Source: Rugalucina vietnamica (taxonomy: Eukaryota > Mollusca > Bivalvia > Lucinida > Lucinidae). Taken from it: 64,000 nt of DNA. Below are positions 1-64,000 of the stretch, piece after piece (position 1 is the stretch's first letter; each line of letters opens with the position of its first letter). The stretch covers positions 17,797,851 through 17,861,850 of the forward strand of contig OZ024878.1 of the NCBI GenBank assembly GCA_964017185.1. Direction: 5' to 3'. The notes under the pieces were generated by a model. That model was not told where the DNA came from, did not search any database, and saw nothing but the letters and a program-made list of their open reading frames with translations. The position numbers and the translations under genes were made by a program.

Positions 1-71
1 CTAATGTTAGATCATCTCTTGCATATATGACATAAAATATAAATATTCTACTTATAAAATTATATAGAATT

Positions 72-275
72 ACATACGCTTTATGTATGCGATCATATTT
101 TTAGTTAAGTTTATGTAACTGAGTGGCCACATATTGGGAAATTAGCTGCTCATTCGGCTTACGATGTGTTTTCACGGTATAAGTACCTGATTGTTAGTTT
201 AATTTTGGAGTGGGAATATTTTTCTGATTGCGTCTTTTCCTGATCGTTGCCTACTTGTACCTTTATAAAATACTT
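72..275 (+). repeat. R1 repeat, 5'-truncated copy
   Basis: It matches the distal half of R1 (GTAACTGAGTGGCCAC, GCTGCTCATTCGGCTTACGA, GGAGTGGGAAT, CCTACTTGTACCTTT). Confidence 0.75.
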
Positions 276-1545
276 CATTTTTTTCTATGGAAAATTTCAA
301 AGATGTCTATACACAGATCAGGGAAGACTACTGTAGAATTAACGACTCAAAGTCGAAAATCGTGTTTTTTCTACATTAATTTAAACGCTTTAGACAATTT
401 TATGTGTTTACGGGAAGATCTTTGGCATAACAAACATAATACGATTAATAGCAAAATAACATAGCTGCAAGTCGCTTACGAAATCCGCAATCAGTTCGAC
501 ATTGGTTTAAATGAAACCTTTGGTAAGCTGTCAGGGAAGTGGAACGAGTTACCGAAGTGGAGCGGAGTGACAGTTAGCCAGCTGATCTAATTACATAGCA
601 AAAAACTTCAACTACGAGGGTTATCCAATAAGTTCTGACAATGGTCTCAGAGAACAAAATTTATTACCTTAATGTGTGATTCAGTTATTTTCACGTGTAC
701 CTGCATATGTATGGACCTACATCATCTGGAAAAATATAAAACTTGCTGAGAGTGCAACGGTTGCTAGGCAACTAAAGACCAGAAGGTAAAATGCCATATC
801 CGTCACCTTATGAGCCAATTCTATGACCCAATTTAACGACAAAGTATGCTTTACTTGCCATGTTTAATAGGAATAAGTGCACTAACTACTGCTCTCTATG
901 TGCACAAGGGTGTAACCTTTCGCCAAAGCATTACTGTAGCATAGTTCTTTTAAAACGTTTTATATAAATGAATAAAGACCCTATGTATGTCGGGTTTGAG
1001 TGCCACAGTATCAAGGTTTGCCTGCCATTCAACTTTTGTAGGGTTTTGTTTTCGACATGTTACAATTTTGACAATGATTTTGTACTATATAATTTAGGAT
1101 GTACTACAAAATGCAGTATATTTTGTATATAACAGTCCTCGACGGTCACTTTTAATTTGTGTTCAGAAGACCAAACAAGAGCTGCTTTATCAAAACATGT
1201 GCACATTAATTTGTTTGCTGTTTGGTATAGTTTACGGAAGTGTTCGAATTACACAATGCAAACGGATGAGGAAATTTTTCAATTTCTTTTGTTGCCTAGC
1301 AACCATTCATGACGAAAGCTACAATGCCAGCATTATCGCAAGAGCTGCTTTTGTGGAGCAGTTGGGTAATTAGAAAATATCACACACACTCGATAGATTA
1401 ACCAAAGAAACACAGTGAAGATTTTGCTTACCATACCTCCAGTACAAGTAAATAAACAATCGCAATCTCCCTGGCTATGAGCCCTCAGAGTGCTACATAC
1501 AATTTGTTAGAACATCGGATCAGATTATGATAAAGACTTCAGATA
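276..1545. other. Intergenic, no gene seen
   Basis: AT-rich sequence. The only notable item is the mariner-like CGAGGGTTATCCAATAAGTT at 617-636. No coding signature. Confidence 0.5.
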
Positions 1546-1781
1546 TGAGCCGCCTCGTGGGAAAACCAACAATGTTGTTTCCGAACAGGTCCGACACAAA
1601 CCGGGCTGTAGAATCACAGAAGACAGCTAGAAGCTTGAAATTTCGGATTTAAGAAGAAGAAAAAATGTACTATCCGTGTAGCGAAAACAAAGGCGCTGAT
1701 CAGCTTCGCGGTTACCGCGAAGCTGATCTGCGTCTTTGTTTTTGCATATGCAGATTGTTGGTTTTCTCATGAGGCGGCTCA
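1546..1781. mobile_element. PalA palindromic element, full length (236 bp)
   Basis: The ends are TGAGCCGCCTCGTGGGAAAA and its near-complement. The centre is a perfect hairpin around CAGCTTCGCGGTTACCGCGA, flanked by GCGAAAACAAAGGCGCTGAT and complement. The flanks suggest a short TA or ATA duplication. Confidence 0.8.
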
Positions 1782-2323
1782 TATATTTCACACACCAGTA
1801 GGCAACATCCATAACCACATTTGATAAGTAAACTTATTCTGATTTTATACGCCGTTTGGGAGATTCCATTGTGAGAAATTATTGGATGACCCACGTATGT
1901 ATAATGAAAAAATAAAACCAAGGTGCTTTTGAGCAGTGAACCTATGTCTAAGAAAGGGTATGGGCCATACCGCGGTTTCGGCTACTGAGCCTATAGATTT
2001 GGCAACATGGAGCCAAAGAGAATTACTGTAATTTTGCGTCTTTCAACAAGGTAGTCCATGCAAAGACAAGTATAATCCAAATGGGGTTTGGCCAGAAAAT
2101 GAATCTAAACCGGTAATTTTTCGATTTCTCAGAATACCCTCGCTGATCTCAAAGGACCAAAAAGAAAATACAATCTGCACTATGAATGATTCTGCACTAC
2201 GAATGATGTACTGGGAGACATTTTAGAGCCGCCACACACTACAACACCAGCTGCATTAATAGCAAATAAAACTGAAATCCTTTTACCATAAAGAATCTGC
2301 TGTGTCATTTAATTTTTATCTTG

Positions 2324-2491
2324 ACCGCGAAGCTGATCAGCGCCTTTGTTTTTGCTAAATGGATAGTACAATCCCCTTTCTTCTAAAATCCGAACTGTCA
2401 AGCTGCTAACTACTTGCTGTGACTGTATAGGCCGATTTGTGTCAGACCTGGTCGGAAACCCAAATTGTTGGTTTTCTCATGTGCAGGATCA
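2324..2491. mobile_element. PalA half element
   Basis: Only one arm from the central hairpin (CGCGAAGCTGATCAGCGCC) to the end TTGTTGGTTTTCTCATG is left. Confidence 0.65.
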
Positions 2492-3184
2492 TTTATAACC
2501 TAATTTCTCCGACAGACTGCAGAAGAAATCCTAGTTATGATAGATTTGCAGGTGATGTTGTTTCTAACTGGGAATCGGTATATCTTCCTTCAATGAAGGA
2601 AATGCACTCGAAAACAGACGTTAATATAATAGAAAACAGCAAGCAAGCAGTGATATCAACTAACTGAATTTGTGTCCAGTAGTGAAAGCATCTGTGAAAA
2701 TCATGACGCAGTAATACTCAACGTTCGATACAGGCCTGGGCCCAGAATTACAATGCTTCCTTAAAGTTAAGGCTTACCTAAGTTTAAGGTGACAGATTTT
2801 GACTCGATACTTTACCGTTAAAATCAATTCACGAAAATATACAGGTTGTAAAACTAAATGCCATTTATATAATCAAACCGATAAGTTTGATTTCATTAAG
2901 ATTTAAATGCATCTTTTTTGGATGCTGAAATTTGTTACCTTAACTAAGGTCTTCCTTAACTTTAAGGGAGGATTGTAATTTTGGGCCCTGGTCACTATTT
3001 CAGTTTCGTACCAACAGACGTAAAATTGTTATACTGTACCTTTGTTGGGCATGTCTTTGTTTGACTTTTGGTCCAGCAAATCCCCACTAAAAGCCCCACC
3101 TTGCGGGGACTGGTCGTTGGTAAAACCAATGTTGTTTTTTCCCCACTGCTGAGTGTCCCTAGGCGTTTTCTTAACACAATTTAA

Positions 3185-3306
3185 AAAATAGGCAATGATC
3201 AGGAAATGGCGCAATCAGAAAGAAATTTCCAATGGAAAAACTGAGATGGGAAAATAACTAAATTAACACTATGGTACTTATACAGAGAAAACATATCGTA
3301 AGCCGT
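3185..3306 (-). repeat. R1 repeat fragment
   Basis: The minus strand carries the R1 end (CTTACGATATGTTTTC through TTGCGCCATTTCCTGATCAT). Only the distal ~120 bp is present. Confidence 0.65.
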
Positions 3307-3717
3307 AACAAATGAGTATTTTTATTGGTAAAATGTTCCCTAATAGTAGATTGATAAATGATTTGACAAATTATCACCAACTTTAAAATACTATATTTTG
3401 TATATTTGGTCCTAATTGGTCTGCTTTGGTGACATGCGTACAAAATGAATGTTGTATTTTTTTTTTGATGTTGCAATATTATTAAGGACAGATAAATATG
3501 AAATAAAAACAAAACATTAGTGATTTTGCTACATTGCAAATATTATATTCAAGGGCCGCATTTAGAGACATGAAGCTTGAAAACATACTCACTACCATAT
3601 ACTAGTAATTTTGTTTTCAAAAGTAGAATTTGATAGTTTTGGAAACACAATCGACACAGAGTTGTTAGGAAACAGTTTAAATATTAAATGAGGCACTACA
3701 TCAGGAAACTAACAATC

Positions 3718-3918
3718 TTCATATGCGGAACCAAAGGCGCAGATCAGCTGTGTAGTAACTGCACATCTGATCCGCGCCTTTGTTTTCGCTACTCGGGCAG
3801 TATAATTCCTCTTTAACTTAAATTCAAAATTTCAATTCTCTAGCCTGCTTCTATGACTGTACAGGCCGATTTGCGTCTAAACTGGTCAGAAACACAGATT
3901 GCTAATATTCTCAAATCA
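3718..3918. mobile_element. PalA element, degenerate, left end missing
   Basis: The central hairpin has the GATCAGCTGTG/CAGTTACAC-type core and one arm to TTGCTAATATTCTCAAATCA. Confidence 0.6.
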
Positions 3919-3994
3919 TAACAAATAAATTATAGAATACTTTAGTCTGAATTGATTAAAGGTTGAAATAGTTTTGAAAAGCTCATCACGAGTA

Positions 3995-4110
3995 ACCCCC
4001 ATCATTTTCATTCCGCTAGCGCAGATGTTCTGTTGACAGTAAAAGCAATCAGACATTGTTTGCGTTGACAGTGATGAACAACGTAGTATTCATTACAACA
4101 TCATTTTGCA
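3995..4110 (+). repeat. Dispersed repeat, inverted at 37.3 kb
   Basis: CATTGTTTGCGTTGACAGTG, GATGAACAACGTAG and CATCATTTTGCATG are found in complement at 37262-37365. Confidence 0.65.
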
Positions 4111-4129
4111 TGCTGACAAATATATAATT

Positions 4130-4357
4130 TGAGCCCGTGCGTGAGAAAACCAACAATTTGGGTTCCGACAAGGTCTGACACAAACTGGTCTGTACAGTCA
4201 AAGAAGACGGCTAGAAATTTACGAAGAAGAGGAATTGTACTATCCGTGAAGCGAAAACAAAGGCTCTAATCAGCTTCGCAGTTACTGTTACTGCGAAGCT
4301 GACCTGCGCCTTTGTTTTCGCCTATGCTCATTGTTGGTTTTCCCATGCGGCGGCTCA
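4130..4357. mobile_element. PalA element with long flanking direct repeats
   Basis: The two ends are intact, and the core is expanded by an extra GTTACT repeat. The flanks at 4102-4130 and 4356-4384 are the same ~27 bp (TTTTGCATGYTGACAAATAT onwards) with one mismatch, far longer than a usual target duplication. Confidence 0.75.
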
Positions 4358-4551
4358 TTTTGCATGTTGACAAATATATAATTTCATATTAGATTTCCTA
4401 TTGTTTAGTTTTTCTTTCACCATTTAAATAATGTGAAATATGACATAATTTCGTTAGGAAGTATGTTAAGATTTTTTAACAGTCAAGTTTATGTATAACC
4501 GGAATTTATGGACATTAATGTTTCCTGGCCGCATCACCCCATATAATTTTC

Positions 4552-4950
4552 GATATTCACCACGAGGACCGTACAACTAACTAAATGTTGTGACCCACTG
4601 CAGAAGCTGAGGGTGAGGTTATGTAAAACTAGTTTAAGCCAGCCAGTAAATTTATATTACTGATCGTTCCAAGGCGATACTTTTGTGGTGGATCTTATTG
4701 TTTTATGTTTTGGAGTTGAATTTTTGTGCTGTTTGCGCCTGATGTGCGCTTTTATGGTTTAGTTAATTTGGATAACTGAGTGGTCGCCTATTATAAAAAA
4801 AAAAAAGCCGCTCACTCAGCTTATATGACTTACTATTATGTTTTCTTAGTATAGTACCGAATTTTTTCCCACCTCGGATTTTAGAGTGGGAATTTCTTGA
4901 TCATTTCCTGATCATTGCCTACTTTTACCTTTTCTATCACGTTGCCCACT
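4552..4950 (+). repeat. R1 repeat copy
   Basis: It runs from ATTCACCACGAGGACCG to GATCATTGCCTACTTTTACC. It has an A-run at 4796-4805 and several indels relative to the 60.7 kb copy. Confidence 0.75.
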
Positions 4951-5109
4951 TTTCCGATAAAATGATAAATTTGTCTCTTTAAATAGGAAACGTGGGCAAG
5001 CCCTCCACTGAGCAACTGACATGTACAGCCATATGACAAATGGTAAAATAACAAAATATATATTTCAGATATTTGTGTCCATTATTAACTCATTTAAGCC
5101 TGGCGTCCC

Positions 5110-5196
5110 TTTTATGGGACAAAGGCAAACAGAATAGCCCAAGATGTGACGCCGCAGAACGCGGCGTCCCATCTGGGGTTATTCTGTTTGCTTAAA
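5110..5196. repeat. GC-rich hairpin
   Basis: GGCAAACAGAATAGCCCAAG pairs with the complement of CTGGGGTTATTCTGTTTGC, with an inner GACGCCGC/GCGGCGTC stem. It is surrounded by GGCGTCCC motifs. Confidence 0.7.
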
Positions 5197-5844
5197 GAAT
5201 TTTCATCGAAAAATTGAATAAAATTTAAAAATCACTCCTGACGCCCCTAAAATGAAAGTGGACTCACCCAGTTGATAATGGTGGGAGAATTCATTTGTCA
5301 AATATGGGTTAACCAAGACACTATTAAACGTTATATATCATCCTGAAGCCACAAAGTCTGACTTTCGTTATGTACAAATCCAGGCAATCTGACAACCATA
5401 ATTTACTAAGTTGAAACTAAATTCGATTCCAGAAAAATGCATATACGCGTTAACTGTACCTTAATATATATATAACTTTCGCTCATAATGAAAGTTTCAT
5501 GAATGTGATAAGCGAAATGCAGAATATCTGAGACACAACTATAAACTTAAAAACATTAATCTTGATCTATTTACATACCCGTATAAATGAATAATAATAA
5601 TACATCCAATATGATAATCGGAATAGCATAACTTCTGGGACATACGAGTACCGCTTGCAAATACCACCATCCTAAAGAAAATATTAATTTTTCACTTTGT
5701 GAAACTCTCAGATGCAGAACTTACATGTATAATTATAGGTTAGGTTATTAGTAAATGCATGCTGTAGAACTATAACACAGTGCTGTGAATTAGGTCCGGC
5801 CTATTTTCCATTGGTTTCAATGGTATCCATTCATACATACATGT

Positions 5845-6070
5845 ACGAGGGGTGATCGGAAAGTACTTATAAAATGCTATAAAATAAGTTTGCGTCGACC
5901 GATTGATATGAAATTTTGTACGAATAATCATTGATCCTTTTGTAATTAAATGGCATTGTCATTTTAAAACAATGACGTCAGACGTTCATGCACGAGACAG
6001 CGAAATGACGCCACTTCACGTGATCCGGCGCAGGTGTACCCCTGGGTTGACTTTGTTAGTGTATTTGGGG
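5845..6070 (+). mobile_element. Possible mariner-like transposon end
   Basis: TACGAGGGGTGATCGGAAAG is reminiscent of mariner-type terminal repeats, and the following ~200 bp is untranslatable. No transposase or second end was found. A similar CGAGGGTTATCCAATAAGTT lies at 617-636. Confidence 0.25.
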
Positions 6071-6789
6071 GGTTTAGGAAAGTTGGTCGACAGTTTTAAT
6101 GGAAAATAATTTTCTAACATTAATTGACCATTTTTCGAAAACATGGCATTCTGTTGCTTTATCTACTATTACGGTGAAATTGAATTCAACAGGTTAGAGT
6201 AAAATATGCAAGAACGTCGATTTCATTTTGTAAACTTTAATTCAATACCTTGTTTTCTGGCCGATGTTTTACGAAAGGATAAAAGAATGGCATAAACTAT
6301 AACTAGTAGTGCCAATGCCAAGAATAGATATGTTTCGAGCTTGCAGTAAATATATACGTTTAAAAATGACTTCCCGAAAATGCAACATTTTCGAAAATCT
6401 TAACAGTTTTGTCTATTTGACACAGTCGGTAATTATCAAGACTCCATTCGATAAACAACCTCGTAACTTTACAAAAATAAGTCGTGTGCGTTGCAGTTAA
6501 TATGAATTAAATAAAATGTGGGCATACACAATCAAAATGGGTGTTACAATACTTTGAACTAAGAAGTATTTTGAAACAAGAATAAAACTTCGATGTTACG
6601 TTGCACCGCATAACGTTAGGCGGTGTTTCTATAACGACAGCTGCAACGCACGTGTGCGCATTATGCATGAGTTATTGCAATGGAATAATTGCATATATAT
6701 TGCTGCATTATTTCATGAAATTTCATCTCGAAATAACAAAAGATAAAGAAATGACAATATTTTTATACGTACTTTCCGAGTAATCATTT

Positions 6790-7121
6790 ACATCCGTGTC
6801 TTCACCCCAATTCTCTTGGCATTTGTGCAGGTCTGTCATCGTTTTAAGTCCGCATCCTAACTCTGATAAGTTTTTTATTTGGCCAGGCAAAGCTTGGATA
6901 AAAATTTGGTAAGCAGGTCACGTGTTACAATGTTCATTTATATTCAGCATTAGATAATGTACCCGTGTCTACACCCCGATTCTCTCGGCATTTGTGCAGG
7001 TCTGTAATCATTTAAGTCCGCATCCTAACTCTAATTCTCGTTCTCTAATTGGCCAGACAAGACTTTGATAAAGATTTGGTAAGCATGTCACGTGTTACAA
7101 TGTTCATTTGTATTCAGCATC
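6790..7121 (+). repeat. Tandem duplication, two units of ~168 bp
   Basis: Units 6790-6950 and 6955-7121 share GTCTACACCCC-type starts, GGCATTTGTGCAGGTCTGT and GTCACGTGTTACAATGTTCA. A related minus-strand fragment sits at about 33865-34000. Confidence 0.75.
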
Positions 7122-7178
7122 AACTGATGTACCGACTATAAAGCAACAATCTGGTGTCGACAAAGCCTACAATCATGA

Positions 7179-7410
7179 AAATCGTTACGAAAACATGTCC
7201 ATGCAATATACAAAGAATTTTAGAGATGGGAAAAATTTGCAGTTGATCTTCTTTTATATTTTATTTTTGTTTCTTAACAAACGACGAGTACCGAAAATCA
7301 ATGTTTTGGAGCAAAATAAGAAAGATAGGTATACCTCTGTAAATCCTAGATTTACTATATATAAGTGGGGTTTAAGAGGGTATACATTTCATGGGCGTGT
7401 TTTCCTCATG
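7179..7410. mobile_element. PalB foldback element, core-deleted
   Basis: It runs from TTACGAAAACATGTCCATGC to GGGCGTGTTTTCCTCATG. The central AGAACCGCCTCG hairpin is missing. It faces the next copy head to head with a 5-bp gap. Confidence 0.6.
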
Positions 7411-7415
7411 GTTAT

Positions 7416-7740
7416 CATCAGGAAAACACGCCCGTGCAATGAATACCCCCGTAAACCCCACTTTTATATAGTAAAACTGGGGTGTGCAGGGGTATACCTA
7501 TTTTTCTTATTTTTGCTCCAAAACATAGATTTTGGGTACTCGTTAGAACCGCTTTGCTCCAAAACATAGATTTTGGGTACTCGTTAGAACCGCCTCGCCG
7601 AGGCGGTTCTAACTTGTACCCACAATCTATGTTTTGAGCAAAAATAAGAAAAATATCAAAAATTTTCAGCTAAAAATTTTCAATTTTTAAAGCTCAAAAA
7701 TAAAATTCTCTGTATATTGCATGGGCAAGTTTTCGTAATG
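7416..7740. mobile_element. PalB foldback element with internal tandem duplication
   Basis: It starts CATCAGGAAAACACGCCCGT and ends GGGCAAGTTTTCGTAATG. The centre is a hairpin, GAACCGCCTCGCCGAGGCGG, flanked by CAAAACATAGATT and complement. About 41 bp (GCTCCAAAACATAGATTTTG..AGAACCG) is present twice in tandem on the left arm. Confidence 0.75.
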
Positions 7741-9103
7741 TTTTTCTGAATATCTTCTACTTACATGAATCAATGACATTAGTTTCAGAGATTGTCATTA
7801 AAAATACCGCAGTTTCGTACATGTATTAGTATTTTGAACAACTGCTTTGATCATCGTTTAAACGTTTCGATATAGGCTGATATTCAGTGTTAATTCTGTA
7901 AATTCAGAAATAGCTCCGTCCAATGTCGGTGGTTTTGCTGAGGATTTCCAGGTTTCTTCCCCATGTAAGAAAACATTACGCCAAAATCCGTACAGTACCA
8001 TCAAAAACAAATCAATGCTTTCCTTCAAAGTTGCGTTTTTGTGTCTTTGGAATAGAATGTTTAAATGTTTAAACGTTTGTTTTAATCTGGAGAATGAGCA
8101 TCAAGGCACCAGATGGAAAAGATGAAAAAGAAACGGACAACAAAACTATTCAGCTTTGTGCATTATGCCATATCTCTGTGATTGAGGCTTAGTTATTGAC
8201 AACCGAGAAACACCACAGAGAAAGGGTAAATCATAAGGGCACAATCATAAACATGAAAGCTACACAATGATAAAATGATGGCATCTAAACCGTCGGTATG
8301 ACGGCTCCTGCTCATCAGGCTGTTAAGCCTATACAATGAAACGCTTTAGAAACGCACCACTTGATTTTTCGGGATTTTCTTCTCAAATGCTAGATTCTAT
8401 GATAGTGTCTTGATTGTATATCATACTTTACGCATCTAACAAATATTTGTTGTAAAATGACTTTCACCACACTATTTGTTTTGACGTAATCGTTACGTTG
8501 GTATTTTTGTCGGTAAACTGTACCTAAACACGGAGGTTTAGTTTGTTTTGTTTGCAAAACTATGGTATAGGCTTGTAGCCATAGGTCCTAACAAAACAGA
8601 CTAGGTAAAACAAAACAAAAACAGCAGTCATCGTTAATTAAAGGTCACGAATGCAGAGTTTATTTGTTTACGCCAAGGTTAAATCAGGTGTAAACGATCA
8701 GTCATACGTTACGGGTGCATGTCTTGTTTTCGTGTCGTGAAACTTTGGTTACAATGACATTTATTGTAGTCTTCTGACACCAAAATGGTTTGATTTATGT
8801 ATTTTGCTGGCAAGGGGCGACAAACTAAGTTTAAAAAGTAAAAACGTTATTTTCTTCGACAATACCGTAACCGGAGGCAAAATAATTCCTGATTTGATTT
8901 TCTCCGCTCTCAATCATTCGAAAACGCTTTTTCGTTGAGAAACAGTTTTTGGCTCATAATGTAAGGGATAGCAGCTTTGTGACACTTGAAATTTGAAATT
9001 GCGAAAAATCTCGACAGTCACAAGTCACAGAGTTTTGAATATTGCGTTGAAACGAAGTCATATGATAGGCTTTTTTTTTTACATGTATCACCATTAAATG
9101 AAA
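7741..9103. other. Intergenic, nothing recognised
   Basis: AT-rich, without identifiable repeats shared elsewhere in the window and without coding signal. Confidence 0.5.
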
Positions 9104-9340
9104 TGAGCCTGTGCATGAGAAAACCAACAATTTGGGTTTCCGACCAGGTCCGACATAAACCAGGCTGTACAGTTACAGAATAAAGCTAGAAGCTTGAAAC
9201 TTTGAATATAAGTAGAGGAGGCATTGTACTATCCGTGTGGCGAACACAAAGGCGCTGATCAGCTTCGCAGTTACTGCGAAGCTGATCTGCGTCTTTGTTT
9301 TCGCATATGCAAATTGTTGGTTTTCTCACGCACAGGCTCA
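9104..9340. mobile_element. PalA element, variant ends
   Basis: The ends read TGAGCCTGTGCATGAGAAAA (complement GTGCGTGAGAAAAC). It has an otherwise full-length core with CAGCTTCGCAGTTACTGCGA. Confidence 0.75.
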
Positions 9341-9449
9341 AATATTGATACCTCACAGTGGTACACGCATTTTAGCAAGCGTAGCGTTTCTAAAGTGTCT
9401 CAGTATAGTATGCAGTGAAATTCTGAACCTTTGCAGGTATGTCCAATGA

Positions 9450-10015
9450 GCATAGCTAGTGAAACGTTCAGTAAATATGCCTAATTTTATTAAATTATTT
9501 ATGATTTCAGAAAGTTATTTTATCGTAGTAGACTTTTGTCACATTCATTTCATTCATATAAAGGTAAACCTGTGACGCGAATCTATTACGATCGTCCGGG
9601 AACAATTATACATGATTTGCTTTATATTTAAATTTATTTTCGACTCATTTTAAAAGGCAGGGCACTGAACCATCCATACAAAAACCATACATGACATTGC
9701 AGCAATTAAACACTCAGAACTAATGAATATTCATGAAGTGATTCGATTCACCTTTGTCTCATGTCTTATCAGTCAGTTATTGGATGTTTAATTTCCTCTT
9801 TTGTTTTTGCGATGAATGAATCTCCAGGGAAAGTGGCCGATGCGCCGCAATATCGTTACACTATGTACTATTCTTCCGTTTGCATTTATCATGAATCACT
9901 GTATCCGCACCTTTATCACAATCAGGTCAGTGGCCACCCACGATATCTGCCTATCAGGAGACATCCTGGTGCCAGACCAATATGAATGGGAAAAACAAGT
10001 TTATGAATACATAAA
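9450..10015 (+). repeat. Dispersed ~0.55 kb repeat, copy 1
   Basis: It shares CATAGCTAKTGAAACG, GACATTGCAGCAATTAAACA, CTAATGAATATTCATGAAGT and CACCCACGATATCTGCCT with 21135-21650 and, in complement, 29165-29370. Apparent reading frames differ between copies, so it is not coding. Confidence 0.75.
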
Positions 10016-10067
10016 GTAAGACAGAAAGCTCAGGGCTTGACTCAAGGCGTGTATGGTACTGAATCTG

Positions 10068-10158
10068 TTGAGTCCTCGTTTTTGTTTCATCAGGATGTTT
10101 ATCATGATTTACCTGTTTGTTCTTGATGATTCATTGATTAGTTAGAGATTCACCAAGA
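10068..10158 (+). repeat. R1 repeat, left part split off by Element I
   Basis: It begins GTTGAGTCCTCGTTTTTG and matches 16608-16698. It continues at 13000 on the other side of Element I. Confidence 0.8.
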
Positions 10159-12999
10159 CACGCCCGGTAAAGTGCAAATTGACCACCGCCGGTGGTCAAC
10201 GTAAAAAAAGTTGATATACATCCGGTGGTCGTTTTGAGCCTTTCCTGTTATTAGTTTTCGCGAGTTTGGTGGATGTGGAAGGTAAGATGTTTCTAGATCA
10301 AAAACGTATTATAAAAATCAAAGAATGTCAGGCTATCAGTTTTTTGCCGCTGAATGTCTAGCAGAAGTGGTGGTTGAAAAAAATAAACCGTTTTACTGCA
10401 ATCCTTTCCGGCCCGTTTGATCGGTAGTGAAAACGAAAGTAGAATCTGGTCAAACACAGGTTAAAATGCCATGATCGTGCCTTTGCAAGCTTTCTGTAAC
10501 CAATAGTCGTTGCAGTTAGTTAAATGAACACTAAATTAGATTTTCAGACATAATTTTAAAATATTTCAAGCTTTCCTTTCAACACTTAGATCGATTTTGA
10601 ACCGGCGGTCAACTTGAAGTTGTGGTGGTCGTATTGATCAATGGGGATTACAATGTAAATTTTCATCGTGAGAGAAAGTCAGCAAAAATGCAACTTGATG
10701 TCGTTTTCTGTTAGGGGACACGGCAACATTAATGGAGATTCATTCCATACACAACCAAATCCAAATCAATGCCGTCGGTGTCCTCATAATTCAATTTTGT
10801 TTGTCCATTAGCCATTCAGTCACATAGTTTAGCAATATCTGATGTATTTATTACTAATTTTTGCTAACCCTAACAATACAAATACTACCTCATGCAACAT
10901 GCATTGAATTCATATACATAATTCGCATTGACTCGAAGAAAAACCACTAGAATAACAGTGTGGTCAATTTGCAAAGTAGGTGGTCAAGTTGACCTTAAAA
11001 TGAGCAAGTTTGAAATGATTTACTGTCCAATTTGAAAAGTATTGAAGGACATGCCTGCTGTTTAATGTTGAGCAGACTCAGTCTTGCATATTCGACAATT
11101 ATAGGAGCAACACTAAGCAAAGCGTTCATTGTGTTGTTCGTATGAAATCTATCTCCTGTTTTGCAATATCACTTCTTTGAACATGTAAAGGTGAATAATC
11201 ACGTGGTTTATATCAATTATATCAGAAGTTCTTCGGGAACAACAGCTTGTGCATTGCTGGTGCCAATAGATTCTGTATTAGCTTGTGCATAGCTATGGTC
11301 TATCATAATCAAACTTCGTTTTGATTTCTTTGGGGTGCTAGTATACGGACTTAATACTTTTGATTTAGTCCCTGTTTTTATGTTTTTCTTCTTAGGAAAT
11401 CCGACTTTCCTTTCGGTGTATAAATTTTAGGACAAATTGTCTTTTGGGGTGATGAACCGATAGCTCTATAGGGTGATGAACTGTATTTTGGCTTTTTCTT
11501 AGATGGCGATATGAACAGACTCTTGTCAACGTCTTGAATTTCCTGTCCACGCCAGAGATATGTTTTTGTGTTCGTCAGGTAACGACGCTTGGTTCGTTTA
11601 CCTTTAAATCGACCCATCTGGGAACGTATAAGGAAAAAAATAAGGTCAGTAGGCGCACCTAGAACTGACGAGGCCAGTTATTCTTCAGCATTCATACATG
11701 CATTCATTCTACACTTTGCAGTGGACAATCACGTGATCTCGACTCGTTTGAACTAGCGTTTGGGCTTAACCGGCGAGCCAATCGACTACTGGCAAAATCC
11801 AGAAACATATGAATCTATTATTCCAATTGCTCGTGACAATGTGATGAAGAGGTACATGCATGTGTAATTTACACGCCAATTCATTTAGCATTGACGATTT
11901 TATTATGACCATTGTTTCTAAATATTTCGTCTGAAATTGATATAAACCACGTGATTATTCACCTTTACATATTCAAAGAAGTGATATTGCAAAACAGGAG
12001 ATAGATTTCATACGAACAACACAATATTAATGAACGCTTTGCTTAGTGTTACTCCTATAATTGTCGAATATGCAAGACTGAGCCTGCTCAACATTAAACA
12101 GCAGGCATGTCCTTCAATACTTTTCAAATTGGACAGTAAATCATTTCAAACTTGCTCATTTTAAGGTCAAATTGACCACCTACTTTGCAAATTGACCACA
12201 CTGCTATTCTAGTGGTTTTTCCTCGAGTCAATGCGAATTATGTATATAAATTCAATGCATCTTGCATGAGGTTGTATTTGTATTGTTGGGGTTACCAAAA
12301 TTAGTAATAAATACATCAGATATTGCTAAACTATGTGACTGAATGGCTAATGGACAAACGAAATTGAATTATGAGGACACCGACGGCATTGATTTGGATT
12401 TGGTTGTGTCTAGAATGCATCTCCATTAATGTTGCCGTGCCCCCTAACAGAAAACGACATCAAGTTGCATTTTTGCTGACTTTCTCTCACGATGAAAATT
12501 TACATTGTAATCCTCATTGATCAATACGACCACCACAACTTCAAGTTGACCGCCGGTACAAAATCGATCGAAGTGTTGAAAGGAAAGCTTGAAATATTTT
12601 AAAATTATGTCTGAAAAGCTAATTTAGTGTTCATTTAACTAACTGCAACGACCATTGGTTATAGAAAGCTTGCAAAGGCACGATCAGGGCATTTTAACCT
12701 GTGTTTGACCAGATTCTACTTTCGTTTTCACTACCGATCAAACGGGCCGGAAAGGATTGTAGTAAAACGGTTTATTTTTTTCAACTACCACTTCGGCTAG
12801 ACATTCAACGGCAAAAAACTGATAGCCTGACATTCTTTGATTTTTATAATACGTTTTTGATCATAAAACACCTTACCTTCCACATCCACCAAACTCGCGA
12901 AAACTAATAACAGGAAACGCTCAAAACGACCACCCGATGTATATCAACTTTTTTTACGTTGACCACCGGCGGTGGTCAATTTGCACTTTACCGGGCGTG
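10159..12999. mobile_element. Element I: DNA transposon-like element with ~1.06 kb terminal inverted repeats
   Basis: The left arm (10159-11218) is the reverse complement of the right arm (11935-12999) along its whole length with few mismatches; a 716-bp unique centre separates them. The ends read CACGCCCGGTAAAGTGCAAA and its complement. Just inside lies a smaller palindrome, ACCACCGCCGGTGGT. The element is flanked by CAAGA on both sides (10154-10158 and 13000-13004), a perfect 5-bp target duplication. It interrupts an R1 repeat: R1 stops at 10158 and resumes at 13000, and an uninterrupted paralogous site sits near 16690-16700. No transposase is recognised; only a short basic ORF lies in the centre, so the copy is probably non-autonomous. 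The 5-bp duplication and CAC-starting ends resemble Transib-type elements, but that classification is an inference. Confidence 0.85.
11378..11617 (-). CDS. Small basic ORF in the centre of Element I, unknown function
   Basis: This 79-residue reading frame lies wholly in the unique centre of Element I. It is rich in Lys, Arg, Ser and Pro and starts MGRFKGKRTKRRY, with SPSKKKPKYSSSPYR in the middle and no hydrophobic segments. The ATG directly follows a pyrimidine-rich tract ending in CAG, so it could start an internal exon of a longer spliced transcript. Directly downstream, a shifted frame (about 11235-11400) continues with similar Lys/Ser/Pro-rich composition (for example TPKKSKRSLI), which suggests the original protein was longer and is now frameshifted. 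It could be a DNA-binding or accessory transposon protein, or chance. I do not recognise the family. Confidence 0.3.
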   Translation of the reverse strand: MGRFKGKRTKRRYLTNTKTYLWRGQEIQDVDKSLFISPSKKKPKYSSSPYRAIGSSPQKTICPKIYTPKGKSDFLRRKT

Positions 13000-13442
13000 C
13001 AAGAGGACCGAAGAACTATCTAAATGTTATGAACCACTGCAGAAGCTGAGGGTGAGGTTATGGCCATGTAAAATCGATTAAAGCCCGCCAGTAATCTTAT
13101 ATTACTGATCGTTCCAAGGCGATACTTCTGTGGTGGTTCTTTTTGTTTTATGTCTTGGTGCTTAAATTTTTGTGCTGTTGGCGCATTATGTATGTTTTCA
13201 TATTTTGAGTTAGGTTTAGGTAGCTGAGTGGCCACCTATTGGGAAAATAGCTGCTCATTCGGCTTACGATATGTCGTCATGTGGTATTTAGACCTGATTG
13301 TTAATTTAGTTTTTCCCACCTCGGTTTTTGGAGTGGGAATCTTTTTCTGTTTGCGCCTGTTCCTGTGCTTTGCCTACTTGTACCTTTTTAATCCCTAAAA
13401 TAATGGTATAGTATTGACTATTCTAAGGCGATACTTCTGTTG

Positions 13443-13445
<3 letters not shown>

Positions 13446-13490
<45 letters not shown>
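13446..13490 (+). repeat. Poly-T tract (45 bp)
   Basis: A homopolymer T run between the R1 block and its degenerate partner in copy A. The matching site of copy B is a T-rich tract with (GT)n. Confidence 0.9.
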
Positions 13491-13493
<3 letters not shown>

Positions 13494-15087
13494 TGAGTAC
13501 CCTACTATTGGGAAATAGCTGTTCACTCGGTTTACAATATTTTCTCTTTATATTGGTACATATACCTGAGTGTCGTTTGAGTTTTTCCAACCTCGGTTTT
13601 TGGAGTGGGACATTCACCATGTCCTGATCATTGCTTTCATTTATCTTTTTATTTGATTCTTTTTATGGGGAATGTTGGGCCCTTTTAGATATGACCATTT
13701 CATAAATTTACTTTAATTATGTCATACTCTCACATAGTACCGTATTTAGCGTGATTTACAGGGTTACCCGAAACGATAGCTTTTGCGACACAGAGCAGAT
13801 GCTAATATCTATAATCCCCCTAACACTGGGGCTTAGCAGTCTTACTTATAAAACGACTTGAACGTAAATTTAATATTTATTTTACACGTCCAAAGTTCAT
13901 GTCGCATGCTTTAACGCAGGAAGCTCATGGAACTTACGTGTATTGGAAATTTACGCTATATAGTCTTTCGTGGCGAAGGAAGCAAACCCGGCGGACTACC
14001 ACCTACCTTGACGGGCGATGATCACTATGCTATTTTGTGACGTAACGTTTGCATGAAATTCTACTAGTCAGGAAAATTACTTAGAACGGATAACTGGAGA
14101 AAGAAAAGACCGATCAATCTAACCAGTCCTGACCTCACTTTCACAAACAGATTGAGGTCTCCGGTCAGCGAACTTAAGGTACCATTAAAAATAGTGCATC
14201 AATGTTTGTACATCGAGAATACTGTTTTGTACCATTTGTGTGTACCAGACGCATATGCAAGTATCATGCAAATGAAAATAATCTGTCAAGGTCGTTAGCG
14301 TTTTCGACTTTCTTTCTACTTAAAGTACGAAACGTTTCGTTTCTGAAATGTCATGTTCTTCAACACGCCTACAATCACAATCAATTAATCATATTTAGAT
14401 TGTTTCAGATAGTTGATGATTAGCATTTTCGCTCAACTTTTGAACTATATTTATACAGTTCCAATAGAAAGCATCTGTTTTATTATGTGTTATCTTATTG
14501 TTATGCATGACAGCGGTACAAACACTATCTCAGACACACGGTCGGCATGAGAATAAGGATACTGATATGAATTAATGCAATTACATATAGCCATTACTAG
14601 CGTTGTTAGCTTTCATGTATCATGTTTTGTTTACAGTGCATTACAACTGATGACAGTTCCACTCTGTCAATGCTATTCGAGAAATATCATACAATATATG
14701 TATCAAAGATCCTTTTCAATGCTTCCCGAACAGAACCTGAATACTGATACCCCAGTGTCATTAAAAGAACTACATAATTATTTGTCTAGGATATAAATAA
14801 TGAAACACTATGATGGTTTATTTTTGCAGTTTATTTTAGACTGTATCCCGAGTTAATGTGAAAAGAATGTCTAGAATTACACGAATCAGTCAAAAGGAAA
14901 AGCCACTACAAGGCGATACGTATGTACATGTACAATAGCTCTTTCCCAGCGCGGAAACCATTGAATCTTTTGAGAACTAATTGTGCTGAAACGTTATTTT
15001 ATACAAACATTTCCGATAAATAGCCCACTTCTTTGACATGTTATGTATGCTGGTATCATTTAGTTATGATGCATGTGCTATTTCTCG

Positions 15088-15284
15088 ATTTTGACCTCAG
15101 ATGCGCCAAAAGACCAACGGGGTCTTATGGAAGGTAAGTCAACTACGAAATGCCGCAAGTTTTCAGTTACATTTGGGTTGCAAGTCACAGTAAGTATTTG
15201 TACTGTTACAATATGAACACCCTAAGTAGACTCGTCGATCTTTTGACGCATCTGAGGTCAAAATCGAGCTAAAGTACTATTTCA
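15088..15284. repeat. Inverted-repeat block within copy A
   Basis: The arms contain TCGATTTTGACCTCAGATGC and its complement, about 33 bp each, around ~120 bp. The same block occurs in copy B at 18838-19038. It looks like a small MITE that predates the duplication. Confidence 0.65.
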
Positions 15285-16084
15285 CTGACCTTGGCATGTA
15301 TAGATTATGACAATTTGTATTTTTATTTCCTCATTTAAGCATAGTTATGCTTTTCTAGTGATTTATAATCTTATTTTTGATACAGACCATTAGACTAGAT
15401 TAGACTAGATCAGACTAGATACAGTTAATTTGTTATTCTTCAAATTCTACTACGTAATTCTCCAGGCTAAACTGTTGTATAACGAAGGTTAACGTCTCAC
15501 CCTAGAGCAATTTGTCTATATCATTTTGCGACACATATTCAGCGGGATTTCGTAATCATAATTATAACATATTTTTCTCTCGTTGATAAATATGAAGCTA
15601 GACCTGTCCAAGTTGTATCGTCCCCAGTCTCGTACAAAAAGAGTATTCACTATTCATGTATGTGTCTACATGTTTGTACCATATACAAGAAGAAGCATAT
15701 GAAAAGAATGGTACTGATTTCTTGTCCTCTTTTGTCAAACAAACAAGCCGTTGTCGATATGTCTCGGTGAAACATCTTTATATATATTAGTTTCGTGTGA
15801 ATTAATGGAAGTTGCGTTATCTGTGGTAAGGTAGCAAAGGAAAGAATGGAAAGCAATGGAAAGAAATAATCTAGTAACTGTTCTATCCCTACTTGAAAAG
15901 TGTGTAAAAACAGAAAATATAAATGTGTAAAAGCCTTTGTAGATTCAATTTTTACTTGTGTTTCGCACTACTTAGAGCAGGAGTATAAATTATAGGATGG
16001 TGTGCATATAAGAAAGATCCAATAACGTGTTTTATTTGGCTGTTTGATTTCAAAGACCCGATCTCATAAAACCGTTACATGTAA

Positions 16085-16328
16085 CGGCGCCCCCCATGGC
16101 CGAGTGGTTAGGAGCGCTGATATTTCATTGCCGCACTTTACCATTCGATCATCTTACCGCTTTGTCTGGCGTGGTTCGATCGCCACACGGGGCACATGTG
16201 AGACAAACCAAGTTCTGTTTGCGGGTGTGTCAGGTGGTTTTTCTCGTGGTTCTTCCGTTTTCGTCCCACCTACTGATTGGCCCGTCTCATATGAGCTGAA
16301 ATAATTTTGAAAGGGGAGTTAAACTGAC
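16085..16328 (+). mobile_element. tRNA-derived SINE, best copy
   Basis: The head is CCATGGCCGAGTGGTTAGGA, a leucine/serine-type A box. The B box GTGGTTCGATCGCC lies about 75 bp on, as in a tRNA with a long variable arm, although the tRNA fold itself is degraded. The body includes AAACCAAGTTCTGTTTGCGG and CATATGAGCTGAAATAATTT. Confidence 0.75.
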
Positions 16329-16607
16329 CAGAAAGAATCATAAAACCAAGTTTATTCAAGTTATATATGCCCCACCCTCTAAATTTTACTGACAACTAAA
16401 CATTTAGACAAGTTGCAGAAAATCGTGTGATAAAAACGAAGCTGCATAAACTGATAATTTCCGTTGATTTTCGTGATTTATACTCAAATGAAAAATATTA
16501 AGAAATATATGAAACCGTTTAAAACACAGTCAACAAAATAAAAACCGGAAGTGCAAAAATGCCAATTTCCTTACGTGGATACATGTCATTAGTCGTTACC
16601 TTCTAGA

Positions 16608-19543
16608 TGTTGAGTCCTCGTTTTTGCTTCATCAGAATGTTTATCATGATTTATCTGTTTGTTCTTGATGATTCTTGACTAGTTAGACATTCACCACGAG
16701 GACCGAAGAACTAACTAAATGTTATGAACCACTGCAGAAGCTGAGGGTGAGGTTATGGCCATGTAAAATCGATTAAAGCCCGCCAGTAATCTTATATTAC
16801 TGATCGTTCCAAGGCGATACTTCTGTGGTGGTTCTTTTTGTTTTATGTCTTGGTGCTTAAATTTTTGTGCTGTTGGCGCCTTACGTATGTTTTCATATTT
16901 TTAGTTAGGTTTAGGTAGCTGAGTGGCAACCTATTGGGAAAATAGCTGCTCATTCGGCTTACGATATGTCTTCATGGTATTAAGACCAGATTGTTAATTT
17001 AGTTTTTCCCCACCCCGGTTTTGGAGTGGGAAATTTTTTCTGATTGCGCCTTCTCCTGATCTTTGCCTACTTGTACCTTTTTAATCCATTGACTATTCTA
17101 AGGCGATACTTCTGTTGTCACTTATGTTTTTTATTATTATTATTTTTTTTTTTATTTTTTTTTTTTTTTTATTTTTATTTTTTTTTTGTTTTTATTTTTT
17201 TTTTTTGTGTGTGTGTGTGTGAGTAGCCTCCTTTTGGGAAATAGCTGTTCACTCGGTTTACATTATTTTCTCTTTATATTGGTACATGTACCTGAGTGTC
17301 AACTGAGTTTTTCCAACCTCGGTTTTTGGAGTGGGACATTCGCTATGTCCTGATCATTGCTTTCATTTATCTTTTTATTTGATTCTTTTTATGGGGAATG
17401 TTGGGCCCTTTTAGATTTGACCATTTCATAAATTTACTGTAATTATGTCATACTCTCACATAGTACCGTATTTAGCGTGATTTACAGGGTTACCCGAAAC
17501 GATAGCTTTTGCTACACATAGCAGATACTAATATCTATAATCCCCCTAACACTGGGGCTTAGCAGTCTTATTTATAAAACGACTTGAACGCAAATTTAAT
17601 ATTTATTTTACACGTCCAAAGTTCATGTCGCATGCTTTAACGCCGGAAGCTCATGGAACTTACGTGTATTGAAAATTTACGTTGTATAGTATTTCGTGGT
17701 GAAGGATGCGAATCCCGGCGGACTACCACCTACCTTGACGGGCGATGATCACTATGCTATTTTGTGACGTAACGTTTGCAAGAAATTCTACTAGTCAGGA
17801 AAATTACTTAGAACGGAAAGAACCGATCAATCTAACCAGTCCTGACCTCACCATCACAAACAGATTGAGGTCTCCGGTCAGCAAACTTAAGGTACCATTA
17901 AAATAGTGCATCAATGTTTAAACAGCGAGAATACTTTTTTGTATCATTTGTGTGTACCAGACGCATATGCAAGTATCACGCAAATGAAAATAATCTGTCA
18001 TGGTCGTTAGCGTTTTCGACTTACTTTCTACTTAAAGTACGGAACGTTTCGTTTCTGAAATGTCATGTTCTTCAATACGCCTACAATGACAATCAATTAA
18101 TCATATTTAGATTGTTTCAGATAGTTGATGATTAGCATTTTCGCTCAACTTTTGAACTATATTTATACAGTTCCAATAGAAAGCATCTGTTTTATTATGT
18201 GTTATCTTATTGTTATGCTTGACAGCGGTACAAACACTATCTCAGACACACGGTCGGCATGAGAATAAGGATACTGATATGAATTAATGCAATTACAAAT
18301 ATCCATTACTAGCTTTGTTAGCTTTCATGCATCATGTTTTGTTTACAGTGCATTACAACTGATGACAGTTCCACTCTGTCAATGCTATTCGAGAAATATC
18401 ATATTACAATATATGTATCAAAGATCCTTCTCAATGCTTCCCGAACAGAACGTGAATACTGATACCCCAGTGTCATTAAAAGAACTACATAATTATTTGT
18501 TTAGGATATAAATAATGAAACACTATGATGGTTACAGTTTGCAGTTTATTTTAGACTGTATCCCGAGTTAAATGTGAAAAGAATGTCTAGAATTACACGA
18601 ATCAGTCAAAAGGAAAAGTCACTACAAGGCGATGCGTATTTTAAAAACATGTACAAAGAGCAAGATGACTAGCTCTTTCCCAGCGCGGAAACCATTGAAT
18701 CTTTTGAGAACTAATTGTGCTGAAACGTTATTTTTTACGAAATTTTCCGATATGATTCGCTAAATGATAATATTAAATAGCCCACTTCTTTGACATGTTA
18801 TGTATGCTGGTGTCATTTACTTATGATACATGTGCTATTTCTCGATTTTGACCTCAGATGCGTCAAAAGACCAATGGGTTCTTATGGAAGGTATGTCAAC
18901 TACGAAATGCCGCAAGTTTTCAGTTACATTTGGGTTGGAAGTCACAGTAAGTATTTGTACTGTTACAATATGAATACCCTAAGTAGACTCGTCGATCTTT
19001 TGACGCGTCAGAGGTCAAAATCGAGCTATAGTACTATTTTACTGACCGTGGCATGTATAGATTATGACAATTTGTATTTTTATTTCCACATTAAAGCATA
19101 GTTATGCTTTTCTAGTGATTTATAATCTTATTTTTGATACAGACCATTAGACTAGATTAGACTAGATCAGACTAGATACAGTTAATTTGTTTTTCTTCAA
19201 ATTCTACTACGTTATTCTCCAGCGCTAAACTGTTGTATAACGAAGATTAACGTCTCACCCTAGAGCAATTTGTCTATATCATTTTGCGACACATATTCAG
19301 CGGGATTTTGTAATCATAATAATAACATGTTTTTCTCTCGTTAATAAATATGAAGCTAGACCTGTCCAAGTTGTATCGTCCCCAGTCTCGTACAAAAAGG
19401 GTATTCACTATTCATGTATGTGTCTACATGTTTGTACCATATACAATAAGAAGCATATGAAAAGAATGGTACTGATTTCTTGTCCTCTTTTGTCAAACAA
19501 ACAAGCCGTTGTCGATATGTCTCGATGAAACATCTCTATATAT
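16608..19543 (+). repeat. Long repeat unit, copy B (uninterrupted)
   Basis: This is the intact counterpart of copy A and carries the empty Element I target (TTCACCACGAGGACC near 16690). Differences from A are scattered substitutions, a longer T-rich/(GT)n tract (17128-17220) and short indels. Copies A and B are in direct orientation about 0.8 kb apart, so this is either a tandem segmental duplication or two insertions of one long repeat. Confidence 0.85.
18838..19038. repeat. Inverted-repeat block within copy B
   Basis: Counterpart of 15088-15284. The arms keep the TTGACCTCAGATGCGTCAAA type pairing. Confidence 0.65.
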
Positions 19544-19621
19544 ACTCCTCCTCAAAAATTCCGGTCACATAATTGTTTCTACTTCTCAATAAATAAATAA
19601 AAACTGTGTACCTTTTTTTAA

Positions 19622-19779
19622 AAAAAAAAACTAAAGGGCAAAAATGTCATTTTAAGCTTCTAACGTATGCTCAGTGTGTAACGCAGATTTATGATCTTTT
19701 TTGTAAAAACTAAAGGGCAAAAATGTCCTTTTAAGCTTCTTACGTATGCTCAGTGTGTAACGCAGATTTATGATCTATG
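19622..19779 (+). repeat. Tandem duplication, two units of ~79 bp
   Basis: Each unit is AAAACTAAAGGGCAAAAATG .. AACGCAGATTTATGATCT, with one or two differences. It lies just after repeat copy B. Confidence 0.85.
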
Positions 19780-19872
19780 ATTATTTAAGTTACAAAAGGG
19801 GGGGGGAGGGATCTGAACTGTCAATACAGTTCAGCGACACTTCCATGCTTGCTTCCTCCGGACAAAGCTGCT

Positions 19873-19950
19873 ACGTAGAAGTTTACGTGGTGTAGTGATT
19901 AAGCTATTCACCTTGTAATCAGGGATTATGGGTGCGATCAAGGGTATCTC
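19873..19950 (+). mobile_element. tRNA-related SINE-like fragment
   Basis: TGGTGTAGTGATTAAGC (A-box-like), CACCTTGTAATCAGGGA and GGGTGCGATCAAGGG (degenerate B box) suggest a tRNA-derived head. Confidence 0.45.
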
Positions 19951-21134
19951 CAGCCTTTCAAATGACATTTTCAGCATATTCTTACACCCGTGACGTTAGC
20001 TGTAAATAGGACGTAAAATCCTAAAACAACAATCTGAACAATGTGAGAATGTAAGACTGATAAGCGAATGAAATTTAACGTTGCCAATGTCAATCGAGAA
20101 GAAAAGAAGAAGACCGCATACATATTCATTGTGAGATAATTTACGCTAACATTCAATAGAGCTATAAAATGCTTAATGCTTTTCCATAAAACTGATAACA
20201 AATGTACATTTGCAATATGCTAGGCTAAACTTTGATCATTTTGTGAAAGTTGAACATATTGGCTATAAATGTTATAACTTATGTTGTTTTAGCCTCACTA
20301 TGTACTATGTTGAATATAGCCTGAATATATGTGTATATTTAAGAAGTATGAATACAATAATTGCCATGGGGAAAATATTCATCTTTCTGTATTTGGTGGC
20401 TGATTTTTGTTTTATGCCAATATCAACAGCTATGGTCATATGGAGCCGAAACCTCAATTTAAAGTCTCATTCAAAAGAGCTTGAGCCAAAGAACCTTAGC
20501 ATATAGGTTGATAGCTTAACCACTTCACCAGAGAGCGGTTATAGCTGTGGGTCCTGCTTTTGATACGGTCTAGAAATACCTTTAATAAATAGCAAATGCA
20601 TATGCCAGCCAAGCTCATAAGGCTGTTGCCATATAGAAACAGCCATCTTGGGTGCAATTTTATGTTCAGAGTGTTATAATAATGGTCTTAAATCATAAAT
20701 GCACATGACAATATGCATGTAATATAAGATTAACTTACAGGATAAAATGAAGACAAAAACACACAAATACTGCACATAATATTCTTTTCTGTGCAAATTT
20801 TTCTATTTGGCGGCCATCTTGGATGCCATATTTATTTTTTAGAACTCATTGTAGGTACAGTATGTGATTTATCAGGCAACTTCAAATATATGTTTTTCCA
20901 AATAGAAACAAGTATTACATGTAAAGTCGTAAACATAGCAAAACAAGTGATAGCATATATTTAGCGACCATTCTGGACGCCATCTTGAATATCTCAAAAT
21001 GCTCAATGATGCCAAGGTGGCATCAGTCAGATTCTTGAAGGGCAAGGTCTTGGCTACAAGAATCATTCAAGAAAAAAAAAATGTAAACCCTATTTCCGGG
21101 TCCCGTTAAATTACCCCATAAATCTGCAGGACTA
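19951..21134. other. Intergenic with degenerate GCCATCTTGG repeats
   Basis: GGCGGCCATCTTGGATGCCA-like motifs recur near 20640, 20812 and 20968, about 160-170 bp apart, suggesting an old tandem array. No gene. Confidence 0.45.
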
Positions 21135-21650
21135 TTCCGTTAGCATAGCTATTGAAACGGTCAGTTAATATGCCCTCAAAGCATCACACTTTTTTAATAG
21201 GATATCAGAAAGTTATTTTAACAATAAATGGTTCGCTTTTATTTTCGACTCATTTTACACTGCAGTGCACTGATTTGGTTACAAAAACCACCCGTGACAT
21301 TGCAGCAATTAAACACTCAGAACTAATGAATATTCATGAAGTGATTCCGATTCACCTTTGTCTCGTGTCTTATCAATCTGTTACTGGATGCTTAATTTCC
21401 TCTTTTGTTTTTGCGATAAATGAATCTCCAGGGAAAGTGGTCGATGCGCCACAATAACATAGCAGTACTGGCGGACCATCATGTCATATTCTTCCGTTTT
21501 TATTTTTCATGAATCACTATATCATTACCACATTCTTTATCACAAGCAGATCAGTGGCCACCCACGATATCTGCCTTTCGAGAGACATCCTGGTGTTAGA
21601 CCAATATGAATGTGAAAAACAAGTTTATGAATACGTAAGGAAAGAGTAGA
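21135..21650 (+). repeat. Dispersed ~0.55 kb repeat, copy 2
   Basis: Second copy of the 9.45-10.0 kb repeat, with small indels, including an inserted ACATAGCAGTACTGG segment near 21455. Confidence 0.75.
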
Positions 21651-21671
21651 AAGCTCGGTATTTTTATTCGG

Positions 21672-21885
21672 TTTAAAGATTATTTCAGCTCATATGAGAA
21701 AAGCCAATTAGTAGGTGGAGCAAAACCGGGATCAGAAATGAGAAAACACAGCAGAACTTGGTTTGGCCCACATATGCCCCGTGCTGGGCTCGAACCAACA
21801 CTAGATAAATCGGTGAAATGATCGAATGATTAAACGCGGTAATGGAATATCAGCGCTCTTAACCACTCAGCCACGGGGTGTGTGT
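21672..21885 (-). mobile_element. tRNA-derived SINE, minus strand
   Basis: Same family as 16.1 kb. The minus strand starts CACCCCGTGGCTGAGTGGTT and has the B-box-like TTGGTTCGAGCCCAG. It is followed on the plus strand by (GT)n and a G run (21880-21900). Confidence 0.75.
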
Positions 21886-22159
21886 GTGTGGGGGGGGGGG
21901 CAGTGACGTTATTTGTTAAGTCATGTTATCGTGACGTCGGTCGCGTAACGCAATGACTTTAAGCGCGATAATTTGGTGTTTTTGGCTGTTCCGAAACTCC
22001 GTAAAGCTTAGTTTAATGTCCGCAAAATAAGCAATATGTTTCTGAAATAAAAGACCGATGCTTGATAATATCGGATTTTTAGCTTTAGAATCAGAACAGT
22101 TTACTGGTGAAACGTCAAACTGACAAAACCACACCAGGGGGATGGGGATTGACCGGAGG

Positions 22160-22395
22160 GGATTAGTCCCGAGTTCTCACAAGAGAAGTAAATTTAGACA
22201 CACAATCATCTGACGTTTCAGCAGAGGAGATAAGAGAATCAGGGAGTTCATTCCAATCTCTAATAGTCTGGGGGAAAACACTAGTTTTCTAGTTACAAAC
22301 CTAGCTGCACGCTTTTGCACTTTCTCCAAATCATCTATCAGACCTTCATAATGAGGGTCCCAGTGCCATCCAGCTTTCTCTGGATGATGAAAACA
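22160..22395 (-). pseudogene. LINE reverse-transcriptase tail fragment
   Basis: The minus-strand translation gives WHWDPHYEGLIDDLEKVQKR, then after one frameshift a segment with TIRDWNELPDSL near 22225-22275, followed by a stop. This is the extreme C-terminus of a non-LTR retrotransposon ORF2. The remainder is missing. Confidence 0.7.
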
Positions 22396-22594
22396 TTAGC
22401 AGTTTTAATGTCTTAAAGAAGCCCTTCGTGTTTCACAGACATTGAAACCGCCTAATGCTTCCTAGTGAAAGCTAAAAATCTGAATTTCAATCCTTAAATG
22501 ACAGTAGAAACGTCTACGGACCGTATTTAACACATTGTATATGTGGGCTATTCTGGTATCATTGCTTACTTTTTCCCTATTTGCTTTTTGTTCT

Positions 22595-24350
22595 AAGACC
22601 GAACAACTTATTGAGCGTTGTGAACCACTGCAGTAGATGAAGGTGAGTTTAGGTGGCAATAAAACCGATGGTTTAATCTTCAAACTAGTTTTGTAGTATT
22701 GATTATTTCAAGATTATATATACTTCTGTTGTCACTTGTGGTTCTGATTGTTTTATATTTTCGAGCTAAGTTCTGTGCTGTTTGCACATCGTAAGTTAGT
22801 TTTCATATCTTTAGTTTCTAGTGAGCCCGGGTAAATGAGTAGCCACATATTGGACATCCGTTCTTGTTGCATCATTTCCTGATGGTTGCTTTCATTGACG
22901 TTTTTGTTTGATTCATTTGTGTGTGGGGGGGGGGGTATGGGGCCCTTTAAGATATTGCCATTTCATAAAAATCCACTACTAGTGTGTCATTCTCTCACAA
23001 AATACCGTTTTAGCGTGATATACAGGGTTAAACAGATCAGATGCTAATACCTACAGCCCCCTTACACTGGGGCTAAGCAACCTTGTTTAAAAACGACCTG
23101 AATGTAAAGCTGATTGTCATTTTACACGTCCAAAGCTTACGTCACATGCTTTAGAATCCTGATTTATTTTATTTTAATTACACGTGTAACTGTGTGCTAG
23201 AGTGTATAAATATATAAATAGATATGTAAATTTCCAACTCGGTAGTTGGTGAAGTTTGAAAGTGTCGCATATATAGCACAGTAAATCACACTTGGTGGAT
23301 GAGCATGCTTTTCCAGCTGGTCGTTACATTTGGTGGCAGCGGTGGGATAATGACAACTGCCAGACCAGAGTTGCCTTACAAATGTAGTTCATAGGCCAAG
23401 ATTCGGGGCAAGTCTTCTCGTAGGGGAAAGTAGTGTAACGATGTGCTATAAATAGATATACCAATTTCCAACTCGGTAGTTGGTGAAGTAGGTAAGTGTC
23501 GCATATACTCGTATATAGCACATTAAATCACCCTTGATGGATGATCATACTTTTCCACCGACTTGTTGCTGTTGCCGGCTCGGCTGTTCGTTACACACAG
23601 AATGCGTTATGTGGTCTTTCAAGGTGAAGGAAACCTGAAAGCCCGGCGGATGTCCGCTGACCTTAGACAGGCGACCATCACTATCATGCAATTTTGTGGC
23701 GTACTAATTGCAAGAAAAGTTACAAGTCAAGAAAAATATTCTGTAACAAATAACAAAGCTGATGATGCTCATAATATAGTTCGAAAAGCTCTTAAAAATA
23801 AATAGAGTTTAATATGAATGCAAAATTTGACAAGACACGCATATTTGCGGTTTCTTGTATGAATTAAACAATAAGTGATTGCGAACTCTTGTGTATCATT
23901 CATTTGAATCTGAAGCATATGCAAGTATCATGCAAATGAATATTATCTGTCAAGTTAAGTAGCGTTTTTTTACTTGCCCTACGAAATGTTTTGTTTCTGA
24001 AATGGCATGCAATTCAATACGATCGCACACCTACAATACCAATCAGTATATATTATATTCAGATTGTGTTTGATAAATGATGATTAGCATTTTCGCTCAA
24101 CTTTTGAACTATATTTGCCCAGTTCCAATAATTCTGATTCATTATCAATTATCTTATTGCCATGCTTGAAAGCGACACAAGCTATATCTTAGACACACGA
24201 CGCGAAGAGACTGATATGAATTAATGCAATTATGAATTTCCATTAGTAGCTTGGTTAGCTTTCATGTATTATGTTTTGTTTACAGTAAAAGACAGTTCCA
24301 CTCTGTCAACGATACACCAGGAATATAGGAATATTGTATGAGCATCTATC
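22595..24350 (+). repeat. Long repeat unit, diverged copy C
   Basis: It matches copies A and B in the same order: a degenerate R1 head (GTGAACCACTGCAG at 22619), the ATGTTGGGGCCCTTT-like block, ATGATTAGCATTTTCGCTCA (24077) and CATGTATTATGTTTTGTTTA (24263). It is much more diverged, with an added repeated block (23214-23560). A piece of the distal part reappears inverted at 24712-24825, beyond a PalB insertion. Confidence 0.7.
23205..23545 (+). repeat. Direct duplication inside copy C
   Basis: The segment TTTCCAACTCGGTAGTTGGT with GTGTCGCATATA..TATAGCACA..AAATCAC occurs at about 23229-23310 and again at about 23463-23540. The hairpin AACTCGGTAGTT is internal to each. Confidence 0.75.
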
Positions 24351-24412
24351 TATTTTACGTATGATAAGGGGCTCTGTAACAAAATCCGCTGAATAGGTGC
24401 CGTGGCAGAATC

Positions 24413-24690
24413 ATTACGAAAAGATGCCCATGTAATATGCAGAGATTTTTAAAGTTGTAAAAAATGAAAATTTTCAGTAGAAAAATCTCAATATTTTTCT
24501 TATTTTTGCTCCAAACATAGATTGTGGGTACAAGTTAGAACCGCCTTGCCGAGGCGGTTCTAACGAGTACCCACAATCTATGTTTTGGAGCAAAAATAAG
24601 AAAAATAGGTATACCCCTGCAAACACCAGTTTTACTATATAAAATTGGGGTTTACGGGGGTTTTCATTGCACGGACATGTTTTCCTGATG
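24413..24690. mobile_element. PalB foldback element, full length
   Basis: The core is AACCGCCTTGCCGAGGCGGT. The ends are CATTACGAAAAGATGCCCAT and complement of CATCAGGAAAACATGTCCGT. It sits between the direct and inverted parts of repeat copy C. Confidence 0.75.
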
Positions 24691-24711
24691 TGATAGAGAC
24701 AAATTACTCTA

Positions 24712-24825
24712 AGGTCAGACGTATACTATTGCTTTATCGTTTTCCTTATACAACAGTTTAGCGCTGGTCTCTGGAGAATAACATAATGGAATTTGAAGAA
24801 TAACAAATTAGCTGTATCAAGTCTG
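24712..24825 (-). repeat. Inverted fragment of the long repeat unit
   Basis: This is the reverse complement of 15405-15510 / 19160-19260 (AAACTGTTGTATAA, TTCTTCAAATTC). It shows that the distal part of copy C was inverted or inserted separately. Confidence 0.7.
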
Positions 24826-25527
24826 ACGGCTTATATTTAAATGATAAAATAAAATCAGTAGTAAAGTTATAAACTCGCTTATACACTGAAAAACTTTAAA
24901 AACTCAAAAGTTAAAATTCATTCTTTTTATTTTTAGCTGTTCGATTTCAATGAAATTTCAAATAAATAAACATTGATATAAATGGAAACTACGTGGAGAA
25001 TTTCGTATCAAAATAAGGAGTAATGTGAGAGCAATAGTCTTTGATATAGCAATACCCCTAAAATCCAAAATTGCAAAGTAATATTGAGCATGACTACAAG
25101 TCCCTTGTCTTACAGAGCATCGCTTTGTCATTAAAAGCAAAGGTTTTGCCGTTTGCATGATTGTCTGGCACTGAATAAGTCATGGTCGACGCAATTTCGA
25201 CGTAATTTAGTGCTGTGACGTCGATTCTTTAGAGACATTAGCGCCTTCACGTAAAACGTTTGGTTGGTCAGACCAGCGACAACCTTTTATTGTCCCAATA
25301 GCCCCGGAGGGAACACTGAGGTGCCGAATAGTTGAACCATTGCAAATATGACGTCAAGTGACGTCACATATACGTCATCAAATTTGTAAAACTTCAGTTG
25401 TACCGGATAATTCATTTTCGATGACCCGTAAAATAATCAATAAAGAAGCAAAACTGAAACTTAAGTTGTTTTTTTTATATAAATGGATTTCTACAAGCTC
25501 CATGTGAAATGGTAAAATACTTAATCC
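24826..25527. other. Intergenic between two PalB copies
   Basis: Holds the TGACGTCA cluster at 25.34 kb. Otherwise nothing recognised. Confidence 0.45.
25340..25380. promoter_or_regulatory. Cluster of TGACGTCA-like sites
   Basis: ATGACGTCAAGTGACGTCAC followed by TACGTCATCA gives two exact CRE-type octamers and one half match in 30 bp. More CGACGT motifs lie at 25190-25220. There is no gene nearby, so function is doubtful. Confidence 0.3.
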
Positions 25528-25807
25528 CATCAGGAAAACATGTCCGTGCAATGAATACCCCCTCAAACCCCACTTTTATACAGTAAAACTGGGGTATGCA
25601 GGGGTATTCCTATTTTTCTTATTTTTGCTCCAAAACATAGATTGTGGGTACTCGTTAGAACCGCCTCGGCGAGGCGGTTCTAACGTGTACCCACAATCTA
25701 TGTTTTGAGCAAAAATAAGAAAAAATATCAAAATTTTTCTCATGAAATTTTCAATTTTTACCGGTGAAAAAAATCCCTGTATATTACATGGGCAAGTTTT
25801 GGTAATG
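25528..25807. mobile_element. PalB foldback element, full length
   Basis: It starts CATCAGGAAAACATGTCCGT and ends AAGTTTTGGTAATG. The perfect core is GAACCGCCTCGGCGAGGCGG. It is inverted relative to the 24.4 kb copy. Confidence 0.75.
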
Positions 25808-26054
25808 ATTATTTCAACAGGCGCGATACGGAAAACGTAAAATGGCCTTTTATTGCTGAAGGTGGTCAGTGTTTTTAAAAACGTCGCTTTCATTGAATAA
25901 AAAAGAAGTAGAATACAGTAACCGACCCCTTTCAACCGTTACGGAAGACTAAAACTGTTATTTGTGCAGAAACAAAATATATTTTTTTTTCTAACTAAAT
26001 ACTATCAAAACGTACATAAGCTTTTAACAGCATAAAAACATATAACACAAAAAC

Positions 26055-26430
26055 ATAAAACAACAGACGTATTGCCTTGTAATGATCAGTTATATAAAAT
26101 TACTGGCTGGGCTTAAATTGCTTTTACATGGCATAACCTCATCCTCAGCTTTTGCAGTGGTTCACAACATTTAGTTAGGTATTCGGTCCTCGTGAAGAAT
26201 CTTTAACTAGTCAGCGAATCATCGCGGACAAACAAATAAACCATATAAACATCATGATGAATCAAAATCGAGGACTCACAGATACAATAAGCTGCCCAGC
26301 GATGGAGATCCCTGGGCGCCAAACAACATCTCTGAAAAACTGCAGCAAAAGAAAAACACCAGTTGAACCCCGATGGGCCTAGCAGCAGACAAGAAGCTCC
26401 GGACACGCCGACGGGCAATTAAAAGAAGCA
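26055..26430 (-). repeat. R1 repeat copy with extended GC-rich 5' part
   Basis: On the minus strand it runs from a GC-rich leader (about 26280-26430, GGCCCATCGGGGTTCAACTG) through GAGTCCTCGATTTTG to CTGATCATTACAAGGCAATA. No other copy in the window shows this leader, so R1 may extend further 5' than the truncated copies suggest. Confidence 0.65.
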
Positions 26431-26979
26431 AGCATAGTTATCAAGCGTGACTGGGTTAAAAACTAAGCATGCAGATTGTCGCATCACATTTATACTACAT
26501 CGTATACGGTTGTAGCCTATGATGATTTTTTCTAACTGAACAGAAAAAAACGTTCCTTATATAATAATTACTATAAGTTAAGTTTCTTAAATATGTAAAC
26601 CAGGTCACCATAAAATTGGAAATCAATTCAAAGTGCCGGCGATAAAAGTTTATGATACCGATAGCCCTGCTGGATAGGTTTGGTTGTTAAAGATTTATTT
26701 CGCGCATTGCAGTCAGAAACATTATTACAGACTCTAGCAAACCTATAAGTTGATATACGTATACACCATATGTAGCTCTGATGTTTTTTTTTCTTAACCT
26801 TGTCTGACAATGTTCAAATTTCCATGCAGAAATCCTTTCAAAATCAATAATAAATACATCGTGTTTCAAAAAGCCTCGAATGCATCTAGAAAAGCGATGA
26901 CAAATGGAAATGTTATTAACAACAAAACATAATATAGGAAAGCTAACAAACCTACTAACTGAAGGCGTAAAAATAGCAG

Positions 26980-27290
26980 TGCTTCCACTAACCCGACCGA
27001 CTCTGAATTTTTGCGCCGACCCTGCAGATTTTATCGCCTATAAAAATAAAATAAAAATACTTTCAAGCCGACCAAGCCTCAACATTTTAAGTGGAAAGCA
27101 GACAATAATTTAAAAACTACTATAATTTCAGCAATATTAGTTCAATTCACTTTCTGTATTTTCCTACTGGTTTTCATCTTCATCGCATGTTTGTTTCGAG
27201 TAAATGATTGATTTTAGCACGTTTCTAACCTTTTTAACCCATTTTATGCACGCAAAAAAAAGATTTTCCGACCTACCGACTCAACTCAGT
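26980..27290. repeat. Possible relative of the 50.5 kb fold-back element
   Basis: ACCCGACCGACTCTGAATTT, GCGCCGACCCTGCAGATTTT and ATTTTCCGACCTACCGACTC resemble, in complement, the CCGACCTACTGGTCAAAATC part of the 50.5 kb element. The ends were not located. Confidence 0.35.
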
Positions 27291-27888
27291 CTTCGGCATG
27301 TTAGCGGAAACAAGGCTATTTTCGAAAAATATGCCATTTCAAAAACAAAAAAATTCGTAAGGCAAGTGAAAAACGCTAGCAAATTTAGTTGACCGGAAAG
27401 CGCAACCTGCTATCATGTTGAGGTAGTGAGTAATACCATTGCTGGGTGTAATTCAATCTCAATGTCTGAGTCCCTTGACACGTGTTAGGTCAGATCTGTG
27501 TCCCTTGACACTAATAATCTCACAATTATGACACTACAGCTTTGATAAGCTCACTGCTGCCTTTATAAGTTAACCCAAGGGCCAATAATTTTCCTTGCTA
27601 AAACATTTCTTGTAAATGTTACGCAACAAAATACATAGAAAAGTGGTCGACTGTTTAAGGTCAATAGACTTTCTTGGGTACTATGGTTTTCGCCACCACA
27701 TATGACCAACATCTGTGCCTTTAAGAACACGTAAATTAGTTTCATGAGCTTTCTATGTAATTGAAATAAACTTAACCACGTGACGTCATGAAAAAAACAA
27801 ACACCAAGTTTACATTCAAGACAATTAAAACAAGACAGCTACCAGTGTCTACTACAGAGTCAAGCATCTGCACATTGTTAGAAAAGAT

Positions 27889-27921
<33 letters not shown>
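27889..27921 (+). repeat. Poly-T tract
   Basis: About 32 T in a row, read in minus as a poly-A. No source element recognised. Confidence 0.85.
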
Positions 27922-28239
27922 CTACCTGAAACATATTCTAACATTGGAATATAGCTCTACCTTAATGCTTGTCGCGGCGAAACTGTATTACAATATAATT
28001 TGTAGAACCAGAAGTATATGTTCTCATTGTATCAATTTATTTTGGTTGTGTGCAAGCTGTGCGTTTTGATCCTTGCTACATCGTGTTCCTGATCATTGCT
28101 TACCTTTTTGAATTGTCCCCGCCCTTCTTACAAAACATCCACAAAAATATCTGTTTCAGTATACCACATTAGTGCTTAGATAGATGAGCTCTTGATACAA
28201 GCTATTGTATTATTGTTGAAATAATAAGTGAAATACAAA

Positions 28240-28700
28240 AAAAATCCTTTGAAAGCAGTGAAAACATTCAAAGGGCGAAAGTATAAGCCATATTGCGAAA
28301 TGTCGGGTAATTAATCCAGTAACCCTAATAAACCGGCAACGAAAGCCAGACAATTGTGCTACAATTTCGAGAATTTACACAAGGGTAGTCTAAATCAAAG
28401 ACACAATTCTAAACGAGGCTAAATAATAAAAACAAATATTGTTCAGAATATGCCTCTATACATCATCGATGAATGATTTGAGTCCTCTGAAGAAAAATAT
28501 AATCTGTACTTTGGATGATGTACGGGGAGACATTTTAGTTTTAGGGCCGCCACACGGCACAACACCAGCTGCACTAATGACATATAAATATAAAATGATC
28601 CTTTGAAAGCAGTGAAAACTTTCAAAGGGCGAACGTATTAGCCATATTGCATAATTTCAAGAATTTACACAAGGGTAGTCAAAGTCACAATTCTGAACGA
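28240..28700 (+). repeat. Direct duplication and dispersed repeat
   Basis: TCCTTTGAAAGCAGTGAAAA, CAAAGGGCGAA and CACAAGGGTAGTC occur at about 28245-28395 and again at 28600-28680. The intervening ATGATGTACGGGGAGACATT and ACAACACCAGCTGCACTAAT also occur at 2205-2260. Confidence 0.65.
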
Positions 28701-29164
28701 GACTAAATAGTAAAAATATTGTTTGAGTGCTCTGTTCTCTGAATATTCTTACTTATCCCAAAGGACGGCATTCCAATATTTTCTTTACTGGCCTTTGCAA
28801 GACAGTGTTTTACACCTGTGATTTATCTTTGTTTGTTTATTTTGTCTGCTTCATATTTGCCCTCACAGTCTTTGGTTATGAATGATGCTTGGTCATACCA
28901 AAACGTGCTGTTATATTTGTTTTTAAGCCCTGTCCTTTCTTTTCCGCCCGGTGGCTAAGTTGAGATTTAGAATTAATTGAAACAATTCCTAGACTTTCTG
29001 CTGTATTTTGTGTATTCGTCAACTTGATTTTCATATTCAAATCAGCCTGACAAAAGACTGTCTCTCTATGCGGCTATATCGTGTGTGGCCGACGGAAAAA
29101 AAGTGATAAGGGTATGTTGTGTAATGCTAATTTTCTGATTATTGAAAATGGAAGAAAATGACAT

Positions 29165-29370
29165 GGTGGCCCGCCAGTGCGGTTATGTTATTGCGGCGCA
29201 TCGACCAGTTTCTCTAGACATTCATTTATCGCAAAAACAAAAGAGGAAATTAAGCATCCAGTAACAGATTGATAAGACACGAGACAAAGGTGAATCGGAA
29301 TGACTTCATGAATATTCATTAGTTCTGAGTGTTTAATTGCTGCAATGTCACGGATGATTTTGATATCAAA
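29165..29370 (-). repeat. Dispersed repeat, copy 3 (partial)
   Basis: The minus strand matches the middle of the 9.45 kb repeat, from GACATTGCAGCAATTAAAC through TCTTTTGTTTTTGCGATAAA to GATGCGCCGCAATAAC. Confidence 0.7.
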
Positions 29371-29984
29371 TGGGTTCGTTGCAGCTTTTAATATAGGTTA
29401 ATAAATTCCAATAACTGATTTGAAAAAATGAAGCGTTCACACACTAACGTTATAAGGACAGTTAAGTTGTGCATCGAAGCAAACAAACTCTTTTTAAGAA
29501 CATTTGCGAAGTTTCTGATTTGCCATTTTATAACCGGTGTCCATTTCATACTCAACAGCCTCTATAGACGTTGAGGAGCCAATAGACCCTGGTGCACCAT
29601 GCCGGGGATTTTTAAAGGGTATCATTTTCTGAAAGCCCATCCAATTCCCTTCAAAATGACACTTGTTAGCACTCTAACCGTTGGGGCGTTTAGACGTAGC
29701 GGCCTTTTGAATGCGTTACGTACGTGACGTGTTGCCTATTTCATGAGAATCGCCATAAAATCAACATTTGGTATATTTTTATGAAGTGTATTGTTAAAAC
29801 AAACACACAAATTAGCAAATAGGAAAAATATGCTAAAACAGATGCTTTTCTATGAACATAAATCATCGTACCACGTATGGTAACGTAAGTAACAAAATAT
29901 GCAGTAGACGTTCCATATGAACAAACAATAACGCAAATGAGCTAACTGACCGTGTGGAAATATTTTTGAATTAAGTTTGTTATC

Positions 29985-30610
29985 CGAATTAGTTTACTCA
30001 AAAGTATGTTCTTTGTTTGCAGCTGCATGTCATATATTGAAACTTGTGTCGTCCCCACTTGCCAGTATACACATATTTACTTGTATAACTAAATCATACT
30101 TAGTCATTCTCAAAGGGACACCGGGGAATAGTACAATTCAGCGATACATTTCTTATAAAAAAACTGGCATTGTCCAAATGGTAAACTTATCATAACCCAA
30201 TGACACCTAATTTATTGTTACCGAGTGGTTTGTCATTGGTACCGTAGATAACGGCAAGATACCGTAGCAACATTCTCTTCATACAGAGGGCTGAGGTGAA
30301 ATAAGTTGTGAGGATATGCTTCGAAATAATGAATTCTGATCAGTGTTTGCAAGTAAGTCTGCTGTCCAAATTATTTAACCAACAATGTTTGGACTTTGTT
30401 TGCAACTGTATGCCGTTGAGTGAAACTTGTGTCGTTCTTGCTTGCCTACATATATGTATTTGGCATATACATATTTGAAGATACATATTATACTTTCTTG
30501 ATGGGTCATTGGGGAAAACTCAATTAAATGACGCATTTTCAGATTAAAATCACCATTGTTTTAATGGTTACAAGCTTAATACTAACACAACGCAACCTTA
30601 ATGCATGTCG
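29985..30610 (+). repeat. Diverged tandem duplication inside Element III
   Basis: Two units of about 390 bp share CTTTGTTTGCARCTG, TGAAACTTGTGTCGT and a TGGTAACGTAGAYAACG-type stretch (start of unit 1 near 29990, unit 2 near 30380). They are substantially diverged. Confidence 0.6.
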
Positions 30611-31825
30611 CCTAGTGCCTTGTCATATGGTAACGTAGACAACGATAAGTGTCGTATAAAGTGATTTCGCTCATTCAAAAAGGGCTGAGATTCCTAAACG
30701 CTTATGAATCTGAACAAAAATAAAAAAAACATCTGAGATTTCAGAATTTGGCTCTAAAATGGTTTCAGTGTTTGTGGCTTGCAAGATATCTGTATTTACT
30801 TCTATTATGTCAAAACTGGTGCATACAAGCAGGAAACTACACATGATATTGTAATGTCAGACCACAATGTGTTTTGTATTACACAGAAAAGAAAATCTCA
30901 TATGTTTTCTTAATTGTGACTGCTGAAAAAATGTTGGCAAAAGGTACTTTGTTAGTGAAATTATAAAAGAGTATAATAGTTATACCGAACTGATGTGGTA
31001 AGACAGAGAGCGGCAGGCTAAGTGAGCGTTCTTTTCCATTGAGAACAACATTAAGCGCGACTCCTTGAGGTTGTGTTCCTTTTGATTGGTTATACACCTA
31101 ACATGCCTTGGATGGTTAGTGAAAGATGGATACTTGCATGAAATCTGCAATACCCAACATAATTAGGTTGTTAATGATGTTAATGCTATAATGTAGTCGC
31201 TACTTAATTCTGAACCAAGATACACAGTGGGGAGCGTGGTGACCTAGTGGTACAGTGTCGAACCCTGGAGAACTTGGTTGTTCGAAACTTTCTTTACCGT
31301 GAATTTTCTACAAGTATAGGGCCAACAACATAAACGGCAACAAATGAAACATATTATATCTACTCCATCTAACATCAAGTAAGAATTTATTCCAAACCAT
31401 CACTTTAAAACAGTCAGTAGCAAGCGACCATTGTGGTTATGGAACATAAAACACTTAATAGCTGCCCTCTTCTCACTCTGCGCATTTACTGTCTGCGATA
31501 CCACAAGCTACATGTATTTTATTTAGACGGATACAGTTCTGCAGTTGAAATGCATACGGAAGAACCAGATCAGAATAGAACTCCGGTTTCCATGACAATG
31601 TATAAAATTAACGGGTGAATGTACTATGGTCACTCTAGCGGTTATATCTTTGATCGCAACTCCTTTGGACTACGGCATAAGCTGCCCTTGAGAACAAGAT
31701 GAAACATATTACATATAAGATGGTGAATTTGTACGCGTGGCCATTCTATAGCACATTCAATATCCAGTAATCAGATGGTCAGTCAGTCATTAGTTTCAGT
31801 TGTGTTCCCTGGGATCCTAAAATGG

Positions 31826-31970
31826 TACAAGTAGGCAATGATCAGGAATAGGCGCAATCAGAAAGAAATTCACACTCTAAAAACCGAGATGGGAAAAACA
31901 ATTTAAATTGACAATTACACAATTAGGCGCTAATACTTAGGAAACATATAGCAGGCTGTATCTGTGATGT

Positions 31971-32022
<52 letters not shown>
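31826..32022 (-). repeat. R1 fragment ending in a long poly-T tract
   Basis: 31826-31970 is R1 on the minus strand, followed by about 48 T at 31973-32021. It lies inside Element III. Confidence 0.65.
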
Positions 32023-32271
32023 TGAAAGAATGGATGCATTTTATAAACAAATCCACATGTTTACACAATTTTACATTGATTCACAAACTTCCCAAGGTTG
32101 TGTTGTTTTAGGTTTTGGTGTGATTTCTGAAGTCACACGGAAGTAGTGAAGTAAAGTTCAGGCAGTTGTAGTTGTCTGGCCAGCTTTAGTGAAAAATCTA
32201 CTCACTCTGCTACTATAATGTTCTTTAGAGCCTTCACTTTATGGTCCATTTGATACGTATATATTATACCA

Positions 32272-32402
32272 ATCATAGTAGACTGGCGTCACAGATTTAC
32301 CATTAACATTATGAAGGAAGTGAATGTATTTGACCAATCGCAACAGGCGAGTCATTCAGATTTATAACGGTAAATCTGTGACGTGAGTCTTCTACGATCA
32401 TA
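32272..32402. repeat. Small inverted-repeat element (~130 bp)
   Basis: The left end TCATAGTAGACTGGCGTCAC and the right end (complement of TGACGTGAGTCTTCTACGAT) pair over about 33 bp. A related half element sits at about 9556-9600, so it is a dispersed MITE-like family. Confidence 0.6.
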
Positions 32403-32567
32403 ATAGAATAATGTGAATATGCAAATAGGCTTTAATTAATTTTTATTTTAGCAGAATATAACCGCAATAAATAAATTTTATTCCATTCCTGTTTCTGATT
32501 TAATCATTTTCAGACTTAATTGTTATAAGGTGAGCGATTGCTGCCCTTTTGGCTCTCCTTTCTTTCA

Positions 32568-32950
32568 TTGTAGGACAGATATTCAGTAAAGTAAATTTAC
32601 TAATTGAAATAATTATGGGAGAAGAATGATAATCTGCTATAAATTATAAGTATTTGATTCTATAGAGAAAATACAAAATTGTTACGTACGTTACCATGCC
32701 ATTACGTACAGTATGCTACCGTTATCATGAAGCATGGCCTGTAGCTTTTAATACATTTTAGCACAGATATTCAATAAATGTAATTTTCTAATTGAAATAA
32801 CTGTGAAAGAAAAATGACAATCTGCAATTAATCATAGAAGTATATGATTCTATAATGAAAATACAAAATTGTTACGTTCGTTACCATGACATTACGTAAA
32901 ATATACTACCATCATCATGAAGCATGGTCTGTAGTTGATTTTTCGTGTGC
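32568..32950 (+). repeat. Tandem duplication (~190 bp x 2) inside Element III
   Basis: The units 32568-32762 and 32763-32950 share ACAGATATTCARTAAA, GAAAATACAAAATTGTTACG and CATGAAGCATGG. Each contains the ACGTWCGTTACCATG motif found at the element ends. Confidence 0.75.
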
Positions 32951-33864
32951 TTTTAATACCTATGGAAGTTTTATTTCGAAAACTTGAATGTTGCTCAGGA
33001 AAGTAAGTGTCTTTGTTCTGTTTCTGCTGGGACACGGTATTAATGGGCATAATATTTAAATGGGGGTAGGGGAAGACAATCAGCATCTATGGAGTGATGG
33101 AAGGTCACAGAAAGCTTTACTATATGTCATTTTGAAGGTTAAGGACTGCAAATAACTATAATATAAATTATATTATGATATTTGGTCTAAGCTATATTCT
33201 ATAAGAAATGAAACACGGTGGATATGCCAAATTATACAGGTTATCTACGTTACTTCTATTGTACCACTAGTCATGATATCTGAATATTATTGAATTTGGT
33301 CCTGTTAGATTAGGTAACATCTCTGCTACATATCTAGAGGTAAAGTTCTTGTCAAATATTTCCTTTTTGTTATAAATTTTGGTGATCCCCTTAGCAGCTT
33401 GTATTCAAGTTAAAAATCATACATCGGTAACGTACGTAACACGCTCTGGCACGATAAAGCACCAGCAGTCAGAATGCTAACAAGCGGCATTTAGTAGCTT
33501 AGGGTACTGGCTTTCAGAAAATATATGTCTACAAAAATCCCCGGCATGGTGCACCTCTGCCATATACTACGTGATAGCCTACTACGTAAAAGTATAGCTT
33601 GCACAGAAGCATTTGGGGTATCAATGTTGTAACTTTTGCTGTTGCCATATGATACAAAGTTAAAAGCACTTTCATAATGAGACGAATATCATAGGTGTCA
33701 AAGTTTAGATTTTTGTGATTGTGATGTTTCTTGTGTTTATATAGAATACAACATTGATACTAAATAAAAGACTTCATAAAACGCCTATGTGATCATCTAA
33801 ACATTTTGAGATCACTGAAAACAGTGTAGCACAATGTTTTAATGCAGTCTCGTTACTGTCAGCT

Positions 33865-34000
33865 TTGTCGATATCTTGTTTCTGTTTTATCACCGGTACA
33901 TCAGCCTTTGCTGAATACAAATGAACATTGTTACACGTGACTTCTTCATCAAATTCTACCTAAGTCTTGCCCTGCCGTTAAAGAATTAGAATATCAATTT
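33865..34000 (-). repeat. Dispersed relative of the 6.8-7.1 kb repeat
   Basis: The minus strand carries GTCACGTGTAACAATGTTCA, TTTGTATTCAGCA and GATGTACCGGTGATAAAACA, matching the end of the tandem unit and the sequence just after it (7121-7175). Confidence 0.6.
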
Positions 34001-34040
34001 AAATTCACATGTAACAATATTCAACACCAATTATAATTAT

Positions 34041-34138
34041 CTCTTTCAACCATTCGATTATCTCACCGCTGTATCTGTGGTAGGTTCGAGCCCCGCTCCG
34101 GCGAGGTACATGTCAGACAAGCCAACTTCTGCTTGCGG
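34041..34138 (+). mobile_element. tRNA-derived SINE fragment
   Basis: Only TTTCAACCATTCGATTATCT to AACTTCTGCTTGCGGGC remains, with an intact B box (GGTTCGAGCCCC). It joins directly to a PalB core. Confidence 0.65.
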
Positions 34139-34270
34139 GCGAGGCGGTTCTAACGAGTACATGTACCCACAATCTATGTTTGGAGCAAAAATAAGAAAAA
34201 TATGGATACCCCTGCGTACCCCAGTTTTGCTATATAAAGTGGGGTATAAGGGGGTATACACGGACATGTC
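34139..34270. mobile_element. PalB half element fused to a SINE fragment
   Basis: It begins exactly at the core (GAGGCGGTTCTAACGAGTAC) and runs to GGACATGTCC. The missing arm is replaced by SINE sequence ending GCTTGCGGGC. Confidence 0.65.
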
Positions 34271-34385
34271 CTCTCCCGACCACCGTTTGTGCTATGTACA
34301 ACTAATATGTAGCTCCTTTAAAATTATTAAATGATGTTTCTGGTACGCATCTCTGACAGAATTGAACTTATTTCCAACTAAGTAA

Positions 34386-34664
34386 CATCAGGAAAACATG
34401 TCCGTGCAATGTGTACCCCCTTGAACCCCACTTTTATATAGCAAAATCTGGGGTATGTAGGGGTACACCTATTTTTCTTATTTTTGCTCCAAAACATAGT
34501 TTGTGGGTACTCGTTAGAACCGCCTCGGCGTGGCGGTTCTAACGTGTACCCACAATCTATGTTTTGAGCAAAAATAAGAAAAATATCAAAAAATTTCTGC
34601 TGAAAATTTTCAATTTTTACAACTTAAAAAATCTCTGTATATTACATGGGCAGGTTTTCGTAAA
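34386..34664. mobile_element. PalB foldback element, full length
   Basis: It starts CATCAGGAAAACATGTCCGT. The core is AACCGCCTCGGCGTGGCGGT. It ends 10 bp before the interrupted SINE. Confidence 0.75.
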
Positions 34665-34673
34665 GATACATTC

Positions 34674-35137
34674 GGGTCACCTTGGCCGAGTGGTTAAAAT
34701 CGCTGATATTTGAGCCGCCTCGTGGGAAAACCAACAATGTGGTTTCCGAACAGGTCTGACACAAACCGGCCTGTACAGTCACAGAAAAGAGCTAGAAGCT
34801 TGAAATTTCGGATTTAAGTAGAAGAGGGATTGCACTATCCGAGTAGCGAAAACAAAGGCGCTGATCAGCTTCGCGGTTACCGCGAAGCTGATCTGCGTCT
34901 TTATTTTCGCCTATGCAGATTGTTGGTTTTCCCATGAGACGGCTCATTTCCGTATTACCGCATTTAACCATTCGATTATCTCACTGCTGTGTCGGGTGTG
35001 GGTTCGAGCTCCACGCGGGGCGCATGTGGAACAAGCCAAGTTCTGCTTGCGGATGTGCTCGGTGGTTTTTCTCGGGGTTCACCCCACCTACAGATTGGCC
35101 TGTTGCAAATGAGCTGAAATAATCTTGAAAGGGAATC
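34674..35137 (+). mobile_element. tRNA-derived SINE interrupted by a PalA element
   Basis: The SINE head CTTGGCCGAGTGGTTAAAAT (A box) stops at 34710. The PalA copy occupies 34711-34946 (236 bp). The SINE resumes with CATTTAACCATTCGATTATC and the B box GGGTTCGAGCTCC, ending at about 35137. Comparison with the uninterrupted SINE at 16.1 kb shows that only the PalA plus two or three T bases was added. Confidence 0.8.
34711..34946. mobile_element. PalA element nested in a SINE
   Basis: Full length, 236 bp, nearly identical to the 1.5 kb and 57.7 kb copies. The hairpin core is CAGCTTCGCGGTTACCGCGA. Confidence 0.8.
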
Positions 35138-35384
35138 CAAAAGACAAAAAATACGGGCTCTCAGTATATGTCTGTCAGAACAAATGGGTGTGTGGCATTG
35201 TTCATACCGCAAGGCAATATTTCTCAATTTATGCTTTGTTAACACAAGACTAGTCGCCGGACAGATACATTTGGCATCAGTTTGTTATTTTACCATATAT
35301 CATTATGACTTGATACATTAACTGCTCTGCAGAGACTTACCCACGTATTTCCTATTTCAAGAGTCAAACTGGATAAATAATACA

Positions 35385-35619
35385 TGAGCCTGTGCATGAG
35401 AAACCAATAATTTGGAGTTCCCACCAGGTCCGACACAAACCGGGCTGTACAGTCACGGAAGCAGGCTAGATTCTTGAAATTTCGGATTTAAGAAGAAGTG
35501 GAATTGTACTATCTGTGTAGCGAAAAGAAAGACGCTGATCAGCTTCGCAGTTACTGCGAAGCTGGTCTGCGCCTTTGTTTTCGCATATGCAAATTGTTGG
35601 TTTTTCATGCGACGGCTCA
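35385..35619. mobile_element. PalA element, variant ends
   Basis: It starts TGAGCCTGTGCATGAGAAAC, like the 9.1 kb copy, and keeps the CAGCTTCGCAGTTACTGCGA core. Confidence 0.75.
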
Positions 35620-35753
35620 CATCATTTCTTAAGATATGAGTCGCTATTAAATCAAAAGCATATGAAGGCGTCCCATTCATCTACTTTTGTGAATATAATT
35701 ATGATCTGTATGGTATGATGGGTAGTTTATTTTCACATTATTAATGTGTTATT

Positions 35754-36374
<621 letters not shown>

Positions 36375-36455
36375 TACATTTTCCCCACAATGCTCCAGCA
36401 GGGGGCGGATAAGTGTGTTATAGGCAGTCTCTCGTACCTTTTGATTTTAGTTCAT
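36375..36455 (-). pseudogene. Short LINE reverse-transcriptase tail relic
   Basis: The minus strand encodes RETAYNTLIRPLLEHC at about 36390-36440, matching the conserved 'AY.TLVRP.LEY' motif of non-LTR ORF2 tails. Neighbouring bases on both sides (36.2-36.6 kb) are probably also LINE-derived, but frames are lost. Confidence 0.45.
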
Positions 36456-36653
36456 GAAGATCAGCGTACTGGTGGCATTTTAGATATCCAATCGATGTGG
36501 GGACTTTAGGATAGGCCACTGGAGATACACGAGATATCCAGCTACAGACAACCTCCAGGACTTGACCATGCGAAGTGAATGAAAAGTTAAATTGTCACCG
36601 CACCACGTGACACTTTGACAGATTAAATGCCATGTCCCACCCGTCTTACCATG

Positions 36654-36862
36654 TGAGCCGCACCTTGGGAAAACAGGTCTTCCGGGTTTCTGACCAGATC
36701 CGACATTAACCGGCCTGTACAGTCAGAGAAGCAGGCTAGAAGCTTGAATTTTGGGATGAAAGAAGAAGAGAGATTGGCTATCCGTGTAGCGAAAACAAAG
36801 GCTCTGATCTGCGCCTTTGTTTTCGCACAGGCAAAAATCCGGTTTTCTCACGATGCGGTTCA
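36654..36862. mobile_element. PalA-related element (subtype with short core)
   Basis: The ends are TGAGCCGCACCTTGGGAAAA. The hairpin arms are deleted down to GGCTCTGATCTGCGCC, giving a 209-bp copy. Confidence 0.65.
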
Positions 36863-37261
36863 TGTAATCTTAACATTCAGGGCTGGAATCAAGAAAAAGA
36901 AGCATCATTTAAGGGATTCTCCTGTCTTTACTTACAAATGTGCCTATATAAAGAAACGCTTTTAAAGTAAGGTTTGCATTAGCGATAAGCCGAATTATTG
37001 ATATAATTGCAAATCATGAATTTTGTATTAAATAAATAATTTTATTATAATCCAGCCTGTTAATGTGATTATCGTTTGGTTTTATCTTGAGTCTGTCCCC
37101 AGACAATATTTGCTAGGTTCTATTCTAGTCATGCCACGTTTTGAGCATTGCTTGACATATATTACATGTTCCAAATAAAACTATTACAATTGTCATAATT
37201 TTCAAATGATGAAAGAAAATCTACCCGAAATGAAAGCAAATACTGAATTATATATCTGTTC

Positions 37262-37400
37262 ACATCATGCAAAATGATTATTTTATGAATGCTACGTTGT
37301 TCATCACTGTCAACTCAAACAATGTCTGACTGCCTTTTCTGTCTTTGGAACATCTGCGTTAGCAGAAAGCAAAGTATGATCATTACATGTGACAAGTTTA
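37262..37400 (-). repeat. Dispersed repeat, inverted relative of 4.0 kb
   Basis: Complement of 3995-4110. It continues with AAAGCAAAGTATGATCATTA. Confidence 0.65.
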
Positions 37401-37605
37401 TCAAACAGACCAACTCTTGTCCACAGAATATGGTAAGCTTTGATGTCGTTTTGGAACACGGGGAGAGACAAAACGTAAGCGAAGCCTTTTAAAATGGATT
37501 CATATACAAAAATGTATCGGAATGACAGAGCAGTCAGTATACACACATATAAAGTTTAATGGTATAGCCACATATAAAGTTTAATGTTAGCAAGCGTACA
37601 TGTAA

Positions 37606-37866
37606 CATTACGAAATCTTGTCCATGCAATAAACAGATATGTTTAGGTTGTAAAAACTGAAAATTTTGATACTTTGAATATTGTTGCTCCAAAACATTGA
37701 CTGTGGGTACACGTTAGAACCGCCCCGCTGAGGCGGTTCTAACGAGTACCCTCAATCTATGTTTTGGAGCAAAAATAAGAAAAAAAAATAGGCAACCCCT
37801 GCATACCCCAGTTTTGCTATATAAAAGTGGGGTATAAGGGGGATATTTTTTTCTAATGAAGACATG
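37606..37866. mobile_element. PalB foldback element, diverged
   Basis: The core is AACCGCCCCGCTGAGGCGGT. The arms are shortened (CATTACGAAATCTTGTCCAT). Confidence 0.7.
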
Positions 37867-38288
37867 TAACTGTTCTTGTGTCAATATCAGCAGAAATACA
37901 TAAACTATATGAATATCATAATTGTGCAGTCTTGTGAATTAATACACATAGCATGGTGCAAAATGAAAAGAAGCCTTAACCAACATGGCCACTGATAAGC
38001 AGTTCATGAGTATGATCCCAGAGGGTCTCGGATTAGAGTCAAATTGAGATAGCTTAATTAATTTTCAAACTGTTTCACCATAGCTGTTGGTTGGACGTAA
38101 AACTCTTGCATACAACAATTAAGATAAGAAGAACCTCACAACGTTAAATAAGAATAAGCACAGGAAAAAAATTGAAATCGCTAAATGCATGTGTGCATGA
38201 TAACGAAACGTGATGTCTGGTTACAATTTCTGTGTTAGGACAAGACGAGACGGTACTGTAAAGCATGATCAATGTCCACTGCCTTATC

Positions 38289-39463
38289 TTACGTGAATAG
38301 AAGGACGCTTGAAAATGCTGATTCTAGCCCTACATGATCGGGATTATTTCGTCCTTGAACATACAGGACGTTTCCCCTCGTCAGTTTCAATATTAAGTTC
38401 ACGGTGTTGGCTTCATAATGACCGTTGCTAGTATCACCAAAATAAAATCTATGCACTTGCTCTGTATCTTTCATTAGGTACATGTCAAGAGTTTTCCCTG
38501 ATTGTGCGACGATCTTGACCCCGACTGAATAGGTACCATTTACTGGGACGGTTAAATGGCCGAATATAGGATTGTATATGTTTCCCATGTTGGTGTGGAC
38601 CTTATCAAAAATAAGTGTCTGTCGGGCATACACATTGACGTTGTTTGTCCGAGTGGCGCTGAATGCAAATTTCGATTTGCTTAACATCCAGTCTGAAAGG
38701 AAATGAAAGTATAAAGGACATGACACGTGTATAGCTATACAGATCGAAAAACAAAAACTCGGCTTGAATAGATCTAGAAGGCTTTCGGAGCCCAAGAATA
38801 GCGTCGGTTTTGTTGATACCAAAATACCATTCATTTTGTGTAATATCATAGGTCTGCAATAAAATGTTCTATTGTTCTATGGTTAACACAATGTTAAGGA
38901 TGCATCTAAGTAAAGTATGTACTGCCTTCGTATTGGTGTCATCAAATTCAACACAATTCGGACTGTGCAACCACACAATAGATTCGAGAGATTGGATGAA
39001 TGAAGTGGATGAAATGCACATAATGTTTATCTCGAAACATCTGTCTCGAAAACAAAGGCGAAAAACATCTTAAAAGCAATTATATTGGAGTGCATGCGTG
39101 TGCGTATATTAGACGCATTTAATTAATCGTACTGTTGACCAGCTGATGCTTATCTTTACAGGTTATCTCAGCCCTCAACAATCGACTTATGCTAGACAGA
39201 ACACTGACATAAAAGCAACCCGTCCATTTTTATAAATTCAAAACTTGAATAACGCTATATTTACCGGCGTCCCGTTGCATTCTGTTGTCGATTTCACTCA
39301 ACTTGTCCTCCAGGGTGTTCACTTCATCCTGTAGTCGTATACGTTCCGCTCTCTCTACCTGTAGTAACTCGTTGACGTCACTGACGTTAGCTGGAGCTGC
39401 ATTTGTGACGCTTACTATGAAAACACATGACATCAAAACAAAAGCGTCTACGCCCAGTGCCAT
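38289..39463 (-). CDS. Secreted C1q-domain-containing protein, two exons
   Basis: Exon 1 is 39265-39463 and exon 2 is 38289-38692, joined by a GT-AG intron of 572 bp (phase 1), giving 200 residues. Residues 1-22 form a signal peptide with a hydrophobic core (FVLMSCVFIVSV) and an Ala-rich cleavage region. Residues about 30-62 are a heptad-like, charged coiled coil (LQVERAERIRLQDEVNTLE). The rest is a globular C1q/TNF-like domain: FAFSATRTNN near its start, then IFDKVHTNMGNIYNP, an FGHLTVPVNGTYSV-type strand and a hydrophobic end (SVLLFT). There are no collagen Gly-X-Y repeats, so this is the collagen-less 'ghC1q/C1q-like' architecture that is greatly expanded in bivalves. Family members bind microbial surfaces or act as secreted lectin-like recognition proteins; the ligand here is unknown. 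The coiled coil probably drives trimer formation. The start is the only ATG in front of the signal peptide. A TATTAAAA motif lies about 75 bp upstream (39535-39546, minus strand) as a possible TATA element. Confidence 0.88.
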
Positions 39464-39624
39464 TTTGAAGTAAACTGTTCAATGACAAGAATGAGACTGA
39501 CTAATATGATCTCCAGGGCTTTATTTCTATCTTTTCTACCTTTTAATAGAGGAAAATTTTCCTCTTTGAAAAGGTCGAAGCAGAACACAATGTTAGGGAT
39601 CATCTAAGCTGCGTCTCGAGGAAC

Positions 39625-39835
39625 TCTGTCTTCGGGGTCTTTAACAAACCAGTCTCAGCAGTCACAGAAGGTAACACTATGATGTGCATGCGTGAATTTT
39701 GGACCGAAGAAAATGGACTTTACCCGATGATCCGAGAAGCGAAAACAAAAGCATTTATCAGCTGAGCGGTAATTACAGTGGCTTAGTTTTCCTATCTGTA
39801 AAATGAAGGATTTTCTTGATGCGCCTTAATTATCT
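39625..39835. mobile_element. Degenerate PalA-related element
   Basis: Recognisable by GTCTTCGGGGTC, CAGTCACAGAAG, GAGAAGCGAAAACAAAAGC and ATCAGCTGAGCGGTAATTAC. It lies upstream of the C1q gene. Confidence 0.45.
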
Positions 39836-40194
39836 TGTGAGAGTACAGTAAGTCCCATTTTCCACAACGTTCATCTTGACACTTAAACTTAATGTCAAAC
39901 TTTCCTCGATGTTTATTATTTTACCTCAAGTCACTTGAAAACTAGAAAGTGGCTAAGTACATTTAAAGCGACCCACAAAGTACCACTTTGAAGATCTTCC
40001 TTCAAAAACTACTTTATCTACCGGTATCTATCTTCATATACTGAGTCGATCTATTTCTGATCATCATCTCAGATATGGTGTGGGTGCTAAATTTTGAATT
40101 TAGCAAGATGGGGAGAACATTCGGGATGGTCCATTAAAACTATTTACAAAAAGCTAGACAGAGGCATACTAAAACGTATAAATCTAAATAAGAG
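39836..40194. other. Intergenic between C1q gene and LINE relic
   Basis: No gene, repeat or clear regulatory element seen. Confidence 0.45.
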
Positions 40195-40905
40195 CCTTGA
40201 ATTCTTCAGCAGTCTTTGATGAGACCACTGAAGAGGGAAGACTATTCCATAAAGGGATAGTCGTAGGGAAAAAAAGAATTCTTCAGAGCATTACTATAGG
40301 CCATATATATTGTGTATTGTGAATCATGAGATGCCCTGGTGCTTCTTAAGTTGGGTGCTGGGGTCAGATATCTATCTTTATCAAGAGACACTGTACCAGA
40401 GTGAATCTTGTAAAAGAAAGATAATGAGGACTTCACCCTGCGGTCCTCCAGGGATGGCCACTCGAGTTCATCTAACATATCGTCGACGCTACTCCTGTTC
40501 CGCCATTGCCTGCAGGTCTACCTGGCTGCTGTCTTCTGCACTTTCTCCACCTTTTTGTCTCAGTTTCATTATAAGGATGCCAAATAAGAGCTGCATACTC
40601 GAGCTGAGGACGAACCAATGTTTTGTATGCAACTTCCTTTGTATGCCGAGGTGCAAGGGCCAAATTGCGCCGAAGAAAATCCAATGTCTTAGTAGTCATG
40701 AAGCGATCCACTTGTGTGTAGATCCTCTAATCCCGTAGTAGTGCAGTTTGTAAAGTAACCTTTTATGTGGTACCTTGTCAAAGGCCTTAGCGAAATCCAT
40801 GATGATTGCACTCCGTTTATCTGTGACCCCGGTTCAGAGCTCCATCCAGATTACTTACCATGTCATGAAAGAATTGAGCCAGCTGGGTCTATTTTAATTT
40901 TATAT
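40195..40905 (-). pseudogene. Non-LTR retrotransposon reverse-transcriptase C-terminal relic
   Basis: On the minus strand, from high to low coordinates: a piece of the RT domain with MDFAKAFDKVPHKRL (near 40770-40805), the thumb/tail segment KTLVRPQLEYAALIWHPYN (near 40585-40645), a VEKVQKTAAR-type motif (near 40520-40550), and the terminal part ending near 40200. A nonsense codon and several frameshifts break it. The order and spacing match the 3' end of a jockey/CR1-like LINE. It lies 0.35 kb upstream of YIPF3 exon 1 and is 5'-truncated, as is typical of LINE insertions. Confidence 0.8.
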
Positions 40906-41024
40906 TCACGGAGCATCTGTCCCTCCGGAAAGATGTTTTGCACAAGGAATCCTAGAAAAATCACTATCTAGGTGATTTGAAGTCAGCCAATATTCACTGC
41001 CAATCACAGTATCAGGGGTATGAA

Positions 41025-41029
<5 letters not shown>

Positions 41030-41080
<51 letters not shown>
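41030..41080 (+). repeat. (CT)n microsatellite
   Basis: An uninterrupted CT dinucleotide run of about 50 bp lies about 165 bp upstream of the YIPF3 ATG. CT/GA tracts can affect promoter chromatin in animals, but that role here is only a guess. Confidence 0.9.
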
Positions 41081-41084
<4 letters not shown>

Positions 41085-41089
41085 ATATT

Positions 41090-41246
41090 TTTGCTGAAAA
41101 TCCTGTAGACCATGGTCCAAAACAAAGCGGCGAAACGCAGGACCGAAATGACCTATTGGAGAAATCGATCATTTTGGGGCGCGTCGCTTCATATCGGTCG
41201 ATTCGTTTGATTCTTCTTCAAGGGGCAGAACTCAAAATAAACAACA
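41090..41246 (+). promoter_or_regulatory. Probable promoter / 5' UTR of YIPF3
   Basis: This 150-bp stretch directly before the first ATG is richer in CpG (GCGGCG, GGGGCGCGTCGC, several CGATC/TCGATT sites) than the AT-rich surroundings. It lacks a clear TATA box, as expected for a housekeeping promoter. A (CT)n tract ends just upstream. The transcription start is not visible. Confidence 0.35.
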
Positions 41247-44200
41247 ATGGCCGACACGTCACAAAGCTGGGGAAATGAACATGTAAAAACAAGTTTTTGC
41301 TCCTTATTTTGTTTTCTTTGGACCTTTTAAGTATCGCCTGTTTTTTTTCGCTGCCAAGAGCTTTTTATACAATGAAGGAAGCTGAAAAATGAATGTCATC
41401 CTATATTTTACGTTGGTCGAAGTCTCAAAAAAATTCTTCAAAAATTAATTTTACACAAGTATTAGCTTTCACAAAACCTTCATTTTACTGTGTACAGAAT
41501 CGGTCAGTTTCTAAGCATTACCTCAGGAGCTGTGAAACTTTGACATTTTCCAGCAAGGCCACAGCGACCAGGAGAACTTTAAACAAGGGAACCAGCCAAA
41601 AGTCCTGAGACTAGTGTAGAGGTTTCACCTCTATGCTAGTCTGCTCCACTCCTTATTTCAGATCTGATAATTGATCAAGCTAGTGGTCACCTGAACTGTA
41701 TCTTTTCTGCTTTTTTGCTCATTTTGTTGTGGGTATATCTTGGTCAATATCTTTGTGATTTAATCATATTTAGACTCTTATAAGATCATAATTTTCCAGA
41801 AATATTCCAGGCTTCATACCTTGAGTTCGTCCAAACAGAACTCCACCAAGCTATGTCCTTTTACTTAATCTCTCTGGGCTACTGTATGTTCACATTTCAA
41901 TCTTTGAGCATATTTTAGGACTATCATGACTGCAATATGCTTCACAAAAGTCACTCTTTTCCAATTCTTTGTCACTGATCTATGTTTTGTAAGGAGAGAC
42001 ATCGTCAGAGCACCCTTGTTTGTCAGTCTAATTGCAATCTCCTGTTTCTGTATCCTCACTGAAGCAGATCCCCTCTGCATAAGTATGTTATACTACTGCA
42101 AGCTGGAATTATACCCATCTGAAGTCCCCCTTGATTTAGTGTATTCCTTGGACCAAATGCACTTGGGCAGAGGGACTTAGACCAATCCATAAAATTATCA
42201 CTTGGAGTCTCTGGCCAAAGTGGGTATCCCATGGACCAGATTATTTTTAGTAATCAGAAGTAACAAAATTATCTTTCAAATATCATCAAATGCTTTGTTC
42301 CTTTGACCTTCTGTCCTGTTCTGACCCTGTTTGATTCTATTTCCAGGGGACAGCTGTGATTAACCTTAGTGATACAGAAATGGATGCTGCAGGCAGTGAT
42401 ACCTCAGACTATGAAACTAACTTCTCAGGTAAGCCTACATCAGGGCCTGAAGATAAATCTACTTACCATGTAAATTATGAACAGGTTTTGGCAGGAATAC
42501 AACTTACAGTTTTAGATATGATAAAACAAAAATTCACGGCACATTTGCAGATTCCACAGACTAGGAAACATAACTTCTAAGATAAGAGAACCTCTATATG
42601 GTTGGAAAGAAACAATTTGAAAATGTAAATGCATGTAAATTCCCCATTTGGGATGTTTAAACCAATGCTGCTTCAAAACTAAGCTCCTTACTAGGGTAAT
42701 GAATAAAAAGTTAAACTATCAGTAGGGTAAACAAATAACATAAAAAGTTAAACTATCAGTAATCAAGCTGTGAATGGTTCCTACAATATATTACTTGTCC
42801 AAACCTCATTTTCCACTAAAATTGGGTTTGGATTTTCTTGTTTCCACTGTTAACCAACAATGGTTTCAATTCATAAATGTATTTTACAGAGAGCGGGAAG
42901 CCAGGAACAGGAAGTAGGGCATCAGGGGGAGGCAGTTTGGGCTCGATGAAACAGAGGCTGCAGGAAAATGTTACCAATATGGTGGGTTTCATGTCCAGGG
43001 TTGGTGTTTAAAATTTAGCCTGTGTGCGAGAAAACCGACAATTTGGGTTTCGACCAGGTCTGACACAAACCGGGCTGTACCATTACAGGAGCAGGCTAGA
43101 AGCTTGAGATTTTGGATTTAAGAAGAAAAGGGATTGTACTATCCGTGTAGCGAAAATAAGGATGCTGATCAGCTGTTCAGCTACTGCACAGCTGATCTGC
43201 GTCTTCGTTTTCGCATATGTAGATTGTTGGTTTTCCCATGCGGCTGCTCAGTTGTCAGTGACTCTCTACTAGGCAGTGAAAAATATAATCATTGATCAGC
43301 TTGAATGAATTTTCAATTGATATGCACCTTTGTTACTGACTAAAGCAAAATGCAGCCTTATCAATATCACGCCTGGGAAACGGTCAATTTGTACACCGCC
43401 GGTGCTCCATTGTAAGTGAAGTTGACGGTTTCCGGTGCCGGAGTTGACCGACGTAAATAGTGGGAATTTTACTGGGTCAACCAGTTCAAGGTAAAATATT
43501 TTCCTTATTCTAAATCCATTCAAAAATCGGAGAATGTCAGATGATGCGCCTGTGATTGGGGATTTTACAGGAACTCGTATTACATGAAAACATTATAAAA
43601 GTATGTAGTAATCAGTTTTCGCGTTTGAAATACTGGGTTATTTAGTGAATGTACATGTCTAAAAGTTCCAGACTTAAGCCATGTACACATTCCACGTGCG
43701 GTGTTAAAAATAAACTACCAAGTTTAGAGTACACATTATTGGTTTAAGGTATTGTGTGTAAAAAATAACCTTTGGTTACAAGAAATTGGAACCAAAATTA
43801 TACAAGCGTACCAATTGACGACTGGAGTGCAATTTAACTAATGCATTTGCAATGCTATCATGATAAATTAAAATAAGAACCGAGATATCACTATTTTGAT
43901 GCATGTTGTTTTCTTTGAGGACAAAATTCCGTTAGGAAATAATGTTGATTCTCTTTTTGTACCATTTTCATGCCTGCTTATGCTACACTGTCGCATAGAT
44001 ATAGAAATTGTCGAAAGTCATTGTCATATGAACCGCTTAATCCAATACCCTGACCTTCACCTTGCCATTACAAGTTACACTACACATCTTAAGCTGTCTT
44101 ATAAGTATTTCACTTGCAAAAACTTAAATGATTATAATCTTCACGCTTAATTTCTGTGGGTGTGCTAATTGATGATAGGGCGTACAATTTGACCAATACT

Positions 44201-47200
44201 AACCCAGTGAAGCAACTTGCTGCTTAACGTCAGTATAGACACCCAGTCGGACAGCCCTTTTTGTTTTGTCTCAATATTTATGGCTTATGTGAACACGAGA
44301 TTATAGGTACCAGAAACAGCTTAAACTATTCAAGATTGCAGGTGTTATATAACGAATTATTGCTGATGGTTAATATCTTGTGATAGAAATAAGTTCACAT
44401 GTTAAAGGAAAAACTACCAGTAACAGAACTTATTTATCCATCCTGCTTTTGATAACTCATTTGGGAATTTCTAATGATAATCACACTGATTGCCAATCTG
44501 AACACCGATTCAAGGGTTTTCCCCATATAAGTCTTACAACAGCTCCTTGCAGCACAAGTTCTGTCGGCAGGGACAAATTGGTTGAAGCATGTGACGCCCT
44601 TGTTAACTGAAATCTAATCATATACATTTGACTTCCCGAATAGAAGAAAGACATGCATATTTATGTATTGCCTATCACACAGGTCACGGACAAAAATTCG
44701 CTGATCTGCTCCATCCTGCCAAAAAGAAGAAAAAAAATGAGTATCATATTACAGAACTTACAGGGGAGCGCGAATCGAGAGGTCCTGGATTCAAATGCCA
44801 CTGGCTTCGGGTTGTGTAATCTTGGTTGGGCCGGGAAGCAGCAAAAAAATAAGCATAGTTAAAACAATATTGCCAATAAAGCAGCCTACAGCAACATTTG
44901 TAAGTCAGTCCAGGCCAAGCTTAGGGACATGCAAGATTCCTGGCTGCGGAGAAAACAGAATAGATTAAGTCTTTTGCGGACAGAAAGGTCATGAAGAAAT
45001 TTCATGATGCACTGAAAAACATTTATGGTCCAAAAAGCTCTGGAGCCACCACATATCTCAGTGCAGATGGAATCACTCTTCTCGCAGATAAAGAAGCTAT
45101 CTTGAAAAGGCGGACAGAACACATCTATAGTGTACTGAATCGACCATCAAGCATCAGACAGACTTCCACAGATAGAGTGCAATGTTCTGTTAGACGAATT
45201 TCCAACCGTCATGGAAACAAGAAAAGCTGTTCAACATCTGTCATCTGACAAAGCTCCAGGTGCAGATGCAATTCCTGCCGAGGTTCATAAGGCTAGAGGA
45301 CTACGCATGGCAGAGAAACTGGCAGAATTTTTTCACTGTATGTGGAGGTAGAAGGCAAGAATTTAAGGATGCATCCATAATCCACCTATACAAGCGGAAA
45401 TGACGGACTAACAGACATAGCAAACGAAAACATGTTCTCACAAGTACAAGAATAGATCGTCAAGTCAGGAAGATTTGGTTAAAAACCACAAACATGTATA
45501 CTAAACGTTCCCCACATGATACAACCATTAAATGCTTGAACTTCCATTCCAAAATGCACACAATAGGGGTTCCGGCCAACACTTCATACATCTCATATCT
45601 TCATTGCTCTCTCTTTATTACAACCATATCACATATATTAGAGATACTGTGTATTCCATATATAAGTCATAGAGCTTTCTGTCTAATCCTGTTGCAACAT
45701 GCTATTTTTGTAGATGTATATATCATTGTTTCTCTAATAAAACATGTTATTTAAAACAATATGCAAAACTAGAGATTGTATTAAAATTGCAGCTCCATTC
45801 AGTTCTTATTATATCTTTCTGATATTGGGCCCCTGCCCAAGGGAATGACTGCTTGCACCTAAAAAGTATTTCTGACTGGCCGACCACACGATTACTTTTG
45901 AACCGCTTAAAAATCATGATCCTGTCCATGAAAAGTGGTCAAACCATCCATACATATAAACTAATGTTGGTTACTTGGGTGCCATACTTAAAAGCTTAAT
46001 ACACATTTCATGACATCCCAATGTTGGATAGAAGTCAAAAAATGGAGGCCACGTCCCGACATAGCCATAATTGTAGGACGTATTTAGCAACAAACAAATC
46101 TTTTGTGACATTTGTCAGCCTGAGATTTATTTCATAATAGAAGTTTGTTACATTGTTGATACAGCATTAACAAAACAATTTCCCATTAGTTAAATTTCAC
46201 ACCGATCGTCAACTGGTACACTTTTGAAGAAAAAAATGGTTCTAGTGTTTTACATTTCTCTTTCTAATATTCAATATAGCAATACTGGAATAACTAGATC
46301 AGCTGGCTAACCTGCACTCCAATACACTCCATGACCTCCCTCCTCTCCCGTGCCAGCTTAGCATTAGTTCCGTGTAAACAAATGTCGAAAGAAGCTTACA
46401 GATGCATTATTAGGTGATAATTGTTAGAATGTTTGGTATATTTTCGTAGAAGTAGCATGATTCTTTTAGTAAACACATGCAATCCCTGCAGAATTTCAAT
46501 TAATTTGCAAAAACAATCGTTTTTCTACTTTATGAACCATATTCTACAGTAGTCTCTCCTTATCTATTTATAGACATAATACATATTTTCCATAGAAAAC
46601 ACGAAGTTTTTTTTATGAATCTAAGTTCTTTTACAACTGGAGTATTTATAAATCAAGTCCTATGAGACAAAAAAGATAAAACGCAACATGTTTTTTCATT
46701 TCTTTGGTGTCTTCTATGATTTTTCATTTTCAACAAAGAGCTCAATAGAATGCATTTTTCTGTCGGTATGGGGAGGTCTCACGGAATATCGACGGAAATC
46801 ATTCTGTCTATGGAATAACTTAATGAAAAAACTTCTGTCGACCTGAGTTCTATTATAGAATAGATGTATGTTACATTGTTGATACATATATCATTAACAA
46901 AACAATTTCCCATTAGTTAAATTTCACACCGATCATCAATTGGTACACTTTTGAAAAAATGACCAATGGTTCACCCAATTTTCTCTTATTAATTTTCCAT
47001 GTAAATTACGCACTATTGACTTCTGTTGTAATTCGAGGCTATCGGATCAAACTTGGGATGACTACATCGGAAAATTGAATCACTTTTTGTCCCATAACAC
47101 AAGTTTTGACCAGGGTTTCCTAAACCAGAAAAACGATCTGTGGATAAATTGTATGTTTTTGTGCATGCTTTTTTGAATGCATGGTCTTTATTCATTAGCC

Positions 47201-50200
47201 CATCATCTGACATTCTCGGGTTTTTAGTTACAGGGAGGAAAGAAAAAAAAAACTTACCTCGAACACATTCGGGTACAACACAAACCTTGGATTTGACCCA
47301 ACAACTCCTACACCGGAAACCGTCAATTTCTCTTTCCATGGAGCACCGGCGGTGTACAAATTGACCGTTTCCCGGGTGTGAATATGTGCTATACATTTTG
47401 TTTATTTTACAAAAGTGCTGGAATTTGGCAATATTTGCGAGAAAACACTTTTTGTTTAAAAGTTTGTTGCCAAAATTTCAAATTTCTGGCTTGCAATAAG
47501 CTTTATAGATTGCACAAGTACTCACTTTTTAATTCAGGTACTCACTTATAGTTGGGAAATACAAATTTCAAGAAACATGATTATGAAAACAGCATGAAAA
47601 ATTGAAAATTATTGGGAATAAAATTTGATAATTTTAATATGTTTGCTCAAAACATTAATTGTGGGTACACTTTAGAACCGCCTCGCCAAGGTTGTTCTAA
47701 CGAGTACCCACAATCTATTTTTTGGAGCAAAAATAAGAAAGATAGGTATACACCTGCATACCCCAGTTTTGCTATATAATATAAAAGTGGGGTTCACAGG
47801 TTATACATTACACAGACATGTTTTTGTGATGATAAAAGTCATGCAAAAATTTACAAACTAACAAAACTTGCTTATTGTCTGTTGAAGTAGTCATTGATTT
47901 CTTGAAAACATATTGTAATCTCTTAATCTAGATAGTTATCACATTCATCATACATTTGGTCTCCATTTCTTTGAAAGTGTGTTCGTGGCAAGGTTTAAGA
48001 TATTGGAATATAGACATTCATCATGGTTAAAATCCTGGTAAACTGCATTTGATACATTTCTTAAAGCTAAACATAAGCTTTTTTAGCTCACCTGAGCCGA
48101 AGGCTCACAGGTGAGCTTATAGTATACCCATGCTCCGGCGCCCGTCCGTCGTCCGTCCGTCGTCCGTCGTCCACAATTTCAAAGATCTTCTCCTCTGAAA
48201 CCGCTTGGCCAATCAAAGCCAAACTTCATGTGGAGCATCCTTAGGAAGGGGGAACGAAAGTTTATATAAATGGTCCAGGTCACATGACCAAGATGGCCGC
48301 CATGGCTATAAATAGCAAAAACCTTTAAAAATCTTCTTCTCCAGAACCAGTGGGCCGATTTCCACGAAACTTGGTATGTAGCATTGGGGACGTGAGCCCA
48401 TCATAGTTTGTATAAATCATGACCCTAGGATGACCTTGACCTATTTTACGGCAAGGTCAACTTAGGTCGCCAATGCATTTGAATGGGAAAAAATGGTAAA
48501 TTGCTATTTAATGGGTAAAACTTACTGGGAATAGGCAAATGGACAGAAGATTAATGTTAATGGAAAATTTTAGCCCCTGGGGGGTTGTCTGCCCCTGCCC
48601 CGGGGCTATATACATGTATATTTCCATAATAATGAAACATCTTCTTCCCTGAAACCGCATGGCCAATCAAAGCCAAACTTCATATGGAGCATCCATGGGA
48701 AGGGGGAAAGAAAGTTTATATAAATGGTCAAGGTCACATGACCAAGATGGCCGCCATGACTATAAATAGAAAAAACCTTTAAAAATCTTCTTTTTCAGAA
48801 CCAGAAGGCCAATGATTTTGAAACTTGATGTGAAGCATCAGTGACTGGAGCTCTACAAAGCTTATATAAATCATGACCCTGGGATGACCTTGACCTATTT
48901 TACGGCAAGGTCAACATAGGTCGCTCATGCATTTGAATGGGGAAAAGTGTTAAAATGTCATTTTTAGGGAAAAACTTGCAGGAAATGGGCAAATGGACTT
49001 AAGATTGATGATTCTGAAAAAATTTGGATCCCAGGGGTATGTCAGCCCCCACCCCGGGGCAATATACATGTATATTACAGTGATATTCAAAGATCTTCTT
49101 CTCTGAAACTGCTTGGCCAATCAAAGCCAAACTTTATGAGGAGCATTGTTAGGAAGTGGGAATGAAAGTGTATATAAATGGTCATGGTCACATGACCAAG
49201 ATGGCTGTCATAGCTATAAATAGCAAAAACCTTTAAAAATCTTTTCCTCCAGAACAAGAAGGCCTATGATTTTGAAACTTGGCATGAAGCATCAGGCAAT
49301 GGAGCTCTACAAAGTTATATAAATCGTGACCCTTTGATGACCTTGACCTATTTTACGGCAAGGTCAACTTAGGTCGCCCATGCATTTGAATGGGGAAAAT
49401 TGTTAAAATGTCATTTGAAGGGCAAAACTTTCAGTAAATTGGCAAATGGACTGCAGTTTTATGTTTTCAAAAAGAAATTGACTCCAGGGGTTGCTCTGAC
49501 CAAGCCCTTGGAGCACCAGGGGTTGCTCTGACCAAGCCCTGGGGTTATATACATGGATATTACCATTCTAATCAAACAAGTTTATTGGTATATATCTCGG
49601 GTTTCAGGTGAGCGTTTACAGGACCATTGGTCCTCTGGTTTGTTTTACTTTTGTTGTTACCCTATATGAGCCGTATCGTAAGAAAACCGGATTTTTGCGT
49701 ATGCGAAAACAAAGGCGCAGATCAGCTTCTTAGTAACTGCGAAGCTGATCAGTGCCTTTGTTTTCGCTACACGGATAGTACAATTTCTCGTTTTCTTAAA
49801 TCCGAAACTTCAAGCCTCTAGCCTTTTTCTCTGACTGTACAGGCCGGTTTGTGTCAGACCTGGTCGGAAATCCCGAAGACCGGTTTTCTCGCGTCGCGGC
49901 TCATATTGTGAGGGAATTCTCACAAAGTTTTGATCAAAATTATATTTGATTAAGTTAGGGCTCAATGTTCCACAGACAACATAGGTCATTCAGAGATGGG
50001 GAATCAAAAATATAAACATTGTCATAATTTTGTACATTTGGATGAAATTCTAGAGTGCATACATGGATATGTAATATTTTACAGTTAACCAAATTGTTTT
50101 TGCAAAAAGATAAACTCATGAAAATAAATCAATGTTCATAGAAGCCATTTCTGCAGTCCGCAAAGAAAATCCCAAATCACCATGAATATATGCTTCAATG

Positions 50201-53200
50201 GCTACAGTTTTCTCATCAATGATTCACTAATATTTCACCTTCAGATGTGGCAGTCCGGTAAAGAGAGGGCAAAGAGTGCCTGGAATGTCTACGGAAACAT
50301 TGACTTCCTACGACCATACTTCAATGTGGAACCACATGAGGTCCGAACCAGGTATGTTCAGTTGTGCTACTTCCTCAAATGATAATATTAAGGAGAGCAC
50401 AGGGTGATGGTGGTAGATTCTAACACACCTCGCCCACATAGCCAATGGTTAAAAAACGTGTTTTCACTGGGCGAATAAGCGTGATGTTACTTTGTGCCAT
50501 TTGTGACTTCAGCTATCCCATAACGCAGCATTAGGCCTAAAAAAAATGTTATGTTTCCGATTTCATCATAAATTTAGCATAGGGTCGGTAGGTAGGCTTT
50601 TTTTTTTTTTTTTTTTTTTTTTTTTTCCTTGGAAAATCGGGATTGGTAGGTATTTTTTTTTTTTTTTTATTTTTTTATTTTTTGACCGGACTTTCTTCTT
50701 ACCGCACATTTGACTCCAAATCGGAAACCTTTACACCGAGGATGGCCGTCTTCGTATAACAGGGATAACGGGACATTGTGCCGCAAGGCTTTTATTACAT
50801 TTGAAGCAGGTATGTGGCTACATTTGTCGAAATAAATGGCGACTAATGTGCTTGGTCGTGTCAACACACTACACAGTAGCCATGTTGTTGTTCTTGATCG
50901 TAATTGTTAAAGACCGAAAATATCCGAAAATCGGCGCGGACAAATTCTCGTAACGAAATGGTTTTGACTTTTGATAAAAACCGGAATCGTTGAACAGGGT
51001 CGGTCGCCGACTTTTTTTTTTTTTTTTTTCTGAGCGCTAAAAAAGTTGCAGTCGGCGCAGATTTTGACCAGTAGGTCGGGAAATCGGAAACATAACATTT
51101 TTGTTTTTAAGCCTTAGATGGTGTAACACTGTTTTAGTGCATAACAGATGTAATAAAAGTGTGCAAAAACCCGCATTACAGTCAAATATTTGGCGGGATA
51201 TCTACAATGCAATGGCAGAAAGCTGAACGATATTGACGGTTTCAGCGACTTTTATTCCATTTATTGTGTGTTAGAATCAAAATAGGTCAGCCCAAGTGCA
51301 TGAATTGTTGAGTAATAATTCACTGTTTGTCACTAAGTTGTAAGAATATCTAAATCACTCGCCCTATGCACTTGTGATTTCATTTTCTTTACATCTGACC
51401 TCCAAACAGTGAATTATTACTCAAAAATTCACTGCTAGAGCTGATCTATTTCTTAAGTATAATTTGGACCCTGAAACAAGGAGTCTAATTAAGGTCAAAG
51501 ACCTACTCTTGCCACGCATTGTCCTTAAGCAAAAAGTGCCTTGAATGTCTAAGGGACCATTGACTTCCTCTGACCATACTTCAGTGTAGAGCCAGTCATG
51601 CAGTCAGAATGAGGTATGTTAAATTCATCAAAACATTGATACATATCAATCCTGTTTCAAAAAGCTAGTTTTCACATTGAAACTTAAAGTTTCCTAAAAA
51701 TAAAACAATTGGTGGCCTTTAGATGCTAGTCATGGAAAAACATGAGATTTTGATTTGTTGTAAGATTTGTTTGGTCCTTTCTGGTAAAGCATTTCAACAC
51801 GCAGTGTAGGAAATTTAAAAGCAATATCAACATTACAGTATCATTCTGTCACATTTTTACTTTAATTAGTAAGAAACTTTTATAATGATACAATTGTGTT
51901 TTATTTTTGCAGGTTGTTATATTCATTAATCCCACAAAAACCAACAGACCAAAGACAGGTAGGAATTACCGCTTTTAGTTTTTGAAAGACATTCAGTTTA
52001 CCCTAAATGTTTGAAAATCTGCTTTATTCATATGGCAAAAACATTGCCTGGGACACAACTTTCTTGTTTCTTGCCTGGATAGCAGATTAAAGTTTAAAGC
52101 TATTCTCACCCTGCAGGAGCTGTATTACTGGTTGAGACATTCTGTCAATCAGTAAAGTCTCACGTTTTTTTTGTTTTGTTTTTTTGAAAATACAAATTTT
52201 GCAAATTAAACCAACAAATTTATGTATGTTTAATATGAAATTTCATTTCACCACTTTGACTGTGAACACTTGCCAGATTGCCACTGTGCCCAATTCTTAG
52301 CAAAGCAGACCTATGATTGATGTTCACGTCATAGGCATTTCTTTCTTACAGCTACATCTATACATGTACTTGAATTGTTTCAGAGAATTCCCAGAGAACT
52401 ATATGGTCCTATGATGGTTATATTCACACTTATAGCTCTACTGCTGTTTCAAATGAAAACAGCTGAACACAAAGTGGTAAATATTAATGGTGTTATTCTT
52501 TTTTGACCAATAAATATGCACAGACCCATATCAAATTGCCATAGCAAAGTGGTCAGTCAGCAGTATTTTTGCTCTTATCAACATAGCTTCTTGAAGATGC
52601 ATTATTAAATAGCAAGATGCTGCTGTTTAATGTTGTCAAGTAGGATTCTTGTAGAAGGCTGAGAATGAAAACAAATATGTTAGAATTAATTGCAATGATC
52701 ATCTTAAAAGTTAATGAAGTGCTAGATGTAGAGGGTTGATCTAAGCCTTGTATACATCTGTAGTGGATCAAATCAGTGAAATCCGGGAAAAGCGTGTGAC
52801 ACACTTGCCAAAATTTCATTACCTTAGATGATTTAGACTAACTGCATTTTCCATTAACTTTGGAACAGTAAATAACATGTACATCTATATTCTGAAGCCT
52901 CCTTGGCATAGTGGTTAAGCCACCCACCTTGAAAATCAAAGGTGGTTTATGTAAGTTCAATCCCTGCCTTTACTAGTCTTTCAGATGAGACTTCAAACGA
53001 GTCCGGTTTCAGTATTACCCAAACAATTGAGTGGGACATAAAGCATAAAATTAATTCACCAAAATCTATATTTTTTACAGGAAGAAGGCACATTGATGGG
53101 TACAGCATTTGGTGTATGTTTCACCTACTGGCTAGGGGCATCAGGGTTTGTCTGGTTTCTCGCATATGTTTGTAATGCTCACTTAGCTCTCATACAGATT

Positions 53201-56200
53201 TTATCCATGATGGTAGGTACATTTAAAATATTTTATTGATATAATTATGCAATACACAGGAATTATCATAGCTATCAAGGAAACAAAATCTTATAAACAC
53301 TATCTTGTTTTAAAGCCAAATTGAAACGTTTACACCAGTTACTTGTTAGCTCACCTGAGCCAAAGGCTCACAGGTGAGCTTATAGTATACCCATGCTCCG
53401 GCATCCGTCTGTCATCCACAATTTCAAAGACCTTCATCTCTGAAACCGCTTGGCCGATCAGGTTGAAATTTTGTGTGGCGCTTTCATGGGTAGGGGAAAT
53501 GAGAGTTTGTTCAGGGGATCTTGGTCACATGAACAAGATGGCTGCAATGCCCATATATGGTAAAAAATCTTCAAAAATTTTCATCTCCAGAACCAGTGGG
53601 TCGATTTCCATGAAACTTTGTATGTAGTATTGGGGACACCAGCCCATCATAGTTTGCTAAAATGATGACCCTGGGATGACCTTGACCTACTGTACGGCAA
53701 GGTCATTTTTGGAAACATAGGCTTTTACATGGGAAAAGGTGAAAACAATGGATATTTTGGAAACTATTGCAGTCTGAGACTTGAAAGTTGCTAGATGCAG
53801 ACAACTAATGGAGTCAATGAAGTTATGTAATTAATTAAGGTCAAGGTCATTTCTTGTCCTTGACCCAAGGTCACTTAAATGTCAAAATTAAGTCACAATT
53901 TCAAAGATCTTCTTCTCTGAAACCCCTTGGCCGATCAAGTTGAAATTTTATGTGGAGCCTGCTTGTGTAGTGGCATTGAAATCTTGATCACAATATCTTG
54001 GTCACATGAAAAAGCTGGCTGCCATGACCATATATGTTTGCTAAAATGATGACCCTGGGATGACCTTGACCTACTTTACAACAAGGTCAATTTTGGAAAC
54101 AGGCTTTTACATGGAGAAAGGCGAGAATAATGCAATTTTGGAAACTATTGTAAGATAGACCTGAAACTTGGCAGATGCAGACAACTAATGAAGTCAATAA
54201 ATAGGTGTTTGAGTATTCAAGGTCAAGGTCATTTCATGATGACTAAATGCTATAAGATCAGGCTTCAGGTGAGCGTTTCAGGACCAATGGTCCTTGGTCC
54301 TCTGGTATAAAACTGTGGTTCAAATGCACAGTAGATAAGCTACAGGATCTCACATCTTAGAAGCATGTTGAAATTGCCTATTGTATAAAGTCCAAATTTT
54401 ATGAAAATCATATCTGTTACGGACATTTTACCAGATCTTAATAAATTATAACATTCTACTAAAATAATTAAATCTTTACATCATAATTGTATTTTGAGTA
54501 AATCTGTTTTCTCTATTTTACAGGGTTACGGCCTGTTCAGCCATTGTATAGTATTATGTCTGGGAACTATGATCCACACGTCACATGACCATATTTTCTT
54601 CTACATTTTATGGGCAGTTATTGGTGGTTTATCTGCTCTCAGAATGGTAGGTCTAATTTGTTGTGAGCCGGGACTTAGGAAAACCAGTCTTCGGGGTTTC
54701 TGACTAGGTCAGACAAACCAGCCTGTACAGCCTCAGAAAAAAGGCTAGAAGCATGAAATTTTGGATTTAAGAAGAAGGATTGTACTATCCATCTAGCAAA
54801 AACAAAGGTGCACAGCTGATCTGTGCCTTTGTTTTCGCATATGCGAATTGTTGGTTTTCTGATGTGGCGTCTCATATAAAACCAGAGGTGACATGCTCAT
54901 CTGAGAATTAGACACACTAAACTAACAATGAAAGATGCTTTTAACTCACAGAAAAATATATATTAAGATTTTTACCCATGTTCAAACAAGCCATGTTGTT
55001 TGCTGAAGTTAGCATAATTATATGATTATGTTTGAAATGGGTACAATCTTGATATATTCTGCTACTGACACATATTCTATACTATCCAAATTTTGATAAG
55101 CATCAAGGTATTGTTTTTTTACAGCTCAGTTTGATTCAAAGGTGCATGAAAATTCAACTTGAATTTGATTTTTATCTTAAAGTCAGTGTGAAATGCATTC
55201 CGGCGGATGTTAGCAGTGTGGGATAAAAGCTTCTCACCCACCAGACAAGCATATCCCTTTGTGTGCCTGTCTGGGATATTTCTGTCTCAGTACTAGTACA
55301 ATTTTAGCTGTCTCAAAATGTCAATCATTTCTGTATTTAGCTAATAGAAATGTACACCTCTTGCTTACTTCCATATAAGGAAGTGATGAGCTAGGTGTCA
55401 ACTGTCAGAGACAAAAATAGCCTAGCAGGTGTTAATTTCAGGAAGATATCAAGAGTAAAGATTGTAGTCTGCTGCTCTCATAAAAATCTAAAAATTTAAT
55501 TTTGCCGGGAATTTTGTGAATAAAAGAAAATGATGATTTAATATTTTTGTAAGGTGAGTGCAAATACAAAATTATTTTTATTTGTTTCACTGGCTAATTT
55601 GCATATTGTTTTATGTCCAAACAAAATGGCTGCCTGAACAGAACTTGAAGCCTATTCAGAGTCAAAATGTTTTAAAAGGTGGGTGAGAAAAATAATCAAT
55701 GATGGTGTTGAAGCCTCAACAAGGAAATCTCAGGCTCGTTTTCAGATTATTCGAGTCTCATCCTCGGCAGAGCCTCGACTTGAATAATCTGAAAACTTGC
55801 CTGAGATTTCCTTGTCTCGGCCTCAACCCCATCATAGATTCTTTTATTACTTGCAATGATCATGTGTGAGCTAATTTTCAAAAGAATCACTGATTTTGTC
55901 AAAATTCAAATTTTAGAAGAACTTCTTTACAGACTTTAGTAGGACATTACTGGTCGGTAGCTTCGTGACATTTTCTAAAAAAGACAGATGAGACTGTTCT
56001 TCTTGCTCCTTGGAGATCATCAAATTTGAGTCACACTCGCGGTGTTTCACATGTGCTGTATGGAAAATTTTGAGTAGTTTAATTAAAATATGATTTGCTC
56101 AAGCAGATTATAACAGGGATGAAGGGTGTCAGAAAATTTAGGACTTATTAAAACACAATATTCCTAAACAACTTGGTAATAAAATGTTTTTCTCCATTTC

Positions 56201-59200
56201 TGCAGGTATCTATAGTGATGTCTCGGACGCATGGGCAGAGACAGAGAATGATTGTGTGTGGAGCCTTAGCAGCCATGCATCTGTTGTTTTTATTGTATTT
56301 ACATTTTGCATATCATCAAATTGTAGAAGGTATGTATACTAGTCAAAAAGTTCTACCCCCCCTCCCCTCCTAGCTGTGCTTTTACCAATTTCCTCCAAAC
56401 CTTAAAACCGTTAAACATTCCAAAGTAATTCAGTGTCCCCATATTAATAGAAAATATTTTTAAGATAAAAATAAGGAATGCTTTATTTTAGCATTTTAAG
56501 AAACTAATGAAATGGTTAGTACTTTTCCCTGGTACACTCACTAGGATATCTACATTGGCACTTTGCATTTTGTCCTTCTGCCGCTGTTACAGACGACAAA
56601 ACGCAAACTTTGGATACTTTGGAAGTCTCTCCTGATGTATGTTAGTAAACAGTTGTGACCAAAAAGCATTTCTGTTTGCAAGATTCTGAAATTTTTAAAG
56701 ATTTGTGCACTGAAAACCTTATAAGATCGAAAACTTTCCATGTACGGTTTTGTCAGAATTGTCCAGTTTCGTCATTGGCAGGCTTAATTTTACAATAAAA
56801 CTTGACAATCATAATGAGAATGATCAATTTTGTTTTTGTTTTTTTGCATATGCGAAAACAAAGACGCAAATCAGCTGTGCAGTAACTGCACAGCTGATCA
56901 GTGCCTTTGTATTTGCAACACAGTACAATCTCTCTTCTTAAATCCAAAATTTCAAGGTTTTAGCCTGCTTCTGTGACTGTACAGGCCGGTTTGTGTCAGA
57001 CCTGGTCCGAAACCCAAATTGTTGCTTTTCTGATGCAGAGGTTAACATAATTCATTTTATGCTCCAATTCATTTCAGATTTATCCCAAGTGTTTGAGTCT
57101 CACCAACCAGTTCCAGCAGTACAACCAGATGCTGGGGTACCTCAGTCTGTCGATAGTAAGTTCAGCTACTAACAAAATAGGGCAAAATGCATGTGTGTTG
57201 GTTTCACAAAAATATATGAGCCTTGTTGTAAGAAAACTTACATTTGGGGCTATACTACCCACTGAAGGTGTTAATGGGCTGTGTGCAAGTGCAGGCTGAG
57301 CAACATCTTTGGCATTCTAGAGATCATATCCTAGCTGCTGAAATATACAGGTGAACTTCTCATTATAGCACTTTCCTGGGGCTCTATATAGGTTGTGTTA
57401 TAAGTTAACTGAAGTTTTTTTACGGTACAGTGAAATAATACCCCAGCGGGCACATGACGTCAAAATGACGTCATATCGACGTCATTCTGACGTCATGTGC
57501 CTGCTGGGACATGGCTCTGGTATATTTAAATCATTTTATTACCATAATTCACCTGGTTTCTGTGTCTGGCTGTTTTATAACTGCAAAGATAATGTGTTTT
57601 CTTACAGTGAGGCTTATATGAGGGTTATCACTTACAAAATTTGTAAACTGTTTTTGTGTTGGGCATTAATTCTGAAATGTTGTGAAAAGCTCTAAGTATT
57701 TGAGCCGCCTCGTGGGAAAACCAACAATGTGGTTTCCGAACAGGTCTAACACAAACCGACCTGTACAAGCACAGAAAAGAGCTAGAAGCTTGAAATTTTA
57801 GATTTAAGTAGAAGAGGAATTGTACTATCCGAGTAGCGAAAACAAAGGCGCTGATCAGCTTCGCAGTTACCGCGAAGCTGATCTGCGTCTTTGTTTTGGC
57901 ATATGCAGATTGTTGGTTTTCCATTTGTCTTTGTAACATTGGAACTGTGAATGTAGACTGGCTGATTTCTTAGGCATCGAAACAATGTCATGCTTTAAAC
58001 TTTGACATCTGGGTTGAATTTTTGAGTGGTTGTGAATATATGAAAGAATAGGGTGTATTTTCGGTACCGTAAGAAGTTCACAGGACTTTTTTTTTTTATA
58101 CTACTGGATTCTGATACTGTAATTCATGGTTAGCCAATGCTCTAGGTTTATTAGTTCTTTATTTGAGCCGCCTCATGAGAAAACCAACAATCTACATATG
58201 CGAAAACAAAGACATAGATCAGCTTCGCGGTAACCGCGAAGCTGATCAGCGCCTTTGTTTTCGCTAAACGGATAGTACAAGCCCTCTTCTATTTATATCC
58301 AAAATTTCAAGCATATAGCACTGTTCTGTGCTTGTGCAGCTCAGTTTGTGTCGGACCTGTTCAAAAACCACATTGTTGGTTTTCCCACGAGGCGGCTCAT
58401 TTTATGATTTGTAAGCAACACAAACTCTATTGGTTCAAAAGATGATCATGTGCTTTTTGATTCAAAACATAGATTGTGGGTACTCAGCGAGGCAGTTCTA
58501 ACGTGTACACACAATCAATATTTGAACAAAAATGTTAAAAATATCAAAATTTTTCCAGTAAAGTTTTCCTTTTTTTTACAAACAAAAATAATCTCTGTAT
58601 ATTGCAAGGGCATGTTTCATAATTAAGTAATACTTTTTTTTCACCATCAAGCTAATTGCTGATTGTGCTTTGGTAGAAATTAAGCATTTCAAGTCTATTC
58701 TTCCTTGTCTTGTCCAGTAATTCAAAAATACATAAACAGGGGCCAGTTGTTCACAATTATTGACGTAGGGAGTTAATGATTCGTTAAAATTTCAAATGGC
58801 CATATTACAAATACAGTTATTTTTAATGAAAAAAAGTGACGAAAAAATGTGAGAATCAAAAAGTATTTGTATTTGCTTTTGAAGTTGATATAAGTTGATA
58901 TATAGTTAACAGATTGAGGGCTTAAGGACAGAGTTAAGCTAACAAAGTTTTGAACAGCTGGCCCCAGGTGCCAGTTAATAAAAAGGAGTGTATAGTAAGT
59001 ACTGGTAATCTGCATCTGAGAGGCTAGCCTAGGAACAGTATGGCTGGGATAACTGACTATCCTGACACAACCTTAGCAGTTGACCATGCACCAACTCAAG
59101 AAAGCTCAAACAAACAAATTAAAAGACAAATAATCTTAAACCATGACCCCACATCTGTATGTTTACAGAAGTGGCCGATGTGGTAGCCAATGGTGCAGAA

Positions 59201-59353
59201 AAATTAGCCGACAAAGTCGAGCCGGTTGTGGACTCTGTCGTTAAATCTGTCACAAAAACTATTGCCGGGGCCGTAAAACTGGGTAGCAAGGAGGGAGGGC
59301 CTCTGTTGAATGCAATAAAGGATGTGGCTAAAGATAATGCTGCACCAGTGTGA
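41247..59353 (+). CDS. YIPF3: YIPF3 (Yip1-domain family member 3), complete 11-exon gene
   Basis: The predicted product is a Golgi multi-pass membrane protein of the Yip1 family; the vertebrate protein partners YIPF4 in the cis-Golgi. Exons read by eye: 41247-41282, 42347-42428, 42890-42981, 50245-50351, 51913-51958, 52384-52476, 53081-53212, 54524-54646, 56206-56329, 57078-57155, 59169-59353. Every junction is AG/GT, the phases agree, and the total of 1098 nt gives 365 residues plus a stop (human about 350). The N-terminal ~70 residues are acidic, then Gly/Ser-rich and cytosolic. The conserved segment starts at MWQSGKERAK (residues 71-80), followed by NIDFLRPYF, then the family motif ELYGP (126-130) and GYGLF (197-201). 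Five hydrophobic stretches lie at about 130-146, 157-183, 185-213, 216-236 and 255-275. The C-terminal tail (about 280-365) is Ala/Val/Lys-rich and poorly conserved. The start ATG has a good context (A at -3, G at +4). Exon 1 encodes only 12 residues and is the least certain exon, but its frame and phase fit. Identification is very secure; the first exon is likely. Confidence 0.93.
43015..43250. mobile_element. PalA element in YIPF3 intron 3
   Basis: Complete copy with the core CAGCTGTTCAGCTACTGCAC. It starts only 34 bp after the exon 3 splice donor. Confidence 0.7.
44860..45415 (+). pseudogene. Non-LTR retrotransposon ORF2 relic (linker to reverse transcriptase start)
   Basis: Broken reading frames carry the recognisable segment between endonuclease and reverse transcriptase of a common animal LINE: FHDALKNIYGPKSSG near 45003-45047, then LSADG, and LSSDKAPGADAIPAEV near 45237-45285, the usual start of the RT domain. 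At least two frameshifts (near 44975 and 45170) and an in-frame stop (near 45350) interrupt it. It is truncated on both sides, has no endonuclease or RT core and lies inside Element II. It is dead. Confidence 0.75.
46115..46250 (+). repeat. Internal direct repeat of Element II, copy 1
   Basis: It shares about 110 bp, including TTACATTGTTGATACA and CATTAGTTAAATTTCACACC, with 46850-46970. Both copies end in a CAAYTGGTACACTTTTGAA motif that partly resembles the element's terminal sequence. Confidence 0.7.
46850..46970 (+). repeat. Internal direct repeat of Element II, copy 2
   Basis: Second copy of the repeat at 46115-46250, same orientation, with a few substitutions and short indels. Confidence 0.7.
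47578..47831. mobile_element. PalB foldback element, degenerate, in YIPF3 intron 3
   Basis: The core is GAACCGCCTCGCCAAGGTTG. The right end is ACAGACATGTTTTTGTGATG. It lies about 200 bp after Element II. Confidence 0.65.
48085..49642. mobile_element. AGCTCACCTGAG element with internal tandem units, in YIPF3 intron 3
   Basis: It begins with the hairpin AGCTCACCTGAGCCGAAGGC..CACAGGTGAGCT and ends GTTTCAGGTGAGCGTTTACA plus GGACCATTGGTCCTCTGG. The body is three units of about 440 bp (starting near 48170, 48640 and 49085), each with TCTGAAACYGCTTGGCCAAT, GGTCACATGACCAAGATGGC and CCTTGACCTATTTTACGGCA. I recall similar sequences as abundant in mollusc genomes. Confidence 0.75.
49667..49903. mobile_element. 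PalA element in YIPF3 intron 3
   Basis: The ends TGAGCCGTATCGTAAGAAAA and complement of TGAGCCGCGACGCGAGAAAA belong to the subtype with GACCGGTTTTCTC. It abuts the end of the 48.1 kb AGCTCACCTGAG element. Confidence 0.7.
50533..51115. mobile_element. Fold-back element with T-rich interior, in YIPF3 intron 4
   Basis: The left end AAAAATGTTATGTTTCCGAT and the right end (ATCGGAAACATAACATTTTT) are inverted repeats. Inside, AGGGTCGGTAGGTAGGC plus poly-T mirrors CAGTCGGCGCAGATTTTGAC with another T run, giving partial internal symmetry. About 580 bp in total, no ORF of substance. Confidence 0.65.
52896..52990 (+). mobile_element. tRNA-related SINE-like fragment in YIPF3 intron 6
   Basis: CCTTGGCATAGTGGTTAAGC resembles an A box and GTAAGTTCAATCCCTGCC a B box, followed by TTTCAGATGAGACTTCAAAC. 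It is similar to 19873-19950 and 59521-59600. It is not a foldable tRNA gene. Confidence 0.5.
53348..54306. mobile_element. AGCTCACCTGAG element, shorter copy, in YIPF3 intron 7
   Basis: Same terminal hairpins as the 48.1 kb copy (AGCTCACCTGAGCCAAAGGC; CAGGTGAGCGTTTCAGGACC). Two diverged internal units start near 53420 and 53890. Confidence 0.75.
54664..54874. mobile_element. PalA element in YIPF3 intron 8
   Basis: It begins 17 bp after the donor of exon 8 (54646). The short core is GGTGCACAGCTGATCTGTGC. Confidence 0.7.
55712..55850. repeat. Long hairpin in YIPF3 intron 8
   Basis: The left arm AAGGAAATCTCAGGCTCGTT / TTCAGATTATTCGAGTC pairs with the right arm GACTTGAATAATCTGAA / CTGAGATTTCCTTGTC, about 60 bp per arm with a few mismatches. 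It is probably a MITE. Confidence 0.7.
56846..57044. mobile_element. PalA element, left-truncated, in YIPF3 intron 9
   Basis: The core is CAGCTGTGCAGTAACTGCAC and the distal arm reaches GATGCAGAGGTTA. It ends 33 bp before exon 10. Confidence 0.65.
57442..57508. repeat. Palindrome with four TGACGTCA-type sites
   Basis: A 67-bp near-perfect palindrome bounded by CCAGCGGGCACA and complement TGTGCCTGCTGG in YIPF3 intron 10. It holds TGACGTCA at 57455, 57466 and 57488 and CGACGTCA at 57477. TGACGTCA is the CREB/ATF consensus; similar palindromic repeats occur in other animals, so a mobile or replicative origin is as likely as a regulatory role. Confidence 0.8.
57701..57923. mobile_element. PalA element, right end lost, in YIPF3 intron 10
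   Basis: The left end is full (TGAGCCGCCTCGTGGG). The right end stops after TTGGTTTTCCA, lacking the last ~15 bp. Confidence 0.75.
58164..58399. mobile_element. PalA element, full length, in YIPF3 intron 10
   Basis: 236 bp, in the opposite orientation to the copy 240 bp upstream. The perfect core is CAGCTTCGCGGTAACCGCGA. Confidence 0.8.
58461..58622. mobile_element. PalB fragment in YIPF3 intron 10
   Basis: Collapsed core (GTACTCAGCGAGGCAGTTCT) and the right arm to GGGCATGTTTCATAAT. Confidence 0.55.
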
Positions 59354-59520
59354 ATAGTTGTGTACAATAGTTGCTGGCTAACTTTTAAAGGTAGGATAGC
59401 ACTAAACCTGTAGGTTTTGGACACATGAAATGTTGCCCATAGGTTGTGGTTTTCTATTATAATATTGCTAAAGTAGAACTGTTTAATTTGTCATCATTTT
59501 GGTGGTGGTTGTCTTGAATA

Positions 59521-59605
59521 GTCTAAAAGCCTATGAGCCACTCACCTTGTAAACCAGGCTTGGTAGGTTTGAATTGAGGCTTCTACGGCCTTTCTGATGA
59601 TCCAA
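59521..59605 (+). mobile_element. Degenerate tRNA-related SINE fragment
   Basis: ACTCACCTTGTAAACCAGGC, TAGGTTTGAATTGAGGC and TTTCTGATGATCCAATG parallel the 52.9 kb fragment. Confidence 0.4.
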
Positions 59606-59845
59606 TGTACCATCTCTGTTAGATTTTGGTTATTCTAAAATAAGCCAGGTTTTTGTAGTCAAGTTGAAAAATATGAAATCAAGTTGCAATGTGCATAATT
59701 ATATCCTGCATGTTCACTGCGTCATTTGTTCATGATGAAAGAATTTTGTTCGTTAAGACATGGTTGTACTTTAAAGCATCCTATGGCTATGCAACGATAA
59801 TGTGATAAACACTTTTTGCTTTATTAGCTGTTTGTCTTTCTTATA

Positions 59846-60082
59846 TGAGCTGTATCATGAGAAAACCATATTTTTGCATATGCAAAAACAAAGGCGCAGA
59901 TCAGCTGTGCAGTAACTGCACAGCTGATCAGCGCCTTCATTTTTGCTACTCGGATAGTACAATTCCTCTTCTACTTACAGCCAAAATTTCCAGCCTCTAG
60001 CCTGCTTCTTTGACTCAGCAGGTCGATTTGTGTCGCACCTGGTCAGAAACCCCCAAGACTGGTTTTCTCGCGTAGTGGCTCA
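59846..60082. mobile_element. PalA element downstream of YIPF3
   Basis: It has the GACTGGTTTTCTCGCG end subtype with the core CAGCTGTGCAGTAACTGCAC, close to the 49.7 kb copy. Confidence 0.75.
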
Positions 60083-60689
60083 TATTTAGTTTATGTAGCT
60101 TTTTATCCATTTGTTTCTCCCTCTGCCCTTCCCACCCCAACCCAAAACTTTCTATTTCAGTGTAAATTTGGAGCAATGCTTGTCCCATAAATGAATGGCT
60201 GAAATTGAAGTACACATGTATTTGCACTTAAATTTAATATAAGAAGTATCTTTTGAAAATAATTTTACACATATATTGTGTCCCTGTTTTTACGTAAAAA
60301 AAAACAACATATTTTCTTAGGATGTAGATATAAAAATAAGGGTACTATCTAGGTTTATATTCATATTCATTATAAAAGTGTTTTTGACAAATTTTCGATG
60401 TCTATCGGTCAGACAGCAGATAATCAAAATGCATTTAAATGAGCCTAGTTTAGTAGTACCGGTAACAAAAATTAATAAGTCTGTGCTTTTTATGACATAG
60501 TGGTAAATACAAACATATTACAATGCTGCAGCAAAAAACAATTGCCATTGTGAAGCATGTACCATCATAAATCCAAGCCTCAATTTTGCTTTTGACTTAC
60601 TGGATAAATACATGTAGTATACAGCTTTCTGCAAGGGAAACCCATAAGCCTAATAGGATTTTCAGGTTTAAAAGGATGTTTTCAGGTTT

Positions 60690-61135
60690 TAAGGATGTTT
60701 ATCGTGATTTATTTGTTTGTTCTTGATGATTCATTGACTAGTTAGTGATTCACCACGAGGACCGAAGAACTAACTAAATGTTATGAACCACTGCAGAAGC
60801 TGAGGGTGAGGTTATGGCCATGTAAAGCCGGTTTAAGCCTGCCAGTAACTTTGTGTTACTGATCGTTCCAAGGCGATACTTCTGTGGTGGTTCTTTTTGT
60901 TTTATGTCTTGGTGTTTAAAATTTTTGTGCTGTTGGCGCCTTATGTATGTTTTCATATTTTTAGTTAAGTTTAGGTAACTGAGTGGCCACCTATTGGGAA
61001 AATAGCTGCTCATTCGGCTTACGATATGTTTTCATGGTATAAGTACCTGATTGTTAGTTTGGTTTTTTCCCACCTCGGTTTTTGGAGTGGGAATCTTTTT
61101 CTGATTGCGCCTTTTCCTTGTACCTTTTTAAAGGA
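60690..61135 (+). repeat. R1 repeat copy downstream of YIPF3
   Basis: One of the best-preserved R1 copies, from GATGTTTATCGTGATTTATT to TTCCTTGTACCTTTTTAAAG. It retains TGGTGGTTCTTTTTGTTTTA and GAGTGGCCACCTATTGGGAA. Confidence 0.8.
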
Positions 61136-61333
61136 CCTTTTGCTTGCTTATTGCTCCTATGTTATGTATGACCCTTTGCTTGTGCAAATAAACGAAATGG
61201 GTTTCCAAAAACGTCCAACTTAAACCAGCCTGTACAGTCAAAGAAGCTGGCTAGAAGCTTGAAACTTTGGATTTAAGAAAAAGAGAGACTGTACTATCTT
61301 GATTCTGTGTAGCGATAACAAAGACACAATATA

Positions 61334-61569
61334 TGAGCCGCCCCATGGGAAAACCAACAATCTGCACAGGCGAAAACAAAAGCGCAGATCAGCTTCGCGG
61401 TAACCGCGAAGCTGATCAGCGCCTTTGTTTTCGCTACTCGGATAGAACAATTCCTCCTCTACTTAACTCCAAAATTTCAAGCTTCTAGCTCTTTTCTGAG
61501 CTTGTACAGGCCGGTTTGTGTCGGACCTGTTCGGAAACCACATTGTTGGTTTTTCCACGAGGTGGCTCA
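61334..61569. mobile_element. PalA element, full length, inserted in an older PalA copy
   Basis: 236 bp with perfect ends and core. An older half copy (about 61195-61330, AACTTAAACCAGCCTGTACA to GATAACAAAGACACA) lies directly before it, and its remaining arm (GCATATGCAAATTGTTGGTT) follows at 61577-61612, consistent with nesting. Confidence 0.75.
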
Positions 61570-61657
61570 TATGTTTTGCATATGCAAATTGTTGGTTTTC
61601 TGATGTGGTGGCTATGTTTTCCCTCATCCTTCCCCATCCCCCTACTTTCAAATCCAT

Positions 61658-61861
61658 ATGAGCCATGTCTCGAGTAAAGCAGTCTTTGGGGTTTCTGTCC
61701 AGGTTTGACTTAAACCAGCCTGTATAATCACAAATCAATGGTAGAAGATTGATATTTTGTATTTAAGGGTGAGTGTATGGTCCATGAAGCGAAAACTTCA
61801 CAGCTTATCTGCAACTCTCTTTTCACATATAAAGGATATGTTTTCTCATGACACTGCTCCA
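61658..61861. mobile_element. Degenerate PalA-related element
   Basis: The ends ATGAGCCATGTCTCGAGTAA and TTTTCTCATGACACTGCTCC are recognisable. The core hairpin is largely lost. Confidence 0.5.
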
Positions 61862-62099
61862 TCTAGTAGTTTGCCATTTTAATTATTTATTTGTGTGCAT
61901 ACCTGTCTGCATACCTGTTATGCATGTTATCAAATGTTTTATTACTTGTTAGTAATTGCCTTGTAATAATAAAAAATTATTTCATGATGGTATATTGCAA
62001 AAAACATAAATAGGTCACCTGACAAGATATTTCTTATAATCATCCTTGAAGTGGAACCTTGGATTAAGTCCGTTCAGCAACTGAACATCATCAAGAGCG

Positions 62100-62338
62100 T
62101 TTTAGCCGTGACACGATAAAATAGGTGTTCAGGGTTTTTGATCAGGTCTGACACAAACCTGCCTCTGCAGCTGCAGAAGATGACTAGAAGCCTGAAATTT
62201 TGGATTTAGGAAGAAGAATAATAGTACTATCCGTGTAGCGAAATCAAAGGCGCTGATCAGCTGTGCAGTTACTGCACAGCTGATCTGCGCCTTTGTTTTC
62301 GCATAGGCAAAAGTCAGGTTTTCTCATGACCCGGCTCA
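62100..62338. mobile_element. PalA-related element
   Basis: The core CAGCTGTGCAGTTACTGCAC is perfect. The outer arms are diverged (TTAGCCGTGACACGATAAAA). Confidence 0.65.
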
Positions 62339-63469
62339 TTTTTATCAAGGTATTCTTATGATTCATACTGTCTCTTCCATTTCAGATTGAGGTACATGGG
62401 GATCATCACATGACAGAATCTCATCTCTAGGCCATAGGGTTTGGAATAGGAAAGCAATCAAAGACTGTCAATGGAAATTCTGTCTTCAAAACTTTTTGAA
62501 CAGGTTTGGTACAAAGTGGTAGATGGCTGAAAAGCAAAGAAACCAGTGGTACAGCTAGAAGGGCTTCAAAGGGGAGAGCACCCTGTCCTCATTTTGAAAA
62601 TGGGAAATGCACCCAGAGAATGGCACACTGTCCTTCAGAACATTTAAATATTGAAAAATACATAATATTTGACATTTCTGTTTAGGGTTTGTATTATCTT
62701 TGATTATATAGTCTTTAAATGAGAGGAAGTAGCTGAAAGTAGCCAAAAAGTGCCCTATATAATGAAAAAAAATGGCGCTTTCTGTGCCCTCATAGCAGAA
62801 TTTCGCGCTCAAAGTGCCCATGTACTGACAATATGCTCCCTGCCCTCTCTGGAAATTAGCTCTACCATTAGAAACCAAAGGCTGTCGCTAGAAAATTTGT
62901 CTTCACTCTTCAGGATTGCTAATGTGGACAAACCCAGTTCAGCTGTGCAGCTACAAAAGATTGCTTGAACCTTATTGGCAAAGGGATTGTACAACCTGGG
63001 GAGACAGTTCAATATTTTGAATATTTTTGTGAGATGACATGAAAACTGCTCATAAATGCTGCAAAAATAATCAAAACTGATAGGAGTGTTAAGTTTAGAT
63101 TACCAATGCAACTCATATTTCCTGCAAATAAACATCAAAATGCCAACAACTAGATACCTAAGGACAATAATAATTCTGCAAAGCTTTAGAGGGGCTTCCA
63201 ATCTGTGTGTTGCCCTCGTCATTTTAATGCCTCCGTGACAATTCGTCGAAAATTACATTTGTCGAAAATGTTCCCATGCCAAGATCTTTACCCTAACCCT
63301 AGTGGTTGTTGGCTCAAAATGTGTACCTATAGGCTAGTCTTCTACAGAATAAATCTCAGAATTTTGCGGTGAATATTTTTGATGTTACAAAATTTTTGAC
63401 CAAACACATTTTTGACGAAATATCGTGCATCCCATTTTAATTGGTTTTCATTCATTCAACTGTATATTG
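62339..63469. other. Downstream sequence, nothing recognised
   Basis: Short overlapping frames on both strands (62.55-63.0 kb) have no conserved motif or splice context. The minus-strand CAATCAAAGATAATACAAAC area is low complexity. Confidence 0.4.
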
Positions 63470-63706
63470 TGAGCCATGACGTGAGAAAACCGGTCTTCGG
63501 GAGTTCCGACTGGTCCGCAATTAAACCGGCCTGTACTGTCACAGAAGCAGGCTAGAAGCTTGAAATTTTGGTTTGAAGTAGAAGAGGTATTGTACGATAT
63601 GAGAAGCGAAAACAAAGGCGTTGATCAGCTTAGCAGTTACTGCACAGCTGATCTGCACCTTTGTTTTCGCATAGGCAAAACTCCGGTTTTCTCATGACGT
63701 GGTTCT
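63470..63706. mobile_element. PalA-related element
   Basis: The ends are TGAGCCATGACGTGAGAAAA and complement. The core is CAGCTTAGCAGTTACTGCAC. GGTCTTCGGGAGT marks the subtype. Confidence 0.7.
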
Positions 63707-63901
63707 TATGTTTAAGCATACAGAATTGTACATATGTCAATTATTTACAAGTTGAAAACTTATTGTTTTCAAACCAGTCAATATAAACTTTCCAATGGTT
63801 CAATGTATTCATTGTTGTTAGTTCTTGATATTATTGAGACAGATGGTGCCCTATATTTGCCCTTGCTTTAAGAGTGAGTTCTGATTACACATTAAACTTA
63901 A

Positions 63902-64000
63902 CATCAGGAAAACGTGTCCGTGACATGTATACCCCCTAAACCCCACTTTTATATAGAAAAAACGGGTTTGCAAGGGTAAACCTAATTTTCTTGTTTTCGA
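63902..64000. mobile_element. PalB element cut by the window end
   Basis: It starts CATCAGGAAAACGTGTCCGT and continues with AAACCCCACTTTTATATAG. The core would lie beyond the window. Confidence 0.65.

Follow-up and report, generated by a model that had tools for sequence, protein, structure and literature searches.

A foldback element interrupts a repeated sequence

The window, the 64,000-nucleotide stretch of the Rugalucina vietnamica genome analysed here, holds an element of 2,841 bp (10159-12999) whose ends read CAC...GTG. Self-alignment delimits a left arm of 1,060 bp (10159-11218, plus strand) starting with CACGCCCGGTAAAGTGCAAATTGACC, and a right arm of 1,065 bp (11935-12999, minus strand), which is the left arm inverted and ends in the reverse complement of CACGCCCGGTAAAGTGCAAATTGACC. 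The loop between them is 716 bp long (11219-11934). The arms are 96.2% identical over 1,066 columns, 33 of which hold substitutions and 7 gaps; their outermost 64 bases are identical, the first mismatch falling at base 65. No tandem array was seen in this copy, and the element gave nothing at the gathering score in Rfam. The direct repeat CAAGA on both sides (10154-10158 and 13000-13004) was assigned as the target-site duplication from the repeat itself and from empty sites; an exact 5-bp repeat flanks 0.16% of 200,000 random 2,841-bp stretches of this window.

A preliminary description of the locus had proposed an element of about 2.84 kb with arms of about 1.06 kb, CAAGA on either side and an uninterrupted paralogue near 16690, all of which our analysis bears out. 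When the flanks are joined with a single CAAGA, they match 16608-17731 across the junction at 88.4% identity, with the empty junction at about 16694/16695. This site falls within a longer direct duplication: 10066-15786 (minus the element) corresponds to 16608-19544 (2.9 kb, plus strand), and the two differ by substitution at 122 of 2,839 aligned sites. We found two more paralogous empty sites, at 60692-61118 (plus strand, 91.8% to the joined flanks) and 25991-26289 (minus strand, 78.7%); at a fourth place, 4549-4933, no more than 17 bases of left flank, counted back from the end of CAAGA, are similar. The paralogues carry CACGA at the position where the occupied site has CAAGA. The interrupted sequence, named R1 in the preliminary description, recurs in another copy of the element (L052), where it makes up the 3' portion of a nested segment. 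This segment holds a 326-aa frame with a weak match to the Pfam reverse-transcriptase domain RVT_1 (E 0.15, below the cut-off), so the insertion target of the window copy is probably the tail of a retroelement.

The element belongs to a large family with fixed ends

We searched the genome (1.09 Gb, 47 contigs) with the 242-bp terminus and obtained 737 candidate places, 40 of which were scored and showed 97-100% identity. Going down the ranking and passing over the window copy and the second ends of copies already taken, we read 9.9 kb at 20 of these 40 places, which lie on 14 contigs; being the best matches to the terminus of the window copy, they are a biased sample. The left end was present in 20/20 read copies and both ends in 19/20, the right end being absent from L038. 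Copy sizes ranged from 2,317 to 7,137 bp. Arms measured 1,040-1,063 bp in 14/19 genome copies, about as in the window copy, and were shortened or broken in the other five (L036, L040, L046, L048, L050). Over their first 12 bases, 37/40 arms are identical to the majority sequence.

Among the 20 two-ended copies, window included, 17 have an exact 5-bp duplication (16/19 without the window), against a chance expectation of 0.14-0.16%. The exceptions are L046 (6 bp), L047 (5 bp with one mismatch) and L053 (none); variable or absent duplications, which the preliminary description had named as evidence against its reading, are thus not the rule. The family therefore shows what is seen in cut-and-paste transposons with terminal inverted repeats: many copies with inverted repeats and fixed ends, a target duplication of constant length and, for the window copy, a site without the insert. 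That the observed structure belongs to a mobile element is firmly supported, and the family is a large one of hairpin-shaped (foldback) elements.

The preliminary description had also suggested that a genome search with the terminus might lead to longer, transposase-bearing members. Many copies came to light, with sizes to 7.1 kb, but no member with a transposase was found, and no autonomous partner was recognised among the 20 copies read and the window copy. Outside this genome, the exact 20- and 22-base terminal patterns had no occurrence in viral contigs, and the left arm had no match among phages. The 18-base pattern occurred in 3 bacterial contigs of a genome-contig collection, which we took for chance, about 7 being expected by our own arithmetic. 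Literature searches, of limited reach, did not show the family in print; the terminus string cacgcccggt returned only papers with unrelated titles.

One loop family in several size forms

Compared on both strands, the loops of all 19 other copies match that of L034, some in the same orientation and some inverted. Eleven loops had looked unrelated to the window loop in a plus-strand comparison, and an exchange of cargo was dropped as an explanation once both strands revealed one loop family in two orientations. Two size forms recur: a 3.9-kb form (L037, L042, L045, L047, L051) and a 2.84-kb form (the window copy, L034, L035, L039, L041). Five copies have other lengths (L036, L040, L049, L050, L053). 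The 2.84-kb form is without about 1,050 bp of the 3.9-kb form, with the junction in the window near 11346/11347, at a TTAAG. TTAAG bounds the 1,050-bp segment on both sides and the segment has no inverted ends, so that a deletion at microhomology and an insertion are both possible.

The five longest copies (L043, L044, L046, L048, L052) were considered as autonomous elements and rejected, their extra length consisting of loop segments foreign to the majority sequence. Frames in these long copies were judged by eye, with the Pfam scan limited to the 326-aa frame of L052.

The family appears recent, and an arm pair has moved as a unit

Copies differ by 1.3-3.5% from a five-copy majority sequence (which five of them served to build), and the expansion of the family is, judged from these sequences, apparently recent. 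The window copy and L034 are 99.2% identical overall and lie at different targets, with duplications CAAGA and ATGAT. Their corresponding arms are 0.5% and 0.9% apart, whereas the two arms within each copy differ by 3.0-3.1%. Since the two copies share their arm differences at different targets, a mismatched arm pair has moved as one unit. We therefore rejected dating by arm divergence, and arm-to-arm divergence in foldback elements need not date an insertion. The divergence between own arms is inflated for L036, L040, L046, L048 and L050, where a fixed 1,060-base cut overran the shortened arms. The arms of L039 and L049 are each nearest to their own partner, which suggests occasional homogenisation of arms.

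A repeated arm motif and an AT-rich target

Both the window copy and the 3.9-kb majority sequence carry four sites of the motif GTGGTCAANTTG in each arm, and the loop of the majority sequence has none. In the left arm, the first site (10175-10186, minus strand) lies within the first 28 bases and overlaps a 21-bp near-palindrome (10179-10199); the second, GCGGTCAACTTG, has one mismatch (10605-10616, plus strand), and the third and fourth lie together at 10960-10991 (plus strand). Their right-arm counterparts are at 12972-12983 (site 1, plus strand), 12542-12553 (site 2, one mismatch, minus strand) and 12168-12199 (sites 3 and 4, minus strand). With at most one mismatch, the window has 10 occurrences, of which the element holds 8; the expectation for the window as a whole is 1.8. 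The motif was chosen after inspection of the arm. Some 7-mer occurred at least 5 times in 74/300 arm shuffles, and 5 is the best count of any 7-mer in the real arm; the particular 7-mer GGTGGTC, found 5 times there, appeared at most once in any of the 300 shuffles. Four sites in both arms were present in only 10/20 copies, single arms ranging from 1 to 4.

Target sites were tallied for 17 genome copies and the window copy, leaving out L046 and L053. A C precedes the duplication in 10/18 copies and a G follows it in 10/18, and 75 of the 90 duplication bases (83%) are A or T, against a flank background of 63%. An array bound by a transposase, and a target that it prefers, would be expected to look like this motif array and this target bias.

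A non-autonomous element, probably moved in trans

Taken together, we read the element as a non-autonomous, foldback-type cut-and-paste DNA transposon that is moved in trans by a transposase made elsewhere (probability about 0.85); movement in trans is inferred, no transposase-bearing relative having been found. A transposase from another element would bind the copies of GTGGTCAANTTG that recur in each arm, pair the ends and cut at CAC/GTG. Insertion would then proceed into targets of the form C-(5 A/T-rich bases)-G with a 5-bp stagger, the fill-in giving the duplication. By analogy with Galileo, the long arms would provide several binding sites per end, and the whole unit, mismatched arms included, would move as one piece. 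The family is well defined, foldback in type and non-autonomous, and adds one foldback family to one animal genome. It is recent-looking and high in copy number, its ends are exact and its duplication is 5 bp long, so its mobilising enzyme can be found and named.

The most likely enzyme, at about even odds, is a DDE transposase from the group with CAC...GTG ends (CMCT); we do not assign it to a branch. A transposase outside that group, for instance P-type as in Galileo or from an undescribed superfamily, has in our estimate slightly less than an even chance. Duplications are 7 bp in Galileo and 7-8 bp in Galileo and the P superfamily at large, against 5 bp here. Those of Tetris, reported as 8-10 bp (PMC4079207), speak against this reading in the same way, while 1-kb arms with repeated sites are Galileo's build (PMC3688188).

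Within the CMCT group, a Chapaev-, EnSpm- or Mirage-like transposase that makes 5-bp duplications is a possibility to which we give clearly less weight. CAC...GTG termini are called invariable in an account of Chapaev (PMC4079192), and CA...TG termini with duplications of 2-5 bp are described as usual for the clade (PMC12730594). The duplications reported for Chapaev (3-4 bp, PMC4079192) and for fungal EnSpm (3 bp, PMC12730594) are, however, shorter than the 5 bp found here. The preliminary description had held that, among common mollusc families, the long arms, the ends and the duplication fit only a Transib/RAG-like pattern; CAC and 5 bp do fit, but CAC...GTG is common to Chapaev and the wider CMCT clade and so does not single out Transib/RAG.

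We consider it unlikely that the family, which would then be a foldback non-autonomous RAGL element, is mobilised by a RAG-like (RAGL) or Transib enzyme encoded in this genome. RAG is the human antibody-shuffling enzyme. If this reading were true, the family would document recent transposition of RAG type in an invertebrate alive today and, the enzyme being RAG-like, would show in nature which targets such an enzyme chooses. A PF12940 profile search of the genome gave 4 candidates and 3 matches at two places, whereas 14 control genomes gave no match. The RAG1-like match on C9 (34097107-34099008, E 5.1e-79) has an open frame of 782 aa without stops, and that on C11 is in two pieces within 21950802-21958850. 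Beyond these genes, the idea draws on the CAC at both ends and the 5-bp duplications, both as described for RAGL and Transib (PMC7204232). The same source reports RAGL transposons in oysters and mussels and, as a precedent, non-autonomous RAGL elements in the oyster P. imbricata (PMC7204232). The first seven bases, CACGCCC, also agree at 6/7 positions with the CACACCC given for AanRAGL (PMC9435367).

Past the CAC the resemblance fades. The terminus matches the protostome RAGL consensus CACTWMCAAACKTYKBB at 8/17 positions and at 5/11 over the first 11, and the common RSS heptamer at 3/7, so that a RAGL-type terminus was not found. The best match to the nonamer ACAAAAACC within 60 bp is 6/9, equal at both ends. 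Agreement with AanRAGL is 6/11, and this and the 5/11 compare with the one mismatch in 11 that Repbase is described as allowing (PMC4455052). The AT-rich targets also speak against the RAGL reading. Among the copies listed (150 of 305 candidates from the frame search described below and 40 of 737 from the terminus search), none is closer than 1 Mb to a RAG1-like match, the nearest being 1.37 Mb from that on C9 and 3.88 Mb from that on C11. A mollusc-genome survey records a single Transib element (PMC10294476). The preliminary Transib/RAG idea thus keeps the CAC ends, the 5-bp duplications and the RAG1-like genes on its side and loses ground on the terminus, the targets and the distance of the listed copies from those genes, no observation tying the family to them. 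In its narrower form, in which the host RAG-like transposase moves a foldback family of high copy number, 1-kb arms and CACGCCC ends that depart from the canonical type, we hold it to be more doubtful still.

Coding capacity of the element

A last reading on the enzyme makes the element self-sufficient, with a small Lys/Ser-rich protein as part of its own machinery. Comparison of frames places a short Lys/Ser-rich frame, starting MGRFKGKRTKRR, at 11346-11617 (minus strand), where an indel shifts it in the window copy; a splice-like tract, recognised by eye, precedes its ATG. In the 2.84-kb majority sequence the frame is open over 153 codons from stop to stop. A genome search with the frame gave 305 candidates, of which 150 were scored and 150/150 matched. 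It is open in many copies, so it may specify a small element-encoded protein. Its length is, however, unremarkable, an ATG frame as long being present in 56/500 shuffles of the window copy. The pooled N/S ratio against the majority sequence is 0.83 across 17 non-independent copies (partial L040, L043 and L053 left out), with indels in 14/17 and stops in 4/17, as would be expected of a frame evolving near neutrality. The majority-sequence frame had no domain in Pfam, and a PDB search with the short frame returned only chance-level matches. We therefore regard self-sufficiency as highly improbable and take the frame to be either what remains of a longer gene or without coding function.

No transposase was seen among 15 frames and pieces from the loop and arms of the window copy compared with Pfam, the sole entry being DUF6908 (E 0.073, below the cut-off). 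A piece at 11757-11864 that resembled piggyBac had no match in Pfam and none above chance level in the PDB. A 322-aa frame in L054 was also set aside; by eye, it is the Lys/Ser-rich frame run into a segment resembling the tail of a non-LTR reverse transcriptase. Finally, long palindromes can in principle be assembly errors, but an artefact or a plain inverted duplication is scarcely credible in view of 20 copies on 14 contigs with different flanks, mostly with their own 5-bp duplication, and of the empty sites.

Relation to known systems

Galileo (P superfamily, Drosophila) differs from the family described here in its 7-bp duplication, against 5 bp, and in its P transposase and THAP domain, neither of which was seen in the frames scanned. 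The two are alike in long arms that hold several sites. Galileo's arms, of about 1.2 kb, are reported to carry several transposase-binding sites, to which the THAP domain of its transposase was shown to bind (PMC3688188); in our family such binding is suggested by the motif array. Tetris, a foldback element of Drosophila, shares very long arms, a variable middle without conserved frames and an autonomous partner that was not found, as far as its published account goes (PMC4079207). It differs in its 8-10 bp duplications and in the tandem repeats of its arms, against 5 bp and, in the window copy, no tandem array. Chapaev (CMC) has the same CAC...GTG termini and shorter duplications of 3-4 bp (PMC4079192), and Ginger1 and Ginger2, with termini described as TGTNR-type (PMC2836005), do not share these ends. 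The non-autonomous RAGL elements of oysters and Transib are unlike the family in the terminus beyond CAC, the AT-rich targets and the 1-kb arms, and resemble it in their CAC ends and 5-bp duplications (PMC7204232), in a genome that has RAG1-like genes of its own.

Sequence context of the element and RAG1-like genes of the genome

The foldback element (10159-12999) sits in one unit of a 2.9-kb direct duplication (window 10066-15786 versus 16608-19544), the two units of which differ by 4.3% substitutions. The sequence interrupted by the element, called 'R1', is itself a repeat, copies of which lie at 13000-13387, 16611-17080, 60692-61118 and 26402-25992, among others. This repeat corresponds to the 3' part of a segment nested in the loop of L052, another genomic copy of the element family, and the nested segment gave a weak reverse-transcriptase match.

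Other repeats and inverted structures were observed in the window. A second inverted pair is formed by 24409-24694 and 25524-25810 (89% over 288 columns), with a spacing of about 830 bases, and a hairpin at 7313-7513 has arms of 98 bases with 86% complementarity and 5 bases between them. A dispersed repeat, about 190 bp long, recurs at numerous sites and in both orientations (e.g., 9159-9347, 57698-57922 and 61348-61572), and 2.8 copies of a 454-bp unit make up a tandem array at 48179-49453. When 10 window frames were scanned against Pfam, a reading frame on the minus strand (38292-38876) matched the C1q domain (PF00386, E = 1.9e-16).

Elsewhere in the genome of the same animal (G000), RAG1-like genes are found in two places, on contigs C9 (34097107-34099008, minus strand) and C11 (21950802-21958850, plus strand). 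The gene on C9 has an open frame of 782 aa without stops.
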